This document shows positions 1 to 64,000 of a stretch of 64,000 bases of DNA, in pieces. The stretch spans positions 668,217-732,216 of the forward strand of contig JAOPJY010000001.1 of NCBI GenBank assembly GCA_025517425.1. The letters are read 5' to 3'. Every line of letters begins with the position of its first letter. The stretch's first letter is position 1. The stretch comes from Halobacteria archaeon AArc-dxtr1 (GTDB lineage: Archaea; Halobacteriota; Halobacteria; Halobacteriales; Natrialbaceae). Under the pieces are notes generated by a model that was not told the origin of the DNA, ran no database searches, and worked only from the letters and a program-made list of their open reading frames with translations. Made by a program: the position numbers and the translations under genes.

Positions 1-119
1 ATCTCCACTTCGGAGTCGTCGGTCTCGTCGGAATCTGTATTCCAGGGGAGCTCGCCGACACAGCCGCTGAGTCCCGCGAGCGTTCCGGTCCCAGCCGCGA
101 GGAGCGTTCGGCGGCGCAT
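1..119 (-). CDS. Lipoprotein, N-terminal part only (runs off the window)
   Basis: The minus strand opens with ATG and encodes an arginine-rich start (MRRRT), a short hydrophobic stretch and the lipobox LSGC, followed by an acidic Asp/Glu/Ser/Thr-rich segment. This is the usual N-terminus of a haloarchaeal Tat-exported lipoprotein anchored through the lipobox cysteine. Only 39 residues lie inside the window, so the function cannot be read. Neither the mature domain nor the stop codon is visible. Confidence 0.7.
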   Translation of the reverse strand, partial: MRRRTLLAAGTGTLAGLSGCVGELPWNTDSDETDDSEVE

Positions 120-184
120 GGGAGCAATTGGGCTGCCACTGTAAAATAGCCGCGCCAAGGACAAATGCGCGTTTCAGCGTCGGC

Positions 185-829
185 TCACGCCTCTGCGACC
201 GAGGCGACCAGCTCCCGAACGAAGTCCATCTCGTCCTGGTTGACGGTGTGGCCCATCCCCTCGTAGATCCGTGTCTCGACGTCGCCCTCCAGCCCCTCGC
301 AGATCTTGGCGCTGTCGTGGACGCGCTCTTCGGGGATGTGCGGATCGCGGTCGCTACAGCCGAAGAACACCGGGGTTTCCTCGAGCGAGCCGTCGTAGCG
401 ATCCGGATCGAGCGTGTCGCCGATCAGGCCGCCCGAGAGTGCGACGACGCCGCCGTATCGGCGCGGATTCCGGGCGGCGAACTCGGTGCTGAGGCAGGCG
501 CCTTGCGAGAAGCCCAGCAACACCGTGCGCTCGGGCGGTATCCCGCCGTCGGCGACGGTCTCGAGGACGGTTTCGAGACGAGAGAGCGCCGAGTCGAGAA
601 ACGGTTGGTTCGCCTCGGTCGGGGCGAGAAACGATTGGGGGTACCAGGTGCGGCGGTGGGCCTGCGGAGCCAGGTACGCGACGTCGCCCCGGCCGATGTC
701 GTCGGCGAAACTGAGCATCCCTCGGGCCTGGGCCCCCCGCCCGTGGACGAGGACGACCGCCGCGGCGGCGTCTTCGAGGGCGGCTCCGGCGCGCTCTACG
801 GGCTGTCCCTGATGTGGATCGTCGGTCAT
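185..829 (-). CDS. Alpha/beta hydrolase, phospholipase/carboxylesterase family
   Basis: A 214-residue protein of the esterase/dienelactone-hydrolase type, acting on carboxylic esters; the natural substrate cannot be read. The start is taken at MTDD because the upstream in-frame extension is Arg-rich and lies over the intergenic region. The sequence shows LVHGRG near the N-terminus (oxyanion region), the nucleophile elbow GFSQGA, an Asp in the SDRDPH segment and the late His in GMGHTV, which completes a Ser-Asp-His triad. There is no signal peptide, so it is cytoplasmic. It ends about 65 bases from the lipoprotein start on the same strand and probably has its own promoter. Confidence 0.85.
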   Translation of the reverse strand: MTDDPHQGQPVERAGAALEDAAAAVVLVHGRGAQARGMLSFADDIGRGDVAYLAPQAHRRTWYPQSFLAPTEANQPFLDSALSRLETVLETVADGGIPPERTVLLGFSQGACLSTEFAARNPRRYGGVVALSGGLIGDTLDPDRYDGSLEETPVFFGCSDRDPHIPEERVHDSAKICEGLEGDVETRIYEGMGHTVNQDEMDFVRELVASVAEA

Positions 830-921
830 ACCCGATTCCTGGTGTCGAACGCCAAAAGGCGTTGGTGCGCCGGTGATTCGCGCCGCCAGGCGCTGTCTGC
901 GAGGTGCCGGCAACCGGCCCC

Positions 922-1260
922 CTACAGCAGCGACAGCTCGCCTGTCACCCGGTCCACCGTCTCTTCGTCGCCGGGACCGACCGCTAGCGCGGTGACGGTC
1001 CCCGGCTCGAGTTGGGTGTGTCCCGCATCCCTAACGACGGCGGCGGGGAGCCCCTCGCGTTCGGCGATCTCCGAGAGTTCGTACAGCTCGCGCTCGCTCG
1101 ATCCCTTCAGCACGACCTTCTTCTGGCCGCCGCCCTTCCAGCGCTTTCGGGCCCGCTTGCCTGCCTTCTCGTAGGCAGACAAGGAGGCGTGAGAAGCCTG
1201 TGCAGCGAGCTTCCCGGTTCCCATTCCGATGTCGGTTCGGGCGACGATGGCCTGTTTCAT
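922..1260 (-). CDS. pth2: Peptidyl-tRNA hydrolase, archaeal/eukaryotic type (Pth2)
   Basis: A 112-residue protein that cleaves the ester bond of peptidyl-tRNA released from stalled ribosomes, recycling tRNA. It begins [20 protein letters not shown], the hallmark of Pth2, followed by [14 protein letters not shown] and the conserved [10 protein letters not shown] segment. The C-terminal part has the family's [11 protein letters not shown] strand. Length matches archaeal Pth2. It is in the cytoplasm and has no obvious operon partner; the next gene downstream starts about 90 bases away on the same strand. Confidence 0.96.
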
Positions 1261-1371
1261 ACCCGAGCCACGACGGCGGGCGATTTAGGGGCGGCGATCG
1301 GTATCAGCGTACTCAGATCCAAAAGCGGTGACGCACTACATATTTCAGGACCCGACCGCTAGGCTGGTTCG

Positions 1372-2025
1372 ATGACCCCAACACGACGCACGGTGCTTGC
1401 CTCGGCGGCCGGGACCGCCGGCCTCGCCCTCGCCGGCTGTCTCGGTGACGACGACACCGGCGAAACTGGTTCCGAGATAACCCTCGACGGGGAGGACATC
1501 CTCCCGGTTCCCGTCGCCGGCGACCCCGACGCCGACGTCACGGTGATGGTCTTCGAGGACTTTTCCTGTGGCGGCTGCAGAAGCTACAAACAGAACGTCT
1601 ATCCGGAAATCCGTGATTCGTACATCGACCCCGAGTCAATCCGGTACGAGCACCACGACTTTCCGATCCCGGTCGACGACATGTGGTCCTGGGGGATCGC
1701 GGGTGCGGCGCGCTCGGTCCATGAGCAGGCCGGCGATGAGGCGTTCTGGGCGTTCACAGAGCTGATCTACGACCACCAGGGACAGTACGCCAACGAGGCG
1801 ATCAGGACGGTCGTCGAAGAGATCAACAACGACGGAGGATACGGCATCGACGACGACACCGTCATCACGGACGTCGACGAAGGGACGTATCGCGACGATC
1901 TGGAGACAGAACGCGATCGAGCACACGAGGCCGGCGTCGAGGGGACCCCGACGGTCGTCGTCGACGGCCAACTCGTCGAATCGTCCCTTGGCGCCATCGA
2001 GTCGGCGATCGAAGACGCGCTGTAG
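1372..2025 (+). CDS. DsbA-family thioredoxin-fold lipoprotein
   Basis: A 217-residue exported thiol oxidoreductase. The N-terminus carries a twin-arginine start (TRRTV), a hydrophobic core and the lipobox LAGC, with Cys23 the expected lipid anchor. After an acidic linker the DsbA fold starts at about residue 55. The redox motif is CGGC (Cys66, Cys69) in EDFSCGGC, and the cis-proline loop is GTPTVVV near the C-terminus. Proteins of this type make or isomerise disulfides outside the membrane. ATG is preceded by an AT-rich box (tacatatttc) about 30 bases upstream, consistent with leaderless transcription. Confidence 0.9.
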   Translation: MTPTRRTVLASAAGTAGLALAGCLGDDDTGETGSEITLDGEDILPVPVAGDPDADVTVMVFEDFSCGGCRSYKQNVYPEIRDSYIDPESIRYEHHDFPIPVDDMWSWGIAGAARSVHEQAGDEAFWAFTELIYDHQGQYANEAIRTVVEEINNDGGYGIDDDTVITDVDEGTYRDDLETERDRAHEAGVEGTPTVVVDGQLVESSLGAIESAIEDAL

Positions 2026-2078
2026 GTCGCGCGACAGCTTTCATGTAGTTTTACATCGTCCGGCTCGATTCTCCGCAC

Positions 2079-2681
2079 ATGATCCTCTCAGATGCCGACA
2101 TCCTCGACCGGCTCTCGGACGGGGAGCTCGTCGTCGACCCGCTAGACGATCCCGACCTCCAGATCCAGCCGGCAAGTGTCGATCTCCGGCTCGGTCGGGA
2201 GTTCCTCGAGTTCCAGCGAACGAACATTCCCTGTATCCATCCGAACTCCGAGCGCGAGGTCGACGAGTACGTCACCGAGACGATCGTCGACGAGGGTGAC
2301 GACTTCATCCTCCACCCCGGCGACTTCGTCCTGGGGACGACCCACGAGCGCGTCGAAATCCCCGCAGATTTGATCGCTCACGTCGAAGGTCGCTCCTCGC
2401 TCGGCCGGCTCGCCGTCGTCGTCCACGCGACCGCGGGTCTGTGCGATCCAGGCTACCGCGGCCAGATCACGCTCGAGCTGTCGAACCTCGGTTCGGCGCC
2501 CGTCGCGCTCACGCCCGGCATGCGTATCTCTCAGCTCACATTCACCGAGCTCAAGACGCCCGCTGAGCGACCATATGGAAGCGATCGCGGATCGAAGTAC
2601 CAGGATCAAGACGGCCCACAGGCCTCCCGAATCCAGAGCGACGACGAGTTCGGCGGCGACCAGCTAGAGCGAGATCAGTAG
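2079..2681 (+). CDS. dcd: dCTP deaminase
   Basis: A 200-residue enzyme that converts dCTP to dUTP for dTTP synthesis; archaeal relatives may also hydrolyse dUTP. The sequence opens [12 protein letters not shown] and contains the trimeric dUTPase-fold signatures: [10 protein letters not shown], the RSSLGR phosphate-binding loop (about residue 105), [14 protein letters not shown], and the catalytic Glu in TLELSN (Glu133). The C-terminal tail ([10 protein letters not shown]) is the flexible segment that closes over the nucleotide. An AT-rich box (gttttaca) sits about 30 bases before the ATG. Confidence 0.96.
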
Positions 2682-2735
2682 CGCCGGCGCTCGAGAGACG
2701 GGTTCCCAAGTCGACGACAAGTCGATGGCGTTCGC

Positions 2736-3170
2736 TTACGAGTACTGCTCGCGAAGCGAGTTCAGCGCTCCTGCGAAGACGTCCTCGAGGTGGGCTTTCG
2801 CCTCGTCGAGTTCGACGCCCTCGACGTCGAAGTGGGCGTGCTGTCGCGCCAGCGTCTCGCCGGTTTCGGTGATCGGAATCAGTCGAAGTTCGCTCACGTA
2901 GTCGACCTTACCCCCACCACCCTCGACGATCGTGTACTGGTAGAATCGGTCCTCATCTGAGAGGGCGACGAGTTCCTCGCGGACGGTCCGGTCGCCGGCC
3001 TGAAACGTTCTGACTGCGCCGAGCTGGTCGGGGTCGTGGTCGCCCTCGATGGTACACTCCTCGAGTGGTCCCCACTCGTCTAAGCTGTCGAACTCGCGGA
3101 TCGTCTTCCACACGTCGTCGGGCGAACCGGGAATGACCTGGCTCACGAGCACTCTGGGTTGGTGCGGCAT
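2736..3170 (-). CDS. SRPBCC-fold (polyketide cyclase/START-like) protein
   Basis: A 144-residue protein starting MPHQPRVLVSQ; the upstream in-frame extension is Arg-rich and non-conserved in look. It has the SRPBCC pattern of a long beta-alpha-beta sandwich: an SPDDVWKTIREFDSLDEWGP segment, a central DRTVREELVALSDEDRFYQYTI strand series, and a C-terminal amphipathic helix. Such proteins bind hydrophobic ligands. It lies 88 bases downstream of the cyclase-family gene on the same strand, so it may be the last gene of the molybdenum hydroxylase operon, where bacterial CoxG-type SRPBCC proteins also occur. The link is an inference; the ligand is unknown. Confidence 0.8.
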   Translation of the reverse strand: MPHQPRVLVSQVIPGSPDDVWKTIREFDSLDEWGPLEECTIEGDHDPDQLGAVRTFQAGDRTVREELVALSDEDRFYQYTIVEGGGGKVDYVSELRLIPITETGETLARQHAHFDVEGVELDEAKAHLEDVFAGALNSLREQYS

Positions 3171-3258
3171 AACGTGTTCCGAACTGCACCGTATCGGCGT
3201 ATAAAGACTGCGACGTCGGTCCGAGAAGCCGTCAAAAGAACCGAACGACTGCGGTCGC

Positions 3259-3933
3259 TCAGTCCTCGAGCACCGCGAAGAACCGGGCCGGCGATCCCTC
3301 GCCACCTGCGACCTTGATCGACGGGCCGTAGAACTGGAAGCGCTCGCCGACGGGCAGCTCCGACAGGTTCGTCAGGTGTTGCATCAGGATCGCGTCGTTC
3401 TCCAGAATGATCTTGTGAATCTGGAAGTCCTCGGGTTCGAAGTCTGCCAGACGCGCGGGGTACTCGCTAAAGCAGTCGAAGCCGACCGCCTTCGCGCCGT
3501 TCTCGACGAGCCACTCAGCGGCCTCGGGCGCGCAGTACGGCGAGTCGCTGTAGTACCGGGGGAAGTTGCCCCACTCCTGTTCGGCCCAGTCGGTCCGGAT
3601 GAGCACGATGTCGCCCTCCTGGATGTCCGCAGCGTGCTCTCTGACGTCCTCAAGTGTGATCTCGTAGTTCTCGCCGCCGTCGGAGAGATCGACGACGAAG
3701 GCGTCCCCGCAGACACGGTCGAGCGAAACGTCGGCGGCCGTCTCACCCTCTTCGACCGTGTGGAGTTCGAAGTCGACGTGCGAGCCGGTGTGGAGCAGCA
3801 TGTCGACCTCGCTGGATTGCCAGTAGCTCTCGCCGTCCATCGTGTGTGTGGTCAGCTCCACGGGCTTATCGACAGACGGTGGACTGCGCGTCTCCTCGCC
3901 GATCGTCACCGAGAGGTCGACGATTTGGCCCAC
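3259..3933 (-). CDS. Cyclase-family metal-dependent hydrolase (kynurenine formamidase-like)
   Basis: A 224-residue protein of the cyclase/KynB-like family, which hydrolyses amide or lactone bonds with a bound divalent metal. The metal motif is HTGSHVDFELH at residues 48-58, with His48, His52, Asp54 and His58 as likely ligands. The start is GTG one base after the stop of the upstream molybdopterin gene, with a GGAGGG ribosome-binding site at 3939-3944, so translation is probably coupled. Its place at the end of the hydroxylase operon suggests it acts on the hydroxylated product, for example opening an N-heterocyclic ring. That role is inferred from context. Confidence 0.82.
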   Translation of the reverse strand: MGQIVDLSVTIGEETRSPPSVDKPVELTTHTMDGESYWQSSEVDMLLHTGSHVDFELHTVEEGETAADVSLDRVCGDAFVVDLSDGGENYEITLEDVREHAADIQEGDIVLIRTDWAEQEWGNFPRYYSDSPYCAPEAAEWLVENGAKAVGFDCFSEYPARLADFEPEDFQIHKIILENDAILMQHLTNLSELPVGERFQFYGPSIKVAGGEGSPARFFAVLED

Positions 3934-3934
3934 G

Positions 3935-4969
3935 TCAGCCCTCCACCGTCTGTACGTCGCCGAGTTCGTCGTCTTCCTTTCCTTCGAGCGCCCGCAGCAC
4001 CCGTTCGGGAGTGACCGGGAGCTTGGTAAAGCGGATGCCGATCGCGTCGTAGATCGCGTTGACGATCGCCGGGATTGGCGGCGTCGCGGACATCTCGCCG
4101 ATTCCCTTGGTCCCGAACGGACCCGTCCGGGAGGGCATCTCTAAGACGTCGAACTGGATCTCGGGAGTTTCCCCGGGACCCGGAAGCGGATAGTCGCCGA
4201 AGCTGCGCGGCTGGTGATCCGTTTTGGGATAATATGGATCGGTGGTCTCATAGAGGGCGTGGGCCATCCCCATCTGGGCGCCGCCGACGATCTGGCCCTC
4301 GACGAGCGCCGGATTGACCATCTGGCCGATTTCATAGGCGCAGTTCAGGTTCAATACGTCGACCTCACCGGTCTCGGTGTCGACCTCAACGTCCGCGATG
4401 ACGCAGGCGTGGGCCTCCGTCGAGTCGGGGTCCATCTCGCCGGTGTCGGGATCTGGCGTACTCTTCTCCTTGTAGCCGATTCCCCGTCCCGAGATCGTCC
4501 GTCCCTGGTCGAAGTGGGCCGCCATCGCGACGTCCATCACGCTGATCGAGCGGTCGGGGGCACCCTTGACGTGGATGTTGCCCTCACCGTCGGTGACGAG
4601 GTCCTCTGGCGCCGCCTCTAACTCCTCGCCTGCGGCCTCCATCAGGGCTTCCGTGGCTTCCTCGGCGGCGTCGATGATCGCGTTCCCACAGCGGTGGGTC
4701 GCCCGGCTGGCGAAGGTGCCCATACAGTGGGGGCCGGTGTCCGTGTCGCCGGTGTCGACGATGATGTTCTCGGCAGGGACGCCCATCGCGTCGGCAGCGA
4801 TCTGTTTCATCGCCGTCTTCAGCCCCTGTCCGAGGTCGGTACTCGAGATCGTCACGACGAAGCTGCCGGTCGTCGTGCTGTGGATCAGCGCCTGGGTCGG
4901 GTCGCCACCCAGGTTCATTCCCGAGGGGTAGTTAACCGCGGCGATCCCGCGGCCGCGCTTTTTGGTCAT
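3935..4969 (-). CDS. Molybdenum hydroxylase, C-terminal half of the molybdopterin subunit (NdhM-like)
   Basis: A 344-residue polypeptide corresponding only to the second molybdopterin-binding domain of xanthine-dehydrogenase-family large subunits, which are normally one chain of about 760 residues. Visible motifs are SSTDLGQG (residues 42-49), the SRATHRCGNA loop (88-97), and GTKGIGE with the catalytic-type Glu at 292. ATG overlaps the stop of the preceding gene as ATGA, and a Shine-Dalgarno GGAGGT (4976-4981) lies six bases upstream. It must pair with the product of the preceding gene to form the active site. The same split is known in Eubacterium barkeri nicotinate dehydrogenase (NdhL/NdhM). 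Confidence 0.87.
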   Translation of the reverse strand: MTKKRGRGIAAVNYPSGMNLGGDPTQALIHSTTTGSFVVTISSTDLGQGLKTAMKQIAADAMGVPAENIIVDTGDTDTGPHCMGTFASRATHRCGNAIIDAAEEATEALMEAAGEELEAAPEDLVTDGEGNIHVKGAPDRSISVMDVAMAAHFDQGRTISGRGIGYKEKSTPDPDTGEMDPDSTEAHACVIADVEVDTETGEVDVLNLNCAYEIGQMVNPALVEGQIVGGAQMGMAHALYETTDPYYPKTDHQPRSFGDYPLPGPGETPEIQFDVLEMPSRTGPFGTKGIGEMSATPPIPAIVNAIYDAIGIRFTKLPVTPERVLRALEGKEDDELGDVQTVEG

Positions 4970-6309
4970 TGTTCTACCTCCGCGTCCTGCAGCGAACTCA
5001 TTTGTTTGAACTCCTCCGGCAGCCCCTCGCCCGCCAGCTCGGCGGCCGACTGCATCGCCTCGATCACGCTCGCGTCCTCGACCTCCTTGCGGTGGGGGGT
5101 CATATCGCCGTTCTGGTAGGCGTTCTTGAAGCGGACCTCCCACGGATCCATGTCGAGCTTCTCGGCGATGCGGTCCATCTGTGACTCGATCGCGAACGAA
5201 CACGGCGTCACGCCGAACCCACGCATCGCGCTGGACGGCGTCTTGTTTGTGTAGACGCAGTAGCAGTCGAACTTGGCGTTGGGAATCCGGTACGGCCCAC
5301 CGAGATTCGCCGCGTGTTTGGTCGTCGCGTACGGGCTGTGTCGGTTGTACGCGCCGGCGTCGGCGTAACTCGTCACCTCGCGGGCGACGATCTCACCGTC
5401 GTCGGTGACGCCGTCTTTGTAGTACATCCGCCAGGCACCTCGCGGCGAGGAGACCTGCATCTCCTCTTCCCGGGAGAACTCGTACTGGACCGGCGAACCG
5501 GTCTTCTTCGCTGCCAGCGTCGCCAGGGGCTCGACGATGACGTCGACCTTGCCGCCGAAGCCGCCGCCGACGGTGCCGCCGATGAACTGGAGCTTCTCGA
5601 AGGGGATGTCCAGGATCAGCGCCGTGTTGTCCAGCGAGAAATACAGCGCCTGGGTGTTCGTGAAGACCTTGAACCGGCCGTCGGCCTCCGGCTTGGCGAT
5701 CGCCGCGGTCGTCTCGACGGGCGCCTGTTCGATCGGGCTGGTCTGGTACTCGCCTTCGATGATGTGATCGGCCTCCTCGAAGCCCTTCTCGACGTCGCCG
5801 TAGCGCACCTTCCGGCTCTCGTTTTCGTTGTCGTCGAACTCGAAGTAGTTCGTCCCCCAGGGTTTGAGGATCGGTGCGTCGTCTTCGAGCGCCTCCTCGA
5901 CGTCGAAGACCGCAGGCAACTCCTCGATCTCGACTTCGACGGCGGCCGCGGCCTCCATGGCCGCGCGCTTGGTCTCGCCGATCACCGCGACGATCGGCTC
6001 GCCCTCGTAGCGGACGCGATCCGCTGCCAGGATCTGTTCTTCGGGCGGACCGATGTCGATCAGGGTGAGGACAGTGTGAACGTTGTTTGGGACGTCCTCG
6101 TGGGTCAGCACGTCGACGAATCCGGGCACCTCTTCGGCACCGGAGATGTCGATGTCTTTGATCTCGCCGTGGGCGACCGGGCTCCGGACCATGTGGATGT
6201 GTTTTAGATCCCGGAAGTTCCGGTCGGTGACGTACTCAGTCTGGCCGGTGACGTGACCGTCGCCGTCCGAGCGCTGGATCGACGAGCCGACGGCGCGAAG
6301 CTCTTTCAC
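4966..6309 (-). CDS. Molybdenum hydroxylase, N-terminal half of the molybdopterin subunit (NdhL-like)
   Basis: A 447-residue chain covering the aldehyde oxidase/xanthine dehydrogenase a/b hammerhead domain (about 10-130) and first molybdopterin-binding domain. Motifs are GGTVGGGFGGK (244-254) and AMRGFG (361-366), both normal for the family. It stops after the acidic tail DAEVEQ, where a standard large subunit would continue. The start is GTG, because an in-frame Arg-rich extension overlaps the FeS gene; a GGAGGT ribosome-binding site lies at 6318-6323 and GTG overlaps the upstream stop. With the FAD, FeS and C-terminal half genes it should form a molybdenum hydroxylase of unknown substrate. 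Confidence 0.87.
   Translation of the reverse strand: MKELRAVGSSIQRSDGDGHVTGQTEYVTDRNFRDLKHIHMVRSPVAHGEIKDIDISGAEEVPGFVDVLTHEDVPNNVHTVLTLIDIGPPEEQILAADRVRYEGEPIVAVIGETKRAAMEAAAAVEVEIEELPAVFDVEEALEDDAPILKPWGTNYFEFDDNENESRKVRYGDVEKGFEEADHIIEGEYQTSPIEQAPVETTAAIAKPEADGRFKVFTNTQALYFSLDNTALILDIPFEKLQFIGGTVGGGFGGKVDVIVEPLATLAAKKTGSPVQYEFSREEEMQVSSPRGAWRMYYKDGVTDDGEIVAREVTSYADAGAYNRHSPYATTKHAANLGGPYRIPNAKFDCYCVYTNKTPSSAMRGFGVTPCSFAIESQMDRIAEKLDMDPWEVRFKNAYQNGDMTPHRKEVEDASVIEAMQSAAELAGEGLPEEFKQMSSLQDAEVEQ
4976..4981 (-). promoter_or_regulatory. Shine-Dalgarno site of the split molybdopterin subunit
   Basis: The minus strand reads GGAGGT six bases before the ATG at 4969. It lies inside the end of the upstream gene. 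This supports a true translation start at the split rather than a sequencing frameshift. Comparable sites precede the other internal genes of this operon. Confidence 0.75.
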
Positions 6310-6803
6310 GCCTCGCCACCTCCGTTCATCGTCTCGGCGGCTGCTTCGACGGCGTCGACGATCGGATCGTAGCCGGTACACCGACAGACGTTCCCGGAGA
6401 TGGCGTCGACGATCTCCTCGCGGGTCGGATCGGGGTTGCGATCGAGAAGCGCCTTCGCGGTCATGATCATCCCGGGCGTACAGTAGCCACACTGCATCGC
6501 GAAGTGCTCGTTGAACGCCTCCTGGATCGGGTGGAGTTCGCCGTCCTCGCTGGGAGTGATCCCCTCAAGCGTGGTGATCTCCTTGCCCGCGGCCTCCTCG
6601 ATCGTGACGAGACAGGAGACCTTGGGTTCACCGTCTACCAGAACCGTACAGCTGCCACAGCCGCCTTGCTTGCAGCCGGTCTTGGTGGCGGTGTAGCCCA
6701 TCTTCTCCCGGAGGACCGCCTGCAGCGGCTCCATCGGTTGGACGATCTCCTCGACGGTGCGACCGTTGACGGTCAGCTCGACGATCTTCGAATTAGAACT
6801 CAT
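6306..6803 (-). CDS. Molybdenum hydroxylase, [2Fe-2S] subunit (CoxS/NdhS-like)
   Basis: A 165-residue electron-transfer subunit with two [2Fe-2S] clusters. The plant-ferredoxin-type cluster is held by Cys44, Cys49, Cys52 (CKQGGCGSC) and Cys64. The C-terminal four-helix domain carries Cys105 and Cys108 (MQCGYCTPG) and Cys140 and Cys142 (NVCRCTGY), which bind the cluster next to the molybdopterin. All eight ligands are present, so it should be functional. ATG overlaps the stop of the FAD gene as ATGA, and GGAGGG at 6810-6815 is the ribosome-binding site. It passes electrons from molybdenum to FAD. Confidence 0.95.
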   Translation of the reverse strand: MSSNSKIVELTVNGRTVEEIVQPMEPLQAVLREKMGYTATKTGCKQGGCGSCTVLVDGEPKVSCLVTIEEAAGKEITTLEGITPSEDGELHPIQEAFNEHFAMQCGYCTPGMIMTAKALLDRNPDPTREEIVDAISGNVCRCTGYDPIVDAVEAAAETMNGGGEA

Positions 6804-7684
6804 CTCTCTCCCTCCGCGTCCGTTTCGACCGCTCCGTTCACGTCGTCTCCGTCCACACCGCCGATCTCTGCGAGCGCCGACGCGCAGTGTTTCCGGAGCA
6901 TTCGCTCGCGGTACCACGACGTCGCGATCGCGTCCGTCGGCGGGTCGGCCGCTTCGGCGGCGGCGTCGGCCGCCTGCTCGATCGCCGCCTCGTCGAGGGC
7001 GGTTCCCTCGATCGCCGTCTCGGCGTCGGTCAGTCGGACCGGGTGCGGGCCCGCGCCGTTGGCCGCGATTCGCGCGTTGGTGACCGTCTCGGCGTCTCGC
7101 TCTATCGCGATCGCCACCGTTACTACGGGCGGTGCCGGCTCCTGATTGCGCGTGAACTTCTGATAGGCGGTTTCGGCCCCAGACTCGGGCACGCGGATCG
7201 CCGTCACCAGCTCCGACGGCTCGAGTGCGGTCTCGCCGGATCCCTCGTAGAATTCGACCAGTGGAATTTCGCGCGACCCGTCGCTACGCTGGACCTCGAC
7301 GGTGGCGTCGAGTGCCAGCAGCGCCACGGCGGCGTCCCCCAACGGTGCCGGTGCGAAGAGATTGCCCCCGATCGTCGCGCTATTTCGAACCGCCCAGCCG
7401 CCGCTGTGGCGAGCGCCTTCCTGTAGGAGTGGAACGTCGACGTCCTCGATGACGTCGGTCAGCGTCAGCGTCGGGCCGAGCGTGATCCCCTCGTCCGTGT
7501 TGTCGACGTAGTCGAGGTCGAGTTCACGGATGTCGAGCACTTGTTCGGGGATGTCGTGTCCCTCGTTTACCGCTGGCATCGTGATCGTCCCCCCAGAGAT
7601 GATCTCGATGTCGGCCGGCCGATCAGCCGTGAGCTCGAGTGCGTCGTCGAGTGATGTCGGTCGATGGTAGGCGTTGACCGGCAT
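6800..7684 (-). CDS. Molybdenum hydroxylase, FAD-binding subunit (CoxM/NdhF-like)
   Basis: A 294-residue FAD subunit and first gene of the operon. The start MPVNAYHRPTSLDDAL is canonical; the longer in-frame reading runs through the AT-rich promoter region and is rejected. FAD-binding signatures are SGGTITMP (about residues 30-37) and the NSATIGGNLFAPAP loop (101-114). The C-terminal domain (about 175-290) is the CO dehydrogenase flavoprotein C-terminal fold. It takes electrons from the [2Fe-2S] subunit and passes them to an external acceptor. Transcription probably starts near the AT-rich box at 7757-7768, leaving a leader of about 50 bases. Confidence 0.94.
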   Translation of the reverse strand: MPVNAYHRPTSLDDALELTADRPADIEIISGGTITMPAVNEGHDIPEQVLDIRELDLDYVDNTDEGITLGPTLTLTDVIEDVDVPLLQEGARHSGGWAVRNSATIGGNLFAPAPLGDAAVALLALDATVEVQRSDGSREIPLVEFYEGSGETALEPSELVTAIRVPESGAETAYQKFTRNQEPAPPVVTVAIAIERDAETVTNARIAANGAGPHPVRLTDAETAIEGTALDEAAIEQAADAAAEAADPPTDAIATSWYRERMLRKHCASALAEIGGVDGDDVNGAVETDAEGER

Positions 7685-7714
7685 CTTACGCCCCCATGAA
7701 CAGTGGCTGCCACT

Positions 7715-7735
7715 TGCGAATGTGTTGCATTTGCA
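7715..7735. promoter_or_regulatory. Candidate operator upstream of the molybdenum hydroxylase operon
   Basis: An inverted repeat TGCGAATG-tgttg-CATTTGCA (7 of 8 positions paired) lies between the AT-rich box at 7757-7768 and the FAD-subunit start at 7684. Its position in the leader or promoter-proximal region fits a regulator site. No regulator can be assigned; the adjacent ThiR-type gene is one candidate. Confidence 0.35.
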
Positions 7736-7877
7736 TCTCTGTCGATGTGGGGATTTCAAATAAATATTCTCCCCAGAAATCGATAGCTGGCGGTGAGATG
7801 ATGGCACCGATCGAACAGGATCTTGCGAGAACAGGAAGGCACAGTTATCCGGCCGGGTCACGTACAGCCGACAACGA

Positions 7878-8777
7878 ATGAGATTCGTCGAGGAGATCGT
7901 CGTCGAGGAGTTTCTACCGACGGTGCGTTCGATGCTCGCCGGGGAGTTACGCGAGGAGGGGCTGACTCAGAGCGAAGTAGCGGCCGTGCTTGGAATCAGC
8001 CAGAGCGCCGTCTCGAAGTACGCTCACGGCGAGGTGACCGTCAACGACCGGATCGCCGGCGACGAGCGCGTCGAGGCACTCGTCGTTGAACTCGCCGAGG
8101 GGTTGGCGACGGGCAACACTTCACAGGCACAGGCGCTGATCGAACTCGAGGTGCTCGTCCGCGAACTTGAGCGGGGTGGCGATGTCCTCGCAACGCTGCA
8201 CGAAGAAGCCGTTCCCGCACTGGCCGAACACGGCTCGAGCTTCCGGATTCACGATCCCGAGAGCGACCTGCGAACGAGCGAGCGTGTCCTCTCGTCGGTA
8301 CGGTCGGGACTGCGCATCTTAGAGAACGCAAGCGGCTTCGCCGGGCTCATTCCCGCTGTGGGGTCGAACCTCGTCGCTTGCACGCCCGATCCGGCGGACG
8401 TCGACGACGTCGCGGGCGTCCCGGGGCGGATCTTCGACGTCAAGGGCCAGGCGACCGTCCCCGGCGATCCGGAGTTCGGCGTCTCCGAGCACGTCGCGAC
8501 GATCCTGCTTGCAGCCCGTGACCATGGTGCAGACGCCAGCGCTGCGGTGAACATCCAGTACGATCCCGCAGTGCTTGCGACGCTCGAGGAAGCGGGCCAC
8601 GTCACCGCAGAGTTCGACGAGGTCGGTGACGTCGCCGCAAACGTCGGGGCGGCTGTCGAGGAGACGCCGGATGCGACGGTACTCTACCAGACCGGCGGCA
8701 TGGGAATCGAACCGATCACGTACGTTCTCGGCCCGGATGCGGAGTCGGTTGCGAGCACCGTCCGATCGCTGCTCTAG
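7878..8777 (+). CDS. thiR: ThiR-type transcriptional regulator: HTH plus ThiN (thiamine-phosphate-binding) domain
   Basis: A 299-residue regulator. An N-terminal helix-turn-helix (about 29-50, LTQSEVAAVLGISQSAVSKY) is followed by a linker and a C-terminal ThiN-like domain (about 130-299) with CTPDPADVDDVAGVPGR and QTGGMGIEP segments. In archaea, HTH-ThiN proteins repress thiamine biosynthesis and transport genes when thiamine phosphate is bound. It is divergent from the molybdenum hydroxylase operon and stops nine bases before a methyltransferase gene, probably co-transcribed. A plausible target in this window is thi4 (16666-17595), which has a palindrome over its promoter. Confidence 0.88.
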   Translation: MRFVEEIVVEEFLPTVRSMLAGELREEGLTQSEVAAVLGISQSAVSKYAHGEVTVNDRIAGDERVEALVVELAEGLATGNTSQAQALIELEVLVRELERGGDVLATLHEEAVPALAEHGSSFRIHDPESDLRTSERVLSSVRSGLRILENASGFAGLIPAVGSNLVACTPDPADVDDVAGVPGRIFDVKGQATVPGDPEFGVSEHVATILLAARDHGADASAAVNIQYDPAVLATLEEAGHVTAEFDEVGDVAANVGAAVEETPDATVLYQTGGMGIEPITYVLGPDAESVASTVRSLL

Positions 8778-8785
8778 CTCGAGAC

Positions 8786-9472
8786 ATGTCCGAGACAGCC
8801 CACTCGAACGACTCCACCGACAGTACGCAGGCGTTCTACGGCCGCTGGGCTCGCCTCTATGACCTGCTGGCACGACGGACGCCCGGTATCGTCCGTCTCC
8901 GGCGGCGGGCGGCGGCGGCCTGCCGGCTCGACCCTGGCGACACGGTCGTCGAGATGGGGTGTGGGACGGGGGCGAATCTGCCGTTCTTGCGCGACGCTGT
9001 CGGCCCGGAGGGAGCCGTCGTCGGAATCGACGTGACCGAGCCGGTCCTCCAGCGCGCGCGCCGAGTGACTGCCGACTACGACAACGTCCACGTGGTTCAA
9101 GCAGACGCGACCCGACCACCCGTCGAGGAGGCCGACGCCGTGCTGGCGACGTTCGTGGTCGGGATGCTTCCTGATCCCGCCGGCGCGGTCGACGACTGGT
9201 GTGATCTCGTCGGGTCGGGTGGACACGTGGTCCTCGTCAACGCCGCCGCGAGCGAGGCGTGGTATGGACCGCCCGCAAATGTGGCTCTCCGTGTGGTAAC
9301 GGTCCTTTCGACGCCGCCGACGACGAAGCTCCGATACGAGCGCTCGCCGACGAACCGCCTCACCGAGCGGGTGACCGCGGCCCACGAGCGATTGTGCGAG
9401 CGCTCGCTCGAGATCGCTCACGAGACGCACGCAACAGGAGTGGTTCGGCTCACTGGCGGCCGGATCGACTGA
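8786..9472 (+). CDS. Class I SAM-dependent methyltransferase
   Basis: A 228-residue methyltransferase with motif I VVEMGCGTGANLPF (about residues 55-68), an acidic post-II residue in VVGIDVTEP, and a motif IV-like ADAVLATFVVGM. It resembles UbiE/MenG-like and phospholipid methyltransferases, since the N-terminus FYGRWARLYDLLARRTPG is typical of that group. The substrate is not readable. It starts nine bases after thiR and is likely in the same transcript. There are no membrane segments or signal peptide. Confidence 0.85.
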   Translation: MSETAHSNDSTDSTQAFYGRWARLYDLLARRTPGIVRLRRRAAAACRLDPGDTVVEMGCGTGANLPFLRDAVGPEGAVVGIDVTEPVLQRARRVTADYDNVHVVQADATRPPVEEADAVLATFVVGMLPDPAGAVDDWCDLVGSGGHVVLVNAAASEAWYGPPANVALRVVTVLSTPPTTKLRYERSPTNRLTERVTAAHERLCERSLEIAHETHATGVVRLTGGRID

Positions 9473-9473
9473 G

Positions 9474-9893
9474 CTACTCCGGCTGGTCGACGATCCAGGT
9501 TGGGGGCCCGCATCGACGATCGGTCTCCGACGCCTCACCTCCGGTCAGCGACTGTGGGAGAGAATCGGTGTTGCTGGCAAGCGTCTCGACGACGGCTGCG
9601 AGTTCGTCGAACCGCACTCCTGGAGCAGCACGCAGTGGATCGATATCCCACCGTACGAAGTCGGCAGCCGCAAGTTTCGGAAGGTGACTGTGGACCAACG
9701 TCTGGCGTACCATCTCCCGATCCTGCTCGCGAGACCGAGACACGACCCCCTCCGGAAGCCGAATGTGTTCGTCGGACGGGGCGTCTAGAAGGGCGACTAC
9801 GAGCTGCCGTCGTAGGGGTACCGCAATCGCCTCAAGCACCTCGTCCCAGCGCTCGACGGTCCGTGGCTCGTCACAAAGCGTGGCGTGGGACAT
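9474..9893 (-). CDS. Small haloarchaeal winged-helix-like regulator
   Basis: A 139-residue protein starting MSHATLCDE. It has the layout of the haloarchaeal DUF7344-type proteins: an N-terminal helix with AIAVPLRRQLVVALLD, then a wing-like RQTLVHSHLPKLAAADFVRWD segment resembling the recognition region of winged-helix DNA-binding proteins. Such proteins are common in Halobacteria and generally lack assigned targets. It converges with the methyltransferase gene, two bases between the stops. It lies downstream of nothing on its own strand and is probably transcribed alone. Confidence 0.65.
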   Translation of the reverse strand: MSHATLCDEPRTVERWDEVLEAIAVPLRRQLVVALLDAPSDEHIRLPEGVVSRSREQDREMVRQTLVHSHLPKLAAADFVRWDIDPLRAAPGVRFDELAAVVETLASNTDSLPQSLTGGEASETDRRCGPPTWIVDQPE

Positions 9894-9936
9894 ACAGTCT
9901 ATAATGAACAATAACAATACATAAATCGGTCGACGC

Positions 9937-11751
9937 TTATGTGAACGTTCTGTTTCGGTTGGTTTCGAGAACCGGTTGGCTCGAGTTTACATCGTCGATG
10001 AACGACGTCAGCGCGAAGATCCGGTAGACAGAGGCGCGCTGGTTCTCCGCACGTGTATCGAGGAACCGGTGGACGTCCGCCGTCGAGAATACGTCGCCGA
10101 CCGCGTCACACTGATCCATCTGGTGGCGAATACACCGGATCGTGTCCGGCTGCATCGATGAATCCGTATCGAGGTTGTTGACCGATTTGATGATCGGCTT
10201 GACCGCCTCCATCAGCCGTGGATATCGCGAGAGCGTGTCATCGACGAATCCGGCCGCTTCGTGCCGCCAAGAGGTGACTGGAGCACGATAGTCGGGGTGT
10301 GGTATCTCGGCGACGTCAGGTGAGAGTTGCGTGAGGAAGCTTCGATAGAGGTTGTACCGAACCTTCTGCTCAGCCGGGCAGTTCATCGCGTAGGTGAAAA
10401 ACGGCAACGAGTAAAACGGCGTCGTGCTCCAGAAGAAAAACCGATTTCGGTCTTCGCCTTCGAAGAGGTAGTTCACTCCCCGCTCGTAGACGAGGTAGTG
10501 GACGTATGCCGAAGCCGGATCGTCCTCCGGGTACTCGTCGAGACGGTCTCGGATGCTCGCCCGAATCTCCGACTCCGGGACGTCAGTAAGCTCTGAAACC
10601 TCTTTGATCGGAGAGATGCTGTTCTCCCGGACGACGTGATCGACGAGATTCGACTCCGAAACAGACCCTGGCGGTGTCAGGTCCGGCAACACCTTGTCGC
10701 CGCCGTCGCCGGTGACGTAGGCCATCTCCCGGCCGTATTCGTCCTGGAGCTGCCGGAAGAAGCTCAGGATAAACGAGGTCAGCAGCCCGATCTGCCCGTT
10801 TTTCGTCTTGACTAGCGTTTCGAGATCCGATCCCAACGGATGCGAGATCTGATAGGTCTGCCACTCCGTCTCGCAGGCCGCCGCGATTTCTTCGGCGATT
10901 TCGACGTCCGACTCGGGAACGTACTGAGGGGACTCCATCGTCGCCGCCGTCGGCGCCAGTCCCTCCCGCCGATAGCCTGCGAGCACCGCTCGCGAATCTA
11001 ACCCGCCGCTGAGCGAGACGACGTCCTGCCCGTCTGGATTCGCACGCGTCCGGCAGGCACGGTCGAACAGCGACACCAGTTCGGCGGCGTTTCGCTCCCG
11101 GGAGCGATCGGCGTGTACGTTCGTCTCGAAGTCGTAGCTGTGAACCATCTGCTCTGTGACCAGCCCCTCCTCGTCGTCGACGACCAGAAGCGTCGCCGGT
11201 CGGAGCCGTTTGACACCCTCGAGCAGCGTTCGCTCGCCGAGAGAGTAGCCGAGTAAGAGACACTGGGCGGCGCCGAGCCGGTCGAACTCTGTCTCGAGAG
11301 ACGTCACCAGATATCGGAGTTCGCGGGAGAACAGCACCGAGTCGCCGTCGGCGTAGTAGTACGTCGGGAGCCGCCCGAGCGCGTCGTTGAGCAGCGCGAG
11401 CCGACCGGAGGACTTCTCGACGGCCGCCAGCAGGAACTCCCCGTCGGTCCGGGTCACCCAGTCGGCGACCGAGTCGGTGTCGCCGTCGAAGACGGTCTCG
11501 GCAACCGCCAGCAGGTCCCGTTTGCGGGTTCGCTCTGGCTCGTCGTAGATGCGTCCCTCCAGGAAGAGCCAGTAGTCGTCGCTCTCGTAGCTCGCCGTCG
11601 GATACTCCGGATACGCCGTGGTCCCGATATCGTACGCCTCCGACGTGAACGCGACGTCTGATTCGTACCGATCCGTGTGTAACAACGCCTCGAGAGTCTC
11701 CTCGAAGGGTGTTTCGTTCTCCCTGGACGTCCGTCCCGAAAGACCAACCAT
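9937..11751 (-). CDS. Asparagine-synthase-related amidotransferase-like protein lacking the glutaminase Cys
   Basis: A 604-residue AsnB-like protein. The N-terminal domain (about 1-150) resembles a class II glutaminase domain but starts MVGLSG in place of the usual MCG, so the nucleophile Cys is missing and glutamine hydrolysis is unlikely. The C-terminal domain has an intact ATP-pyrophosphatase loop SLSGGLDS (246-253) and the VTGDGGDKV segment. It may activate a carboxylate with ATP and use ammonia or another amine. It lies directly downstream of a flippase on the same strand, and such genes are common in haloarchaeal glycan clusters; a role in sugar modification is inferred. Confidence 0.82.
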   Translation of the reverse strand: MVGLSGRTSRENETPFEETLEALLHTDRYESDVAFTSEAYDIGTTAYPEYPTASYESDDYWLFLEGRIYDEPERTRKRDLLAVAETVFDGDTDSVADWVTRTDGEFLLAAVEKSSGRLALLNDALGRLPTYYYADGDSVLFSRELRYLVTSLETEFDRLGAAQCLLLGYSLGERTLLEGVKRLRPATLLVVDDEEGLVTEQMVHSYDFETNVHADRSRERNAAELVSLFDRACRTRANPDGQDVVSLSGGLDSRAVLAGYRREGLAPTAATMESPQYVPESDVEIAEEIAAACETEWQTYQISHPLGSDLETLVKTKNGQIGLLTSFILSFFRQLQDEYGREMAYVTGDGGDKVLPDLTPPGSVSESNLVDHVVRENSISPIKEVSELTDVPESEIRASIRDRLDEYPEDDPASAYVHYLVYERGVNYLFEGEDRNRFFFWSTTPFYSLPFFTYAMNCPAEQKVRYNLYRSFLTQLSPDVAEIPHPDYRAPVTSWRHEAAGFVDDTLSRYPRLMEAVKPIIKSVNNLDTDSSMQPDTIRCIRHQMDQCDAVGDVFSTADVHRFLDTRAENQRASVYRIFALTSFIDDVNSSQPVLETNRNRTFT

Positions 11752-11859
11752 ACCCTCACGATCCCCCGTACTGGTAATTGTTATATCACGGTTTCTGACC
11801 CATAGGATGGGAATACCGTGTCCATCAACTGACCGTCACTAGCGCTGGTCGATCAGCGC

Positions 11860-13323
11860 TCAAAGCTTCGAGGCAAGTTCGCGGGGGTCGAGGAGGCCGG
11901 TCGCCACCGAGAGTGTCGCCCAGACGGCGCCGCCCAGCGCGACCGCCGAGAGCAGCGAGATCGGTCCCTGGACGTAGCCCATCGCGATCGAGACAGCGCC
12001 AGCCATCACGCTCGTGATAAGGACGACGACCGCCACGTGGCGCAGGAGGTAGCCGAACCGGAGATCGAACTCGGTGTGGACGATCCAGAGATTACCACCC
12101 GTGTACATCGAATAGGTGATCACCGTCGCGATCGCGGCGCCCACGACGCCGACCATCGGGATCAGAATGATGTTGAGAATCACGTTCAGGACGGACGTGA
12201 TCCCCTTGACGATTGCCCGGGACTTCGCTCGGCCGAGGAAGTCGAGTCCGTTGCTCGTGATCCGGGTGATCGCCTGTAAGATCACGTAGAGACTCAGGAT
12301 CTGTAAGACCGGAACCGCGCCGCCGTACTCCGCGCCGAAGACGAGCGTGATCATCGGATCGGCGACGAGGACGATTCCGGCGGCCGCAGGGATGTAGAGC
12401 AACAGTGAGTGCGACAGCGCCTCCTCGTACAATCGGGCGGCTGCGTCGATGTTTCCGTCCGCTTTCTGGGCGCCGAACGTCGGTGAGAGGGTAAAGCCAA
12501 GCGCCGAGATCGGTGCTTCGACGAACTCGACGGCCTGCTTGCTGATCGTATAGAACGAGACGGCCACCGGCGTCAAGAAGAAGCCCACGAGCACCGTGTC
12601 GACCTGCTTGTCGAGGACGTTCGAGGTGCTCGTCGCGGTGAGCGGAACGGTGTACTCGGCGATCCGGCGGCGGAGCCCGGTCTCCATCTCGGGGGCGACC
12701 GTCCAGTCGCGGTAACACCGGAGATAGATCGCACCGAGCCCGACGAGCGCTGCCGTCGCGAGGCTCAACACGTACCCCGCAAGCGCGCCGAGGCCGCCGA
12801 AACCCAGGAGGACGAGGCCGACGGCGAACCCGAGGCGCGTGAGCTGGTCGACAGCGTGGACGGCGGCGGCGAGTTCGATCTCCTCGAAGCCCTGCAACAC
12901 CAGCCGGGCGTACGTCTTGAGCGCCTCGAAGGCCAGATACGCGGCGCCGAGCGCCAGGAACGGCCCGAGTTCGGGCTCGCCGATCAGTTCGGCCAGGAAC
13001 TGGTGGCCGGCGACGATGGCGATTCCCACGACGACGATCGTCACCGTATTGTACAGCAGTGCAGTCCGCAGAATGTGTGGAACCTGGCCGGGATCTTGCT
13101 CCTTGTACTCGGCGACGTACCGTGCCCCCGATTTCGCGATCCCCAGTTTACTTACGACGCCGACGACGGCGAAGACGGAGATCGCGAGAAAGAGCAGGCC
13201 GTACTCGTCGGGACCCAGCAGACGGGCCAGCAAGACGGTCAACAGCCCGCCACCGAGGATACCGGCTATCTGCCCGCCGAACTCCGCTTTGAATCGGGAG
13301 CCGAGTCCACGCGACGGACTCAT
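11860..13323 (-). CDS. Lipid-linked oligosaccharide flippase (Wzx/polysaccharide transporter family)
   Basis: A 487-residue polytopic membrane protein with about 12-14 hydrophobic segments. The N-terminal pattern GGQIAGILGGGLLTVLLARLLGPDEYGL is typical of oligosaccharide flippases of the MOP superfamily, and the C-terminal half matches the polysaccharide biosynthesis C-terminal repeat. It should move lipid-linked glycans across the membrane for S-layer or surface glycosylation. The asparagine-synthase-like gene follows 108 bases downstream on the same strand and may belong to the same unit. Confidence 0.9.
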   Translation of the reverse strand: MSPSRGLGSRFKAEFGGQIAGILGGGLLTVLLARLLGPDEYGLLFLAISVFAVVGVVSKLGIAKSGARYVAEYKEQDPGQVPHILRTALLYNTVTIVVVGIAIVAGHQFLAELIGEPELGPFLALGAAYLAFEALKTYARLVLQGFEEIELAAAVHAVDQLTRLGFAVGLVLLGFGGLGALAGYVLSLATAALVGLGAIYLRCYRDWTVAPEMETGLRRRIAEYTVPLTATSTSNVLDKQVDTVLVGFFLTPVAVSFYTISKQAVEFVEAPISALGFTLSPTFGAQKADGNIDAAARLYEEALSHSLLLYIPAAAGIVLVADPMITLVFGAEYGGAVPVLQILSLYVILQAITRITSNGLDFLGRAKSRAIVKGITSVLNVILNIILIPMVGVVGAAIATVITYSMYTGGNLWIVHTEFDLRFGYLLRHVAVVVLITSVMAGAVSIAMGYVQGPISLLSAVALGGAVWATLSVATGLLDPRELASKL

Positions 13324-13417
13324 CGATCACGCTCGGGAGCTGCGCGGGCGGTTCGTTTACCGCTCTCGGAGCTCGACGGGGCTCCGACTCGAGGATGAAG
13401 CCCGCTCTCGCTCTCGG

Positions 13418-13456
13418 GAGTCGGTGACCAGTCCAGAGGAGTCAGTGACCAGTCCA
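13418..13456. repeat. Two-copy 18-base direct repeat, 21-base period
   Basis: Copies at 13418-13435 and 13439-13456 read GAGTCrGTGACCAGTCCA, differing at one position. They lie just upstream of the flippase start on the minus strand. They could be paired protein sites or a small tandem duplication; no function can be assigned. Confidence 0.6.
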
Positions 13457-13633
13457 TGAGTGACAACTGGCGTCTGCAACTGGGGTGATGACTTTCGTTA
13501 TCCGTCTCCTACCTGTCGCGAGCGGGTCGAGAGCCGAGCGTCGCGACTGGAACGTATCGGAGATGCAACGACGATACCGCGGAGGATAGGGCGGGAGGAG
13601 TTGGAGGGTGGGGCCAGCGGGGAGTGGAGGAAG

Positions 13634-13690
13634 GGCAGAGAGTGGGGTGTGGGGTGGTGGTGTGGGACAGAGAGTGGGGGTGTGGGGCAG
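13634..13690 (+). repeat. G-run cluster with direct repeat, potential G-quadruplex
   Basis: Two near-identical copies of CAGAGAGTGGGGTGTGGGG (the second with one extra G) are separated by TGGTGGTGTGGGA. They give at least four runs of three or more G within about 50 bases. The pattern could fold as a quadruplex on the plus strand, helped by the high K+ of haloarchaeal cytoplasm. It lies immediately downstream of the repeat-protein stop, so a termination-linked role is possible. Confidence 0.5.
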
Positions 13691-13736
13691 AATCGGTGGA
13701 GGGGCGTCTGCGTCGAGCGTCAGCGGGGGAGGGGGT

Positions 13737-15614
13737 TCAGGTGGCGTAGTCGGCGGGATCGATCTCTTCGCCGTCGAGTTCGAAGACCGCACTGCCTTCG
13801 TGGAGTTCGATCTCGAGGAGGTCGCCGTCGAAGCGGTAGCCGTCGGTGCGGTCGGGGACCGTGACCCAGCCGGTGGCGCTATCGCCGTTGATCTCGGTCC
13901 AGGCGTCGATCTCGCCGACCTCAGGATCCTCAGAGAGTTCGCTTTCCGCCCGGATCGTGTATCGACACGGCTGGCCATTGCCGATCACCTCGAGCAGATG
14001 TGTTTGGGATCCGTCGTCCCCGTCCGAGTAGTCGGCAGGGTCGATCTGTTCGCCGTTGAGTTCGAAGACGGCGCTGCCTTCGTGGAGTTCGATCTCGAGG
14101 AGGTCGCCGTCGAAGCGGTAGCCGTCGGTGCGGTCGGGCACCGTCACCCAGCCGGTTGCGCTGTCGCCGTTGATCTCGGTCCAGGCGTCGATCTCGCCGA
14201 CCTCGGGATCTTCCGAAAGCGCGTTTTCCGTCCGGACCGTGTATCGACACGGCTCGCCGTTGCCGATCACTTCCAGCAGATTCTCCGGAAGATCGCCCTC
14301 GGACGACGGATACTCATCCGGGTCGATCTGTTCGCCGTTGAGTTCGAAGACCGCGCTGCCTTCGTGGAGTTCGATCTCGAGGAGGTCGCCGTCGAAGCGG
14401 TAGCCGTCAGTGCGGTCGGAGACGGTGACCCAGCCGGTAGCGCTGTCGCCGTTGATCTCGGTCCAGGCGTCGATCTCGCCGACATCTGGATCCTCCGAGA
14501 GTTCGCTTTCCGTCCGGATCGTGTATTGGCACGGCTCACCGTTGCCGATTACCTCGAGTGCATTCTCGGGGAGGTCTTCGTGACCGTCGCTTTGCTCGTC
14601 TTCGTCGCCGTCTTCGGATTCGTTATCGTCGCCGTCGCCGGGCTCTGCACCACCGCTTCCGGGATTCGAGACGGCGCCGGTTGCGGCCTCCTCGGCACTC
14701 TGTGGGACACCCTCCGGAACGTACAGCTGCGGGTTCGAGCCGATCGTTCCGGTGACGTTCCCACTGATGCTCGCGTTGCTGGTTCCGCCGGTGAGGTCGA
14801 GTCCGCCGGTGACGTCGACGCTGGCGCCACTGTGCAGACGCAGCGTCGTGCCGCCGTTTTCCATCACGACGTGGGAGTTCTCGACCGTCACCTCGGCGCC
14901 AGGGTTCCCGCCCGGCGCCTCGATGTAGATTCCCCGATTCGTGTAGGCGCCTTCGGTGACCTCGATGACGCAGTTTCGGATGGTGTCGTCGCCACAGACG
15001 CGCCAGCCCGAGTGATGCGGATCGATGGCGTAACAGTCCTCTAAGAGGACGGAACCGCCCGCGCCGCCGGAGTTGCGGTTCGGCGGGCAGCCGTAGATCG
15101 CCATGTTGTTCTCCAGATTGAAGTTACAGCGCCGGATTTCGAGGCTGCCGGCGTGGCTGGGCGAGACCCAGATCTCCCGGCCGCGGTCGTCGAAGGAGGC
15201 GTTCGGATCTCCCTCACCGAAGTAGCAGTTCTCGATCGTGACGGTCTCGCCGGCGGGGGCGTTGACCGCGATCAGCTGATCGGACTGTTCGAAGGTGCCG
15301 ATCGTCCCGACGTTGCGGATCGTGTGCGAGCCGCTGGTGGCATTGATCTGAATCGAGTTCTGGTTGCCGAAATCGATGATCTTGTTCTCGAAAACCTCGC
15401 CGTCGTCGAGGCGGATCACCTGTCCGCGTGCTTCGATTACCTCGTAGTCCTCGGTGGCGCCAGCGCTTCCCGCGCTGGCGGCGGCGCCGAGTCCTGCGGC
15501 GGCAACACCGGCCATCTTGAGGTACGATCGGCGGTTCAGAAACCGCCGATTCGAGGCCGAGTCGTCGTGTTCGCGATACTTGTCAGTGGGTTGTACCGGC
15601 CGTTCGCGTGCCAT
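13737..15614 (-). CDS. Tat-exported right-handed beta-helix protein with three C-terminal repeats
   Basis: A 625-residue secreted protein. A twin-arginine signal (NRRSYLKMAGVAAAGLGAAA, residues 27-46) is followed by a domain (about 55-310) with successive short strands and Asn/Gly turns typical of a parallel beta-helix, such as those of polysaccharide-binding or -cleaving proteins. An acidic linker (about 320-350) leads to three copies of an 84-residue domain (352-435, 446-529, 540-625), each with VIGNG.PC, SEDP.VGEIDAWTEINGD and SATGWVTV. No catalytic motif is visible. A TATA-like box lies at about 15640-15648. Surface glycan interaction is inferred from neighbours. Confidence 0.85.
   Translation of the reverse strand: MARERPVQPTDKYREHDDSASNRRFLNRRSYLKMAGVAAAGLGAAASAGSAGATEDYEVIEARGQVIRLDDGEVFENKIIDFGNQNSIQINATSGSHTIRNVGTIGTFEQSDQLIAVNAPAGETVTIENCYFGEGDPNASFDDRGREIWVSPSHAGSLEIRRCNFNLENNMAIYGCPPNRNSGGAGGSVLLEDCYAIDPHHSGWRVCGDDTIRNCVIEVTEGAYTNRGIYIEAPGGNPGAEVTVENSHVVMENGGTTLRLHSGASVDVTGGLDLTGGTSNASISGNVTGTIGSNPQLYVPEGVPQSAEEAATGAVSNPGSGGAEPGDGDDNESEDGDEDEQSDGHEDLPENALEVIGNGEPCQYTIRTESELSEDPDVGEIDAWTEINGDSATGWVTVSDRTDGYRFDGDLLEIELHEGSAVFELNGEQIDPDEYPSSEGDLPENLLEVIGNGEPCRYTVRTENALSEDPEVGEIDAWTEINGDSATGWVTVPDRTDGYRFDGDLLEIELHEGSAVFELNGEQIDPADYSDGDDGSQTHLLEVIGNGQPCRYTIRAESELSEDPEVGEIDAWTEINGDSATGWVTVPDRTDGYRFDGDLLEIELHEGSAVFELDGEEIDPADYAT
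13740..14561 (-). repeat. Three tandem 94-codon repeats inside the beta-helix protein
   Basis: Units lie at 14310-14561, 14028-14279 and 13740-13997, with an exact 282-base period set by ten-residue linkers. Long stretches are identical in DNA, not only in protein, including the segment encoding GEIDAWTEINGDSATGW. This points to recent duplication or ongoing gene conversion. The linkers differ (PSSEGDLPEN, SDGDDGSQTH). Confidence 0.92.
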
Positions 15615-15863
15615 GCAGTTCTCGAAACTGGAGTGTTCACATATATACTTTTTCGAGTAATCATGACCATCTTTTCGAGACTGTATTTATAACAGTACAG
15701 TATTGTAAATCTGTATTGGTGAATAATCACTTATTTTTATATATTATGCGGAAACTACCACCGGTCTATCAGTAACTGGCGACTCAATTCCAGCGAGAGG
15801 ACGACAGAAGGACAACAGACCGACGATCCCGAGGGTGGGGCACCAACGACTGGTAGGAATCAG
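15615..15863. promoter_or_regulatory. AT-rich promoter region of the beta-helix protein
   Basis: The stretch from about 15630 to 15770 is strikingly AT-rich against the high-GC surroundings. A TATA-like tatatac at 15642-15648 sits about 30 bases before the minus-strand start at 15614. A second AT-rich block (about 15680-15760) holds several more TA-rich elements and may carry regulator sites or a second promoter. The remainder up to 15863 is ordinary and non-coding. Confidence 0.55.
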
Positions 15864-16640
15864 TTACCGATCGTCTGGGCCGTACACCGTCGTGTGAGAT
15901 GCACAGAACGCAGGCTCCCGAAGCTGGGCATCGATTAGCTCCTCGTGGTAGTGGGCGTTATAGAGTTTGCAGCCGGCGTTCTCACAGAACGCCTCGCCGG
16001 TTTCTATGTAGTGGACTGCCTGGAGCACGTATCCACAGAGAGCGTCGGTCGTCCGCGGATCGTCTTCGATCAGGAACTCGCCATCGACCTGGGTCTCGAG
16101 AACCTCCCGCGGCGGGGAATCGCCGGAGAGCAGGGCGTGGCGTTGTTTTTCCTTGTAGTAGGCCTCGGGCTTCGCGGGCGCCTCGTAGAGTCCGGGGACG
16201 GAGACGAGCGCCGGTTGGCCAGGAACGGTCACCCGCTTGTGCCAGCGCCCGTCGTGGTCGCCCCAAGTGCCGATCGCCCGATCGAGGGCCGCGACGTGGA
16301 GCGTCTGGAGGTCGCGCTCGGAGGGCGGAATCGCGCCGTTCAACGCTCGTTGGATCTGGGTGCCGTCGTAAAGTACTCCGCCGCCGCGTTGGGGGTCGTC
16401 GAGCAATCGCTCCTCGTATCGTACCGTCCCCAGCATCGTGTTCCCCGTCTCGCGCTCGTACGGCGACTGGACGCGAGCGGCGGCGAACTGCTCTGCGAGA
16501 TCGTCTGTTCGGTGCTCGTCGAGGAACCGATCCCGGACGTCGACCTCGGTGTTCGGGAGGCGCTCGCGGAGCCAGGCGGCGATATCGTCGACGTCGGCGA
16601 CGGTCGTCGGAGCGCGATAGCAGATGAGTCGATCGACCAT
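15864..16640 (-). CDS. Archaemetzincin-like protein lacking the zinc HExxH motif (DUF6775-like)
   Basis: A 258-residue protein. The C-terminal part has the Cys pattern FCENAGCKLYNAHYHEEL followed by FCASH, which resembles the structural Cys motif after the zinc site of archaemetzincins (C-x4-C ... C-x2-C). The region aligned with HExxHxxGxxHC reads QAVHYIETGEAFC, so the catalytic HExxH is absent. It may be a degenerate or divergent metallopeptidase family, as for haloarchaeal proteins annotated DUF6775. It lies 26 bases downstream of thi4 on the same strand and may be co-transcribed. No enzymatic role can be claimed. Confidence 0.65.
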   Translation of the reverse strand: MVDRLICYRAPTTVADVDDIAAWLRERLPNTEVDVRDRFLDEHRTDDLAEQFAAARVQSPYERETGNTMLGTVRYEERLLDDPQRGGGVLYDGTQIQRALNGAIPPSERDLQTLHVAALDRAIGTWGDHDGRWHKRVTVPGQPALVSVPGLYEAPAKPEAYYKEKQRHALLSGDSPPREVLETQVDGEFLIEDDPRTTDALCGYVLQAVHYIETGEAFCENAGCKLYNAHYHEELIDAQLREPAFCASHTTVYGPDDR

Positions 16641-16665
16641 AGACAGTCACTGGGTGGCTGCGTCG

Positions 16666-17595
16666 TCAGTCGTCAGCGGGGGCGGCGCGGCTCGTGATGT
16701 CGACGGGATCGGCGTCGACCTCGAGTTCGTCTAAGGCGACCTGTGCGGCGCGCTTGCCCGAGACGAGCATGGCGCCGAACGTTGGCCCCATGCGGGGCAG
16801 GCCGTAGGTCGTCGCCGTGGCCATCCCGGTCGCGATCAGGCCGTCGTGGACGAGGCCCGTGTGCTCGACGACGGCATCCTCGGACTTGCCGACCCACATC
16901 GAGTCGTGGCCGGGCGAGTCGTGGCCGGGGGCGCCGTAGGTGTCGTCGTCGGTCTGGTCCATGACCGTCCCGCGCGCCTTCGCGTCCTGAATGCCCGGTG
17001 CGTCTAAGACGCCCCGCTCGTCGAGTTTGGTGATCGCCATCGCGTCGTGGCCCGTCGCGTCGATAACCAGGTCGGCCTCGACGGCGATAGGGTCGACGCA
17101 GGTGATCTCGCGGGGCAGCGCGTGGACTGGCGTCCAGTTCATCACGATCCCCGAGACCTTGTGGTCCTCGCGGATGACGATGTCCGTAAACTCCGTCATG
17201 TTCTGCATCTTCGCGCCCGCGTCGCAGGCGGCCTTGATCAGGCCGGAACAGGCTTCCGGACCGTTCGCGACGTAGAGGCCGTCACTGTCCTGGGACTGCT
17301 TGTAGGAGACGTCGAGTTCGTCTAAGATCTGCTGGGCCGGATCGCGGACGGTTACCTTGTTCATCAGGAAGCCGCCGAGCCAGAAGCCCCCGCCCAGATA
17401 GTTGTTCTTCTCGACGACCATCGTCTTCACGCCCCGCTCTGCGAGTTCTTTGGCGGCAGTGAGTCCCGAGGGACCGCCGCCGACGATGATGACGTCCGAA
17501 TCCGAGAAGTCCATGAACTCCTCGGTCCACTCCTGTCCAATCGCACGGGTTACGTCTGCTTCGCCGACATCGCTGAACTGTTCGAAGTCGCTCAT
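16666..17595 (-). CDS. thi4: Thiazole synthase Thi4 (thiamine biosynthesis)
   Basis: A 309-residue FAD/NAD-fold enzyme making the adenylated thiazole precursor of thiamine from NAD and glycine. The start MSDFEQFSD is chosen over an in-frame extension through the promoter. The Rossmann motif is [10 protein letters not shown] (about 35-44), followed by [16 protein letters not shown]. The residue equivalent to the sulfur-donating Cys of yeast Thi4 is present in ITCVDP (Cys166), where methanogen sulfide-dependent enzymes have His. Haloferax volcanii Thi4 also carries this Cys. A palindrome over the promoter suggests repression, probably by ThiR. Confidence 0.95.
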
Positions 17596-17606
17596 ACAAC
17601 CGAATG

Positions 17607-17623
17607 TTACCATCTGGTGGTAA
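17607..17623. promoter_or_regulatory. Palindromic candidate operator of thi4
   Basis: TTACCA-tctgg-TGGTAA is a perfect 6-base inverted repeat with a 5-base spacer, 12-28 bases before the thi4 ATG. It abuts a TTTTTA element (17622-17627 on the minus strand) where the TATA box is expected. Binding here would block transcription. The ThiR-type regulator at 7878-8777 is the natural candidate binder. Confidence 0.6.
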
Positions 17624-17740
17624 AAACCTATCGTGACGTGCGTAGCCGAGTTCACTGGACACACTCAGCGTGGACCACGGTACCGTTGGTCAGATCCATC
17701 GGCGAAACTGAAACGTTTACCCACGCGGGTCACGTCCGAC

Positions 17741-18154
17741 ATGGTGATGACGCTGGTCGTTGTTCCCGTACGATACCCACTGACAACACACTCGCGGCGA
17801 ACCCTCGAACGAGCGATTGCAGTGGCTCGGGAACGCGACGCGACGTTGACCGTCTTGCACGTCAATCTCTATCAGAACGGCAAGACCGTAAGCCGGGCCG
17901 ACTTAAAACAGGCCGTCGAGTCCCAGTTCGGCACTCTCGACTTCGCCAGATACGTTGTTCGAACCGGGTTCCTCGTCGAGGAGAGCATCTTAGAGGAGGT
18001 CGCCGCCGAGGAGGCAGATGTCGTCGTGATCGGAATGAAACAGGCCAGCCGCTGGCGCCGAGTGTTGCGCCGGTTTACCAATAATCCGAACATCGAAGGC
18101 TACCTCCGGAATCACCTCGATTGTGAGGTCGTGACTGTCGACGCCGCAGCGTAA
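17741..18154 (+). CDS. UspA-like universal stress protein domain
   Basis: A 137-residue single-domain protein with the UspA alpha/beta fold: an N-terminal strand MTLVVVPVRYPL, RRTLERAIAVARERDATLTVLHVNL, and the C-terminal ADVVVIGMKQASRWRRVLRRF ... CEVVTVDA. The typical ATP-binding G-2x-G-9x-G(S/T) pattern is not clearly present, so nucleotide binding is uncertain. ATG is preceded by a longer in-frame extension crossing the thi4 promoter, which is rejected. It is divergent from thi4 and convergent with MscS. Confidence 0.82.
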   Translation: MVMTLVVVPVRYPLTTHSRRTLERAIAVARERDATLTVLHVNLYQNGKTVSRADLKQAVESQFGTLDFARYVVRTGFLVEESILEEVAAEEADVVVIGMKQASRWRRVLRRFTNNPNIEGYLRNHLDCEVVTVDAAA

Positions 18155-18181
18155 CCCACCCACAGGCATTCACACCCCCGG

Positions 18182-19162
18182 TCAGCGATCTGCGGGTTCG
18201 CTTTCGGGGTCCATCGCGGGTCGCCGGGCCGGCGACTCCACCGGTTCGTCGACGGCGACGCGTGCCGTCCCACTCGTTTCGTCGAAGACGTGATGCGTGT
18301 GGGGGTAAGCGAACTCGATTCCGTTCTCCGCGAAGCGACGGCGAAGTTCGGCCTGTACGTCCGACTTGACCAGCGCCCGCTTGTAGGGGTTCTCGATCCA
18401 GAACCGAAGCTGCAACAACACGCCGTGATCGGCGTACTCGACGATATCACAGACCGGTGCCGCGCCGTAGCGTGCGCTCCCAATCCGGATGTCGGGGCCG
18501 CCGGAGAGAACGGCGTCGACGCTGCGGGCCGCCCGAACCGCATGACGTCGCGCCGCTGCGAGCTCACTTTCGTAGGTGACCTCAAACTGCACTGAGATGC
18601 GCGTTCGCTCGTCCTCGGCGGAGTAGTTGATCACGTCGCGCGTGTGGATTTCGGAGTTTGGAATGACCAAAAACGTATTTTCGAGGGTGAATATCTTCGT
18701 ATACCGGATCGTGATGTCCTCGACGAACCCCGTGTGTCCCTCGTCGACGACCTCAATCATGTCGCCGATCTCGAACGGCCGATCGGTCAAGATGAAAATT
18801 CCGTTGATGAAACTGCCGATAAGCGGCGCTAAGATGACGCCGACGACCGCCGAGAGGACGGCCGCCGACAGCAAGATATCCGACCCTTCTACCCCGAGGA
18901 CGACCGCTGCGAGCAGGACCGAAAACAGGATCACGGAGCCCCGGACGGCCCGTAGTGCCGTCCGAGTCACGCTCGGACGCTCGATCCGTCGGGCGACCGT
19001 TCGGCCGGTGAGCCGGACGGCAAGCTTCGAGAGGTACCAGCCCACGACGAGTACGAGGACGGCAAACAGGATCTGGGCTGGCCCCGGCAACGTCCCGGGA
19101 TAGACACTATCGAGGCCATCGGCGAGTTGCGTCGTGTCGAGTTGCAGAAGAAGCCCGCGCAT
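18182..19162 (-). CDS. Small-conductance mechanosensitive channel (MscS family)
   Basis: A 326-residue membrane protein. It starts MRGLLLQLDTTQLADG; an in-frame upstream extension is Arg/Ser-rich and unlikely. Transmembrane segments lie in the first 170 residues; the pore-lining helix is followed by the conserved beta domain GSFINGIFILTDRPFEIGDMIEV and FLVIPNSEI. It releases solutes on hypo-osmotic shock, relevant to a halophile. The C-terminal cytoplasmic domain ends in a short charged tail. It converges with the UspA-like gene. Confidence 0.92.
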   Translation of the reverse strand: MRGLLLQLDTTQLADGLDSVYPGTLPGPAQILFAVLVLVVGWYLSKLAVRLTGRTVARRIERPSVTRTALRAVRGSVILFSVLLAAVVLGVEGSDILLSAAVLSAVVGVILAPLIGSFINGIFILTDRPFEIGDMIEVVDEGHTGFVEDITIRYTKIFTLENTFLVIPNSEIHTRDVINYSAEDERTRISVQFEVTYESELAAARRHAVRAARSVDAVLSGGPDIRIGSARYGAAPVCDIVEYADHGVLLQLRFWIENPYKRALVKSDVQAELRRRFAENGIEFAYPHTHHVFDETSGTARVAVDEPVESPARRPAMDPESEPADR

Positions 19163-19373
19163 GGGCGCATACTCTCGACCCCGGTGGTTAAGCGTTCTGA
19201 CGGACACCGCGTGGGATCGATCGACGACGCCGGTTCGACGGCTGCCGTTCGCAGCACGCAAATCGGCGACGGACCAAAGGCACTTGGGCGACAAGAGACG
19301 GTATCGGCCGGACCTACCCAACATTGATCGGCCGCATATCGAAGCGCAACTCCCTCTCAACTGAACGAAACTG

Positions 19374-20444
19374 ATGACGACTGAACGAACAGACGTGAGA
19401 ACCGGTATCGTCGGCCTGGGAAATATCGGCCGATACCACGCCGAGCGGTTGCTCGACCTCGGCGTGCCACTCGTCGGCGGCATGGACGTGTCTCGGGAGG
19501 CGAGGCGTCGCTTTGCACAGCAGTACGGTGTCGACGTATACGAGGATCACACGGAGCTGTATGATGCCGTCGACGCCGTCATCGTCACGACGCCCAACCG
19601 ATACCACGAAGAGTACGCGGTCGATGCGTTGGCGGCTGACCGCCACCTCCTCCTGGAAAAACCGCTCGCTCACACGATCGAAAGCGCCGAGCGGATTGCC
19701 GAGGCCGCTGCCGACAGTGACAGCGTTGCCATGGTCGGCTTCAACAACCGCTTTGCGAACGCCGTCCGTATCGTGAAAAACCGGATCGAACGCGGCGAGC
19801 TCGGAACGATCTCACACGTCGAGGCAAACTACGTTCGCCGCCGGGGCATTCCAGGTCGTGGAACGTGGTTCACTCGCCGAGCTGATGCCGGCGGCGGCTC
19901 GCTCATCGATCTCGGCGTCCACGCGATCGATCTCGCGATGCACCTGCTCGAGTTCCCGGCTCTCGAGGAGGTAGGGGGGACGACTCGCAGCACCTTTGGC
20001 ACGCGCGAGCAGTACGCCTACCTCGAGATGTGGGGCGACGACGCCGGCCCCGGCGAGTTCGACGTCGACGACTCGGCGAGCGCGTTCATCCGCTGTCACG
20101 GCAACCGGACGATCTCACTTGAAGTCGCCTGGGCGACAAACCGACCGACCACACACGAATTCGTCGTCCGCGGGAGCGACGCAGCCGCTCGATTCGATCT
20201 CCTGGAGGGTGACCTCTCGATTCACTCGGCCAGCCCGGAGGGTGTAAACCACCTCGAGGATACGACTATCGAAACAGTTCAAAACGACACGCACACCGAC
20301 GAACAGCGGCAGTTCTTCGAGACGATCGAGTCTGAGACCGAACCGACCGGCACCGTCGAACAGGCACTTACGGTCCAACGGATCGTCGACGCAATCTACC
20401 GATCGAGCGATCGCAACGCCTCAATTCGGTTCAACGACGAGTAA
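19374..20444 (+). CDS. Gfo/Idh/MocA-family NAD(P)-dependent oxidoreductase
   Basis: A 356-residue sugar or inositol dehydrogenase-like protein. The N-terminal Rossmann motif is GIVGLGNIGRYHAERLL, and the characteristic EKPLAHT loop is at about residue 100. The C-terminal alpha/beta domain contains GGGSLIDLGVHAIDLAMHLL, with the conserved DxxxHxxD-like active-site pattern of the family. Substrate cannot be assigned. It is divergent from mscS, with about 210 bases between, and convergent with the PAP2 gene downstream. Confidence 0.9.
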   Translation: MTTERTDVRTGIVGLGNIGRYHAERLLDLGVPLVGGMDVSREARRRFAQQYGVDVYEDHTELYDAVDAVIVTTPNRYHEEYAVDALAADRHLLLEKPLAHTIESAERIAEAAADSDSVAMVGFNNRFANAVRIVKNRIERGELGTISHVEANYVRRRGIPGRGTWFTRRADAGGGSLIDLGVHAIDLAMHLLEFPALEEVGGTTRSTFGTREQYAYLEMWGDDAGPGEFDVDDSASAFIRCHGNRTISLEVAWATNRPTTHEFVVRGSDAAARFDLLEGDLSIHSASPEGVNHLEDTTIETVQNDTHTDEQRQFFETIESETEPTGTVEQALTVQRIVDAIYRSSDRNASIRFNDE

Positions 20445-20470
20445 TTCCGCGGGTCGTTTTCCACGTCCCG

Positions 20471-21385
20471 CTACCAGGAGAGACGGGTTCGCAGCCACCG
20501 AAAGCGGTCGACGGCGGCGGCTCGGAGCCGTTCGACCGCCGCGATGAGCGACTGTCCACCCTCTCTGAGCAGTTCTTCGGTAGTGTAGTTCACCCCGATG
20601 TAGACGCTGATCGCAGCCAGCATCGTCCCCGCGACGACATCCGTGAACCAGTGGATGCCGAGGTACATTGTCGAGAGCACGACACCGAGTGCGAGCGCCC
20701 CGGAGAGCGGGACCCAGAGGGGATACTCCTTGCGCGTGTGCCAGGCCAGGAAGAAGACTGTCATGGCCATCGAGGTGTGCAACGACGGGAAGACGTTCGT
20801 GTTCTCGTTGACCGTGTGCGTCAGGTGGCTCATGTGGGGGTAGGCATCGTACAGCAGCCCCGTAAAGAGATTGAGATCGTAGTTTCGAGGACCGTACGCG
20901 ACGAACAGCGTGTAGAAGGCAAGTCCGACGCCGTAGTTTACCGTAAACGCCAGCAGTAACGAGGAGAGGCGATCCATGCGCTCGTCGTCGAGAGCGAAGT
21001 AGGCCAGAAACGGAAACGCCAGCAAGAATACGTATCCATAGACGTAAATGAAGGCCGCAAGTGACGTGAGGCTCTCAGTTTGGACTGACTGCAACACGAT
21101 GACCGGATTCCACGGAAGAATCGTCTCCTCGATCGCAAACAGATGCGAGCTGATGTTGACGCCGACGTTCCAGGAGAAGTCGGTGAACCGATCCTGGGTA
21201 ACGATTCGGACGAGCAGTACGATACCGAGTGCCGCTGCTGGCGGGACGATCGCGACGAGTCGCCATCTACCAGTCTGGATGGCCCGCACTATCGGACGCG
21301 GCCCAATAAGTGCGAGTGCAGCCGTCGAGAGCATGGCCAGGGCGACGACCAGAAGCTCGAGGACCACGGCATCCAGAGCCATCAT
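20471..21385 (-). CDS. PAP2-superfamily membrane phosphatase
   Basis: A 304-residue membrane protein with about six transmembrane segments. PAP2 phosphatase motifs are NVFPSLHTSMAMT (motif 2, with SLH) and STMYLGIHWFTDVVAG (motif 3, SxxxLGxHWxxDxxxG); motif 1 lies near GPRNYDLN but is not clear. It probably removes phosphate from a lipid-linked pyrophosphate or phosphatidic acid, in the outer or inner leaflet. Two ATG codons in tandem mark the start. It is convergent with the Gfo/Idh gene. Confidence 0.85.
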   Translation of the reverse strand: MMALDAVVLELLVVALAMLSTAALALIGPRPIVRAIQTGRWRLVAIVPPAAALGIVLLVRIVTQDRFTDFSWNVGVNISSHLFAIEETILPWNPVIVLQSVQTESLTSLAAFIYVYGYVFLLAFPFLAYFALDDERMDRLSSLLLAFTVNYGVGLAFYTLFVAYGPRNYDLNLFTGLLYDAYPHMSHLTHTVNENTNVFPSLHTSMAMTVFFLAWHTRKEYPLWVPLSGALALGVVLSTMYLGIHWFTDVVAGTMLAAISVYIGVNYTTEELLREGGQSLIAAVERLRAAAVDRFRWLRTRLSW

Positions 21386-21458
21386 CTGAAACTACGACGT
21401 CGATCCCATTAATACGAACCGGTTGCCAGAACGAGACCAGTAAACAGGGGGATGGGGG

Positions 21459-23204
21459 TCACTCGAGGAGTTGGTCGTCGGCGTATTGATACCCCTCCGC
21501 TTCGAACAACGACCGAGCGGCCTCGACGTCGAGTTCTCCGTCGGAGCCGGGAAAGGAAACGGGCGACGAGTCATCGATGTCGAGGTCGGTGTCACGAACG
21601 CCGAGCAGTTCGACCGTGCCAGAAGGCACTGTCCCGTGCCCATCGAGAAACTCCGCGAGAACGTACTCCCGATCGATGAGCGACGAGAGGACGACTCGGA
21701 ACCGAGGGTCACCGAGCTGTGGATGCTGGTGATTGTATCCGACCAGGTAACAGGCGTCCGGCGGCGAGTGATCGAGGGTGACGCTCGTATTTTCGCGGAT
21801 ACGCTGTGCGCTTCCGGGTGGAACTGAGGAGCCAGTAACGTCAATCTCATCGTCGATCAACAACTCGGTAAGTGCCTCCTGTACCGGTGCGACGTGAAAC
21901 TCGAGCCCGTCGTACTGCGGAAAGTTCTCCAGGATCGCTGGCCGGTCGGTGGCGTCGGAGCTGTACAAGACGTGTTCAGTGAAAAGTTCGTAGGAGACGG
22001 ACTGTCCGGCCGTCCGGTCGTCGAACTGTAACATCCCGGAGCCGACCGGCATCTCGTTTTCGGTCGTGCGCGCCTCGGTCAGGTGGTCGTCGACGACGGT
22101 GGATCGAGGCTCCCAGATATGTTTCGGCAACAGCGGCGTGGTCAGCGCCCGCTCTGCAACGTCTCTGCTGGCAGTATCGAACTCGACTTCGACGGTTCCG
22201 GAGTCGACACGAGAGACGGAGCTGATTGCTGTCTGTCGGCCGCGGAATCTGGGTGCCGGGATAGCGCTATCAGCGCCGCCCAGTGAGGTGTCCGCTATGA
22301 ATTCGAACGTGAACACGACGTCGTCAGCGTCTATCGCCTCACCGTCGTGCCAGGTGAGTCCATCGCGCAACAGGATTGTCGCCCGGGACGAGTCTTCCCA
22401 GTCCCAGGAGAGGTCGAGTGCGAGCCACGGAACGTACTCCGTCCCTGTCCATCGTATCAGCGGATCATAAAGTAATCCGATGATCGGATTTACACGCCCG
22501 CTCGCCGCAGCAATCGGGTTGAGCTGCTCGGTGAACTCGCCACGAACGAGTCCAACCCGAAGCGGTTCCTCACGAGCTCCGCTGCTCGGTTCGCGAGAAA
22601 GTAAGTCGAGGTAGCCGATGGGATGACTCGGTGCCGTCCGGGAAACGTCCGGAAACGAGGTTCGTCGACCGCTTTGGTGCTCGGGGTAGGCGACGACGAC
22701 GAACGGCATGGTCTGTCCGAGGAGTTCGAACAGTGCCTCAAGGTGCTCCGATCGCTCCTCGTCGGTGGCCTGTAGCTGCGCTTCGAGTAGGGCGTCCAGA
22801 GAGACGTCAGTAGCGTTGAACGGATTCTGCCAGCCATCTTCACCGCTGAATTGGGAGTGGAGCAGGCGCCTGAGCACGTCCGGTTCGTCGAACGCCGGCG
22901 TACGGGTGACGAAGAGGTCGTAGTCCTGATCGATGAGGATGTCCTGGTAGAGTTCGTTGGCGGCAACCGGCTCGTGGGTCGTAGTAATACCAACCGCAGA
23001 GAGATTTTCGCGAAGGTGTCCTAGAATCCGCGAAGCGATCGCGTCTTCGTCACCAGGAACTGTCTTCACTGTCACCGAGATAGAATCGTTTCCGCTGCCA
23101 GCTGGGGACCAGATAGCGTCGACACAGCCGGCGACCCCACCGACGGCGGCGGCCCCAAGACCAGCCAGGACCGACCGCCGGCTCGGTGACGTTCCGTCAT
23201 CCAT
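21459..23204 (-). CDS. Circularly permuted family-5 ABC solute-binding lipoprotein
   Basis: A 581-residue exported protein with a Tat signal (SRRSVLAGL) and lipobox VAGC (Cys27). Segment order is unusual. Residues about 42-200 look like the C-terminal part of family-5 binding proteins (DYDLFVTRTPAFDEPDV, then NPFNATDVSLDALLEAQL and TMPFVVVAYPEH). Residues about 213-300 look like their N-terminal part (LNPIAAASGR, LLYDPLIRWTG, LLRDGLTWHDGEAIDADDVV). The chain ends with LDVEAARSLFEAEGY, where a normal protein would continue into the region now at residue 42. Joining the ends restores the canonical order. No permease or ATPase gene lies nearby. Confidence 0.85.
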   Translation of the reverse strand: MDDGTSPSRRSVLAGLGAAAVGGVAGCVDAIWSPAGSGNDSISVTVKTVPGDEDAIASRILGHLRENLSAVGITTTHEPVAANELYQDILIDQDYDLFVTRTPAFDEPDVLRRLLHSQFSGEDGWQNPFNATDVSLDALLEAQLQATDEERSEHLEALFELLGQTMPFVVVAYPEHQSGRRTSFPDVSRTAPSHPIGYLDLLSREPSSGAREEPLRVGLVRGEFTEQLNPIAAASGRVNPIIGLLYDPLIRWTGTEYVPWLALDLSWDWEDSSRATILLRDGLTWHDGEAIDADDVVFTFEFIADTSLGGADSAIPAPRFRGRQTAISSVSRVDSGTVEVEFDTASRDVAERALTTPLLPKHIWEPRSTVVDDHLTEARTTENEMPVGSGMLQFDDRTAGQSVSYELFTEHVLYSSDATDRPAILENFPQYDGLEFHVAPVQEALTELLIDDEIDVTGSSVPPGSAQRIRENTSVTLDHSPPDACYLVGYNHQHPQLGDPRFRVVLSSLIDREYVLAEFLDGHGTVPSGTVELLGVRDTDLDIDDSSPVSFPGSDGELDVEAARSLFEAEGYQYADDQLLE

Positions 23205-23475
23205 AGCAGACACTTGGCCGGGGTGGAGTATAGGACTTGCTCTCGAAGCGACAGCTTGTGACACGGTGTGATACAACATCCGGGTGCTCTGTGGCTGGCG
23301 ATTCCCCTTTCGATGGATGATGGTATTCGGTACCTGACTCTCTTTTCATCGAGTGTATGGTGACCATAACAATGCCATTCGTTCGGGACGGTAGAGCCGT
23401 GGACCCCGGTCCGGCGCGGCAGGACTGAAACGCCTGCGACGACGTGTGCCGGAGCGGCCACGGACAACCGAACAT

Positions 23476-24639
23476 ATGAAACTCGCACTCATCGGCTTCG
23501 GACAGGCGGGCGGGAAGGTAGTCGACGAGCTCTTGGCCTACGAGGAGGCGGTCGACGGGCGCTTCGTGGAGACGGCCATCGCGGTCAACTCCGCCTCCGC
23601 CGACCTCCAGGGACTCGAGCGCGTACCCCGGTCGAATCGCGTACTGATCGGCCAAACAAGCGTCAAGGGTCACGGCGTCGGCGCAGACAACGAACTCGGC
23701 GCACAGGTTACCAAAACCGACATCGAGGAGGTGCAGGGCGCGGTCGACCAGGTCCCGATCCACGAGGTCGACGCGTTTCTGATCGTCGCCGGCATGGGAG
23801 GCGGAACGGGGTCGGGTGGCGCTCCGGTGCTGGCAAAACACCTGAAGGAGATCTACACCGCCCCGGTCTACGGGCTCGGTATCCTCCCCGGAACTGACGA
23901 GGGCGGCATCTACACGCTGAATGCGGCGCGTTCGTTCCAGACGTTCGTTCACGAAGTCGATAACCTCCTGTTGTTCGACAACGACGCGTGGCGACAGGCC
24001 GGCGAATCGGTCCAGGACGGATACGACGAGATCAACCGCGAAATCGCGATGCGCTTTGGCTTGCTGTTCGCCGCTGGCGAGGTACGGGAGGGAGACGACG
24101 TCGCCGAGAGCGTCGTCGACTCCTCGGAGATCATCAACACCCTCTCAGGCGGGGGCGTCTCGACGATCGGCTACGCCTCCGAAACGATCGAGGGAAGCCA
24201 GGACGGGCTTCTCTCGCGGTTCATGGGCGACTCCGATAGCGGGGACAACGCTGCGACGACCCGGATGACCAGCCTCATCCGAAAAGCAACCAAGGGTCGA
24301 CTGACGCTACCGTGTGACGTCGGCAGCGCCGACCGCGGACTGGTCGTCGCAGCCGGGCCAGCGCCCTCGCTGAGCCGCAAGGGGATCGAACGCGGCCGGA
24401 GCTGGCTCGAGGAGGAGACCGGCAGTATGGAGATCAGAGGCGGCGACTATCCCACCAATCGCAAGCAAGAGGTGAGTGCGGTCGTACTCCTCTCGGGCGT
24501 GACCGACGTTCCTCGAATCGAACGCCTCCAGCAGGTCGCCATCGAGAGCAAGAAGACGACCGCAACCGTTCAGGCCAGCAGCCAGGACGAGTTCAACTCG
24601 CTGATGGACACCGGCGACGAGATCGACGCACTGTTTTGA
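23476..24639 (+). CDS. cetZ: CetZ tubulin-superfamily GTPase
   Basis: A 387-residue cytoskeletal GTPase of the haloarchaeal CetZ family, acting in cell shape and motility. It starts MKLALIGFGQAGGKVVDELL and has the tubulin signature GGGTGSGGAP, the NREIA/T7-like DEINREIAMRFG, and ENELGA-type DNELGAQVT. The C-terminal tail DEIDALF resembles CetZ1 tails. Downstream of the GTPase domain the GDYPTNRKQEVSAVVLLSGVTDVPRI segment matches the CetZ C-terminal domain. Length is normal. It has 270 bases of upstream non-coding sequence and no operon partner. Confidence 0.95.
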   Translation: MKLALIGFGQAGGKVVDELLAYEEAVDGRFVETAIAVNSASADLQGLERVPRSNRVLIGQTSVKGHGVGADNELGAQVTKTDIEEVQGAVDQVPIHEVDAFLIVAGMGGGTGSGGAPVLAKHLKEIYTAPVYGLGILPGTDEGGIYTLNAARSFQTFVHEVDNLLLFDNDAWRQAGESVQDGYDEINREIAMRFGLLFAAGEVREGDDVAESVVDSSEIINTLSGGGVSTIGYASETIEGSQDGLLSRFMGDSDSGDNAATTRMTSLIRKATKGRLTLPCDVGSADRGLVVAAGPAPSLSRKGIERGRSWLEEETGSMEIRGGDYPTNRKQEVSAVVLLSGVTDVPRIERLQQVAIESKKTTATVQASSQDEFNSLMDTGDEIDALF

Positions 24640-24676
24640 GCCCAACCAGTGTCCCCGCTCGACGCAGGCCCTCGCC

Positions 24677-25870
24677 TCATCGACTCGTCGGCTCCGGTTC
24701 GATTTCCGTTCGGTACGCGGTCAGATTCTCACAGCCGTCCTCGGTGACGACGACGAGGTCCTCCAGGCGCACGCCGCCGACGTCGGGGTCGTAGATCCCG
24801 GGCTCGACGGTGACCACGTGACCCGCCTCGAGCTCGCCTCCAGTCGGCGAGAGCGAGGGCTGTTCGTGGATCGCGAGGCCGACGCCGTGGCCGGTGTTGT
24901 GGATGTATCCCGTCTCTGCTTCCGGGTTGCTCCGGAGCGAGTCGTAACCCGCCTCCTCGATGACGTCACAGGCAGCATCGTGAACGGTCGCGCCCGTCAC
25001 CCCCGCCTCGATCGTCTCGATTGCCGCCTGCCTCGCCGTCAGCGTCACGTCGTAGCGTCGGCGCGCCTCCTCGCTGGGCGTCCCGCGACAGAACGTACGG
25101 GTCATGTCCGCGAAGTAGCCCGACTCCTTGTCCCGCGGGAAGATGTCGATCACGATCAACTCGTCGGCCGCGAGCGGACCACTCCCGCGGTCGTGGGGAT
25201 CCGCACCGTCGGCGCCGCAGGCGACGATCGTGTCGTCTAACCCGCAGCCGTGTTCGAGCAGCGTCACCTCGATCTCGCGTTTGACGCGCTCGCTGGTCAG
25301 CGGGTCGCCCGACTCGGGATCGACCAGCAGGCCGTCCTCGACGGCAGCCTCGGCGAGCAGCGTCTCAGCGGCGGCCATCGCCGTCTCGTTTGCCCGCTGA
25401 GTCGCGCTAATTTGGTCGATCTCCCACTCTGTCTTGCGGGCACGGACATCCTCGATCACGCCCCCGGGTTCGACTGTCACCGAGACGGCCTGCTCGCGCA
25501 GGCCGTCGGCCGTCCCCGTCGGAAAGTCCCGGGGGACGCTAACGGACTCGACGTCGTGGGATGCGAGAAACGCCGCGATCGTCCGGCAGCGCCCCTCATA
25601 GGAACCGTATTCGGCGACGCGGTCGCGGTAGTCGAACGCTGACAGCCGCGAGACGGTGTCGGCGTCGGCCTCCTTTTTCGCGCGGCCGTACTCGAGCCCC
25701 GAGACGAGCAGGTGAACGCCCTCCGTGGTGACGAGCGTCTGGTAGGGGTCGGGCGCGGTAAAGCCCGAGACGTACCGCTGGTCCGGGTCCGAGCCGTCGG
25801 CGTCGATGAGGTAGCCGTCGAGTTCTTCGGCCGCGAGATACTCCCGGAGAGAGGTGAGATCGACGTCCAT
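24677..25870 (-). CDS. pepQ: Xaa-Pro aminopeptidase/prolidase-like M24 metallopeptidase
   Basis: A 397-residue two-domain peptidase. A creatinase-like N-terminal domain (about 1-130) precedes the pita-bread M24 domain. Metal ligands are visible as Asp in [11 protein letters not shown] and [10 protein letters not shown], His in [13 protein letters not shown], and Glu in [19 protein letters not shown]. It cleaves N-terminal residues before proline or splits Xaa-Pro dipeptides; which one cannot be told. The start is [12 protein letters not shown]. It is divergent from aroA with about 120 bases between. Confidence 0.88.
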
Positions 25871-25989
25871 ACCCTGCCTGGGGTCGGCGGCCACATAATC
25901 CCGCGGGTCGCAATTCGGTAGGCGGTTCGAGAACCGATTCCGGAGCCGCTACCGGTATCGGTATAGGGGTCCCCGACCACAGGGCGAGC

Positions 25990-27288
25990 ATGAGCGTCGA
26001 CGTCACCCTCTCGCCCTCGCGCGTTCGAGGGACCGTACGCGCACCGCCGTCGAAGAGCTACACCCATCGGGCCATCCTCGCGGCCGGCTACGCCGACGAG
26101 GCCGTCGTCCGTGACGCCCTCTGGAGCGCCGACACCCGGGCGACTGCCCGCGCTGTCTCCCTGTTCGGCGGCGGCGTCGACCGTGAGGCAGGCGGCACCC
26201 TCGACGTAACTGGCTTCGGCGGCCGGCCCGACGTCCCGGCGAACGTGATCGACTGCGACAACAGCGGGACGACGATGCGGCTCGTGACCGCGGCGGCGGC
26301 GCTGGCCGACGGCACGACGGTGCTGACGGGCGACGAGTCCCTCCGAAGTCGGCCCCAGGGACCGCTGCTTGAGGCCATCGCAGCCCTGGGCGGCGAGGCT
26401 GCGAGCACCCGCGGGAACGGCCAGGCGCCGCTGGTCGTCACGGGACCGATCTCGGGCGGCGAGGTCTCGATCCCGGGCGACGTCTCCTCGCAGTACATCA
26501 CCGCCCTGTTGATGGCGGGCGCGGTCACCGACGAGGGGATCGAGATCGACCTCGAGACCGAACTGAAGTCGGCGCCGTACGTCGACGTCACGATCGAGGT
26601 GCTCGCCGACTTCGGCGTCGAAGTGCGCAAGACCGAGGCCGGATTCGCCGTCGACGGCGGGCAGACCTACGCACCCGAGGGCGGATCTTACGCCGTCCCC
26701 GGGGATTTCTCGTCGATATCCTACCCACTTGCAGCGGGTGCGATCGCGAGCGACGAGGGACTGCGCATCGAGGGCGCCCACCCCAGCGCCCAGGGCGACA
26801 CGGCCATCGTCGAGATCGCAGAGCGGATGGGCGCCGACGTCGACTGGGATCGCGAGGCCGGCGCGATCGATGTTTCTCGGGGTGCGCTCTCCGGGATCGA
26901 GGTGTCGGTCGCGGACACGCCGGACCTGCTGCCGACGATCGCGACGCTGGGTGCCGTCGCCGACGGCGACACGCACATCGTCGACGCCGAGCACGTCCGG
27001 TACAAGGAGACCGACCGTGTGAGCGCGATGGCCGAGGAGCTCGGCAAGTTGGGCGTCGAGACGACCGAGGAGCACGATTCGCTGACGGTTCACGGGAGCG
27101 ACTCCGCGCTCTCGGGTGCGACAGTCGACGGCCGGGGCGACCACCGGATCGTAATGGCGCTCGCGCTTGCCGGACTCGTCGCGGATGGCGAGACGACGAT
27201 TCGGGGTGCCGAACACGTCGACGTCTCCTTCCCCGGCTTCTTCGACGTCCTCGAGGGGGTCGGCGTCGACGTGACCCGAAGCGACTGA
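25990..27288 (+). CDS. aroA: 3-phosphoshikimate 1-carboxyvinyltransferase (EPSP synthase)
   Basis: A 432-residue enzyme that transfers enolpyruvyl from PEP to shikimate-3-phosphate, the sixth shikimate step. Signatures are [11 protein letters not shown] near the N-terminus, the DNSGTTMRL loop (about 92-100), and [15 protein letters not shown] (about 338). Two-domain inside-out barrel fold and length are normal. It acts in the cytoplasm in aromatic amino-acid synthesis. Chorismate synthase, the next enzyme, is encoded about 3.4 kb away on the same strand with a TRAP transporter operon between. Confidence 0.97.
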
Positions 27289-27322
27289 CGACTCGCAGGA
27301 AGAATCCAGTTTTCGGCGGTGA

Positions 27323-28615
27323 TCAGGGCGCGAGCACGTTCAGCCCGGGGAAGACAAAAAAGGCCGCCCAGATCGCAATCAGGACGAACAGGTGTGGGAG
27401 CGCCGCGTAGGCGACCTTCACGTAGTCGATGTCGGTGAGACCACTGATGACATAGAGATTTAGCCCGTATGGCGGCGTGATGAACCCGATCGCGTCGCTC
27501 ATCATGAACAGGACGCCCCACGTGACCGGATCGAGCCCGAGTTCCATCGCGGCAGGTGTGAGGAAGGGCGCAGTGAGGACGATGTTTGGAACCGACGAGA
27601 GCAGCGAGCCGGTTATCAACATGATGACCATCATGACGAGCATCACTTGCCAGTCGGGGCCGATGCTCAAGATCGCGTCAGAGACGATCGTTTGGAGGCC
27701 GAGATACGAGAGGTTCTGCTGGACGAGCACCGCGAACACTGTCACCGGCATGATGACACCGACGAGCAACAGCGACGTGAACGAGGCCCGCACGACCTGG
27801 TCGAGGCTGTCGATTCGTCTGGCGAGGATCCCCATCCCCAGGATGTAGACGACGGCGACGGCGGAGGCCTCCGAGGGCGTAAAGTACCCCGCGAAGATCC
27901 CGCCCAGCAGGATGATGATCGTTCCCAGCCCGAGTTTGGCCTGCCAGCCCGAGCGGACGATCCCCGAGGGGCTAAAGTCAAAGTCGTAGCTCGAGACGCC
28001 GTACTCGGTGCGTGAGGAGAGATAGGAGTTGACGGCGATCATCCCCGCGACCATCGCGAGCCCGGGGATCACGCCGGCCAGGAACAGCGCCTGGATCGAG
28101 ACGTCGAAGAGGACGCCGTAGATGATCAACAGGATGCTCGGCGGGATGATCGCACCGACGGTCCCGCCCGCGGCGACGGTCGCGGCCGCGTAGGTTTCGT
28201 CGTACCCCTCCTCGGCCATCGGCGGGTGAAGCGCCTTCCCGACCGCGGCCGTCGTGGCTGTGTTCGAACCAGTGATCGCCGAGAAGATCGCCGACACCGA
28301 CAGCGCCGTGTTCCCGGTGCTGCCCGGAAGCCAGCCGATCGTCTCCCGGGAGAAACCGATGAGGTCCTCGGCGATGTCGCCCTCGTGGATGAGGTCGCCG
28401 ACGAGGATGAACAGCGGAATCGCGACGTACGCGAAGTTCTCCAGTTCCGCTTGGGCCTCGATCGCCATATTGGTCATCGGAAACGCCGGCACCATGAGGT
28501 GGAAGCCGACGACCCAGACGCCAAAGACCAGCAGGATGGGCACACCGAGGACGAACAGCACGAACGCGAGCAGCGTCAGCAGCCCCAGCAGGGCGCCGAG
28601 TCCGAGTTCGATCAT
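27323..28615 (-). CDS. dctM: TRAP transporter large permease (DctM)
   Basis: A 430-residue membrane permease of a tripartite ATP-independent periplasmic transporter, with about 11-12 hydrophobic segments. It shows DctM-family features such as FSAITGSNTATTAAVG, the GTVGAIIPPSI loop and GFITPPYGLNL. It uses the ion gradient to move the substrate delivered by DctP, with DctQ as the small subunit. ATG overlaps the DctQ stop as ATGA, and GGAGG lies seven bases upstream, so translation is coupled. The substrate, probably an organic acid, is not readable. Confidence 0.95.
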   Translation of the reverse strand: MIELGLGALLGLLTLLAFVLFVLGVPILLVFGVWVVGFHLMVPAFPMTNMAIEAQAELENFAYVAIPLFILVGDLIHEGDIAEDLIGFSRETIGWLPGSTGNTALSVSAIFSAITGSNTATTAAVGKALHPPMAEEGYDETYAAATVAAGGTVGAIIPPSILLIIYGVLFDVSIQALFLAGVIPGLAMVAGMIAVNSYLSSRTEYGVSSYDFDFSPSGIVRSGWQAKLGLGTIIILLGGIFAGYFTPSEASAVAVVYILGMGILARRIDSLDQVVRASFTSLLLVGVIMPVTVFAVLVQQNLSYLGLQTIVSDAILSIGPDWQVMLVMMVIMLITGSLLSSVPNIVLTAPFLTPAAMELGLDPVTWGVLFMMSDAIGFITPPYGLNLYVISGLTDIDYVKVAYAALPHLFVLIAIWAAFFVFPGLNVLAP

Positions 28616-29184
28616 TCGTCACCCTCCGTCCCGATCGAGGGATCGGGCGTGATATCCTCGCCCCGACGGTACTCACGGGTTACCTGGGCGATCTGTTCGG
28701 TCGCTCTGACCATCACCAGCGCCATTCCGACGGGGACGGAGAGATACAGCAGCGCCGAGGGGACGACACCGGTACCGACGACCAGCCGGCCGGTCTCCCA
28801 CCGATCGAGGAAGATCGGCACTGAGTACCGGAGCACGATCCCCATGATGGCGATCCAGAGGACGTACTCGAGCCAGTAGACGGCGTAGTTCGCCCGGTTC
28901 GATATCGCCTTCCGGACGAGTGTAAATCGGAGGTGCGATCGGTGCCGGACGGCGAAGGCCGCGCTGAGCCAGGTCATCCACGCGAACAGTCCGAGGACGA
29001 TCTCGAAGCTCCAGGTGAACGCGCCGCCCCAGAGCTCCCGCTGGACGATGTCGATTGTAATGATCGCGGTGTAGACCGCCAGAATACAGATCGCGACGAT
29101 ACCTTCCAGGTACGTAAAGACGTCCCGGATCCGTCGTCTGAGGTCGATTTCGGAGTCACCGACCTCCAGCGTGCGAGCGTCCAT
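28612..29184 (-). CDS. dctQ: TRAP transporter small permease (DctQ)
   Basis: A 190-residue membrane protein with four transmembrane segments starting near residue 25 (VAICILAVYTAIITIDIVQREL). The FAWMTWLSAAFAVRHRSHLRF segment is the DctQ family signature. The start is MDARTLEVG; an Arg-rich in-frame extension reads back into the intergenic region and is rejected. It acts with DctM. There are 122 bases between this start and the end of dctP, which probably contain no separate promoter but might carry a processing site. Confidence 0.92.
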   Translation of the reverse strand: MDARTLEVGDSEIDLRRRIRDVFTYLEGIVAICILAVYTAIITIDIVQRELWGGAFTWSFEIVLGLFAWMTWLSAAFAVRHRSHLRFTLVRKAISNRANYAVYWLEYVLWIAIMGIVLRYSVPIFLDRWETGRLVVGTGVVPSALLYLSVPVGMALVMVRATEQIAQVTREYRRGEDITPDPSIGTEGDE

Positions 29185-29306
29185 GTGTGCGAGTGGATAA
29201 CGTAGGGGTAGTCGTCTGGTGTGTGAGTGGTCGTCTGGTACTGTGGGTGCGAAAACGGTGTAGTATGTCGTTCGAGTTGTTGATATCAGAGGGGGCCGTA
29301 CGTCGA

Positions 29307-30485
29307 TTACAGCTCGTCGATGTAGTCGTCCCACCAGGTGTCGACGGAGACGTCTTCGACGTCACTGGGCGTTTCGTCGGCGCGGGCCTGCTCCCAGAGA
29401 TAGTCGTGGAACTCCTGGCCGTCGATGCCGAGGTCGTCGACGTAGTCGAAGATCTGATCGTAGAGCTCCGGATTCTCCTGTGGATTGACGGAGTCACGCC
29501 ACTCGTCCAACTCATCGTCGTCGAGCATGGTCACGGCGACGTCGTCCTCGGCGTAGGCCGTCCCGTCGTCGGGGGAGGAGGTCTGGCCGATGCGGTCTTC
29601 CAGTACCTCGCGCTGGATGTGAACCGAATCCTCGGTGAGCTCCCGACAGACTTCGGCGAGCGCCTCGCGCTGTTCGTCCGGGAGGTCCTGAAGCCAGTCG
29701 ACGCTCGCCCACCAGCCCTGGTAGCCGATCGTCCAGTCGGTGACGACGACTTCGCCGAGGCTCTCGGTCATCCCGAACGAGCCGGCGGCGCCGCCCCAGG
29801 TCTCGGTCGCGTCGACGACGCCGGTTCGCAGCCCCTCGACGGTGTCGCCCCAGGCCAGCTGCTGTGGGTTGGCGCCCCACTCCTCGAACGCGATCGAGGC
29901 GGTCTGACTCTCCGTTCGCCTGACGGTGAGGCCCTCGACGTCCGACGGCGTCCGGACGGGGTCGTCAGGGTCGTAGTGGTCTTCACCGATGTACAGTTGC
30001 CGCAGGAACGGCGTTCCCAGCCAGAAGGGGACGACGCCGTACTCCTCGGCGAAGGGCGTCCAGTAGCGCTCCCACGTCTCCTCGTGGGTGATCGTGTGGG
30101 CGGCCGCGGCCGGCGTCGGGAAGGTATACGGCAGCAGGAAGACATCCTGTGAGGGCCACTGCCCGCTCGTGTTCCCGATCGACGCGCCGCCGACCTCGAC
30201 GACGTCCTCGACGATGCTCTCCGGACACTCCTCCTCGCCACAGATCTGCTCGTCGCCCGCGTAGGAGGGATCGAGATCGTCCGTCTGGTCGGCCACTCGG
30301 TCCACGAACTCGTTGTGTGCGTACGAACCGACGCCGTCCCAGCCGTGAGACTCGGTGTCCGCACTGAGCACGCCGGCGACGGTAAATGACGAGGGGTCGC
30401 CACCGCCGCCGGGCAGGTCGATGCACCCTGCAAGCGCCGATGACGCAGCTACTCCACCACACGCCAGATATCGTCTGCGATTCAT
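29307..30485 (-). CDS. dctP: TRAP transporter solute-binding lipoprotein (DctP)
   Basis: A 392-residue extracellular binding protein and first gene of the TRAP operon. The Tat/lipobox signal is MNRRRYLACGG ... LAGC, so it is anchored through the lipobox Cys; ATG at 30485 is preferred to an in-frame GTG three codons upstream. TRAP receptor signatures are TPSDVEGLTVRR (conserved Arg that binds a carboxylate), FEEWGANPQQLAW and LRTGVVDATETW. These imply an organic-acid ligand. The order dctP-dctQ-dctM on one strand makes a complete transporter. Confidence 0.92.
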   Translation of the reverse strand: MNRRRYLACGGVAASSALAGCIDLPGGGGDPSSFTVAGVLSADTESHGWDGVGSYAHNEFVDRVADQTDDLDPSYAGDEQICGEEECPESIVEDVVEVGGASIGNTSGQWPSQDVFLLPYTFPTPAAAAHTITHEETWERYWTPFAEEYGVVPFWLGTPFLRQLYIGEDHYDPDDPVRTPSDVEGLTVRRTESQTASIAFEEWGANPQQLAWGDTVEGLRTGVVDATETWGGAAGSFGMTESLGEVVVTDWTIGYQGWWASVDWLQDLPDEQREALAEVCRELTEDSVHIQREVLEDRIGQTSSPDDGTAYAEDDVAVTMLDDDELDEWRDSVNPQENPELYDQIFDYVDDLGIDGQEFHDYLWEQARADETPSDVEDVSVDTWWDDYIDEL

Positions 30486-30668
30486 CCGCGTCACGTCCGG
30501 GTCCGAGCGGAGTTTCCCACTTGGGGATTACGGACTCTCGGCACATGCGGGGTGTTTTATGTCTCGTCTCGAATCGCCCGCTCGGCGGTCAAAGACCGCG
30601 TTCGGAGTACCCCAGTCCGCCGCGCGAATCCTGCAGGGCTAAGTGTCCGCGTCCCAGAGAGGGCGATA

Positions 30669-31823
30669 ATGAACGGCAACCGCTTCGGTCGCCTCTTCCA
30701 GGTGACCACGTTCGGCGAGAGCCACGGGGAGGCGATGGGCTGTACGGTCTCTGGCTGTCCCGCGGGTCTCGAACTCTCCGAAGACGACATCCAAGGCGAC
30801 TTAGACCGGCGCAAGCCGGGCCAGTCGATGATCACGACCTCTCGAGGCGAACCAGACGCCGTCTCGATCAAATCGGGCGTCCAGGACGGCTACACGACCG
30901 GGACGCCGATCGGGATGGTCATCCAGAACAAAGACGCCCGCTCGGGCAAGTACGAACCGTTCATCACGGCGCCCCGGCCCTCCCACGGCGACTTTACCTA
31001 CTCGGCGAAGTTCGGCACCCGCAACTGGGGTGGCGGCGGCCGCTCCTCGGCCCGCGAGACGGTCAATTGGGTCGCCGCGGGCGCCATCGCAAAGAAACTC
31101 CTCTCGCTGCAGGGCATCGAGCTCAAGGCCCACGTCAACCAGATCGGCGACGTCGAGGCACCCGACGTGAGCTTCGAGCAGATGGTAGAACACAGCGAGG
31201 AAAACGACGTCCGCTGTGGCGACCCCGACGCGGCAGCGGAGATGCAGGACCTGATCGCCGACTACCAGGAGGAAGGCGACTCCATCGGCGGTAGCATCTA
31301 CTTCGAAGCCCGCGGCGTCCCCGTCGGACTGGGCGCACCCCGATTCGACTCTCTCTCGGCGCGGCTCGGCCAGGCGATGATGGCCGTGCCGGCGACCACC
31401 GCGTTCGAGTTCGGCCTCGGCACCGAGGCTGCCGAGTGGACCGGCAAGGACCGAAACGACGACTGGGAGTTCAGCGAGGACGGAGATCCCGTCCCCGTCG
31501 AGAACGATCACGGCGGCATTCAGGGCGGAATTTCGTCCGGCGAACCGATCTACGGCGAGGTCACCCTCCACGCGCCGACGTCGATCCCGAAGACCCAGCA
31601 GACCGCAGACTGGGAGACCGGCGAACTGAAAGAGGAGAAGGTCATCGGCCGCCACGACCCCGTCTTGCCGCCCCGTGGCGTCCCGGTCGTCGAGGCCATG
31701 CTGGCGCTCACGCTGGTGGACTTCATGCTCCTTTCAGGGCGGATGAACCCCGACCGCGTCGACGGCCAGCCCGGTACGTACGACACGGACTACCACCCGA
31801 GCAATCCTCGAAACGAGGAGTAA
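30669..31823 (+). CDS. aroC: Chorismate synthase
   Basis: A 384-residue FMN-dependent enzyme converting EPSP to chorismate, the last common shikimate step. Signatures are GRLFQVTTFGESHGEAMG at the N-terminus, GRSSARETVNWVAAGAIAK (about 120-138), and RHDPVLPPRGVPVVEAM near the C-terminus. The start at MNGNRFG is chosen because the upstream in-frame extension overlaps the dctP promoter region. Length is normal. It follows aroA (25990-27288) in pathway order on the same strand but is separated by the TRAP operon. Confidence 0.97.
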   Translation: MNGNRFGRLFQVTTFGESHGEAMGCTVSGCPAGLELSEDDIQGDLDRRKPGQSMITTSRGEPDAVSIKSGVQDGYTTGTPIGMVIQNKDARSGKYEPFITAPRPSHGDFTYSAKFGTRNWGGGGRSSARETVNWVAAGAIAKKLLSLQGIELKAHVNQIGDVEAPDVSFEQMVEHSEENDVRCGDPDAAAEMQDLIADYQEEGDSIGGSIYFEARGVPVGLGAPRFDSLSARLGQAMMAVPATTAFEFGLGTEAAEWTGKDRNDDWEFSEDGDPVPVENDHGGIQGGISSGEPIYGEVTLHAPTSIPKTQQTADWETGELKEEKVIGRHDPVLPPRGVPVVEAMLALTLVDFMLLSGRMNPDRVDGQPGTYDTDYHPSNPRNEE

Positions 31824-31929
31824 CGGACTCGGCGGGACGGAGACTGTGAACAGTCCCCGAAACGGGGGCCAAGCGGCCTGCTGACAACAATCGGAAGCAT
31901 ATTACTCGTTCTCGCCCTTCGACCCCGTG

Positions 31930-32526
31930 ATGGCGACTGTTCCGCTCCCGTTCGTTGCCCTCTGCTCGTTACTTGCCGGTACAGCCGCGCTTTCGGCCGT
32001 TCTTTTGAGTTTCGGAGCCGCCTCTCTCGAACCGCTCGTCGGCGCCGTCGGCTCCATCGAATCCATGTTCGAGTCGGCGGACGGACCGCTCGCGTACCTG
32101 CTGGTCTTTCTCGGCGCGGCGACGCCCTGGCTCGAGATTCTCGTGGTCGTCCCCATCGGCGTCCTCTACGGACTGAACCCGGTGCTCGTCGCGACCGTCG
32201 CGTTCCTCGGCAACATCCTGACGGTGTACGCGCTCATCGCCGCGGCCGACCGCGTTACGGACGCCCTGCGACGCTGGCGCGGCGAGTCCGAGTCCTCAGC
32301 CCGGCGCGAGCGCGCGGCCCGCGTCTGGAACCGGTACGGAATGCCGGGGCTGGCGATGGGGTCACCCATCCTGACCGGCGTCCACCTCGCGGTCCTGATC
32401 GCGTTCGGCTTCGGTGCGAAAAAGCGCTCGACGACCGTCTGGATGACGGCGAGCCTCGCACTCTGGACCGTCATCATCACCGCGTTATCGGTGACTGGTG
32501 CAGGGGCGCTCTCGGCGATTCGGTAG
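31930..32526 (+). CDS. Putative small multidrug export family membrane protein
   Basis: A 198-residue protein with about five membrane segments. The FLGAATPWLEILVVVPIGVLYGLNPV segment and the later MPGLAMGSPILTGVHLAVLIAFGFG resemble the family annotated as small multidrug export proteins (PF06695-like), which are poorly characterised. ATG is taken at 31930, one codon after a GTG. No operon partner is close; the next gene starts about 165 bases downstream on the same strand. The transport role is not shown by the sequence. Confidence 0.62.
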   Translation: MATVPLPFVALCSLLAGTAALSAVLLSFGAASLEPLVGAVGSIESMFESADGPLAYLLVFLGAATPWLEILVVVPIGVLYGLNPVLVATVAFLGNILTVYALIAAADRVTDALRRWRGESESSARRERAARVWNRYGMPGLAMGSPILTGVHLAVLIAFGFGAKKRSTTVWMTASLALWTVIITALSVTGAGALSAIR

Positions 32527-32690
32527 GTTCTGGTACCAGGCGGCCGTCGCTTGTTGCAAACAAGTGCCCGCTCCAGACGCCCTACATAATCAATAGTGAT
32601 GGTTATGCAGTAGCGAAGCGTAGGGTTCTCGGTTATTATGACCTCACACGCACAGTTCCAGTACAATTGCCATGGCTCCGGTGTGGGCCA

Positions 32691-33536
32691 ATGAGTCGCT
32701 TCGGATCTGCGAGAACGGTCGGCCACCGGATAACGGAGTCCGCCGGACACGGCGCAGTCCGCGTCCGACGACCGGTGTTTTACCTCCTCACGGTCGCCTT
32801 CCTCGCGTTCCTCGTCTTTGCGTTACGCGAGACGATAGCGATGGTCGGCACGGCCTGGCTCCCCGGGTACGCGTTCCCAGATCATCGCGTCCATCACGTG
32901 ATGATCGGCGGGACGCTGCTGGTGTTCATGGCGACGATCGCCGTCCAGCTCTACCGCCCGGAGCGCCGCGTCGGCGCGCTCCAGGCCGCGATCGCGTTCG
33001 TGACCGCGGCGCTCCTCCTCACGGCCGTCGCGTCCGGTCTGGCGGCGGCCACCGAGATTCTGGTGTTCGCGATCCCGGTGTACCTCATCGCGCTGATTCA
33101 CCCGGCGCGGAGACACCTCGTGCCGCGGCTCGCGCGGCTCGATTCGCGACTGCTCGCGCTCGGCGGGGTCGGGGCGGCCGGCTTCGCGGTCCTCGCCGCC
33201 GGCGAGTACATGAGTCACACGACGCTCGCGAACGAGCACGTCGTCTTCGGTCACTACGAGTTCATGCTGTTCGCGCTGGCTTCGATCGGGCTGTTCGCCC
33301 TTCTTGCCGCCTTCCGGCCGACCGGCTGGCGCGCGCTCGTCTACGGCGCCGGGGCCCTCGCCGTCCTCTTCGCGGCCGGCTCGCTCGCGTTCCCGGGTTC
33401 AGAACAGGGCTCGAGCCTGAGCGCGATCGCGGCGCTCGCGGTCATCGTGTGGGCCGTCGCGTTCGTCGTGGCGGCAGAGTACGTCGACCGAACCGATCCG
33501 ATCGACGACGAAGAGGCGCGGGACGCTCCCGCGTAG
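32691..33536 (+). CDS. Integral membrane protein of unknown function
   Basis: A 281-residue hydrophobic protein with about seven to eight transmembrane segments. I do not recognise the family. Two His-containing loops (FPDHRVHHVMIGG, ANEHVVFGHYEF) lie at membrane edges and could bind a metal or haem. The N-terminus to residue 25 is basic and the C-terminus acidic (DPIDDEEARD). ATG at 32691 is used; an in-frame codon eight residues upstream is possible. It converges with topA. Confidence 0.65.
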   Translation: MSRFGSARTVGHRITESAGHGAVRVRRPVFYLLTVAFLAFLVFALRETIAMVGTAWLPGYAFPDHRVHHVMIGGTLLVFMATIAVQLYRPERRVGALQAAIAFVTAALLLTAVASGLAAATEILVFAIPVYLIALIHPARRHLVPRLARLDSRLLALGGVGAAGFAVLAAGEYMSHTTLANEHVVFGHYEFMLFALASIGLFALLAAFRPTGWRALVYGAGALAVLFAAGSLAFPGSEQGSSLSAIAALAVIVWAVAFVVAAEYVDRTDPIDDEEARDAPA

Positions 33537-33554
33537 GCGCTTCTCTCTCGGTTT

Positions 33555-36056
33555 TTAGGCCTTCGCCTGCCAGGTTCGGACGCGGTCGGCGCTGACGCCG
33601 TCGACTGTGTCGGCGACACCCTCCGGATCGGCGCCCGTCAGGTCGTCGATGCTCTCAATGCCAGCGGCGAGGAGCTTCTCGACGGTCTTTTCGCCGATCC
33701 CCTCGATCGATTCGAGATCCGATCCCGAGTCGCTCTCGCGGGCCTGGAACTCCCGGTAGTTACAGATCGGACAGCCGAGTTCCCATGGCTCGTCGCCGCT
33801 GTGAATCACGAGTTCGGGGAGGTCGTGTTCGTCACAGTGCTCGTCGGTGACCTCAATCTCGCCGCGTCGGGGTAAGGGAAGCGAGTACTCGCAGTCGGGA
33901 TACCGCGTACAGCCGACGAGTCGGGAGCCGCTCTGGAGGGTCTTGATGGCGAGTTCGCCGTCGTGCTCCGAGCCACAGTCTGGACAGCGTCCGAGCACCG
34001 GCCCCTCGCCGGCAGCTTCGGCCTTACAGAGCGGGCAGCCGTGGACGAACGTCTGGCGGCCCGCGAGCATCTTTACCTCGTTCAACCCGTGGTCGTCACA
34101 CTCGGCGTCCTGAATGAGCGGTTTCCCCGTCGAGGGCAGCGGGAGCGTGTACTCACAATCGGGGTAGCCGTCGCAGCCGACAAAGTACGAGCCGTGACGA
34201 CTTCGGCGCACGAGCAGATCCTCGCCACAATCAGGGCAGGGGCCGAGGCGTTTGTCGTCCTTGAGGGACTTTCGGAGGTGATCGCCGATCTCGTCGCGCG
34301 AGTCGGCCAGGTTCGCGAAGATTTCCTCGAGCATCTCGCGGGAGTCGTCGGTGACGTCGTCCAAGGTCGCCTCACCCGAGGCGATGGCATCCATGTCCGC
34401 CTCGAGTTGGGCGGTCATCTCCTCTGAGACGACGCGGTCGGCGTAGCTCTCGGCGGCGTCGACGACAGCCATCGCGAGCCGGGTCGGCCGCGGCGGATCG
34501 CTCTCAATGTAGCCCCGGTCGTAGAGCTTCTCTAAGGTGTTGTGTCTCGTCGACTTCGTGCCAAGTCCCTGATCCTCCATCGTCTCGATCAGCCGCGACT
34601 GGCCGTACCGCCGGGGCGGCTGGGTCTCTTTCTCTTCGAGATCGACCTCGCCGATGGCGAGGGCCTCCCCCTCGGAGACGTCGGGGACGTAGTTCTCGCT
34701 GGTAGAGAAGTACGGGTAGACGTCGTGGTAGCCCGCTTCGACGAGGCGCTTGCCGTTTGCCTTCAGGCGCTCGCCATCGGCCTCGGCGACGACCTTCAAG
34801 TGCTCCCAGACCGCTGCCTCGGCGACCGTGGCGTAAAACCGCCTGACGACGAGTTCGTAGATCTCCCACTCGTCGTCGTCGACGTCGCCACCACGGGCAG
34901 GGATCTCGCCGGTCGGGTGAATTGGTGGGTGGTCCGTCGTCTCCTCGTCGCCCTCCGTGGGGACGAGTTCCTCCTCGGCCTCGAGCAGCGATTCGGCCGA
35001 CTCGCCGAGGACCGGATGGCTGACGAACGAGTCGAGCAGTTCGTCAGGCTCGAGATCGTCCGGATAGACCGTGTTGTCCGTTCGCGGGTAGGTGATGTAG
35101 CCTGCCGTGTAGAGGTCCTCGGCGATCGACATCGCGCGCTGGGCCGAGTAGCCAAGCGAGCTCGCCGCGCGGATGAACTGCGTGGTGTTAAACGGCGTCG
35201 GGGGCGAGTCGGTTCTGGTTCGGCGGTTGACGTCGACGACAGTCGCCGTCTCCGCAGCCGAGAGCGTCTCGTAGGCCGCGTCGGCGGCAGCCTCCTTCCA
35301 GACGCGCTCGGCTTCGTTGTCGTCTTCGTCGCGGTAGAAGTACTGCGCCTCGAAGGAGGTACCCCCCTCGTCTGTCCCACTTTTCGTGAGATCGGCAATC
35401 AGCTCCCAGTAGGTCTCGGGGTCGAACGCTTCGATCTCGCGCTCGCGATCGACGATCAGCTTCAGCGTCGGCGACTGCACCCGGCCGACGGAGATGAAGT
35501 CGTTGCCGAGCTGGCCCGAGGATAAGGAGAGGAATCGGGTGAGTGAGGCACCCCAGATGAGGTCGATGATCTGGCGGGCCTCGCCTGCGGCCGCGAGATC
35601 GAAGTCTAACTCGTCGGGCTCGTCGAACGCCGACTGGACCTCGTTTTCGGTGATCGAGGAGAACCGCACCCGGTGGATCGGCACCTCCTCGTTGACGTCG
35701 CGGACGATCTCGTAGGCCTCCTTGCCGATGAGCTCGCCCTCGCGGTCGTAGTCGGTCGCGATCGTCACTAGCTCGGCCTTCCGAGAGAGGATTCGCAGCG
35801 TGGCGACGATGTTCTCTTTCGTCGGCGTCTTCTCGACGTCGGCGTCGATCAGCTCGACCGGCTCGACGTTGCGCCAATCGGAGTACTCCGCGGGGAAGTC
35901 GACGCCCACGACGTGGCCAGACAGCCCGACACAGCGCGTGCCACCCCACTCATAGACGTTCACCCCGTTCTCGCGGCTGGCGTCCATCGAGCCGCCGCTC
36001 AAGATGTCGGCGATCCGCCGTGCGGCGTTGTCTTTCTCGGTGATGATCAGCTCCAC
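33555..36056 (-). CDS. topA: DNA topoisomerase I (type IA)
   Basis: An 833-residue type IA topoisomerase that relaxes negative supercoils. The Toprim domain has TDYDREGELIG (residues 101-111), and the catalytic Tyr is Tyr323 in GYITYPRTDNTV. Four C-terminal Cys-rich units resemble zinc ribbons (CPDCGEDLL, CDDHGLNEV, CPDCGSEHD, CDEHDLPEL). The end carries a helix-hairpin-helix domain (ESIEGIGEKTVEKLLAAG) that is an extra feature. The start codon is GTG. The gene has its own promoter in the 238-base gap shared with the MATE gene. Confidence 0.96.
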   Translation of the reverse strand: MELIITEKDNAARRIADILSGGSMDASRENGVNVYEWGGTRCVGLSGHVVGVDFPAEYSDWRNVEPVELIDADVEKTPTKENIVATLRILSRKAELVTIATDYDREGELIGKEAYEIVRDVNEEVPIHRVRFSSITENEVQSAFDEPDELDFDLAAAGEARQIIDLIWGASLTRFLSLSSGQLGNDFISVGRVQSPTLKLIVDREREIEAFDPETYWELIADLTKSGTDEGGTSFEAQYFYRDEDDNEAERVWKEAAADAAYETLSAAETATVVDVNRRTRTDSPPTPFNTTQFIRAASSLGYSAQRAMSIAEDLYTAGYITYPRTDNTVYPDDLEPDELLDSFVSHPVLGESAESLLEAEEELVPTEGDEETTDHPPIHPTGEIPARGGDVDDDEWEIYELVVRRFYATVAEAAVWEHLKVVAEADGERLKANGKRLVEAGYHDVYPYFSTSENYVPDVSEGEALAIGEVDLEEKETQPPRRYGQSRLIETMEDQGLGTKSTRHNTLEKLYDRGYIESDPPRPTRLAMAVVDAAESYADRVVSEEMTAQLEADMDAIASGEATLDDVTDDSREMLEEIFANLADSRDEIGDHLRKSLKDDKRLGPCPDCGEDLLVRRSRHGSYFVGCDGYPDCEYTLPLPSTGKPLIQDAECDDHGLNEVKMLAGRQTFVHGCPLCKAEAAGEGPVLGRCPDCGSEHDGELAIKTLQSGSRLVGCTRYPDCEYSLPLPRRGEIEVTDEHCDEHDLPELVIHSGDEPWELGCPICNYREFQARESDSGSDLESIEGIGEKTVEKLLAAGIESIDDLTGADPEGVADTVDGVSADRVRTWQAKA

Positions 36057-36294
36057 CGGCGATCACCTCCCGGGAGGCGCGTCTTCGGCATCGTGGCTCG
36101 CTACGACCGAGACTCGGATAACCCTTTCGTCGGGAAATCGCACGACTACGCGGGTGTGCGTGCGATACGTGCGTGTCCGTGCGCCCTCGCTGGCTCACTG
36201 ACCAGCGCCGGCAATCCGCCCCGCGGAAACGGCAACCCCGAACGGGAGGTGAGTCCTTTTTGCCCTCCCAGTCCGAGAGGGAATAGAGTTCACA

Positions 36295-37764
36295 GTGGCA
36301 GAGACGGAGCGCAAGGGCGTCGATACGACGACGGGACCGATCCCACCGAAGCTGCTCCACCTGGCCTGGCCTCTGGTCCTCGGTAACCTGTTGCAGACAT
36401 TCTACAATCTGGCGGACATGTTCTGGGTTGGCCGCGTTGGCAGCGATGCGGTCGCCGCCGTCTCGCTCATGTTTCCACTGTCGTGGCTGTTCGTCTCGAC
36501 GGCGATGGGACTGACCGCGGCGACGATCGCGCTCGTCTCCCAACACGTCGGCGCCGGCGACGACCGCATGGCCGACAGAGTCGTCGGCCAGACGATCCTG
36601 CTCGCGGTCGCGGCCTCGACCGTCCTCGCGGCAGTCGGGCTCGCGTTCCGGCGGCCGCTGCTCTCCCTGATCGGCGCACAGGACCAGGTGTTCGTCGAGG
36701 CCCTCGCGTATATCGAGGTGATCTTCCTTGCACTTCCGTTGACGTTTCTCTTCTTCGCGTTTCGCTCGTCCCTGCAGGGTGCCGGCGACACGAAGACGGC
36801 AATGTGGCTCGTACTCATCTCGGCGGGCATCAACGTCGTCTTGGATCCCTTCTTCATTCTGGGCTGGGGGCCGTTCCCCGAGATGGGGACGCGGGGTGCC
36901 GCGGTCGCGACGTTCATCGCCCGCGGAATCGCCGCCGTCGCGGGGATCTACATCCTGCTCGACGGCCGGTTCGGCGTGCGACTCCGACTCGGTGATCTCG
37001 TTCCGAACCTCACCGTCCAGCGGCGGCTGGTCGACATTGGCTACCCAGCGACGATCGACGGCTGGGCGCGCAGTTTCGCCTCGGTCGTGATGGCTGGCTT
37101 CGTCGCCCGCTTCGGGGCAGCTCCGACGGCGGCCTACGGAATCGGCGTCCGGTACATGTCCGTCACCTGGGCCGTCTCCGGAGCGATCGGCGACGCGACG
37201 GCGACCGGCGTCGGGCAGAACCTGGGTGCCCGGACACCCGATCGCGCGGCTTCGGTTGCCAGGGTAGCCACCGCGGCGACGATGCTAATCATCGCGGCGG
37301 TTGCGGCCGTCCTACTCGTCTTTCCGGCCCAAGCGATAGCGATCTTCGTCGACGATCCAGACGTGATCGCCGAGGGCGTCGTCTTCTTGCGGATCATCGC
37401 CCCGTTCTGGGCGCTCTTTGCGGGCGTGATGGTCCTGCAGGGTGCGTTCCGCGGGGCGGGCAACACGCGAGAGGCGATGGTGCTGTCTTTTCTCTCCCGG
37501 TGGATCTTCCGGGTCCCCGTGGCGCTTGCGCTCGCGTTTACCTCGGTGACGATCCCGCTGGCTTGGCTGGGACTCCCGAGCGTCGAGGTCCCGACGCTCC
37601 CCGGCATCGATCTCGGCGTCGCGGGGATCTGGTGGGCCTACGCGTTCGGAATGGCGGCCTCGTTCGTCGTCGCCGTCGTCTGGTTCCGGCTGGGGACCTG
37701 GCGGGAGGCCGTCGTCGGAACCGAGACAGAACAGAACGGCGATCCCGGCCCCGCTGAGGAGTAA
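36295..37764 (+). CDS. MATE-family efflux transporter
   Basis: A 489-residue membrane exporter with 12 hydrophobic segments in two homologous halves. The first half opens PKLLHLAWPLVLGNLLQTFYNLADMFWVGRVG, the MATE signature, and the second half starts DIGYPATIDGWARSF. It exports cationic drugs or metabolites driven by Na+ or H+. The start is GTG at 36295. The gene is divergent from topA and convergent with the second flippase. Confidence 0.93.
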   Translation: MAETERKGVDTTTGPIPPKLLHLAWPLVLGNLLQTFYNLADMFWVGRVGSDAVAAVSLMFPLSWLFVSTAMGLTAATIALVSQHVGAGDDRMADRVVGQTILLAVAASTVLAAVGLAFRRPLLSLIGAQDQVFVEALAYIEVIFLALPLTFLFFAFRSSLQGAGDTKTAMWLVLISAGINVVLDPFFILGWGPFPEMGTRGAAVATFIARGIAAVAGIYILLDGRFGVRLRLGDLVPNLTVQRRLVDIGYPATIDGWARSFASVVMAGFVARFGAAPTAAYGIGVRYMSVTWAVSGAIGDATATGVGQNLGARTPDRAASVARVATAATMLIIAAVAAVLLVFPAQAIAIFVDDPDVIAEGVVFLRIIAPFWALFAGVMVLQGAFRGAGNTREAMVLSFLSRWIFRVPVALALAFTSVTIPLAWLGLPSVEVPTLPGIDLGVAGIWWAYAFGMAASFVVAVVWFRLGTWREAVVGTETEQNGDPGPAEE

Positions 37765-37768
37765 GTAC

Positions 37769-39322
37769 TTATCGCTCGGTCTGGCGCGAGTCGAGGAACC
37801 TGCGAAGTGTCGGGCTGAACTCCGCAGCGATCCGGGCGTCGTTTTCGGTGAAAGCGTCCGTGGTGACCAAGGTGGCGGCGTAGACGGCGACGACGACGAT
37901 CGGGAGCGCGAGGACGACGACGTAATCGGACGTGACGAAGACGACGATCGGTGCGCCCGCGATTGCCGCCGGGATACCCGCAAGTCCGATCTTCGCGAAG
38001 TCGCGGGTAAACGGATGGATCCCGTCGAGGTGGTAGAGTTCGGCGAGCGTGAGACAGCCGACGAGGAACAGCGCCGTCGCCGAGCCGATGGCAGCGCCTT
38101 CCATTCCGAGGACGGGGACGAGGGCGAACGAGACGAGCAGGTTAGAGCCAAAGAGGACGAGCGTGTTCGCGAAGACGAGCCGCGAGTAGCCAAGCCCCTG
38201 TAACAGCGTCCCGTCGGGGCCGCCGACGGTCACGTTGAAGAGGAACGCTGCAGCGAGCAGCGCGACCACCGTACTCGCCTCGCTGTACTGCGGTGTGTAG
38301 AGAACCGCGAGATAGGAGCTGGCACCCAGCGCGAGCGTGATCGCGATCGGTAGCGTGATGCCGGCGATCCAGCGGGCAGAAACCCGGAAGCGATCGGTCA
38401 CGAGCTCGGGATCGTCTCGCGTTTCGGCGATCAGGGGTTTGAACACCGGCGCGAGCGAGTTGAAGATGATCATCAGCCCGGAGCCGAGCATGTAGCCGAC
38501 CCGGTAGATGCCGACGTCCTCGGCGTTGAGGAAGAAGCCGAGCACGAAGTAATCGACGTGGCCCATCAGGACGAAGACGACGCTGGTCATCGCCAGCGGG
38601 ACGGCGTAGGTTACGAGCGGCGTCGGCGCGACGTACTCGAGGGTCGCCGAGACGACGTCCCAGGCCTTGTAGGTGAAGACGATCGCACCGACCGTGATCG
38701 CGACGAAGAGGCCGACGACGTAGCCGGCGATTAGTCCGAGCAGCCCGAAACCGGCGAGCAAGAACGCCGCAGTGACGAGAAACCGGACGATCGGTCGCAC
38801 CAGATCCCGCATCACGACCCGGTACTGGAGCTTCTTGATGCTGTAGAAGGATTTGAGCAAGACGTTATAGATCGCGAGCATTGGAAGCGTCACGGAGAGA
38901 AACAGGAGCGCGATCTGCATCGACGGCTCCCGGAAGAACTCGCTGATGACCGGCGCACTGACCGCCAACGCGAGCGCGACGATCGAGGAGGTCACCAGCA
39001 CCGCCGCAGTGACCTGGACGATCACTCCCTTCGCCTTCCCGTGTTCCTCACGATCCAGATACTGCGGGACGAAGTAATCGATCGCCATCGGCAGTCCGAG
39101 CGAGGCAAAGACCTGCATGAACAGAATCACCGAGGTTGCGAGCGTCCACAGCCCGTAGACAGAGGGACTCACGAACCGCGTGATCAGCATGACGACCGCG
39201 AAGCCGAGCGCACCGTTTACCACGTTCCCCGCGAACGTGATACTGCCCTGTTTCGCGAGCGTCGAGACGCCGTCGTCGTAGTCTGTCTCGGCCGGCTGCT
39301 CATCGCGTTCCGGATCGGCCAT
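37769..39322 (-). CDS. Lipid-linked oligosaccharide flippase (second copy)
   Basis: A 517-residue polytopic protein of the MOP flippase superfamily, with about 14 segments. It starts MADPERDEQPAETDYDD, then GSITFAGNVVNGALGFAVVMLITRFVSPSVYGLW, the usual flippase N-terminus. It shares family but is not a close duplicate of the flippase at 11860-13323. It may act in another glycan pathway. No glycosyltransferase lies next to it. The stop is 5 bases from the MATE stop (convergent). Confidence 0.9.
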   Translation of the reverse strand: MADPERDEQPAETDYDDGVSTLAKQGSITFAGNVVNGALGFAVVMLITRFVSPSVYGLWTLATSVILFMQVFASLGLPMAIDYFVPQYLDREEHGKAKGVIVQVTAAVLVTSSIVALALAVSAPVISEFFREPSMQIALLFLSVTLPMLAIYNVLLKSFYSIKKLQYRVVMRDLVRPIVRFLVTAAFLLAGFGLLGLIAGYVVGLFVAITVGAIVFTYKAWDVVSATLEYVAPTPLVTYAVPLAMTSVVFVLMGHVDYFVLGFFLNAEDVGIYRVGYMLGSGLMIIFNSLAPVFKPLIAETRDDPELVTDRFRVSARWIAGITLPIAITLALGASSYLAVLYTPQYSEASTVVALLAAAFLFNVTVGGPDGTLLQGLGYSRLVFANTLVLFGSNLLVSFALVPVLGMEGAAIGSATALFLVGCLTLAELYHLDGIHPFTRDFAKIGLAGIPAAIAGAPIVVFVTSDYVVVLALPIVVVAVYAATLVTTDAFTENDARIAAEFSPTLRRFLDSRQTER

Positions 39323-39452
39323 TCGCGATCTACCTCCGATCAGACGCTCGGTTGCCGTCGCTCCGACGGCATCCTCGGATCCAGCTGGGGCTACTCCGGT
39401 CGACGAGTGACGCCCACGACAGCCAGGTGCAGTTCATCCAGGATCCCTCCTC

Positions 39453-39833
39453 TCAGACGCCGGTTGCAGGCTCGAGTTCGTACGTCTCAACGCGGGCCGC
39501 CCGCTCACCGAAGTCGGGGAACTCGATCTCGAATTCCCACTCCGAACCTGTCGAAACGTCTTCATCAACGTTCGCGACGACGCTCGTGAGTTCCTCGCCG
39601 TCGGCATCGAGAAACGTGGCGCGAACTTCGATGTAGCTGAGCGTCCGTTCACCGACGTTTCTGACGATCCCCTGGACGACGACGCGCTCCTCGTCGGTTC
39701 CGGGATCCTCGCGGATCAGACTCGACCAGACGATTTCGACGTCCCCTGGCTCGGTGATCTCGCCGTTCTCCTCGAAGACGCGCGTGCAGCCGGGAAGCAA
39801 GACGAGCGCGGCGACAAACGCGCGACGTTTCAT
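39453..39833 (-). CDS. FxLYD-domain lipoprotein
   Basis: A 126-residue lipoprotein starting MKRRAFVAALVLLPGC, with the lipobox LPGC (Cys16). The mature part (about 30-115) has the alternating strand pattern of FxLYD/DUF3426-like domains: VVVQGIVRNVGERTLSYIEVRATFLDADGEEL. These small beta-sandwich domains are common in haloarchaeal surface lipoproteins. The binding partner is unknown. The long in-frame extension upstream is not used, because it overlaps the next gene's promoter and is Arg-rich. Confidence 0.78.
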   Translation of the reverse strand: MKRRAFVAALVLLPGCTRVFEENGEITEPGDVEIVWSSLIREDPGTDEERVVVQGIVRNVGERTLSYIEVRATFLDADGEELTSVVANVDEDVSTGSEWEFEIEFPDFGERAARVETYELEPATGV

Positions 39834-39949
39834 CGGTTGGAGTACGCGAGCGTCGGCCTTGAGGATTCGGGACTGATGCATTCCCTGTGGCTCGCTGCGG
39901 GGCGATTCGGACAGACACGCCTTTAGGCAGCGCGTCGATACTGCGTGGT

Positions 39950-40189
39950 ATGCGACCGAAGTCCACCGACGACGGACGAACCGTCTACGTCGACGAGCGG
40001 GACGGGGACACCGGCTCGAAGGCCCCGTTTCTCGTCGCCTACGAGTCTCGGGACCGCAACCGTCGGTACGGCTGGTTCTGTACGCACTGTGAGAGCCTCG
40101 ACAACGCGATGGATTCGATGGGGCGAATCCAGTGTAACCGCTGTGGGAACTTCCGGAAGCCGACGGAGTGGGACGCCGCCCACGAGTGA
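39950..40189 (+). CDS. Small zinc-ribbon protein (DUF5816-like)
   Basis: A 79-residue protein with two Cys pairs, CTHC and CNRC (plus GNFRKP after), spaced to bind one zinc in a ribbon. It matches the small haloarchaeal family annotated as DUF5816-domain proteins. The function is unknown. A TATA-like box (cctttagg, about 39919-39926) lies about 25 bases before the ATG, suggesting a leaderless transcript. It is divergent from the FxLYD lipoprotein gene. Confidence 0.7.
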   Translation: MRPKSTDDGRTVYVDERDGDTGSKAPFLVAYESRDRNRRYGWFCTHCESLDNAMDSMGRIQCNRCGNFRKPTEWDAAHE

Positions 40190-40267
40190 TGGCCCGGTGG
40201 CGGCGAGTCACGTCCTCGTGAGAACTGTGACAACCTTTATCATGGATAGTGCCGTAGAGAGTGTTGA

Positions 40268-40588
40268 ATGGGTCCTGTTAACACGCAGCTCGTCGAGCAG
40301 GCCAGAGTGATTTTCGCAGAGCTTGGATACACCGTCGAAGGAACCGGTTCGACCTTCAGAGCCGAACGGGAGTGGAAGGTCGTTCACGTTCGCCCGAACC
40401 CGGGCGACGACCTTCCGGCAGACGACGGTGGATTCCACTGTTTCGTCGCCGAACCGGCAGGCGCCGACGCACTCGAACGACGACTCGAACGCGTCGATCC
40501 GGCCTACGAGTGGGCCATTATCGTCGTTGACGGCGAGGAGTACGAGGTCGAGCGAGCGCCGCCGGGGCCCCACGCCACCCCCGCCTAA
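40268..40588 (+). CDS. Conserved haloarchaeal protein of unknown function
   Basis: A 106-residue acidic protein with no recognised enzyme motif. It starts [20 protein letters not shown] and has a compact alpha/beta look with [14 protein letters not shown] and a WAIIVVDG strand. A TATA-like tttatc lies at about 40235-40240, roughly 28-33 bases before the ATG. It lies between the zinc-ribbon gene and dodecin; these may be independent units. Confidence 0.6.
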
Positions 40589-40659
40589 ACGAACCACGGC
40601 AGAAATCGAGCCGATCCCGCCGTATTCTTAAGTCATCGTGTTCCGTACTGGCACGTGCC

Positions 40660-40860
40660 ATGGTCTATAAGAAGATCACGCTCATCGGTACCAGCACGGA
40701 GAGCTTCGACGCCGCGGCTGACGACGCAATCGACCGGGCAGAAGCGACCCTCCAGAACGTCTACTGGGTCGAGGTCGACGAACTCGGCGTCGAACTCGCG
40801 AGCGTCGACGACCGGGAGTATCAGGCGGAAGTCACCGTCGCGTTCGAACTCGAAGAGTAG
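40660..40860 (+). CDS. Dodecin, flavin-binding protein
   Basis: A 66-residue subunit of the dodecameric flavin store. The sequence [20 protein letters not shown] closely follows Halobacterium dodecin. Trp36 (flavin stacking) and Gln55 (flavin contact) are conserved, so flavin binding is expected. It buffers riboflavin or lumichrome and protects from light damage. A TATA-like attcttaag at about 40624-40632 lies near position -30. It converges with the IscA-type gene. Confidence 0.96.
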
Positions 40861-40901
40861 GGACGATCGAACGACGAGGCGAACGTTGGCGCCGGCACAG
40901 A

Positions 40902-41270
40902 TTAGGTTCGGAACGACTCGCCACAGCCACACTCGCTGACGACGTTGGGATTCTCGACGTGGAATCCCTCCGCTTGAAGCCCGCTCTCGTAGTCGAGGAC
41001 GCTGCCCTCGATATATTTGAGACTCGCCGGATCGACGAAGATGCGCAGCTCGTGGTGCTCGTAGATCGTGTCGTCTTCGTCGGGTTCGTCGTCGAATCGC
41101 ATGCCGTAGGAGAGCCCGGCGCAGCCGCCTTGCTGGACGAACAGCCGGAGCCCTGCCTTCGAGACGTCGAGTCCCTCTCCCTCGAGTAGCGAGCGGGCTT
41201 GCTCGGCCGCGTCCGGCGTGACCTCGATTCTGGGACGCGTCTCCCCGTCGGTTGCGGTGTCGGTGCTCAT
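40902..41270 (-). CDS. A-type iron-sulfur cluster carrier (IscA/ErpA/HesB family)
   Basis: A 122-residue Fe-S assembly protein. The conserved cysteines are Cys50 in QQGGCAGLSYGM and Cys114/Cys116 in SECGCGESF, the expected cluster ligands. It receives clusters and passes them to apo-targets such as the [2Fe-2S] protein of the molybdenum hydroxylase. Length and spacing match the family. The N-terminal 12 residues are acidic and disordered, as is usual in haloarchaea. Confidence 0.95.
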   Translation of the reverse strand: MSTDTATDGETRPRIEVTPDAAEQARSLLEGEGLDVSKAGLRLFVQQGGCAGLSYGMRFDDEPDEDDTIYEHHELRIFVDPASLKYIEGSVLDYESGLQAEGFHVENPNVVSECGCGESFRT

Positions 41271-41324
41271 AACTCACTATTCCTGCCCAACGGTGTTAAC
41301 GTTGACGCACCCGAATCGCCCCAA

Positions 41325-41546
41325 CTACGACCGCTCGCTCATCCGCCGTCGAGCGGCCTCGTACTGGCTGCCAAAGCGTCGTCGATCGTTAGCCGAGAGC
41401 GGGACGCCTGTCATCGCCAGCAGCTCGACCATCCGGTCGACGTCACAGCCGTACCACATCGAGAGGATCCAGAGATTCCGCTGGGCGTAGTCGTAGTTGC
41501 GCTCTAAGACGCGCGGATCCGTCGGATCGACCGCGGCCGGTTGCAT
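41325..41546 (-). CDS. Small conserved haloarchaeal protein
   Basis: A 73-residue protein, start MQPAAVDP chosen because the upstream in-frame stretch is not conserved-looking. It is helical, rich in Arg/Tyr, with YDYAQRNLWILSMWYGCDVDRMVELLAMTG, and I do not recognise a function. It lies downstream of hisD in the same direction, with about 96 bases between, so it may follow hisD in one transcript. Confidence 0.6.
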   Translation of the reverse strand: MQPAAVDPTDPRVLERNYDYAQRNLWILSMWYGCDVDRMVELLAMTGVPLSANDRRRFGSQYEAARRRMSERS

Positions 41547-41642
41547 CTCGCTTGAGTATGAGGGGAAACACCCTAAAACCAGCCCCTGCCGTCTCACGGC
41601 GAGATTACTCGAGTGTCCGTTACAGTCGCTTCTCGTGGCACG

Positions 41643-42938
41643 TCACTCGCGTCGTTCGTCCCGTTCGGTCCGCGCACGGACACTCTCGGCGTGGGCCGAG
41701 AGCCCCTCGGCTTCGGCGAGCGTCGTAACCGTCTCACCGATCTCTTCGAGCCCCGACTCCGAGAGGCGCTGCACCGTCGTCGACCGGAGGAAGGTTTCGA
41801 CGGAGAGGCCGCCAGTAACCCGTGCACCACCGTTCGTCGGGAGAACGTGGTTGGTTCCACTGGCGTAGTCGCCAGCCGCGACGGGCGTGTGAGGGCCGAG
41901 GAAGACGCTACCAGCGCTGTCGATCCGGTCTAAGATCGCCTCCTCGTCCTCGGCGACGATCGAGAGGTGCTCGGGTGCGTACTCCTCGGTAAAGAGGATC
42001 GCCTCGCTCATCGACCGGGCGAGGAAGACCCCGCTGGCGTCGTTGTCGAGTGACTCGCAGACGATCTCGGCGCGCTCGCAGTTCGGCGCGCGCGCTTCCA
42101 GTTCGGCGACGAGCGACTCGGCGGTGTCTCGATCGTCCGTGATCGCGATCACCGGGGAGTTGGGATCGTGTTCGGCCTGCGCGAGGAGATCTGCTGCGAC
42201 GAGCGCCGGCGGCGCGGTCTCGTCGGCGACAGTCACGATCTCGCTCGGGCCGGCCAGGAAGTCGATCTCGACGTCACCTCGGACCTCGGCCTTCGCGGCG
42301 GTCACCCAGCGGTTGCCGGGACCGACGATCTTCTGGACCCGCGTGATCGACTCGGTGCCGTAGGCGAGGGCGGCGATCGCCTGTGCACCGCCGACGCTGT
42401 AGACCGCGTCCGCACCGGCTTCGTGAATTGCAGCCAGCGTCACGTCGCTTATCTCTTCAGCGGGCGGCGTCACGACGGAGACGTGCTCGACGCCGGCGAC
42501 GACCGCCGGGACGACGCCCATGATCGCACTCGACGGGTAGGCCGCGGCCCCGCCGGGGACGTAGACGCCGACGCGGTCGATCGGTCGGAATCGCCGTCCC
42601 AACTCGCGGCCGGGCGAGAACTCCCGGCGCCAGTCCTCCGGCACCTGTTCTTTGTGGAACTCCCGAACGTTTTGGGCTGCAGTTCGAATCGCTGTGAGCA
42701 TCTCGTCGTCGAGCCCCTCGTGAGCACGCTCGCACTCGTCGGTGATGTTCAGGTTGCCCACGGTGACGTCGTCGAACTCCTCGCAGAATTCCCGGACAGC
42801 GACGTCTCCTTCTTCACGGACGCGGTCGACGATTCCGCGGACGTCCTCGCGGACGGCGTCGATGCCGGCGTCGCGCTCAAAGAGGGCCACGCGCTCGTCG
42901 GGACCGAGGTCGGGGACCTCGCGTACCTGTAGGTTCAT
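41643..42938 (-). CDS. hisD: Histidinol dehydrogenase
   Basis: A 431-residue NAD- and zinc-dependent enzyme that oxidises L-histidinol to histidine in two steps. Signatures are PIDRVGVYVPGGAAAYPSS, GPGNRWVTAAKAEV, QAEHDPNSPV and DYASGTNHVLPTNG, the last two near the catalytic Glu/His and zinc ligands. ATG at 42938 is preferred to a GTG two codons earlier. Other his genes are not in this window, as is usual for scattered haloarchaeal his genes. Confidence 0.95.
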   Translation of the reverse strand: MNLQVREVPDLGPDERVALFERDAGIDAVREDVRGIVDRVREEGDVAVREFCEEFDDVTVGNLNITDECERAHEGLDDEMLTAIRTAAQNVREFHKEQVPEDWRREFSPGRELGRRFRPIDRVGVYVPGGAAAYPSSAIMGVVPAVVAGVEHVSVVTPPAEEISDVTLAAIHEAGADAVYSVGGAQAIAALAYGTESITRVQKIVGPGNRWVTAAKAEVRGDVEIDFLAGPSEIVTVADETAPPALVAADLLAQAEHDPNSPVIAITDDRDTAESLVAELEARAPNCERAEIVCESLDNDASGVFLARSMSEAILFTEEYAPEHLSIVAEDEEAILDRIDSAGSVFLGPHTPVAAGDYASGTNHVLPTNGGARVTGGLSVETFLRSTTVQRLSESGLEEIGETVTTLAEAEGLSAHAESVRARTERDERRE

Positions 42939-43133
42939 AGCCACCGGTTGGGACGGACGGCGAAAAACCGTTTCCTTCCCTGGGCGGTCGGTAGGAATCG
43001 CTTACGAGACTGATTCGTGAACGGGGGCGCTCTCCGCGATCCGTCTCAGTACTCGCCTACGAACGGCGACCCGACGGCTTCGCGGAGAACACACGCACCC
43101 TATAACTATCCCCGACTCGGCGAACGTCCAGGT

Positions 43134-43724
43134 ATGTGGCCTTGGGAACATGCAATCATGGGGTACGTCGCGTACTCGCTTCTCTCTCGCGTCGTTTACC
43201 GGGACACTCCGGGTGGACTCGACGCATTTGCAGCCGTCTTCGCGTCGGTGCTCCCCGATCTAATCGACAAGCCACTGGCCTGGGAGTTCGGCGTCTTCGA
43301 CGGTGGGTACGCGATTGGCCACTCGATATTTTTCGCCGTCCCGCTCGCAATCGCGGTCGGCGTGCTCGCTCGGGAACGCGGGCGCCCGCGGTCGGGACTG
43401 GCGTTCGGGCTCGGGTACCTGCTTCACCTGCCCGCAGATGTCGTCGACGCGTACCTGCGCGAAGACGTGGTTCTCGTCGAACTGATGCTGTGGCCGGTCG
43501 CGACCGTCGGCGACGGCGGACACAACCACGGGTTCCAAGCGTACGTCGAGATCTTACTCGGCGGCTACCTGGATAACCTCCTCTCGGGCGATCCGTCGAC
43601 GTATCTCCTGGCACAGGTCGGACTCGGGATCGCCGCCCTGTTGCTGTGGCTCGCCGATGGCGCCCCAGTTCTCCGGGAGTTCGTCGAAACCGTCACCCAA
43701 ACCAGACGGAGGCTTCACGGCTGA
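43134..43724 (+). CDS. DUF457/LexA-binding-type membrane hydrolase
   Basis: A 196-residue membrane protein, starting MWPWEHAIMGYVAYS. It has about four to five hydrophobic segments and several conserved His residues (EHAIMGY, IGHSIFF, LHLPADVV, GGHNHGF), the layout of the DUF457 family annotated as metal-dependent membrane hydrolases. Similar proteins in bacteria are linked to DNA-damage response and cell-envelope function but have no shown reaction. It has 195 bases of upstream sequence to the hisD start. Confidence 0.78.
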   Translation: MWPWEHAIMGYVAYSLLSRVVYRDTPGGLDAFAAVFASVLPDLIDKPLAWEFGVFDGGYAIGHSIFFAVPLAIAVGVLARERGRPRSGLAFGLGYLLHLPADVVDAYLREDVVLVELMLWPVATVGDGGHNHGFQAYVEILLGGYLDNLLSGDPSTYLLAQVGLGIAALLLWLADGAPVLREFVETVTQTRRRLHG

Positions 43725-43824
43725 TTCAGGGGCCGACGCCGGCATTTTCCGAGACAGAAAATAGGCCAGTGATATTACCATCTGCTGGCGAGACGGTGCT
43801 GGTGGAGACGGGTCGTCCCGCCTC

Positions 43825-43846
43825 CGCCCGATCACACGATCGGGCG
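43825..43846. terminator. GC-rich hairpin after the DUF457 gene
   Basis: Arms CGCCCGATC (43825-43833) and GATCGGGCG (43838-43846) pair perfectly, giving a 9-base stem with a 4-base loop. It lies about 100 bases past the stop of the DUF457 gene. No U-tract follows, and archaeal termination rarely needs hairpins, so a terminator role is uncertain. Confidence 0.35.
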
Positions 43847-44000
43847 CCTCTGACATTCCGACGCTAGCCGACGAGGACCGATCACCGTCACCGGCCGAGA
43901 CAGATTGTGGTCGACAGGCTCCGCTGGCGCAACTGAAAAGCGATCACATCCTGCGCTGCGATCCCAGGGGTGTACGGCGTGTTTTTGGGACCGGACGTGG

Positions 44001-44312
44001 TCAATGGCGACCGTACAGCGAGTACATAATCGTGAGCAGGCCAAGCAGCCGGCTCACGTTTTCCAGAAGGGCCGTCGCGACCCGGTTGGTCCCGACGAGG
44101 GTGGTGAGTCCGACGTTGAGCAGGAAGGGAACAGCTGTCAGCAACAAGAGGCCGATCGCGAGATAGAGCATCGATGAACTATCGTTTCGCCGGTATCCTC
44201 GGTAGGCCTGGTAGGCGATTACTGTCCCGACCAGCGCCACGAGAAACAGCGTGCCGACCGTCAGGACGTCGAGCAGCGGTGCCTCGTCGACGCGAACGAC
44301 GTCGGTGCTCAT
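44001..44312 (-). CDS. Membrane protein of the DUF7521 type, paired with a winged-helix gene
   Basis: A 103-residue protein with three hydrophobic segments: VGTLFLVALVGTVIAYQAY, LYLAIGLLLLTAVPFLLNVG and TALLENVSRLLGLLTIMYSLYG. It overlaps the upstream winged-helix gene by four bases (44309-44312), a coupling seen for DUF7521 proteins in Halobacteria. The pair may form a membrane-linked regulatory unit. I do not know the function. Confidence 0.75.
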   Translation of the reverse strand: MSTDVVRVDEAPLLDVLTVGTLFLVALVGTVIAYQAYRGYRRNDSSSMLYLAIGLLLLTAVPFLLNVGLTTLVGTNRVATALLENVSRLLGLLTIMYSLYGRH

Positions 44313-44656
44313 CGCAGTTCCTCCCACATCGTGGTGAATCGGTCCGCGACGTCTTCCTCGCGGTAGCTGACTTCGTAGCTGAATTCGCCCTCATCGAGTG
44401 ACAGCTCGAAGCCGTCTAAGTTCGCCCGGTAGACGCTGTAGTGGTTGCCGTCCGATGCGAGGTTCGTCTCTTCGGTGACGAGCCGACACCCCTCGAGGGT
44501 CTCGAGGCGCCGGTAGATCGTGGGAAGCGACGCGTCACAGCGTTCGCTCAGGGTGCTGGCAGACATGGGTTCGACGCTCGTCTCGGTGAGGATCGCCCGT
44601 GCGTACTCGTCGTCTAAAATGTCGAGCAACGTCGAAAGATCGCACTCCTCACTCAC
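44309..44656 (-). CDS. ArsR-type winged-helix regulator
   Basis: A 115-residue DNA-binding protein. It shows a winged-helix pattern: DILDDEYARAILTETSVEPMSASTLSERCDASLPTIYRRLETLEGCRLV, with SLPTIYRRL as the recognition helix and a Tyr/Asp-rich wing. The start is GTG. Its target is unknown; autoregulation of itself and the paired DUF7521 gene is plausible. It is divergent from the redoxin gene. Confidence 0.85.
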   Translation of the reverse strand: MSEECDLSTLLDILDDEYARAILTETSVEPMSASTLSERCDASLPTIYRRLETLEGCRLVTEETNLASDGNHYSVYRANLDGFELSLDEGEFSYEVSYREEDVADRFTTMWEELR

Positions 44657-44795
44657 TGCTGACCAATCGTTGCTACATAACCATCAAAAGGGATCCGGTT
44701 TTTCTGCGTCAGAACACGCGCCAGCCCATCGGTTCGCCACGCTGTCTCCCGGGGAGCGATGGATCTATCTATTCATAACCCGACGTGTGGGTCGT

Positions 44796-45371
44796 ATGGA
44801 ACGCCGCGAGCTACTCGTCGGCGGTGCCGGGCTGGCAGCGCTGGCAAGCGGCGCCGCATTCGCCGTGACCCGTCGCTCGGGGTCGACGACGAACGGCGAC
44901 GACGAAGTGGCCGGGGACGACGAAAACGGGGAGCCCAACCCACCGTTCGAGCTCCGGACTATCGATCCGGACGACGACACTGTGACCGTCCCTGACCAGG
45001 AGGGTGTCAGCGTGGTAAACGTCACCAGGAGCCACTGTCCAACGGGAGAAGGGCAGATTGAAACGCTTTCTTCGGTTGCCAGCGATCTCCGCGAGGACGG
45101 AATCGAGGATGTACAGTTGGTGACGGTCGCAGACATGAGTGCCAGTCCAGACGAGGCCGATTTCCGAGAGTGGTGGGACGACACTGACGGCGACTGGACG
45201 CTGGCACTTGACGCAGACGATGTCGTCGCCGACTACTACAGAATTGAGGACCTACCGACGACGGTCGTGATAGACCGCGAAGGATCGATCCACTGGCGAG
45301 GCGAGGGGTCGCTTGGAAGCGGAACGGTTTCGACGCGTATCCGAGAACTCGTCGAGTCGGACGAGAGCTGA
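44796..45371 (+). CDS. Exported redoxin/TlpA-like protein with a single active-site Cys
   Basis: A 191-residue protein with an N-terminal hydrophobic anchor (MERRELLVGGAGLAALASGAAFAV) and an acidic linker to about residue 50. The thioredoxin fold covers the remainder, with VVNVTRSHCPTGEGQI in the active-site position: the usual CxxC is reduced to one Cys (His-Cys-Pro-Thr). The cis-Pro loop is DLPTTVVIDREG. A single-Cys site suggests mixed disulfide or copper chemistry rather than normal dithiol exchange, as in some SCO-like proteins. ATG at 44796 is the natural start. Confidence 0.8.
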   Translation: MERRELLVGGAGLAALASGAAFAVTRRSGSTTNGDDEVAGDDENGEPNPPFELRTIDPDDDTVTVPDQEGVSVVNVTRSHCPTGEGQIETLSSVASDLREDGIEDVQLVTVADMSASPDEADFREWWDDTDGDWTLALDADDVVADYYRIEDLPTTVVIDREGSIHWRGEGSLGSGTVSTRIRELVESDES

Positions 45372-45466
45372 CGAGCCGTACTCGACCCACGCGATCCGTC
45401 CGGTTTTCCTGACGTATCAGCCGATCACCGTGAGCCGTTTATGCGGAGTGAGAACGTATCACACAT

Positions 45467-45763
45467 ATGGCCAGCAAAATGCACAGGATGGACGCACAGG
45501 TCCGTGGAATCGATCGCGAGACACTCGCATTTACCGTCCCTCTCGTCGGACAGATCGTCGGTTCGATCGTCCTGCTGATCGGGCTCTTTCAGGGCGGGCT
45601 GACGGCGCTGACGGTCCTCGGCGGTGGCATAATTCTGGCGAGCATCGCCGGGTTGGCCGCGTCAGTGGTCGCCAGCGAACCGACAGACGAACACTCACGG
45701 TCGGACCGCCGTTCGGTGGTCACCCTCGGACGAGCAGCAATTCGTCAGCGTCTCCAGCGGTGA
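45467..45763 (+). CDS. Small membrane protein, two transmembrane segments
   Basis: A 98-residue protein with two hydrophobic segments (about residues 23-42 and 46-67) in LVGQIVGSIVLLIGLFQGG and LTVLGGGIILASIAGLAAS. The termini are polar and the C-terminus ends in basic RQRLQR. I do not recognise it. It starts at ATG 45467 and converges with the 58-residue gene downstream. Confidence 0.55.
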   Translation: MASKMHRMDAQVRGIDRETLAFTVPLVGQIVGSIVLLIGLFQGGLTALTVLGGGIILASIAGLAASVVASEPTDEHSRSDRRSVVTLGRAAIRQRLQR

Positions 45764-45793
45764 GTCAGGTGACGACGCCGAACGCTCGTGGCG

Positions 45794-45970
45794 TTAGTCG
45801 GGAGCGACGGAGTCGGTACGGATCATCCGATACCGAAATCCCAGATACACGAGGACGAACCCGAACGTGAGCGCGAAGAGCAACTCGCCGGCCCAGATCG
45901 AATACCCCAGTGCGATGACGTTGAGTGCTATTCCAGCGGCGTAGATCGGCGCGAGTTTCTCGGTGTTCAT
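45794..45970 (-). CDS. 58-residue membrane protein
   Basis: An ATG-initiated minus-strand gene of 58 codons. The encoded peptide has two hydrophobic stretches, APIYAAGIALNVIALGYSIW (residues 7-26) and ELLFALTFGFVLVYLGF (29-45), then a polar tail ending in APD. The codon choice is GC-biased like neighbours. It lies 30 bases from the stop of a plus-strand small membrane gene, so both are convergent. Function unknown; it may be a small membrane peptide. Confidence 0.6.
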   Translation of the reverse strand: MNTEKLAPIYAAGIALNVIALGYSIWAGELLFALTFGFVLVYLGFRYRMIRTDSVAPD

Positions 45971-46202
45971 GCGAGGCGTCTACGGCCGACGTTCGAACGG
46001 CGAGACCGAGACTCTGTCGTTACGGAATAGACTATCTGCTCCGACGGAACCACGGAACCACCTCTACCGTCCCGCACACTGACTCGTAGCCCACTGATAG
46101 TCAGATTATTCTCGGGATCTCGGCCGCCAATAAGGGGTGTGGAAGCCACATCTGATCGTTCACGTTCAAATATGTACACCACCTCTGCGTGCGGTTCACA
46201 GG

Positions 46203-46209
46203 GTTTATA
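46203..46209 (+). promoter_or_regulatory. TATA-like box of the HalOD1 gene
   Basis: The sequence tttatat lies about 26-32 bases upstream of the ATG at 46235. This is the normal distance for a leaderless haloarchaeal promoter. Confidence 0.55.
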
Positions 46210-46210
46210 T

Positions 46211-46226
46211 CTCATCATGTGATGAG
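46211..46226. promoter_or_regulatory. Palindromic candidate operator of the HalOD1 gene
   Basis: CTCATCA-TG-TGATGAG is a perfect 7-base inverted repeat with a 2-base spacer. It lies between the TATA-like box and the ATG at 46235, so a bound protein would block initiation. The binder is unknown. Confidence 0.5.
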
Positions 46227-46234
46227 TGCGCCCA

Positions 46235-46513
46235 ATGCTACTCTCAGTAGACCGATCGGACGAAAGTGGGCGATATCAACCGTTGAGCTTCGAGGTGATT
46301 GCCGCGGTTGCCGAGAAGGAGGGGATCGATCCAATGGAGATCGAGCCACCCGAGTACGATGCGCTCTACGACGTCGTCAACCCGGAGGCACTCGACGCGC
46401 TGTTTGCCCCACGTGAAGACGGCACACCTCGCGGAAGCGGGCAGATCGAATTTACCTACTGTGGGTACGATATCGTCGTCAGTAGCGATGGGACCGTCGA
46501 CATTCGCGACTGA
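46235..46513 (+). CDS. HalOD1 output-domain protein
   Basis: A 92-residue stand-alone HalOD1 domain, a haloarchaeal domain usually found as the output of signalling proteins. It starts MLLSVDRSDESG (ATG at 46235; a GTG three codons earlier is less likely). The middle LSFEVIAAVAEKEGIDPMEI and the end GQIEFTYCGYDIVVSSDGTV fit the domain. It is preceded by a TATA-like box and a palindrome, and its stop lies 6 bases from the convergent nuclease gene. Confidence 0.82.
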   Translation: MLLSVDRSDESGRYQPLSFEVIAAVAEKEGIDPMEIEPPEYDALYDVVNPEALDALFAPREDGTPRGSGQIEFTYCGYDIVVSSDGTVDIRD

Positions 46514-46519
46514 GTCACA

Positions 46520-47287
46520 TTAGCGTACGTCCCCATCTCTCGGTCCGGCGATCGCTTCGAAGACCGACCGGTGGAGGCGATTCGAAACGATCTCCATCAC
46601 CGTCTGCAGGTTCTCCGTATCGGCCCGGTTGTACGCAACGAGCGTCTCGAGAGCACCCTCGTCGCCGCGTTCGTACTCTCGCCAGAGGCGCACCGCGTCC
46701 CGGCCGGTGATGTCGGGGCGGTCACGTTCGATCCCAAGGTCGCGCTCGATCCGTTTCAACCCGCCATCGAGTCCGAGGCTCTGACAGGAGTACATGAGGT
46801 CGACGTGCGGTGTCGAGGCGTCCACGTCGTAACACTCCTCGAGAAACGGGACGTCGAAACGCTTGCCGTTGAAGGTGACGAGTAGCGAGGCGGCGTCGAG
46901 TTCGGCCTGTAGGCGACTCCGTTCTAGGTCATCGCCACGAACCAGCGTCGTCATCTCGCCGCCGCGATAGACGCTGACGGTGGTCACGTCGTTGCACGTC
47001 GCATCGAGCCCAGTCGTCTCGATGTCCAGAAAGCACGCCTCGGAACGGGCATTCTCGTAGAGTCGCCACTGGCTCGACGTGGGCAGCGATTCGGCGAAAA
47101 AGGCGAGGTTATCCTGCTCGAGGTGTCGACGCCCTTCCGCGATGAACTGATCGATCCGGTCGGCCAGCGTCTCGCCGACGACGCTGCCGTCGAACTCGTC
47201 CCAGTGAGTGATGCCGTGCTCCCAGAGCCGGCGCTCGGTCGCTTCGCCGACGCCGGGTACCGGGATGAAACTGTTCTCGATTCGCAT
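46520..47287 (-). CDS. RNase H-fold exonuclease-like protein (YprB type)
   Basis: A 255-residue protein. The first 70 residues, MRIENSFIPVPGVGEATERRLWEHGITHWDEF, resemble a helix-hairpin-helix. The rest is a 3'-5' exonuclease-like fold, with CFLDIETTGL (acidic DxE motif), LLVTFNGKRFDVPFL and YNRADTENL (late Asp), as in YprB. These carry the DEDD-type metal-binding acids. It may process RNA or single-stranded DNA. The true start is MRIENSF at 47287; the upstream in-frame stretch overlaps an intergenic region. Confidence 0.85.
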   Translation of the reverse strand: MRIENSFIPVPGVGEATERRLWEHGITHWDEFDGSVVGETLADRIDQFIAEGRRHLEQDNLAFFAESLPTSSQWRLYENARSEACFLDIETTGLDATCNDVTTVSVYRGGEMTTLVRGDDLERSRLQAELDAASLLVTFNGKRFDVPFLEECYDVDASTPHVDLMYSCQSLGLDGGLKRIERDLGIERDRPDITGRDAVRLWREYERGDEGALETLVAYNRADTENLQTVMEIVSNRLHRSVFEAIAGPRDGDVR

Positions 47288-47328
47288 ACCAACTCGGGGG
47301 TGTTCCGCCGATAAAAGCGCTTGGAAGC

Positions 47329-47988
47329 CTACTCCCTCACCGGAATCCAGCCGCTGCTGGCGTCCTCGTCCCGAAGGTGCCAGCGCTGCTCGTACCCCGT
47401 TTCGCTCGCACGCACGTCGACCGTCGCATCGAACAGCGGCTCGAACAGCGACACGAGCTCGTCGTCGGAGTCGACATCTATGTGGACGTGGCCCATGCCG
47501 GCGGCGTGTTTGACCCGCGACGTGACCGCGTGAAGGAGGCGAAACAGCCCCTCGACGTCGTGGGCAGCTGTCGCCGCCTCGAGGCCGTCTATGCACACGC
47601 GAAGCTGCCCTGCCGAAACGCCACCCGCCTGCTCGTCGAATCCGTCGACCGCCGTGACGATCTCGGCCCCGAGACGGCCAAGCGGGTCACCCCCATCCGT
47701 CTCGCGGTCGACGATTGCGGCGTACGAAAGTGTCTGCGTACGAGTTGCGTCGGCGTGGCCATCAGTCAGAGCGGCGCGCCCGTCCCCCGCTTCGCCCGTC
47801 GGATCCAGTGAGACGAACAGTCGATACCGGGGTCGGCACGTCGAATCTCCGTCGAGCCGGCGACAGAGCACGTCGTGTCGCGTCGTCTCGCCGACCAGTA
47901 ACACGTTGCTGCCGCCCGCTTTGAGCGAATCGAGCGCTCGTGCGAACGAGAGTTTCTCACGGGCGACATCCTCTCGGTCGGACTCCAT
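47329..47988 (-). CDS. DUF7504-type RecA-fold protein
   Basis: A 219-residue protein of a family common in Halobacteria. It carries GGSNVLLVGETTRHDVLC near the N-terminus, which resembles a degenerate P-loop region, and later IDGLEAATAAHDVEGLFRLLHAVTSRVKHAAGMGHVHIDVD, a RecA-like order. No ATPase motif is fully conserved, so nucleotide binding is uncertain. Two starts are possible (48024 or 47988); 47988 leaves room for both divergent promoters. It is divergent from the coiled-coil gene. Confidence 0.6.
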   Translation of the reverse strand: MESDREDVAREKLSFARALDSLKAGGSNVLLVGETTRHDVLCRRLDGDSTCRPRYRLFVSLDPTGEAGDGRAALTDGHADATRTQTLSYAAIVDRETDGGDPLGRLGAEIVTAVDGFDEQAGGVSAGQLRVCIDGLEAATAAHDVEGLFRLLHAVTSRVKHAAGMGHVHIDVDSDDELVSLFEPLFDATVDVRASETGYEQRWHLRDEDASSGWIPVRE

Positions 47989-48084
47989 TGGAACCGAGAG
48001 GATGTTGTACTGACACAATAACATTGTGATAGACCTCGCGCAATGGACCCTCAGCTTTTCACGTCCGCCTTCGTAGGTGGGCGT

Positions 48085-48861
48085 ATGACCGACCGAGACG
48101 ACGAACTGGAAGTAGCGATCCAGGAGCTCGCCGGGGCCGTCGAAGAGCTTCGTGTCACGCTCGAATCCCAGCGTCGATCGCCCGTCCGGGCACCGATGCC
48201 GAGTGACCTCTTTCGCGTCGCCGACGAACTCGCAATTCCCGCCGCGCTTGCCGTTCTCAAGGCCAACGTCCGCGCACTCGAGGCGTTCCAGCGCGGGCTC
48301 AAGCTGGTTCGAACCGAGCGTGAGGCTCGCGATCGTTCACAGGCTGTTGCGACCGAAACCAGTCGTCGGGCCGAAGAGCTTCGCCAAACCACCGTCTCAC
48401 AGCTCGACCGCGCACTCTCGGAACTCCAGCGCGCGGTTTCAGCGGGCTCGCTTCCCGCCGACGATCGAGCCCACGACTTGCTGGCAGAGGCCCAGCAACT
48501 TCGCGACGACGTCGATCGGCGGCTCCAGAAAGCGGGCGACGACGCCGACTCGAAGTTCGCGGACGTCGCCGAGGACGACAGCCAGACCGAATCGAGAGAC
48601 AGCTACACGATCGAGATCGACGACGGTAGTTCGGAGGCAAACGACTCACACGTAGACGTCGACGCGGAACTCGAAACGCTTAAAGACCGCTACGGCACCG
48701 ACGATCCCGAGCGAGAAGACGGCGATGATGACGACAATTCGGCGTCGCACGATCCCGAAGACCAACCCGATACCACCGCTGGTGCTGCGAGTGGCGGCAA
48801 GGAAGACGACCGGGACGAATCGGACGACAGCGACGGCGGTCAGACCGGCTCGAACCGGTAG
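48085..48861 (+). CDS. Haloarchaeal coiled-coil protein (DUF7547-like)
   Basis: A 258-residue protein. The first 190 residues are mainly helical with heptad-like leucine spacing (QELAGAVEELRVTLESQ, LKANVRALEAFQRGLKLV, SQLDRALSELQRAV). The last 60 residues are extremely acidic (DDDDNSASHDPEDQPDTT) and probably disordered. Domains of this layout suggest a structural or scaffold role. No enzyme motif is present. The stop overlaps the end of the OB-fold gene by 22 bases on the opposite strand. Confidence 0.65.
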   Translation: MTDRDDELEVAIQELAGAVEELRVTLESQRRSPVRAPMPSDLFRVADELAIPAALAVLKANVRALEAFQRGLKLVRTEREARDRSQAVATETSRRAEELRQTTVSQLDRALSELQRAVSAGSLPADDRAHDLLAEAQQLRDDVDRRLQKAGDDADSKFADVAEDDSQTESRDSYTIEIDDGSSEANDSHVDVDAELETLKDRYGTDDPEREDGDDDDNSASHDPEDQPDTTAGAASGGKEDDRDESDDSDGGQTGSNR

Positions 48862-49271
48862 CCGTCCCACTCCTGGCTCTCAGGTACCTTGATCCCGGCC
48901 TCGGGATCACGCAACTCCTCGACGTAGACCGGTCTGACCTCGTCACCGACCTCAACCTCGTCGGTCGTCACCTGGCCAATCGCTCGGACTGGCTCGCCGT
49001 CGTCCGAATCGTCATCAGGAACCTCGAACTCCACGATCGCGATCGTGTTCGGCGCACGGACGCCTGGCGGCGTTGCCGTGCTGGTCGTCCAGGTGACGAC
49101 CTCCGCGGTGTACTCACTCAGGTCGATCGTCTCGACGGGCTCGGAACCGTCGGGGCCGATCGGATGGACGGGGTAGCTGATCGATCCGTCAGCGTACCGG
49201 GCTGCCGCCATCGGCGGCTGTTCGTTTGTGTTCTCCTCGCCACCGTCTCCGGAAGGTCCACGGTCGCTCAT
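48840..49271 (-). CDS. DUF35/OB-fold partner protein of a thiolase, no zinc cysteines
   Basis: A 143-residue protein of the DUF35 OB-fold group that pairs with thiolases in archaeal acyl-CoA and isoprenoid metabolism. The first 20 residues are disordered. The OB-fold shows EVVTWTTSTATPPGVRAPNTIAIVEFEV and the later VGDEVRPVYVEEL. The N-terminal zinc-ribbon Cys motif usual in these partners is absent. It overlaps the thiolase gene by four bases (49268-49271) and is coupled to it. Confidence 0.82.
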   Translation of the reverse strand: MSDRGPSGDGGEENTNEQPPMAAARYADGSISYPVHPIGPDGSEPVETIDLSEYTAEVVTWTTSTATPPGVRAPNTIAIVEFEVPDDDSDDGEPVRAIGQVTTDEVEVGDEVRPVYVEELRDPEAGIKVPESQEWDGYRFEPV

Positions 49272-50422
49272 GCTGGTGCCTCCATGATGGTGGTGATAAC
49301 ACAGTTGCCAAAGCCACCCACGTTACAACAGAGGCCGACCTCGGCATCGACCTGTCGGGGACCGGCCTCGCCAACGAGTTGCTCGTAGATCTCGACGCCC
49401 TGAGCGACGCCACTGGCGCCTAAGGGGTGGCCCTTCGACTTGAGCCCGCCGGAGGTGTTGATCGGCAACTCGGCGTCGCGCTCGGTGTCGCCGGCCTCGA
49501 CGCGCTTCCAGGCCTCACCCTGTTCTGCGAAGCCAAGCCCCTCCATCTGGAGGAATTCGAGGATGGTAAACATATCGTGAAGCTCCGCGACGTCGATATC
49601 CTCGGGCCCGTAACCGCTCATCTCGTAGGCCCCCTGGCCGCTATCGACGACGCCGTTCATCACCGTCGGGTCGGCGCGCTCGTGGACGACGTGAGTGTCC
49701 GTCGCGCCATCGACGCCGGCGATCACCGCGTACTCGTCTGTATACTCCTTGGCGACGGATTCCGGACAGAACAGCAACGCGGCGCTGCCGTCGGTAATTG
49801 GGCAGAAGTCGTACAAGCGGAGTGGATCCGCGACGATCGGCGAGTCGAGGATCGTCTCGACGTCGACTTCCTTCCGGAACTGCGCGTGGGGGTTGTCCAC
49901 GCCGTTCTTGTGGTTCTTCTGTGCCACTTTCGCCAGACTCTCTCGGGGCGCGTCGAACCGTTCGAGATAGTGGCGAGCGGTCATTCCCGCAAACGAGGGT
50001 AGCGTCACGCCGTGTTTGTACTCCGCCGGGTGGGTGATCGAGGCGATAACGTCCGTCGACTCCGCCGTCGTCCGGTGGGTCATCTTCTCGCCGCCGATCA
50101 GCAGCGTCATCTCGCTCGTCCCACTCGCAATCGAGCGGTAGGCGGCGAAGATCCCCGCCCCACCGCTCGAACTCGTCTGGTCGATGCGCTCGGTGTACGC
50201 CGGCAGCGCCCCCAGATCGTGGGCGACAGCGTTCATGATCCCGCCCTGTCCCTCGAACTCGCCGCTGGCCATGTTCGAGACGTAGAGGTGGTCGAGCGCG
50301 TTCGGTTCGACTCCGGCGTCGTCGAGGCAGGCCGCCCCCGCCTCCGACAGTAACTCTCGAATCCAGGCGTCTCGCTGCCCGAACTGGGTCATCGAGGCGC
50401 CGATGATCGCGACACGTTCCAT
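49268..50422 (-). CDS. Thiolase-family protein with Ser in place of the nucleophile Cys
   Basis: A 384-residue thiolase-superfamily protein. The segment aligned to the active-site loop C-A-S-G-G reads SSSGG (residues 84-88), so the catalytic Cys is replaced by Ser84. The conserved His loop GGLKSKGHPLGASG is intact, and the C-terminus has an unusual GGFGNC with Cys374. Loss of the nucleophile argues against normal thiolysis; it may bind acyl-CoA, act in a partner complex, or be inactive. It is coupled to the OB-fold partner gene. Confidence 0.85.
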   Translation of the reverse strand: MERVAIIGASMTQFGQRDAWIRELLSEAGAACLDDAGVEPNALDHLYVSNMASGEFEGQGGIMNAVAHDLGALPAYTERIDQTSSSGGAGIFAAYRSIASGTSEMTLLIGGEKMTHRTTAESTDVIASITHPAEYKHGVTLPSFAGMTARHYLERFDAPRESLAKVAQKNHKNGVDNPHAQFRKEVDVETILDSPIVADPLRLYDFCPITDGSAALLFCPESVAKEYTDEYAVIAGVDGATDTHVVHERADPTVMNGVVDSGQGAYEMSGYGPEDIDVAELHDMFTILEFLQMEGLGFAEQGEAWKRVEAGDTERDAELPINTSGGLKSKGHPLGASGVAQGVEIYEQLVGEAGPRQVDAEVGLCCNVGGFGNCVITTIMEAPA

Positions 50423-50506
50423 ACGCCGATACTCTCGACGGAGTGATTTATACGTATTGCCAGCGCGGGGACAGCCCGCCTCCGTAACCGCCGATGCCTG
50501 CGCTGT

Positions 50507-51799
50507 TCAGGCTGACGGCGCCTGCAGATCGCTCGCACGCGATCGGGCCTGCGAGATGACTGCGGGCCGCGCCTCGAAGGAGATGACCACGTCGTCGTCA
50601 CCGTAGGCGACGTCGTCGACGTGGGCGTTGTCGTGGATCCAAGAGACGAGACTCATCGTCTCGTCGGTCATCGGTAAGACGAGTCGCTCTTCCTCCCAGT
50701 CGGGGAGTTCGTGGTCGATACGGTCGACCAACGCGTCGACGTTGGTTCCCTCGCGAGCGCTCACAGTCACCGGGTTCGGCGCCAGCGCCGAGAGCGCCTC
50801 ACGCTTCTCTGCGAGTTCGTCTTCGTCGACGCGGTCGATCTTGTTCAACACCGTCACGATCGGCGCCTCGTTTCGCTCGTAGAGTGTGTCGTGACAGGTG
50901 ACGAGCTTCTCGTGGATCTCCTCGATCGGCTCGCTGACGTCGACGACGAGCAAGACGAGATCGGCCCGGTAGACCGAGTCGAGCGTCGACTTGAACGATT
51001 CGACGAGCCAGTGGGGGAGATCGCTGACGAACCCGACGGTGTCGGTGACGAGCACGTTGCGTGGCTCAATGTCGGCTCGGCGAGTCGTCGTCCCGAGTGT
51101 GGTGAACAGGTCGTCTTCGGACTCGGCGGTCGCGTCGAGATCCGGATGCAGATCCTCGTTTTCGTCGATCGCCAGATCGTCGGCGAGGCGACGAAGCAGC
51201 GTCGACTTGCCGGCGTTCGTGTAGCCCGCCAGCGCGACCAGATCGAACCCCGAGGCGCGCCGGCGCTCCCGGCGTTGCTGTTCGGTCTGCTCGATCTGGG
51301 CGAGCTCGTCTTTGATCCGGCTGATCTGGGCTTTGATGTCCCGCTCGCGGCTCTCGTCGTACTCGCCAAGCCCCATGAATCCGGGGTGTTCCTCGCGCTT
51401 TGCGAGGCTCGTCTTGGCTTCTGCGCGGGGCAGCTCGTAGCGGAGTTCGGCGAGCTCGACCTGGAGCTGGGCCTTGCGGGTGTGGGCGCGCTGGCCGAAG
51501 ATCTCGAGGATCAGCGTAAATCGGTCGACGACCTCGACGCCGTCTGGCAGGAGCTGCCCCAGATTGTACGTCTGGTAGGGTCCCAACCGGTTGTCGAAGA
51601 TGACCGTGGTCGCGCCGGTTCGGGCGACGAGTTCGGCGAGCTCCTCGGCTTTCCCTTCCCCGAGCTGGAGGGCGGCGTCGGCCGTCCGGCTCTGGGTGAC
51701 CTCACCGACGACCTCGTAGCCTGCAGCGCGAGCGAGGTCGCGAATCTCCGTGGTGTCGGGAACGCCGTCGTCGACGCGCTTGGCAATGATAGCCGTCAT
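50507..51799 (-). CDS. hflX: HflX-family GTPase
   Basis: A 430-residue ribosome-associated GTPase. The N-terminal HflX domain contains YDESRERDIKAQISRIKDEL. The G domain has GYTNAGKSTL (P-loop), DTVGFVSDLPHWLVESFKST (G3), and NKID (G4). The C-terminus is a beta-rich domain. HflX splits stalled 70S-like ribosomes. Start MTAIIAKRVDDG. It is transcribed alone, with about 300 bases upstream to the FUN14 gene. Confidence 0.95.
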   Translation of the reverse strand: MTAIIAKRVDDGVPDTTEIRDLARAAGYEVVGEVTQSRTADAALQLGEGKAEELAELVARTGATTVIFDNRLGPYQTYNLGQLLPDGVEVVDRFTLILEIFGQRAHTRKAQLQVELAELRYELPRAEAKTSLAKREEHPGFMGLGEYDESRERDIKAQISRIKDELAQIEQTEQQRRERRRASGFDLVALAGYTNAGKSTLLRRLADDLAIDENEDLHPDLDATAESEDDLFTTLGTTTRRADIEPRNVLVTDTVGFVSDLPHWLVESFKSTLDSVYRADLVLLVVDVSEPIEEIHEKLVTCHDTLYERNEAPIVTVLNKIDRVDEDELAEKREALSALAPNPVTVSAREGTNVDALVDRIDHELPDWEEERLVLPMTDETMSLVSWIHDNAHVDDVAYGDDDVVISFEARPAVISQARSRASDLQAPSA

Positions 51800-52106
51800 G
51801 CGTCTGGCTGGTGGGTGTCCGCGTTGGCTCGATCCACGCCGCGCCTCGAACCAGGACGGTGGTGTAATGAGGGGCGATCGAGACCGATCGACTGCGATTC
51901 GGGTGCGGACACGTCAGGGATGCCGGCTGGCCACCTCCGTTCGTGGTTGCGTGAACATACGCACACCTAGACCCCCAACCGTCTTGAATCCCGTGGCGAG
52001 ATTCGGTCGGGCGAGACTGCCGATGGGAGATGGCAGAGCGACGTTCCAAATTGTGTGATAGTCACTGAATCGTAACCATCTTCGACCCAGGGGACAACGA
52101 CGGACT
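51800..52106. other. Non-coding interval between hflX and FUN14 gene
   Basis: This 307-base interval separates the divergent hflX and FUN14 starts. It contains no convincing gene and must hold both promoters. I saw no repeat, hairpin or tRNA in it. Confidence 0.6.
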
Positions 52107-52421
52107 ATGAGTTCCATCGAGCCGACCATGCTCGGCTTCGAGTTCGCCGCGAGCATGGTTCTGGGGGCGATTATTGGCTACGGGACGAAACGCATCGCGA
52201 AAGTGTTGGCCGTCGTCATCGGCGTCCAGCTGGTCGTCTTTCGGTACCTCGAGTCCCAGGGCATCGTCGTCGTCCACTGGGACCGACTGACCGCCGGACT
52301 GGCTGGCGCCCAGGAAGACGTCGAGCAAGCGGGTACAGACTGGCTCGACACCGCCGTGACGACACTCTCGGTCGGCGTCGGCTTCACTGCCGGCTTTCTG
52401 ATCGGTTATCACAGAGGGTAG
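52107..52421 (+). CDS. FUN14-domain small membrane protein
   Basis: A 104-residue protein of the FUN14 family, with three hydrophobic segments. The pattern FEFAASMVLGAIIGYGTKRIAKVLAVVIGVQLVVFRYLESQGIVVV and a C-terminal GVGFTAGFLIGYHRG is typical. Eukaryotic homologues act in mitochondrial quality control; the archaeal role is unknown. It converges with the SBDS gene, 46 bases between the stops. Confidence 0.9.
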   Translation: MSSIEPTMLGFEFAASMVLGAIIGYGTKRIAKVLAVVIGVQLVVFRYLESQGIVVVHWDRLTAGLAGAQEDVEQAGTDWLDTAVTTLSVGVGFTAGFLIGYHRG

Positions 52422-52467
52422 ACCCCGTCCCACCACCCTTACCGCCGTATCCGCGACCCTCCGACAG

Positions 52468-53193
52468 CTATCGCGTCTTGAGGTCGTCTTTGTCCTTGAC
52501 CATCTGCGTTTCGGCCTCGCCGCTCGTGTGCTCGTTGACGACGTCGTAGAACTCGTTTTGCATCCCCGCGGGGAACGTGATCGCGCCGACCCACGAGCCG
52601 TCGGGCTGCCACTCTTCGCGCTCTAACTCGCCGAACTGACGGATCTTTGCCTGGGCACTGCCGGCGTACTCCGGGGGAATCTGGACGGCGATGGTGACCT
52701 CCTCGAATCGGATCGGGATCACCGGTCGCAGATCATCGAGAGCATCGTCGACCTGGTTTTCGACCGGCTCCATCGGGTCGACCGTGAAGCCGGCCTCTTC
52801 TAGAGCGTTCTCGATGCGTTCGGGCGGATGGGGCGCGTCGTCCATTTGCGGATTGATCGCGTTTCGCGCGATGGTGTTGATCAGCTGCTTTCGCTTTTGC
52901 TCTTGCATCTCGCGGCGCTGGTCGGCCGTGATCTGTATCTCCCCGCGCTGGATGACCTCCGGAATGATCGCTAAGGGATCCGTGGTCTCGAAAACTGTCT
53001 CGAGGTCGCTCTCGGCCGGTCGATCGCCGCGGGAGGCGTCCTCGAAGACGTCCTCCGCGGCGATGACGTCTTCGAGATCGTCGTCGAACTCACCGCGCTT
53101 GATCGCGAGCGCTGCGTCCGGGTCTACGAGCACTTCGAAGCGCTCCCCGTGTGACTCGAGTCGCGCCGTCACCGCCTCGTCGAGCGATATCAT
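52468..53193 (-). CDS. sbds: Ribosome maturation factor SBDS/SDO1
   Basis: A 241-residue protein that helps large-subunit maturation by releasing aIF6. The N-terminal FYSH domain begins [25 protein letters not shown]. The middle helical domain follows, and the C-terminal domain has the conserved [21 protein letters not shown]. Length and layout match archaeal SBDS. It lies 51 bases downstream of psmA on the same strand, in the RNA-processing/proteasome block. Confidence 0.95.
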
Positions 53194-53244
53194 ACCCGAG
53201 GATACCCCCGGGCCCCTAAAAGAGCTTTTGCCGCGGTGGGAGGA

Positions 53245-54000
53245 TTACTCTTCGTCGGCGTCCTCGCCGTCGTCGAGCAGGTCGTTCTCCGTCAGGTACT
53301 CCTCGATGCGGTCGTCCGTGAACTGGTCGAAGGACTCGGTCTCGGCGTCGATCGTCGCGAGACCGACCTCGGTGGGCAACAGCGAGCCCTCGTTGACGGA
53401 GGCGAGTGCGTCGAGTGCGAGGGCGATGCCAGCGTCGAGATCGGCCGATTCATCGTAGTTCTCCTCCAGATAGCTCTGGAGGTCGCCACGGTCGGCGCCG
53501 ACGGCGAGTGCCTTCCACTCGTAGGGCGTACCGGAGGGATCGGTCTCGAACAGGCGCGGCTCGCCGTTCTCGATACCGCCGACGATCAGGGCGACGCCGA
53601 ACGGGCGGGCGCCGCCGACCTGGGTGTACTGCTGGATGTGGTCGGTGACGTTCTTCGTGAGCGTCTCGACGCCGATGGGCTCGCCGTAGCGCAGGTGGTT
53701 GACCTGGGCCTGGCGGCGCGCGAAGTCGATCAGCTGGCGGGCGTCGGCGACGTGGCCCGCGCTGGCGACGCCGACGTGGTCGTCTGCCTTGTGGATCTTC
53801 TCGACGCTCGAGTCCTCGAGCAGCGGGGAGGGGATCCGCTTGTCGACGGCTAGCACGACGCCGCCGTCGGTTCGGATACCGATGCTCGCGGTGCCACGTT
53901 TGACCGCCTCGCGGGCGTACTCGACCTGGTAGAGTCGCCCGTCTGGTGAGAAGATCGTGATGCCACGGTCGTACGCCTGCTGTTGGGCTTGTCCCTGCAT
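53245..54000 (-). CDS. psmA: Proteasome alpha subunit
   Basis: A 251-residue alpha-ring subunit of the 20S proteasome. It has the N-terminal gate segment YDRGITIFSPDGRLYQVEYAREAVK (proteasome A signature) and the conserved DDHVGVASAGHVADARQLI. No catalytic Thr is expected in alpha. It ends in an acidic tail DDGEDADEE. It starts 4 bases after the rnp2 stop and is in the same transcript as the RNase P genes. Confidence 0.97.
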   Translation of the reverse strand: MQGQAQQQAYDRGITIFSPDGRLYQVEYAREAVKRGTASIGIRTDGGVVLAVDKRIPSPLLEDSSVEKIHKADDHVGVASAGHVADARQLIDFARRQAQVNHLRYGEPIGVETLTKNVTDHIQQYTQVGGARPFGVALIVGGIENGEPRLFETDPSGTPYEWKALAVGADRGDLQSYLEENYDESADLDAGIALALDALASVNEGSLLPTEVGLATIDAETESFDQFTDDRIEEYLTENDLLDDGEDADEE

Positions 54001-54004
54001 AGTA

Positions 54005-54484
54005 TCACACTAAATCGAGGTCTGTCGCGCCGACGAACGCGTCGCCACGTTGGAGATCGACGGAGCCGTTCCGCTCGAGTCCAACCCGCTCTTCGTTCTC
54101 GAACACGACGTTTCTCTCTGCCGGAACTTGCTCACGTCTACCTAAAAACTTTTCTTCAGCGGCACGGATCGTGCCACTGATACCGCGGATAGCGATTCCG
54201 ACCGGCGAACCATCCACCTCGTCGACGCAAGCCAGCGCCGCCCGCGCCGCGTCTTCTTCCCCGCGTCGAACCTTCACGAGTGCCTCACCATCGCCGTCTT
54301 GGAACGCGAATCGAACGACAGAGAGGTCAGCGTGGGCGCTCCCGGGGTCGCCCAGCAGATTCTGCCCGGCGTACCAGACCTCGCGCTGAAACGCCCGGCG
54401 GCCGACGTCGGCGTCTGGCCAGGACTCGATGCCGACGGCGAGGTAGCGCCACCGCGGCCGGAGGTGCTTGGGGAGGTGCTTCAT
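54005..54484 (-). CDS. rnp2: RNase P protein component 2 (Pop5-type)
   Basis: A 159-residue RNase P subunit, the archaeal Pop5 homologue, which pairs with Rpp30 to support tRNA 5' processing. The start MKHLPKHLRPRWRYLAVGIESW is the signature. It has the RRGEEDAARAALACVDEVDG helical stretch and a C-terminal polar extension. ATG overlaps the stop of the methyltransferase gene as ATGA (54481-54484). psmA follows 4 bases after the stop. Confidence 0.92.
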   Translation of the reverse strand: MKHLPKHLRPRWRYLAVGIESWPDADVGRRAFQREVWYAGQNLLGDPGSAHADLSVVRFAFQDGDGEALVKVRRGEEDAARAALACVDEVDGSPVGIAIRGISGTIRAAEEKFLGRREQVPAERNVVFENEERVGLERNGSVDLQRGDAFVGATDLDLV

Positions 54485-55209
54485 CCGTCGCGGTCGCCGT
54501 CGCCGACCTCGTCGACGGCCCCCTCCGGTGCGTCGGCTACCGCCGCTCCCTCAAGCGGTGCTCGTTCGGCCACCAGCACGCCGACCTGGTCGTCGACGCG
54601 TTCGACTGCGGTCAGCGAGAAGCCGGCGTCGGTGAGCGCGTCCGCCAGCACGCCGACGGTCGCAGGGTCGTCGACCGCAGGATCGTAAAACGAGGCCGAG
54701 GGATCGGGCTCGTCGAAGAACATGATGTCACCGAGGACGAACCGTCGGGGCCCGAGGTCGGCGGCAACCGCAATTGCCTCTCGCTTGGCGTCGTCGTCTA
54801 CGTGATGCATCGCGAAGTTCGATGTGATGATATCGACGCCAGCAGAGCGAGCGTGGGCTCGGGGCGTCTCCGAGGACTCGGCGTCGACGGCTCCCGCGAC
54901 GTTGGGCTCACGGAAGGTCCCGTGGTCGAACGTCACGTTCTCGAGTCCGCGCTCGTCGGCCTTCTCTCTGGCACGGGCCATCATCTCCTCGCTGATGTCC
55001 CGACCGACGACGCGCTCGGCATCGTCGGCGAGCGCGAGTGCGATTGCGCCGGTCCCCGTTCCCATGTCTAAGACGACGTCGTCGGCCGACGGCGCCGCAT
55101 GCTCAACGACGAGACTCGCACAGGCTCGGTGTTCGGTCGCCGTCGACTCGTCGTACGCCGATGCGTGGTCGTCGAACCGACTGGCGTGCTCCTCAAGCGT
55201 CTTCTTCAT
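54481..55209 (-). CDS. Class I methyltransferase between the RNase P genes
   Basis: A 242-residue methyltransferase. Motif I is VVLDMGTGTGAIALAL (about 44-59), an acidic residue occurs in GRDISEEMM, and motif IV-like DIITSNFAMHHV is near residue 128. The ATG at 55209 overlaps the end of rnp3 by 17 bases. The conserved position between rnp3 and rnp2 in Halobacteria suggests an RNA-related role such as tRNA or rRNA methylation, but the sequence does not show the substrate. It ends in an Ala/Glu-rich tail. Confidence 0.85.
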   Translation of the reverse strand: MKKTLEEHASRFDDHASAYDESTATEHRACASLVVEHAAPSADDVVLDMGTGTGAIALALADDAERVVGRDISEEMMARAREKADERGLENVTFDHGTFREPNVAGAVDAESSETPRAHARSAGVDIITSNFAMHHVDDDAKREAIAVAADLGPRRFVLGDIMFFDEPDPSASFYDPAVDDPATVGVLADALTDAGFSLTAVERVDDQVGVLVAERAPLEGAAVADAPEGAVDEVGDGDRDG

Positions 55210-55897
55210 ACGGACCCCGTTCGACCCCCGGCTCAATGAACGACTCGGACTGGATCCGTCGGTTGCGTTCGGCGAGCCGTCCCCACTCGCGTAGCCCGTC
55301 TTCGGTCCATTCGGGGGGAAAGCCCACCGCCTCTCCGACCGCGACGAGCTCTCTCGGTGCGCGAAGCTCGAGGTGCGAGCGCGCCCTCGCGCTGACGACG
55401 TACGGGGCGTCGTAATAGTCGACGATCTCTCGCAGCTTCCGGAGTGACTGGATCGCACGGACGCGCCTGCCACCGCTGCGCCGGAGTACTGGGCCGAGAT
55501 CGAACTCGAAACAGACGCCGTTCTCGACTGCCGCCTTCGCGAGTACGTGGTTGACGTCACCACTGTCAGCCATTGGGGCGGCGAGAACGTCGACCATCTC
55601 GTTTTCGACCGCAAACCGGTTTAGCGACGGTGTGCCGCCGTTGACAGTCACAATCGTGTGTGAGTGACGGGCGTTTCCGACCGCTCCACTCGCCTGCTGG
55701 CGATCGTCGGCTCGCACCTCGATCCCATCGACGACGTCGATCCCGTACGCTGCGGCGATCTGCTCGGGGTCGTAGTCGGGCTGAGCGCCGGAGCGAGTGC
55801 GGACGACCACGCCCTCGAAGCCGTACTCGGCCGCGGTCTTCGCGAGCCGCGCGACCGTGCTCTTCCCGTCCGGGTAGGCGTGGACCGCCTCGTACAT
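55193..55897 (-). CDS. rnp3: RNase P protein component 3 (Rpp30-type)
   Basis: A 234-residue RNase P subunit with a PHP-like TIM-barrel fold. It has MYEAVHAYPDGKSTVARLAKTA and the later RRSGGRRVRAIQSLRKLREIVDYYDAPYVVSARA, typical of archaeal Rpp30. It is the first gene of the block rnp3-methyltransferase-rnp2-psmA-SBDS and should use the promoter in the 56127-55898 gap. It overlaps the methyltransferase start by 17 bases, so translation is coupled. Confidence 0.93.
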   Translation of the reverse strand: MYEAVHAYPDGKSTVARLAKTAAEYGFEGVVVRTRSGAQPDYDPEQIAAAYGIDVVDGIEVRADDRQQASGAVGNARHSHTIVTVNGGTPSLNRFAVENEMVDVLAAPMADSGDVNHVLAKAAVENGVCFEFDLGPVLRRSGGRRVRAIQSLRKLREIVDYYDAPYVVSARARSHLELRAPRELVAVGEAVGFPPEWTEDGLREWGRLAERNRRIQSESFIEPGVERGPYEEDA

Positions 55898-56050
55898 ATC
55901 CGGACTGTCACGCGGCGATGACTTGGGGGTTGCGTCTCTCGGTGGGGACCTGGTGGGCGCGGAGACCCCGAGTTTGACCGCGAGCGACCCCGGAGGGTGA
56001 GCGAGCGGGCCGACGACCGACCCAACGGGGAGGGAGGAGTGCTTTTGATC

Positions 56051-56126
56051 GACCTTTTACCGAAGGACAGCGCGCCGTGCGGCAGCGACGCTGCCGTCGG
56101 CGCGCAAGACTGCAGAGTAAAAGGTC
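56051..56126. repeat. Long imperfect hairpin between tbsP and rnp3
   Basis: Outer arms GACCTTTTAC (56051-56060) and GTAAAAGGTC (56117-56126) are perfect complements. Inside lie GCGCGCCG (about 56070-56077) with CGGCGCGC, and a central CGGCAGCG-A-CGCTGCCG palindrome. On the minus strand it starts just after the tbsP stop. It could be a 3' stem-loop protecting or ending the transcript, or a small RNA. Confidence 0.6.
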
Positions 56127-56127
56127 G

Positions 56128-56946
56128 TTAGTGAAGAATCGACTGTGCCACCGAGGCGAGTTGGCCGTTGTCGGCCTCCTGGAGGCGCTCGTCGCCGATT
56201 TTCAGTCGGAGGCGGGGGCGTCCGACGTCGATCGGCACCTTCTCCGTGTCGATCAGCCCCATATCCTCGAGTTTCGTCTTGGTCCGGCTAAAGGTCGCCT
56301 TGCTGGCGATACCGACGTCCTCGCCCCACTTGCTGATGTCGTACAGCAGCGCCTCGTTTTTCGCAGCGACCAGCAACGAGATGGTGACCTCGTCTAGCCC
56401 GTCGCCGTCGCCGCGGGCAGTTTCGAGGGAGTTTAAGATCGTGGTAAAGTCGGCCTCGGCGTCGGGGCCGATTTCGTCAGCGAGCGTCTCTTTGACGTCC
56501 GTTATCGGCGGCGTGCGGAGATTGTACACCTCAGCGTCTTCCCACTGGCGCTCGTAGGTGTCGGAAACGTCATCGACGAAACTCTCGTCGTCCGTCGTCA
56601 GCCCGCCGACGCGGTCGCCAGCGGGAACGATTGCGACGACCTGCTCGTCGGTGACCAGTAGCGAGTTCTCCGGTGGCTCGCTCAAAATGCGCAGCGATAA
56701 CGTTCCGTCGCTGACGAGGTCTGCGGCGTTCGAAGCGACGATGAAGTCGCCAAGGACGTCTTTTAGCATCCGCTCGTCGGCGAGGAGGCGAACTGAGATC
56801 TGCTCGTCGTCGATGTCAGCTGCGACCGGGATCAGCGCCTCGATCGCGTTGCGCGACGGATTGATTAGAGAGACGGTCCCACTCGCGTCTTCGAGCACCT
56901 GCTGGAGAATATCGTCAATCTGGTGGTTGAGTAAATTCGAGCACAT
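56128..56946 (-). CDS. tbsP: TbsP-like transcriptional regulator (DUF5821 type)
   Basis: A 272-residue haloarchaeal regulator. The N-terminal 100 residues, MCSNLLNHQIDDILQQVLED, then SVRLLADERMLKDVLGDFIVASNAADL, form an alpha/beta domain; the C-terminal 60 residues hold a winged helix (SKATFSRTKTKLEDMGLIDTEKV). TbsP of Haloferax volcanii acts with TrmB on gluconeogenic gapII. The N-terminal domain is the conserved part and its signal is unclear. Its 333-base AT-rich upstream region fits a strong promoter. It lies between the CHAT gene and rnp3, all on the minus strand. Confidence 0.75.
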   Translation of the reverse strand: MCSNLLNHQIDDILQQVLEDASGTVSLINPSRNAIEALIPVAADIDDEQISVRLLADERMLKDVLGDFIVASNAADLVSDGTLSLRILSEPPENSLLVTDEQVVAIVPAGDRVGGLTTDDESFVDDVSDTYERQWEDAEVYNLRTPPITDVKETLADEIGPDAEADFTTILNSLETARGDGDGLDEVTISLLVAAKNEALLYDISKWGEDVGIASKATFSRTKTKLEDMGLIDTEKVPIDVGRPRLRLKIGDERLQEADNGQLASVAQSILH

Positions 56947-57279
56947 CCCTATAACGAACTAAATAACACGATGGTACTTAATTTTGTTGGCCATTGTCGC
57001 AGCACAAGGCAGATCGGCTACCAGCCAGACTGCCCAAGAGCGGTTGGGCCGATACGCAGAGCATCTCGAAACGCACGACGTAGACGCGTCCTCTCGACCA
57101 GCACGAAATAGGTCAATTAAATATAAATACTCCGTGGCGAATGGAAAATTGTGATGGGTAATATCATATGGTGTGTGAGACGGATTGGTGTGGCGTTCGA
57201 TCGTACCATCTCCTGTACTGAACTCGTGTTCCTCTGTCGATCGAAGCGAATCAGCACCTATCGCGGACCCTAGCCGGAC
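56947..57279. other. AT-rich non-coding interval between the CHAT gene and tbsP
   Basis: A 333-base interval with no credible gene. The segment about 57105-57175 is strongly AT-rich (ttaaatataaatact) and holds TATA-like elements. The tbsP promoter probably lies at 56970-56985 (minus strand ttaagta). No repeat or hairpin was seen. Confidence 0.6.
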
Positions 57280-59337
57280 TTAGCCCGTAAACAGTCCCGA
57301 GAGTTCGCGCGACCAGTGGACATCTCCGTCGTAGATTACGGCGACTGCAGACTCCGCGAGGAACTCCCGTAACTCCGACTCCTCGAGGAGAATACTGGCG
57401 GCCGTGCCACAGAGGTAGGCGTACTCATCCTGTTGATCGTGCGGAACGTAGTACGACCCCGCCGTCCGCGGGGAATAACAGTCAAACGTTAGCAGATATC
57501 GGCCGTCGTCGGTGGGCTCGACGCTCACCGAGACGGGAAACGTCGACTGGCGCTGAGTCAGTGAATGAGTCCCGTCACCGACGACGGCGTAATCCTTTCC
57601 CATCATGATCCGGCGTCGGGCCAGACGCAACGCGCGCTCGAAGCTAAAGCCGTGAACGAGCAGCTTCGCGAACGTCGAGCCGACTTTGAGGGCGTGTTCG
57701 TTCAACACCTCGTTTACCGTAACGGCGCCGGCGACGCTCCCACGTTCGATCAGCTCCATTCCCTCGTAGTAGGAGCCACAGGCATTCAAGAAGAACGTCT
57801 GCGTCGAACAGCGATCGAGCGACGTCGCCGAGAGCGTTCCGTCGGCACACTGGAGGCCGCCAGTCTCGCAGTGACCGATGTAGTGGACGAAGTCGTGTCC
57901 GGATTCGAAGACGCGAGCGAGCTGTGCCGTGGTGAGCGACTCAGTGACCGAGAGGTCGATCCTAATCGACTTCGCCCGCTGGCGGTAAATGTCTGTGACG
58001 GAGACACGCTCCCCGGTCATCGCCGGATCGTTGAGAACGACGCAGATCGACGTCGACTCGTCTGCGCGCTCGAGGTAGGTAAACCGATTCCGGTAGGCAG
58101 CCGGATGGGACGTAAAGACGTCGATGGGGACGCCGTCTGCGAGCCAGCCGTGGACGCGTCCCGTTCGAAGTTCGGGTTTGACCACGTCGACCGACGGGGC
58201 GTTTCGCGATCGTCCGGTTCGAGCCGGCGCCCGGTAGAAGGCGTCGAGCGATCGGTCGATCAGCTCCCGCCCCTCGAGCGTCGAGGTGCGTGGCATGTAG
58301 ATGAGACTCATTCTGTCGAGCAAGAACGGGAGCGTTGCGAGGCGACTCGGCTCCGGTTTGACGTACGTCGCTAGGTGCCAGTCGGGCAGCCGGTGTTCGA
58401 TCGCCGCATCCGGAACTTCGAGGTAGCTCGCGAGGCGAGTCTGTGGCTCCGCCCGGTAGAGAGTCTCACTATCGAGATCCAGCGCCCGCAGGATGCTCAG
58501 TTCCGAGAGTGGCGCATCGTGTGGTCCCTCGTTACGGACGAGACAGTCGAGGAAAAACACCTTCCTGAGGAGCCTCGCAGCCGACTCCTCGAGTCGGCGA
58601 TCAAACCGGGCGGTGATTCCCTCGTCTCGAAGCCGAATTCTGGGTGGCCCGGTGGCGCCGAGACGTACTGATGCCTGGAGGAAGTACGCGAGAGGTGCCG
58701 TACAGTACAACGCTTCGTAGGTCGGGGGAACGACGAGTTCGATGCCAGTAGTCGCCGTTTCATCACGAACCGACTCGGGAATCTCGAACTCGTCGCCGAG
58801 TTCGAGTAGTGGCGGATGACCGCGTTTTGTCGGATACGTTCGGTTCGGCGTCTCCGTCTCGACGGCCGCGTGAAGATGACCGATCGCTGCGGCGACATCG
58901 GCCGGTGATTCGGTGACGGTGATCGTCTCGGTCGGTAGCTCGTAGTGACTCCGCAGACCGATCGCGACGTCTCGACGGTTCGGAAAGGAGATGCGAACAG
59001 AACGACCGTCCTCGGTGTGGGAAATCGTCGCTGCCCCGGAAAACTGGAGGTAGATTTTGACGGCAGCATCAACGTCGACGACGTACTGCGCTGGCGGTAG
59101 CGACAGCGACCCATCGACCGGGTCGAGTTCGTACCGCCTGCCGTCCGCGGCGAACGCGTAGACGACGGCGCGAGGAACTCGAAGCGTTCTAGTAACGGCG
59201 TTGATCGTCTCGTCGACTGGGCGATCGATCGCTGCGCCCGATCCGCCGGCGACGAGATCGGGCCCCTCGATGGTGATCTCGGTGCTGTCTGCATCGACGA
59301 CGGTGATGACGCCGTCGCCGCCCTCCCACCGCAGCAT
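57280..59337 (-). CDS. CHAT-domain (caspase-like) protease, haloarchaeal
   Basis: A 685-residue protein starting MLRWEGGDGVITVV at ATG 59337; a TTG three codons earlier is less likely. The last 250 residues are a CHAT-type caspase fold: FVHYIGHCETGG, with His489 the likely catalytic His, and TFFLNACGSYYEG, with Cys520 as the nucleophile. The first 400 residues have beta-rich and helical segments with no family I recognise. CHAT proteases (separase/gingipain clan) cut after specific residues. No gasdermin, TPR or CRISPR partner gene is adjacent. A TATA-like ttaattag lies 25-30 bases upstream. Confidence 0.82.
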   Translation of the reverse strand: MLRWEGGDGVITVVDADSTEITIEGPDLVAGGSGAAIDRPVDETINAVTRTLRVPRAVVYAFAADGRRYELDPVDGSLSLPPAQYVVDVDAAVKIYLQFSGAATISHTEDGRSVRISFPNRRDVAIGLRSHYELPTETITVTESPADVAAAIGHLHAAVETETPNRTYPTKRGHPPLLELGDEFEIPESVRDETATTGIELVVPPTYEALYCTAPLAYFLQASVRLGATGPPRIRLRDEGITARFDRRLEESAARLLRKVFFLDCLVRNEGPHDAPLSELSILRALDLDSETLYRAEPQTRLASYLEVPDAAIEHRLPDWHLATYVKPEPSRLATLPFLLDRMSLIYMPRTSTLEGRELIDRSLDAFYRAPARTGRSRNAPSVDVVKPELRTGRVHGWLADGVPIDVFTSHPAAYRNRFTYLERADESTSICVVLNDPAMTGERVSVTDIYRQRAKSIRIDLSVTESLTTAQLARVFESGHDFVHYIGHCETGGLQCADGTLSATSLDRCSTQTFFLNACGSYYEGMELIERGSVAGAVTVNEVLNEHALKVGSTFAKLLVHGFSFERALRLARRRIMMGKDYAVVGDGTHSLTQRQSTFPVSVSVEPTDDGRYLLTFDCYSPRTAGSYYVPHDQQDEYAYLCGTAASILLEESELREFLAESAVAVIYDGDVHWSRELSGLFTG

Positions 59338-59360
59338 TCGAGGCAAACATGTAACTCTAC

Positions 59361-59369
59361 CTAATTAAC
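59361..59369 (-). promoter_or_regulatory. TATA-like box of the CHAT gene
   Basis: The minus strand reads ttaattag about 25-30 bases before the ATG at 59337. This fits a leaderless haloarchaeal promoter. Confidence 0.5.
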
Positions 59370-59509
59370 TGTATCGGATGGTGATTAGTATTAGTTTCAA
59401 AGGAAGGCCGCGGCAAAAACCGCCACCGACGGGCCGGAGAGTGCCACGAGACCGTCCTCGCTCGGCGAAGAGAGGTACACTTATGAACGATCCAGCCACC
59501 AGCCCACAC

Positions 59510-60763
59510 ATGGAACACGACCACGTCCGGGCCGTCGACCCTGCGGTAGCCGACGCCCTCGAGGCCGAAGTCGACCGGCAGCGATCGTCACTCCAGATGA
59601 TCGCCAGCGAGAACCACGTCAGCCGCGCCGTTCTAGACGCCCAGGGCAGTGCTCTAACGAACAAGTACGCCGAGGGGTACCCCGGCTCGCGCTACTACGG
59701 CGGCTGTCAGTACGCCGACGAGGTCGAACAGCTCGCGATCGACCGCGCGACGGAGCTGTTCGGCGCCGAGCACGTCAACGTCCAGCCCCACTCGGGCACG
59801 CAGGCCAACCAGGCCGTCTACTTCGCGATGCTCGAGCCCGGCGACAAGATCCTCTCGCTCGATCTAACCCACGGCGGCCACCTCTCTCACGGCCATCCCG
59901 CGAACTTCGTCGGTCAGCTCTACGACGTCGAGCAGTACGAGGTCGACCCCGACACCGGCTACGTCGACTACGATGGCCTCGCCGAGCAAGCCGCCGAGTT
60001 CGAGCCCGATATCATCGTCTCGGGCTACTCCGCGTACCCGCGAGACATCGACTGGGAACGCATCCAGGAGACCGCAGACGACGTCGACGCGCTCCACCTC
60101 GCCGACATCGCCCACATCACCGGGCTCGTCGCCGCTGGCGTCCACCCCTCGCCGGTCGGCATCGCCGACTTCGTCACGGGAAGCACACACAAGACCATTC
60201 GCGCCGGCCGTGGCGGCATCGTCATGTGCGACGAGGAGTACGCTGACGACGTCGACGCTGCCGTCTTCCCCGGTGGCCAGGGCGGCCCTCTCATGCACAA
60301 CATCGCCGGCAAAGCCGTCGGCTTCGAGGAGGCGCTCCAGCCCGCGTTCGAGGAGTACGCAGAGCAGACCGTCGCCAACGCGAAGGCGCTGGGCGAACAG
60401 CTCACAGAGCACGGCTTCTCGCTCGTCTCCGGCGGCACCGACAACCACCTCGTGCTCGTCGATTTGCGCGAGAGTCACCCCGACACCTCCGGTGGCGACG
60501 CCGAGGAAGCGCTAGAGGACGCCGGCATCGTCCTGAACGGAAACACGGTCCCCGGCGAGACGCGCTCGGCCTTTGACCCCTCGGGCATCCGCGCTGGCAC
60601 GCCCGCGCTGACGACCCGCGGCTTCGACGAGGACGACTGTCGCACGGTCGCCGACCTGATCGCCCGCGTCGTCGACGCCCCCGAGGACGAGGCCGTCATC
60701 GCGGACGTGCGCGAGGGAGTCGAGGCGCTGTGTGCCGCGAACCCGCTTTACGAAGACGCGTAG
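59510..60763 (+). CDS. glyA: Serine hydroxymethyltransferase
   Basis: A 417-residue PLP enzyme converting serine and a C1 carrier to glycine and a methylene-C1 carrier. Signatures are LQMIASENHVSRAVLDAQ, the PLP lysine segment GSTHKTIRAGRGG, and HSGTQANQAV. The start is taken at MEHDHVRAV; an in-frame ATG lies nine codons upstream at 59483, but its position coincides with a TATA-like cttatga at -27 to -33 of the chosen start. The product feeds FolD, also in this window (63278). It is divergent from the CHAT gene. Confidence 0.95.
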   Translation: MEHDHVRAVDPAVADALEAEVDRQRSSLQMIASENHVSRAVLDAQGSALTNKYAEGYPGSRYYGGCQYADEVEQLAIDRATELFGAEHVNVQPHSGTQANQAVYFAMLEPGDKILSLDLTHGGHLSHGHPANFVGQLYDVEQYEVDPDTGYVDYDGLAEQAAEFEPDIIVSGYSAYPRDIDWERIQETADDVDALHLADIAHITGLVAAGVHPSPVGIADFVTGSTHKTIRAGRGGIVMCDEEYADDVDAAVFPGGQGGPLMHNIAGKAVGFEEALQPAFEEYAEQTVANAKALGEQLTEHGFSLVSGGTDNHLVLVDLRESHPDTSGGDAEEALEDAGIVLNGNTVPGETRSAFDPSGIRAGTPALTTRGFDEDDCRTVADLIARVVDAPEDEAVIADVREGVEALCAANPLYEDA

Positions 60764-60827
60764 ACAGCGCTGGAACTGGGAGTGGGGACTACCGCTCTCG
60801 GTGCCGGCAGCCAACCAGTTGAAACCA

Positions 60828-61574
60828 CTAGTCGGTATTGGATCGAGCCGTGGACTGTATTCTCCCACGTTCGCCCTCGATCGATCGAAGCGCATCGACG
60901 ACGTCATCCATGTCGTAGAGATCGGCTTCGAAGAACGCCGCGTTCTCTTGGATCGTCTGCTCGTCCCACTCCCACCACTCGAGTTCGAGGAGTGCCTCTC
61001 TGACTGCGCGTGGAAATCGCCACCCGATCCGTTCCGCGGGAACACCGGCAACGACCGCGTATGGTTCGACGTCGTCGGTGACAACGGCGCCGGCACCGAC
61101 GATGGCCCCGTCACCGATCGTCACACCCGAGAGAACGATCGATTGCGTTCCGATCCAGACGTCGTTTCCGACGGTTATCGGCCCGTCCGCAGTCGGTGGA
61201 AGGTTGCTATCGAGAACGTCGTCGTACAGCCGAATCTGCATTGACGGCTTCCGGGTGTAGTGATTCGTTTGCTGAAACGTACTCTGCCGGGCGATCGCAC
61301 AGTACTTGCCGATGTCGATCTCCCCGATGAGATCACAGTTTGGCTCCAGGTTTGTCCGTCTCCCCACGGAGATGTCACCACCGAGGACGCACCCTCGACT
61401 CAGCCTCACGTTCGGCCCCAGATCAATCTCACCACGGAGTAAACACCCAATGGAGATCGTCGCAGACGACGCGTTCACGGTGACCGGAAGCCGAGATCTA
61501 TTGAGTAGGCCGTGTGTCCACGTCGGATAGGCGAGGACGGACAGGGATCGTTCCACGAGCGTCCGCAGGGCCAT
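60828..61574 (-). CDS. Hexapeptide-repeat acyltransferase (CatB/LbH family)
   Basis: A 248-residue left-handed beta-helix acyltransferase. Hexapeptide repeats occur in ISIGCLLRGEIDLGPNVRLSRG and VGNDVWIGTQSIVLSGVTIGDGAIVGAGAVV, the latter ending with the common VVAGVPAERIGWRF tail. It transfers acetyl or another acyl group, probably to a sugar or surface glycan. The start MALRTLVERSL is preferred to an in-frame extension. It is divergent from the beta-lactamase-fold gene. Confidence 0.88.
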   Translation of the reverse strand: MALRTLVERSLSVLAYPTWTHGLLNRSRLPVTVNASSATISIGCLLRGEIDLGPNVRLSRGCVLGGDISVGRRTNLEPNCDLIGEIDIGKYCAIARQSTFQQTNHYTRKPSMQIRLYDDVLDSNLPPTADGPITVGNDVWIGTQSIVLSGVTIGDGAIVGAGAVVTDDVEPYAVVAGVPAERIGWRFPRAVREALLELEWWEWDEQTIQENAAFFEADLYDMDDVVDALRSIEGERGRIQSTARSNTD

Positions 61575-61836
61575 ACGCGACACGGGACAACACGTTGTCA
61601 CATATTCGTAACTGAGGTGGACCGAACACTCATACAATAGGACAGGTCTACGATGGTCAGTCAGCGTGCCGTCGATCGCGTGGTTCGAAGCGCTATGCCC
61701 CACTCGGAGTCAGACAGCGGTTACCCAAGCCCCCTCGGGTATTCAGGCCCAGGGCGCGTCTCACGCGGTTCGCGCACGCAAACGCACCGGAATACGCGTG
61801 CACTACCTTTCCTGTTACCAACTCCGTTCGTCGTCC

Positions 61837-63162
61837 ATGGATACGAACGAACCGCGAATCAGCCGACGAACCGCACTGACAGCACTCGGGGTGGGAGGCG
61901 CCGCACTTGTCGGGCGGCCGGTGACCGGTGAGCGGAGTCGACGACCCGCCGCACGAGACGACGGAGAGACCATCGCAAGCGGGCACGACCGGATCGAGCG
62001 CCTCTTCGAATACCAGCTTGAACAGAGGTTACACCACGGCGCCCAGCTTGCGGTCTACGATGGGGATGAGCTCGTCGTCGACCTCGCCGGGGGAACCACC
62101 GGAACCGAAGACGGCGAGGGGCTGCCGACGGACGACGCCGAACCCGAGGGAATCGAGACCGAACCCGACTCGCGGTTCGTCCTCTTTTCGAACACGAAAC
62201 CGCTCGCGGCGGCGTGTGTCCACGTGCTCGTCGACGAGGGAGATCTCGAGTTCGACGATCCGATCGTCGACCACTGGCCCGAGTTTGCCGACGACGGCAG
62301 CGAGAAAGCCGAGGTGACGGTTCGCCACGTCCTCACCCACCAGTCAGACATTCCCGAAACCCCCGTCGACCAGGAGTACGACGACTGGACCGACCCCGAC
62401 GCGCTGTCCGCGGGCGTCGAGGAGGCCGAGCTGCAGTTTTCGCCCGGCGAAGACACCGCCTACCAGTTCTACAGCTTCGGCTGGATCATCGGAGAGCTGG
62501 TACGCCAGGTGACGGGCGACCGGATCGACGACTTTGCCCGCGAGAACGTCTTCGAGCCGCTGGACATGGACCGAACCCACATCGGGCGTCCGGATGAGGG
62601 TGGGGGAAGCGACAGCGAGGACGGCGGCGAGAACGACGCGTTCGAGGTCGCCACGCTCGTCGGCTTCGACCCCTACGATCGGATCGGGGAGCCGGGGCTA
62701 ATGGCCGGCTACACTACCGAAGAGGCCGCCGAGACGTACAACCGCGAGGAGGTCCAGGCGGGAATCAATCCGGCCTGGACCGGCATCGGCCCTACCCGAG
62801 AACTCGCGCGGTTCTATGCCTGCTACCGAAACGGCGGCGAACTCGACGGCACCCGACTGGTGAGCGAGGAGATCGTCGAGGAGGCGATCGCCCTTCAGGT
62901 CGAGGAACCGCCTGGGGACGACGTTGGCACCGCCTCGCGATACGGCCTGGGCTTTCAGCGCGGCGGCGCGCTCCCGGACCGACGCGGCGTGCCCGCACCA
63001 GCCGGAACCTTCGGCCACGGCGGTCTCGGCAGCAGCATGACATGGGCCGAGCCGGAGACCGGACTCGCGTTCGCATACGTCACCAACGGCATCCGAGACG
63101 GCTACGAACACGACGTCCGGTCGGCGATACTCTCGGAGACGGTTCGATCGGAGCTCTCCTAA
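61837..63162 (+). CDS. Serine hydrolase, beta-lactamase (class C/esterase) fold, Tat-exported
   Basis: A 441-residue exported hydrolase with a Tat signal (SRRTALTALGVGG) in residues 9-25. Catalytic motifs: SxxK at Ser118-Lys121 (SNTK in LFSNTKPLA), a Tyr-Ser motif with Tyr212 in FYSFG, and a C-terminal HGG (GTFGHGG). These fit class C beta-lactamase-like esterases or peptidases, not necessarily antibiotic resistance. ATG at 61837 is preferred, since the upstream reading has a non-signal N-terminus. The Tat motif argues for export. Confidence 0.88.
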   Translation: MDTNEPRISRRTALTALGVGGAALVGRPVTGERSRRPAARDDGETIASGHDRIERLFEYQLEQRLHHGAQLAVYDGDELVVDLAGGTTGTEDGEGLPTDDAEPEGIETEPDSRFVLFSNTKPLAAACVHVLVDEGDLEFDDPIVDHWPEFADDGSEKAEVTVRHVLTHQSDIPETPVDQEYDDWTDPDALSAGVEEAELQFSPGEDTAYQFYSFGWIIGELVRQVTGDRIDDFARENVFEPLDMDRTHIGRPDEGGGSDSEDGGENDAFEVATLVGFDPYDRIGEPGLMAGYTTEEAAETYNREEVQAGINPAWTGIGPTRELARFYACYRNGGELDGTRLVSEEIVEEAIALQVEEPPGDDVGTASRYGLGFQRGGALPDRRGVPAPAGTFGHGGLGSSMTWAEPETGLAFAYVTNGIRDGYEHDVRSAILSETVRSELS

Positions 63163-63277
63163 CCGGTCCGATCGGGAACCGCGTTATCCCATATTCGTGC
63201 ATACCTTTCGACTTCGAACAGGCGAAAGTGAGCACGAACCCGAGCGTTAATGGGTCTCGCGGTCGCCCTCTGACGTA

Positions 63278-64000
63278 ATGACCGAGATTATCGACGGTAA
63301 CGCTGTCGCTGCAGACATTCGCGACGGACTGACTGATGCTATCGAGACGCTCGCCGACGCCGGCTCCCGCCCCGGACTGGCGACCGTGCTGATGGGCGAC
63401 GATCCTGCCAGTCAGACGTACGTGAACATGAAACAGCGCGACTGTGAGGAGGTTGGCATCGAGAGCCACCACGTCGACGTTCCAGGCGACGCCTCGCCGG
63501 GCGTATTGTACGACGCCATCTCCGAGTTGAACGAGGATCCGGAGGTTCACGGCTACATCGTTCAGGCCCCCGTTCCGGACCACGTCGACTACCGCGAAGT
63601 GATCCGCAGGGTCGACCCGCGCAAGGACGTCGACGGCTTCCACCCCGAGAACGTCGGTCGGCTCGTGGCCGGCGACGCTCGATTCCGGCCCTGTACGCCC
63701 CACGGCGTCCAGAAGCTGCTCGAGGCGGCAGGCGTCGAGACCGAGGGCGCAGACGTGACGATCGTGGGCCGCTCTGATATCGTCGGCAAGCCGTTGGCGA
63801 ACCTCCTCGTGCAGAAGGCCGAGGACGGCAACGCGACGGTGACGGTCTGTCACTCCCGGACCGACAATCTCGCCGCGAAGACTCGCAGCGCCGACGTCGT
63901 CGTCGCCGCTGTGGGTGTCCCCGAGCTGATCGACGGCTCGATGATCGACGAGGGCGCCGTCGTGATCGACGTCGGCGTCAACCGCGTCGATGCAGACACC
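63278..64000 (+). CDS. folD: Methylenetetrahydrofolate dehydrogenase/cyclohydrolase (partial at window end)
   Basis: The first 241 residues of a FolD protein, which interconverts methylene-, methenyl- and formyl-tetrahydrofolate. The start MTEIIDGNAVAADIRD is canonical. Conserved motifs are GDDPASQTYVNMKQRDCEEVGI with the active-site Lys, VQAPVPDHVD, RRVDPRKDVDGFHPENVGRL, and NADP-binding VGRSDIVGKPLANLL. The C-terminus lies beyond the window. With glyA upstream it completes a one-carbon segment. Confidence 0.95.
   Translation, partial: MTEIIDGNAVAADIRDGLTDAIETLADAGSRPGLATVLMGDDPASQTYVNMKQRDCEEVGIESHHVDVPGDASPGVLYDAISELNEDPEVHGYIVQAPVPDHVDYREVIRRVDPRKDVDGFHPENVGRLVAGDARFRPCTPHGVQKLLEAAGVETEGADVTIVGRSDIVGKPLANLLVQKAEDGNATVTVCHSRTDNLAAKTRSADVVVAAVGVPELIDGSMIDEGAVVIDVGVNRVDADT

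Follow-up and report, generated by a model that had tools for sequence, protein, structure and literature searches.

The minus-strand gene for P0001, a protein encoded in the analysed stretch of DNA (the window, 64,000 nucleotides from Halobacteria archaeon AArc-dxtr1), had been described in the first-pass annotation as coding for a family-5 solute-binding lipoprotein with its two sequence blocks in swapped order, and as having no ABC permease or ATPase gene beside it. Few import proteins have been studied as closely as the family-5 binding proteins, and the locus raises the question of whether the chain of P0001 is indeed circularly permuted and, if it is, what role such a protein plays with no importer genes at its side.

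The layout of the gene and of its downstream neighbour is given in Table 1. P0001 carries a twin-arginine motif (RR9-10) and a lipobox cysteine (C27), and residues M1, R9, R10, G26 and C27 are invariant in an alignment of 21 relatives, in keeping with the earlier description of the Tat signal and lipobox as intact, although the Pfam TAT_signal model itself matched only weakly (E 0.2). The export signal and lipid anchor correspond, as judged over these relatives, to those of archaeal and Gram-positive family-5 members. Above cut-off, Pfam returned nothing for P0001 but SBP_bac_5 (PF00496), which matched in two stretches with 128.6 bits against a curated cut-off of 32.4. The longer block ends at EAARSLFEAEGYQYADDQLLE, just ahead of the break point.

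Table 1. Coordinates in the window of the P0001 gene, its parts and the partner gene
Feature	Position	Strand	Remarks
Circularly permuted family-5 solute-binding lipoprotein gene (P0001), whole	21459..23204	-	581 aa
Tat-type signal and lipobox, residues 1-27, C27 predicted to be lipid-anchored	23124..23204	-	
Residues 42-206, homologous to the canonical family-5 C-terminal part	22587..23081	-	canonical HMM 405-535 = residues 49-183
Linker SSGAREE, residues 207-213, from the canonical C-terminus to the canonical N-terminus	22566..22586	-	from sequence and alignment; boundaries inferred
Residues 214-581, homologous to the canonical N-terminal and middle part	21462..22565	-	PF00496: 256-578 = model 1-284; canonical HMM 69-388
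PAP2_3 (PF14378) membrane enzyme, partner gene directly downstream (73 bp)	20471..21385	-	304 aa; Pfam E 2.8e-17

The two PF00496 stretches lie in swapped order, residues 256-578 matching model positions 1-284 and the N-terminal part matching positions 303-357. Taken alone, residues 211-581 again scored 119.9 bits against model positions 1-284, and the N-terminal part alone gave a weak match to positions 303-357 (E 0.15). When P0001 was rotated and rejoined, a single collinear match to model positions 1-356 was obtained with 141.9 bits. A canonical-only HMM, for which E. coli DppA was combined with family-5 proteins of canonical order from other genomes, aligned residues 222-576 with model positions 69-388 (137.1 bits) and residues 49-183 with positions 405-535 (41.6 bits), whereas the rotated protein gave one match over positions 69-534 and the score rose from 137.1 to 188.5 bits. 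Rotation raised the score with this HMM in 53 of 53 permuted sequences. When the whole window was searched, both pieces came up in no ORF other than that of P0001, the N-terminal block with 41.3 bits (E 2.3e-12) and the longer block with 136.7 bits (E 3e-41), and the swapped block order was read in more than 80 loci. The order of the blocks and the place of the join are thus as the first-pass annotation had them; a single collinear match of the native chain to PF00496, which would have refuted the permutation, was looked for and is absent.

The same relation was observed from the side of the canonical proteins, where HMMs made from either permuted block detect their counterparts, but in the opposite order. 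In E. coli DppA, the second block occupies 71-377 of the frame and is followed by the first block at 392-539 (E 3.2e-23). A related profile (A2) matched known structures with both halves significant but exchanged: it aligned its positions 230-564 with residues 17-351 of B. subtilis AppA (1xoc) and its positions 65-207 with residues 361-498 (E 4e-14); in E. coli DppA, positions 266-557 aligned with 60-367 and positions 70-218 with 382-527, the second half of DppA reaching an E value of 1.3e-18. Among the matches listed for this profile against solved structures, no chain was collinear across the join. In DppA numbering, the break point falls between residues 367 and 382 of the precursor (about 339-354 of the mature protein) and is identical everywhere among the permuted relatives. 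The weak match of the first block alone to PF00496 (E 0.15) might suggest that the block order is an artefact, with two unrelated domains or with a first block that resembles the C-terminal region of family 5 merely by chance. This block is, however, significant with family profiles in both directions, and the break point is uniform. Chance resemblance is excluded by the window-wide E value of 2.3e-12 for the N-terminal block, the recurrence of the order in more than 80 loci and the gain on rotation in every one of the 53 sequences, and an artefact is hardly credible. As far as can be judged from sequence, it is virtually certain that P0001 belongs to the exported binding proteins of family 5 (SBP_bac_5, cluster C) and has a circularly permuted chain.

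In the canonical family-5 fold, known from OppA and DppA, the termini are neighbours in the N-terminal lobe. We take the break at mature DppA residues of about 339-354 to lie inside the C-terminal lobe, following the established OppA/DppA fold, and infer from this that the lipid anchor sits with the new termini on the C-terminal lobe, the old termini being joined by the linker of about seven residues (SSGAREE). A single-sequence AlphaFold model of P0001 has a pLDDT of 34. The canonical family-5 (cluster C) proteins DppA, AppA, OppA and NikA are homologous to P0001 over both blocks and P0001 is exported likewise, and WHDG, GSG, R503 and other family residues are kept in P0001; it differs from them in its swapped blocks, in the absence of ABC genes and in not conserving the equivalents of DppA R355 and D408.

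Homologues with the same order were sought in haloarchaeal genomes, and family-5 proteins permuted at the same break point were found throughout the Halobacteria as well as in some Alphaproteobacteria. Full-length collinear relatives of P0001 occur in nearly all genera of its family and in many other families of Halobacteria, and its own genome encodes a paralogue (C3:31433-33151) that is 36% identical to P0001 over residues 5-576 and has Pfam model part 287-363 upstream of part 2-259. Permuted examples from named records include Haladaptatus, Haloferax gibbonsii, Haloarcula, Halobaculum, Natronorubrum and Halostagnicola plasmids, the proteins being without exception labelled 'ABC transporter substrate-binding protein'. 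The more distant halobacterial permuted proteins share their operons with BPD_transp_1 permeases and with other conserved genes on the same strand; permuted HACJB3_RS16870 of Halalkalicoccus jeotgali, for example, belongs to an operon annotated with two permeases and two ABC ATPases. Among the Alphaproteobacteria, permuted proteins lie in ABC operons in Nitratireductor (DEJ54_RS20240), Ketogulonicigenium, Maritalea and Roseomonas, and Microvirga and Neorhizobium also have permuted family-5 proteins. With many permuted proteins encoded in complete ABC operons of the Dpp type, the permuted form is no one-off but an established variant, and P0001 is part of a large permuted lineage. The presence of permuted forms in ABC operons also means that such a protein is able to work as a normal ABC binding protein and very probably does so.

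Confinement of the permuted form to the Halobacteria was considered and rejected, as a nearer query finds permuted proteins in Alphaproteobacteria. With P0001 alone as query against genome contigs, only one distant bacterial relative was detected; the search of the sampled phylum outside the class Halobacteria gave only canonical-type partial matches, and no relatives were found in viral contigs. Of the alphaproteobacterial permuted proteins at loci L127, L128 and L152-L155, two have M20/M28 peptidase genes as neighbours and another has hydantoinase genes; none is annotated as permuted.

In a tree built on rotated sequences, the permuted proteins that are linked to a gene for a PAP2 membrane enzyme, P0001 among them, form one clade on a long stem (support 100/100). 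This clade lacks ABC genes and is separate from the permuted proteins of ABC operons; HACJB3_RS16870 and DEJ54_RS20240 share the permutation and the break point with P0001 but differ from it in their operon setting and in their position outside the PAP2-linked clade. Canonical haloarchaeal proteins of ~690-700 aa (L117:8254-10326, L123:7310-9376 and L145:642-2744) fall on a long branch beside the clade, a placement that may be due to long-branch attraction or else to a second permutation or a reversal. Holding all permuted proteins as one clade was not rejected (p-AU 0.425). Because of this result and of the one shared break point, a single origin of the permutation is kept as the simplest reading, although it is not proven.

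The PAP2 gene is located directly downstream, on the same strand, of nearly every member of the clade. Of 67 distinct pairs of genes for the solute-binding protein (SBP) and the PAP2 protein, 13 show an overlap of 4 or 1 bp, and in the others the two genes are within 305 bp of each other; two SBP-PAP2-SBP-PAP2 tandems were found. In Haloferax gibbonsii the pair is plasmid-borne. The members at L084, L104 and L105 are without an adjacent PAP2 gene, yet their genomes encode one. Presence of the two genes was scored at E <= 1e-40 in the same 292 haloarchaeal genomes: both are present in 190 and neither in 101, while a single genome has the SBP only (a borderline case) and none has the PAP2 gene only. 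The two lists were merged by hand transcription, and the counts are not corrected for phylogeny, nor are they independent of it. Shared ancestry alone is nevertheless unlikely to be the cause of the co-occurrence, because the absences of the pair are scattered across several families. We consider it very likely that the clade of P0001 is obligately paired with one subfamily of PAP2_3 membrane enzymes.

The motifs NVFPSLH and GIHWxxDV are invariant in the 67 distinct PAP2 proteins, so that the PSxH and HxxxD catalytic motifs are present, with His203 as the catalytic histidine, and the partner enzyme is very probably active. It resembles PAP2_3/inositol phosphorylceramide synthase (AUR1)-like enzymes in matching PF14378 and in its invariant PSLH and HWxxD, and one relative of the partner gene is annotated as inositol phosphorylceramide synthase; unlike other PAP2_3 enzymes, it forms a haloarchaeal subfamily that was never found without the permuted SBP in the 292 genomes. 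A few of the partner genes contain in-frame stops (G232:C2:399809-400627, G322:C5:131535-132353 and G193:C1:379178-379954) and are apparently pseudogenes or contain sequencing errors.

No BPD_transp_1 permease was found in the window, which agrees with the earlier statement that no ABC permease or ATPase gene is adjacent, and no ABC gene family recurs beside the PAP2-linked clade in 20-kb loci. Besides PAP2, no gene is common to more than a minority of 27 distant loci. The columns of DppA R355 and D408 are variable in 27 PAP2-linked sequences, and because these residues are not conserved, P0001 is predicted not to be a DppA-like dipeptide binder. Residues W125, Q126, P128, T306, P316 and R321, on the other hand, are largely specific to the PAP2-linked clade; the first three belong to a WQNP motif (125-128). 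From the co-occurrence in the 292 genomes (190/101/1/0), P0001 is therefore most likely a dedicated extracellular binding partner of a lipid or polyprenyl-phosphate enzyme and not a subunit of an ABC importer; its ligand, the hand-over and its biochemical role are inferred. Taken as a whole, the explanation that a permuted SBP left ABC import and is now dedicated to the PAP2 enzyme is the best one available and, with due reserve, a probable one.

P0001 could also be an ordinary, merely permuted ABC binding protein that feeds the single Dpp-type permease of the genome from a distance, the PAP2 enzyme processing the nutrient before uptake, for instance by removing phosphate. Permuted relatives do occur in complete Dpp operons, and the genome has one Dpp-type set (DppBC-DF at C3:136-141 kb) that an orphan SBP could in principle use. 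However, this set owns a binding protein, the single canonical family-5 protein of the genome, and the PAP2-linked clade stands apart on a long stem of its own, with no recurring ABC gene in 20-kb loci. As the DppA peptide-anchoring residues are also not conserved and the presence of P0001 tracks that of PAP2, remote import appears quite unlikely. Alternatively, P0001 might sense a ligand and thereby control the PAP2 enzyme or an envelope pathway, with no substrate being handed over, in the manner of LpqW, which has an SBP5-like fold. In mycobacteria, the lipoprotein LpqW channels PIM4 towards lipomannan synthesis (PMC3229680), and GT-C genes near some of the loci would also fit a sensor, but there is no direct evidence for one, and it is not obvious why a mere regulator should be present or absent together with the enzyme almost without exception. 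We regard a purely sensory function as rather doubtful, without discarding it.

If P0001 is instead dedicated to the PAP2 enzyme, the rotation would have kept the bilobed binding fold and shifted the lipid anchor to the other lobe, and the branch of P0001 would have abandoned ABC import. P0001 may then act as a ligand-binding or substrate-presenting subunit, or as a gatekeeper, of the PAP2 enzyme, the active site of which is expected on the outer membrane face, and the enzyme would contribute to the assembly of surface lipids or glycans, with a phospholipid or a polyprenyl-phosphate as its substrate. The substrate-presenting role as such is possible, but we would not yet call it probable. Equally tentative is the more specific proposal that an ABC-import SBP was turned into the obligate extracellular substrate-binding subunit of a PAP2/IPC-synthase-like enzyme, the two genes forming a haloarchaeal module for surface lipid/glycan assembly in which the anchor is on the opposite lobe.

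Permutation of a binding protein is already known in another class. Tp0684/TpMglB-2 of Treponema pallidum (Type Ic/Cluster Bc) is a natural circularly permuted, membrane-tethered binding lipoprotein and is discussed by its authors as a component of a transporter or a chemoreceptor (PMC4990184). It is, like P0001, a natural permutation of the binding-protein fold, the evidence for P0001 being limited to sequence; in contrast to P0001, it belongs to the type I/cluster B glucose-galactose family and not to family 5, and it is permuted elsewhere in the chain. P0001 is not a member of that type I family, since only SBP_bac_5 and a weak TAT signal were found in Pfam. By analogy, TpMglB-2 may be considered the nearest structural parallel and LpqW the nearest functional one, and to our knowledge LpqW is the only known parallel of a nutrient-type binding protein that has moved into envelope lipid/glycan chemistry. 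Unlike P0001, LpqW is not known to be permuted and is tied to PimE and lipomannan, not to PAP2.

No report of a permuted family-5 protein or of its pairing with PAP2 was found in the literature, with subscription journals thinly covered, and nothing relevant was found either on PAP2 in haloarchaea or on permuted peptide-binding proteins. A new functional linkage between the SBP and the PAP2 enzyme is strongly suggested but untested. The permuted family-5 form spans an archaeal class and some bacteria, hidden by the label 'ABC transporter substrate-binding protein', and profile-based annotation splits the permuted proteins in half without warning. The co-occurrence supplies an uncharacterised PAP2 membrane enzyme with a concrete partner and provides a testable case of a nutrient-binding protein shifted to envelope lipid/glycan chemistry. 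The permuted lineage also allows one to ask whether permutation matters through the choice of the tethered lobe, which is akin to what has been suggested on tethering in the case of TpMglB-2 (PMC4990184).

Several other genes are found near the pair. An arylsulfotransferase-like gene and a gene for a large membrane protein, several members of which match PMT_2 (GT-C), occur near it in 6-7 of 29 loci. PMT_2 is of the dolichyl-phosphate mannosyltransferase type. Both genes are present at L085, L104, L105, L130, L157 and L158, and the membrane gene only at L156; this context is found on plasmids and on chromosomes, at times with a phosphoglucosamine mutase gene. This glycan-related context speaks for the role proposed with the PAP2 enzyme, although an LpqW-like part in envelope lipoglycan synthesis is no more than hinted at by PAP2 and the occasional GT-C neighbours; against it, the window locus is without GT-C and arylsulfotransferase genes. 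In six loci (L085:13926-15344, L086:10976-12376, L088:10991-12109, L089:6613-8193, L090:7251-8819 and L157:3354-4823), an uncharacterised gene of ~490 aa, without Pfam match in the members scanned, is the immediate upstream neighbour of the binding-protein gene or lies near it. In the window, the divergent neighbour of the binding-protein gene is a gene for CetZ, a tubulin-like cell-shape protein (23476-24639, + strand), and 24 of the 31 loci of the nearest relatives have a CetZ-like G1 box in their flanks; the adjacency may reflect a gene order shared within one family or a functional envelope link. On the other side, a Gfo/Idh/MocA oxidoreductase gene (19374-20444, + strand) converges on the PAP2 gene, and a homologue is located near the pair in four distant loci, as is a Gfo/Idh/MocA gene near the pair of Haloferax gibbonsii.

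Follow-up and report, generated by a model that had tools for sequence, protein, structure and literature searches.

Haloarchaeal proteins with a predicted caspase fold related to CHAT proteases and separase

The CHAT proteases with solved structures, SAVED-CHAT and Csx29, serve CRISPR-linked defence (PMC11229360, PMC10028731). SAVED-CHAT (PDB 8tl0) is a type III CRISPR effector. Csx29 is the TPR-CHAT protein of Craspase, and its protease region is separase-like, consisting of a pseudo-caspase and an active caspase (CHAT1-CHAT2) (PMC10028731). A pair of a pseudo-caspase and an active protease is also present in separase (C50), and two caspase-like subdomains are present in gingipain (C25). Strong caspase-like activity has been described in extracts of Haloferax volcanii, and archaeal genomes are said to have no clear caspase homologues (PMC3615174). 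No gene was assigned to the haloarchaeal caspase-like activity in the literature that we found, this paper included. We also found no paper that mentions DUF7504 or that discusses the CHAT domain in connection with haloarchaea or Haloferax.

We analysed a gene in the window, a stretch of 64,000 nucleotides from Halobacteria archaeon AArc-dxtr1. The open reading frame lies on the minus strand at positions 57280-59337, with the ATG at 59337 and the stop codon at 57280-57282. It is coding, and its product has 685 amino acids. The initial annotation had placed this reading frame here, with a histidine and a cysteine motif of the CHAT type at residues 489 and 520, and both residues are indeed found at these positions. 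The gene belongs to group A, one of two clades formed by the family in Halobacteriales; the other clade is group B. The features of the locus are as follows.

56128..56946, minus strand: tbsP, encoding a transcriptional regulator; synteny kept in 90 of 100 group A loci
57280..59337, minus strand: group A caspase-fold (CHAT/separase-like) protease gene, 685 amino acids
57283..57552, minus strand: residues 596-685, C-terminal alpha/beta extension (predicted model)
57553..58062, minus strand: residues 426-595, predicted active caspase-fold domain, aligned with SAVED-CHAT
57778..57780, minus strand: codon of Cys520, LNACGSY motif, predicted catalytic nucleophile (conservation)
57871..57873, minus strand: codon of His489, HYIGHC motif, predicted catalytic residue (conservation)
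58063..58752, minus strand: residues ~196-425, probable pseudo-caspase half without a dyad, approximate extent
58753..58905, minus strand: residues 145-195, conserved link in which R166, P169, R172 and P175 are invariant or nearly so (RxxPTxRGHPP)
58912..59337, minus strand: residues 1-142, N-terminal beta-sandwich, weak structural resemblance only (galactose mutarotase-like, Z 8.8, borderline)
59363..59377, minus strand: conserved upstream element, here CCGATACAGTTAATT, about 26-40 nt before the ATG
59378..60763, plus strand: ORF of glyA (serine hydroxymethyltransferase); divergent neighbour, synteny kept in 97 of 100 group A loci

An AlphaFold2 model was built from an alignment of 55 sequences (mean pLDDT 84.5, pTM 0.84). 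The best match in a Foldseek search of the PDB was SAVED-CHAT (E 4.5e-8), with gingipain and separase also among the best. VIA-align 2 aligned model residues 319-596 with gingipain RgpB (Z 20.5, 2.7 A, 241 residues), 426-595 with SAVED-CHAT (Z 18.7, rmsd 2.3 A, 169 residues), 328-596 with separase (Z 17.6, 3.4 A, 221 residues) and 328-592 with Csx29 (Z 13.9, 3.6 A, 219 residues). In the predicted model residues ~426-595 take the caspase fold. His489 comes after the beta strand 483-487 and Cys520 after the next strand of the core, 514-518, which is the clan CD arrangement. Thus the defining traits of CHAT proteases, a caspase-like fold with the histidine after one core strand and the cysteine after the next, are seen in the predicted model, the fold searches and the conservation of the dyad. 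The initial annotation had proposed a CHAT caspase-like protease, with a caspase fold to be expected at residues ~430-600, and a comparison with separase and gingipain, and the alignments bear out this fold.

Judging by the points where the alignments start, the part preceding the active domain is probably a pseudo-caspase half comparable to those of separase, gingipain and Csx29. Most gingipain, separase and Csx29 alignments start at residues 318-337, and some separase and Csx29 alignments at 152-210. Residues 318-425 match gingipain and separase well, residues 196-317 are assigned by the order of secondary structure elements and a few alignments, and we infer an extent of ~196-425 for the half. 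The N-terminal 326 residues alone gave no Foldseek match at E <= 0.001. With VIA-align they gave only borderline beta-sandwich matches (the galactose mutarotase-like protein listed above), and residues 145-320 were barely covered; at this Z, a fold relation of the N-terminal beta-sandwich to that protein is not claimed. Thus the first ~400 residues, initially described as unrecognised, retain this description in the beta-sandwich, and lose it in the probable pseudo-caspase half.

At the sequence level the family lies below the curated CHAT model. Pfam CHAT (PF12770) matched 13 of 35 members at E <= 10, the best at 5.7e-4. The search of the window protein with this model, proposed in the initial annotation, gave no match, and at the cut-off of 24 bits nothing passed in the 11 genomes scanned. 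The model had no match in the control genome of Haloferax volcanii, but as it equally misses the Haloferax genomes that carry a family gene, this negative is uninformative. Pfam peptidase C25 (PF01364) matched one of the 35 members weakly (E 0.0014) and did not match the window protein. One chance-level Pfam row apart, Pfam, NCBIfam and PADLOC assigned the window protein to no family, and sequence searches of the PDB, both single-sequence and profile, returned nothing relevant. The name CHAT is therefore valid for the fold and the motif, and not in the sense of the curated sequence model. Two of the 25 plasmid copies nevertheless bear the annotation 'CHAT domain-containing protein' or 'caspase family protein'.

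The window protein shares with SAVED-CHAT the active caspase-fold domain and the His and Cys motifs. However, Pfam and fold searches gave no sign of a SAVED domain in its N-terminal part, and no CRISPR or CBASS gene was recognised near the gene. With Csx29 it shares the order of pseudo-caspase and active caspase, but the place of the TPR region is taken by the N-terminal beta-sandwich, and neither Cas7-11 nor Csx30 is found nearby. The link of the CHAT family with TPR, gasdermin or CRISPR, which is common but not required, is not seen here: the protein has no TPR match, and none of the three was found among the scanned neighbours, as already remarked in the initial annotation. The pair of pseudo-caspase and active caspase is that of separase in the predicted model. 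However, the window protein lacks the large helical N-terminal repeats, having ~142 residues of beta strands instead, it is far smaller, and no kleisin-type target or securin is known. Gingipain, with its two caspase-like subdomains, gives the highest Z of all; on the other hand, the identity is 10%, the C25 model matches the family only in the single member mentioned above, and the window protein sequence has no sign of a secretion signal. Our preferred explanation, which as a whole we hold to be somewhat more likely than not, is that the gene product would be a CHAT/separase-type cysteine endopeptidase of clan CD, located in the cytoplasm.

Across the 147 aligned haloarchaeal members (100 of group A and 47 of group B), His489 and Cys520 are conserved without exception. 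The same holds for N436, D437, E443, H485, C497, N518 and S522. The dyad is also kept in three of the four methanogen members described below. Together with the clan CD arrangement in the model, this makes the His and Cys motifs real, and neither observation named in the initial annotation as fatal to it, the lack of a caspase fold or of a conserved dyad, was made. We consider it very probable that the window protein is an active endopeptidase.

The remaining methanogen member (locus L187:7040-9100) has Arg in place of the histidine and Asp in place of the cysteine, and the rest of the fold is kept. By its sequence this homologue is a natural dead enzyme, and thus the fold can serve without catalysis. 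One possibility is that the caspase fold of the family binds a peptide or a partner and signals, as a scaffold or sensor in which catalysis is secondary or absent. The signalling context of group B, with DUF7504, HalX response regulators and large HTH-type regulators, is consistent with such a role. However, the dyad with N518 and S522 around the cysteine, invariant in the haloarchaeal members, is hard to account for without catalysis, and we regard this possibility as quite unlikely.

In the predicted model D437, which lies 52 residues before the histidine, is the last residue of the first strand in the active domain. Three methanogen members have Glu at this position, which we take to be the one where gingipain RgpB and metacaspases have the S1 aspartate. 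As an invariant acidic residue sits at the presumed S1 position, by analogy with the related enzymes cleavage would most likely occur after a basic residue, Arg or Lys at P1. The same residue argues against cleavage after Asp, as in caspases (C14). Residue 525 (codon 57763-57765), five positions after the catalytic cysteine, is Glu in 96 of 100 group A members and Gln in all 47 group B members, possibly reflecting a difference in specificity between the groups.

Exactly one family member is present in each of 15 genomes of the genus Haloferax. The genus was assigned from plasmid DNA of Haloferax alexandrinus, which matches all 15 genomes, nine at 94-95% and the rest at 79-83%; the assignment holds at the genus level, and does not show Haloferax volcanii itself to be included. 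With one member per genome and an activity lacking an assigned gene, the family might be the source of the caspase-like (P1 Asp) activity of Haloferax volcanii, acting as a general stress or maintenance protease; this activity is blocked by zVAD-FMK and has been reported from several haloarchaea. However, caspase-like activity is reported in Sulfolobus and Pyrococcus too, and P1-Asp activity may come from proteasomes. We think that the family is a natural candidate for the activity but not its likely source, because D437 predicts Arg or Lys at P1; that the activity comes from the family seems to us very unlikely.

A single-sequence search detected homologues without internal stops in 134 of 149 related genomes. 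A profile search found the family in 364 of 392 Halobacteriales genomes; thus 93% of the sampled genomes of the order carry an archaeal caspase-fold family that has an intact dyad and falls under the Pfam CHAT cut-off. The GTDB contig collection contains 501 stretches encoding a relative. The tree sets apart group A, group B and the methanogen members, each by one branch (SH-aLRT 98, 99 and 100). The source genome contains one group A and two group B copies. Group A is missing from a part of the order, as Haloferax genomes have a group B copy only. Outside Halobacteriales, a homologue was observed in all four genomes of one methanogen family of the same phylum, presumably Methanocellaceae (Methanocella paludicola, M. 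arvoryzae). The profile match of these homologues ends at about position 620 and does not cover the C-terminal extension. In all four methanogen loci the genes for UPF0146, a RimI-like acetyltransferase, DnaG and dihydroorotase stand beside the protease gene. The inheritance is near-universal and mostly vertical.

The neighbours of group A genes were counted within 8 kb in 100 loci, some of them clipped by contig ends. In most of them the gene keeps a fixed place between tbsP and glyA, and genes for SBDS, proteasome alpha and an RNase P component occur in 44-46 of the 100 loci. Neither tbsP nor glyA hints at a mechanism. No defence gene was recognised near the group A protease, either by PADLOC or among the scanned neighbours. 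A neighbouring HflX gene was considered as the defence gene LeoA and rejected, as the PADLOC match is a GTPase cross-match. In the closest 39 loci the mean identity to the window proteins is 58.5% for the protease, 86.7% for GlyA and 77.4% for TbsP. The faster evolution of the protease is compatible with conflict or co-evolution with a changing target no less than with housekeeping.

The main rival to the preferred explanation is resident defence, in which the protease would sense infection and cut host targets, stopping the virus or killing the cell like bacterial CHAT proteases. The CRISPR-linked role of SAVED-CHAT and Csx29 and the rate of group A evolution are compatible with it. So are the expansion of group B, of which some genomes have several copies (as many as 15 matches in a single genome), and its presence on plasmids (25 records). 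However, the group A locus is fixed in the core and has no recognised defence neighbour, gasdermin, TPR, SAVED and CRISPR genes do not adjoin the protease, and the HflX cross-match is the only PADLOC match to the protease or its neighbours. Moreover, near-universal vertical inheritance is unusual among defence genes. The viral contigs searched contain no family member. The link with bacterial defence implied by the initial annotation is thus not supported, and we consider a defence role unlikely. Three genomes (G164, G143 and G171) show an expansion of the family, with 10-15 matches each.

A role in housekeeping or stress regulation, and not in defence against viruses, is in our judgement the most likely one, with the protein acting as a regulated, site-specific, vertically inherited cysteine endopeptidase. 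The support that we count for it consists of the invariance of the dyad, the fold model, the near-universality, the synteny of the core locus, the separation of the clades in the tree, the pairing with DUF7504 described below, and the lack of a viral relative. The active domain would pack against the non-catalytic pseudo-caspase half, and the N-terminal beta-sandwich would probably bind a partner, a ligand or a substrate. The protease may be held inactive until the N-terminal part or a partner senses the state of the cell, and once activated it may cut one or a few specific host proteins. If its role is housekeeping, the family would be a non-immune prokaryotic relative of separase-type proteases.

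In most of the Natrialbaceae shown, the protease ATG is preceded at a distance of about 25-40 nt by the element CCGATACAnCTAACT. Its conservation supports the start at 59337 and fits a leaderless transcript beginning near the ATG. An exact copy occurs in the source genome only at the protease gene; accordingly, the element was rejected as the mark of a regulon and is read as probably the core promoter of the leaderless transcript. In Halorussus and Haladaptatus it is replaced by GAAATATAA-type boxes.

A DUF7504 gene (PF24336) was found within 1.5 kb of 22 of 42 group B genes, as opposed to none of 100 group A genes. The collection of homologue neighbours suggested in the initial annotation thus gave a partner gene for about half of the group B loci, and no recognised defence gene for group A. 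Most commonly the DUF7504 gene directly precedes the protease gene on the same strand, the two being 50-100 bases apart. As the genomes checked have 0-13 DUF7504 genes each, chance adjacency is estimated at about 1%. Other neighbours of group B are HalX response regulators and large HTH-type regulators. Weak Pfam matches tie DUF7504 to KaiC-like (KaiC/RecA-like) ATPases, and the copies read appear to have no intact Walker A motif.

All five Haloferax loci examined belong to group B; in each of them DUF7504 precedes the protease on the same strand, about 50 bases away. As Haloferax is genetically tractable and its single family gene shares an operon with DUF7504, both the role of the family and the question of the caspase-like activity are open to a single deletion. 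Tentatively, the near-universal haloarchaeal protease with its separase-type pair of pseudo-caspase and caspase might work in core physiology (cell cycle, stress, protein turnover), uncoupled from immunity, with group B and DUF7504 as a two-gene module in which the KaiC-like protein is either the gate of the protease or its substrate.

Three of the four methanogen genomes have a DUF7504 gene about 10 kb from the protease gene. The window itself contains a DUF7504 gene at 47329-48024 on the minus strand, 9.3 kb from the protease gene. A second chromosomal locus of the source genome (L053:6030-8814) encodes a group B paralogue with DUF7504 just upstream, which overlaps the longest ORF of the paralogue or adjoins its true start.
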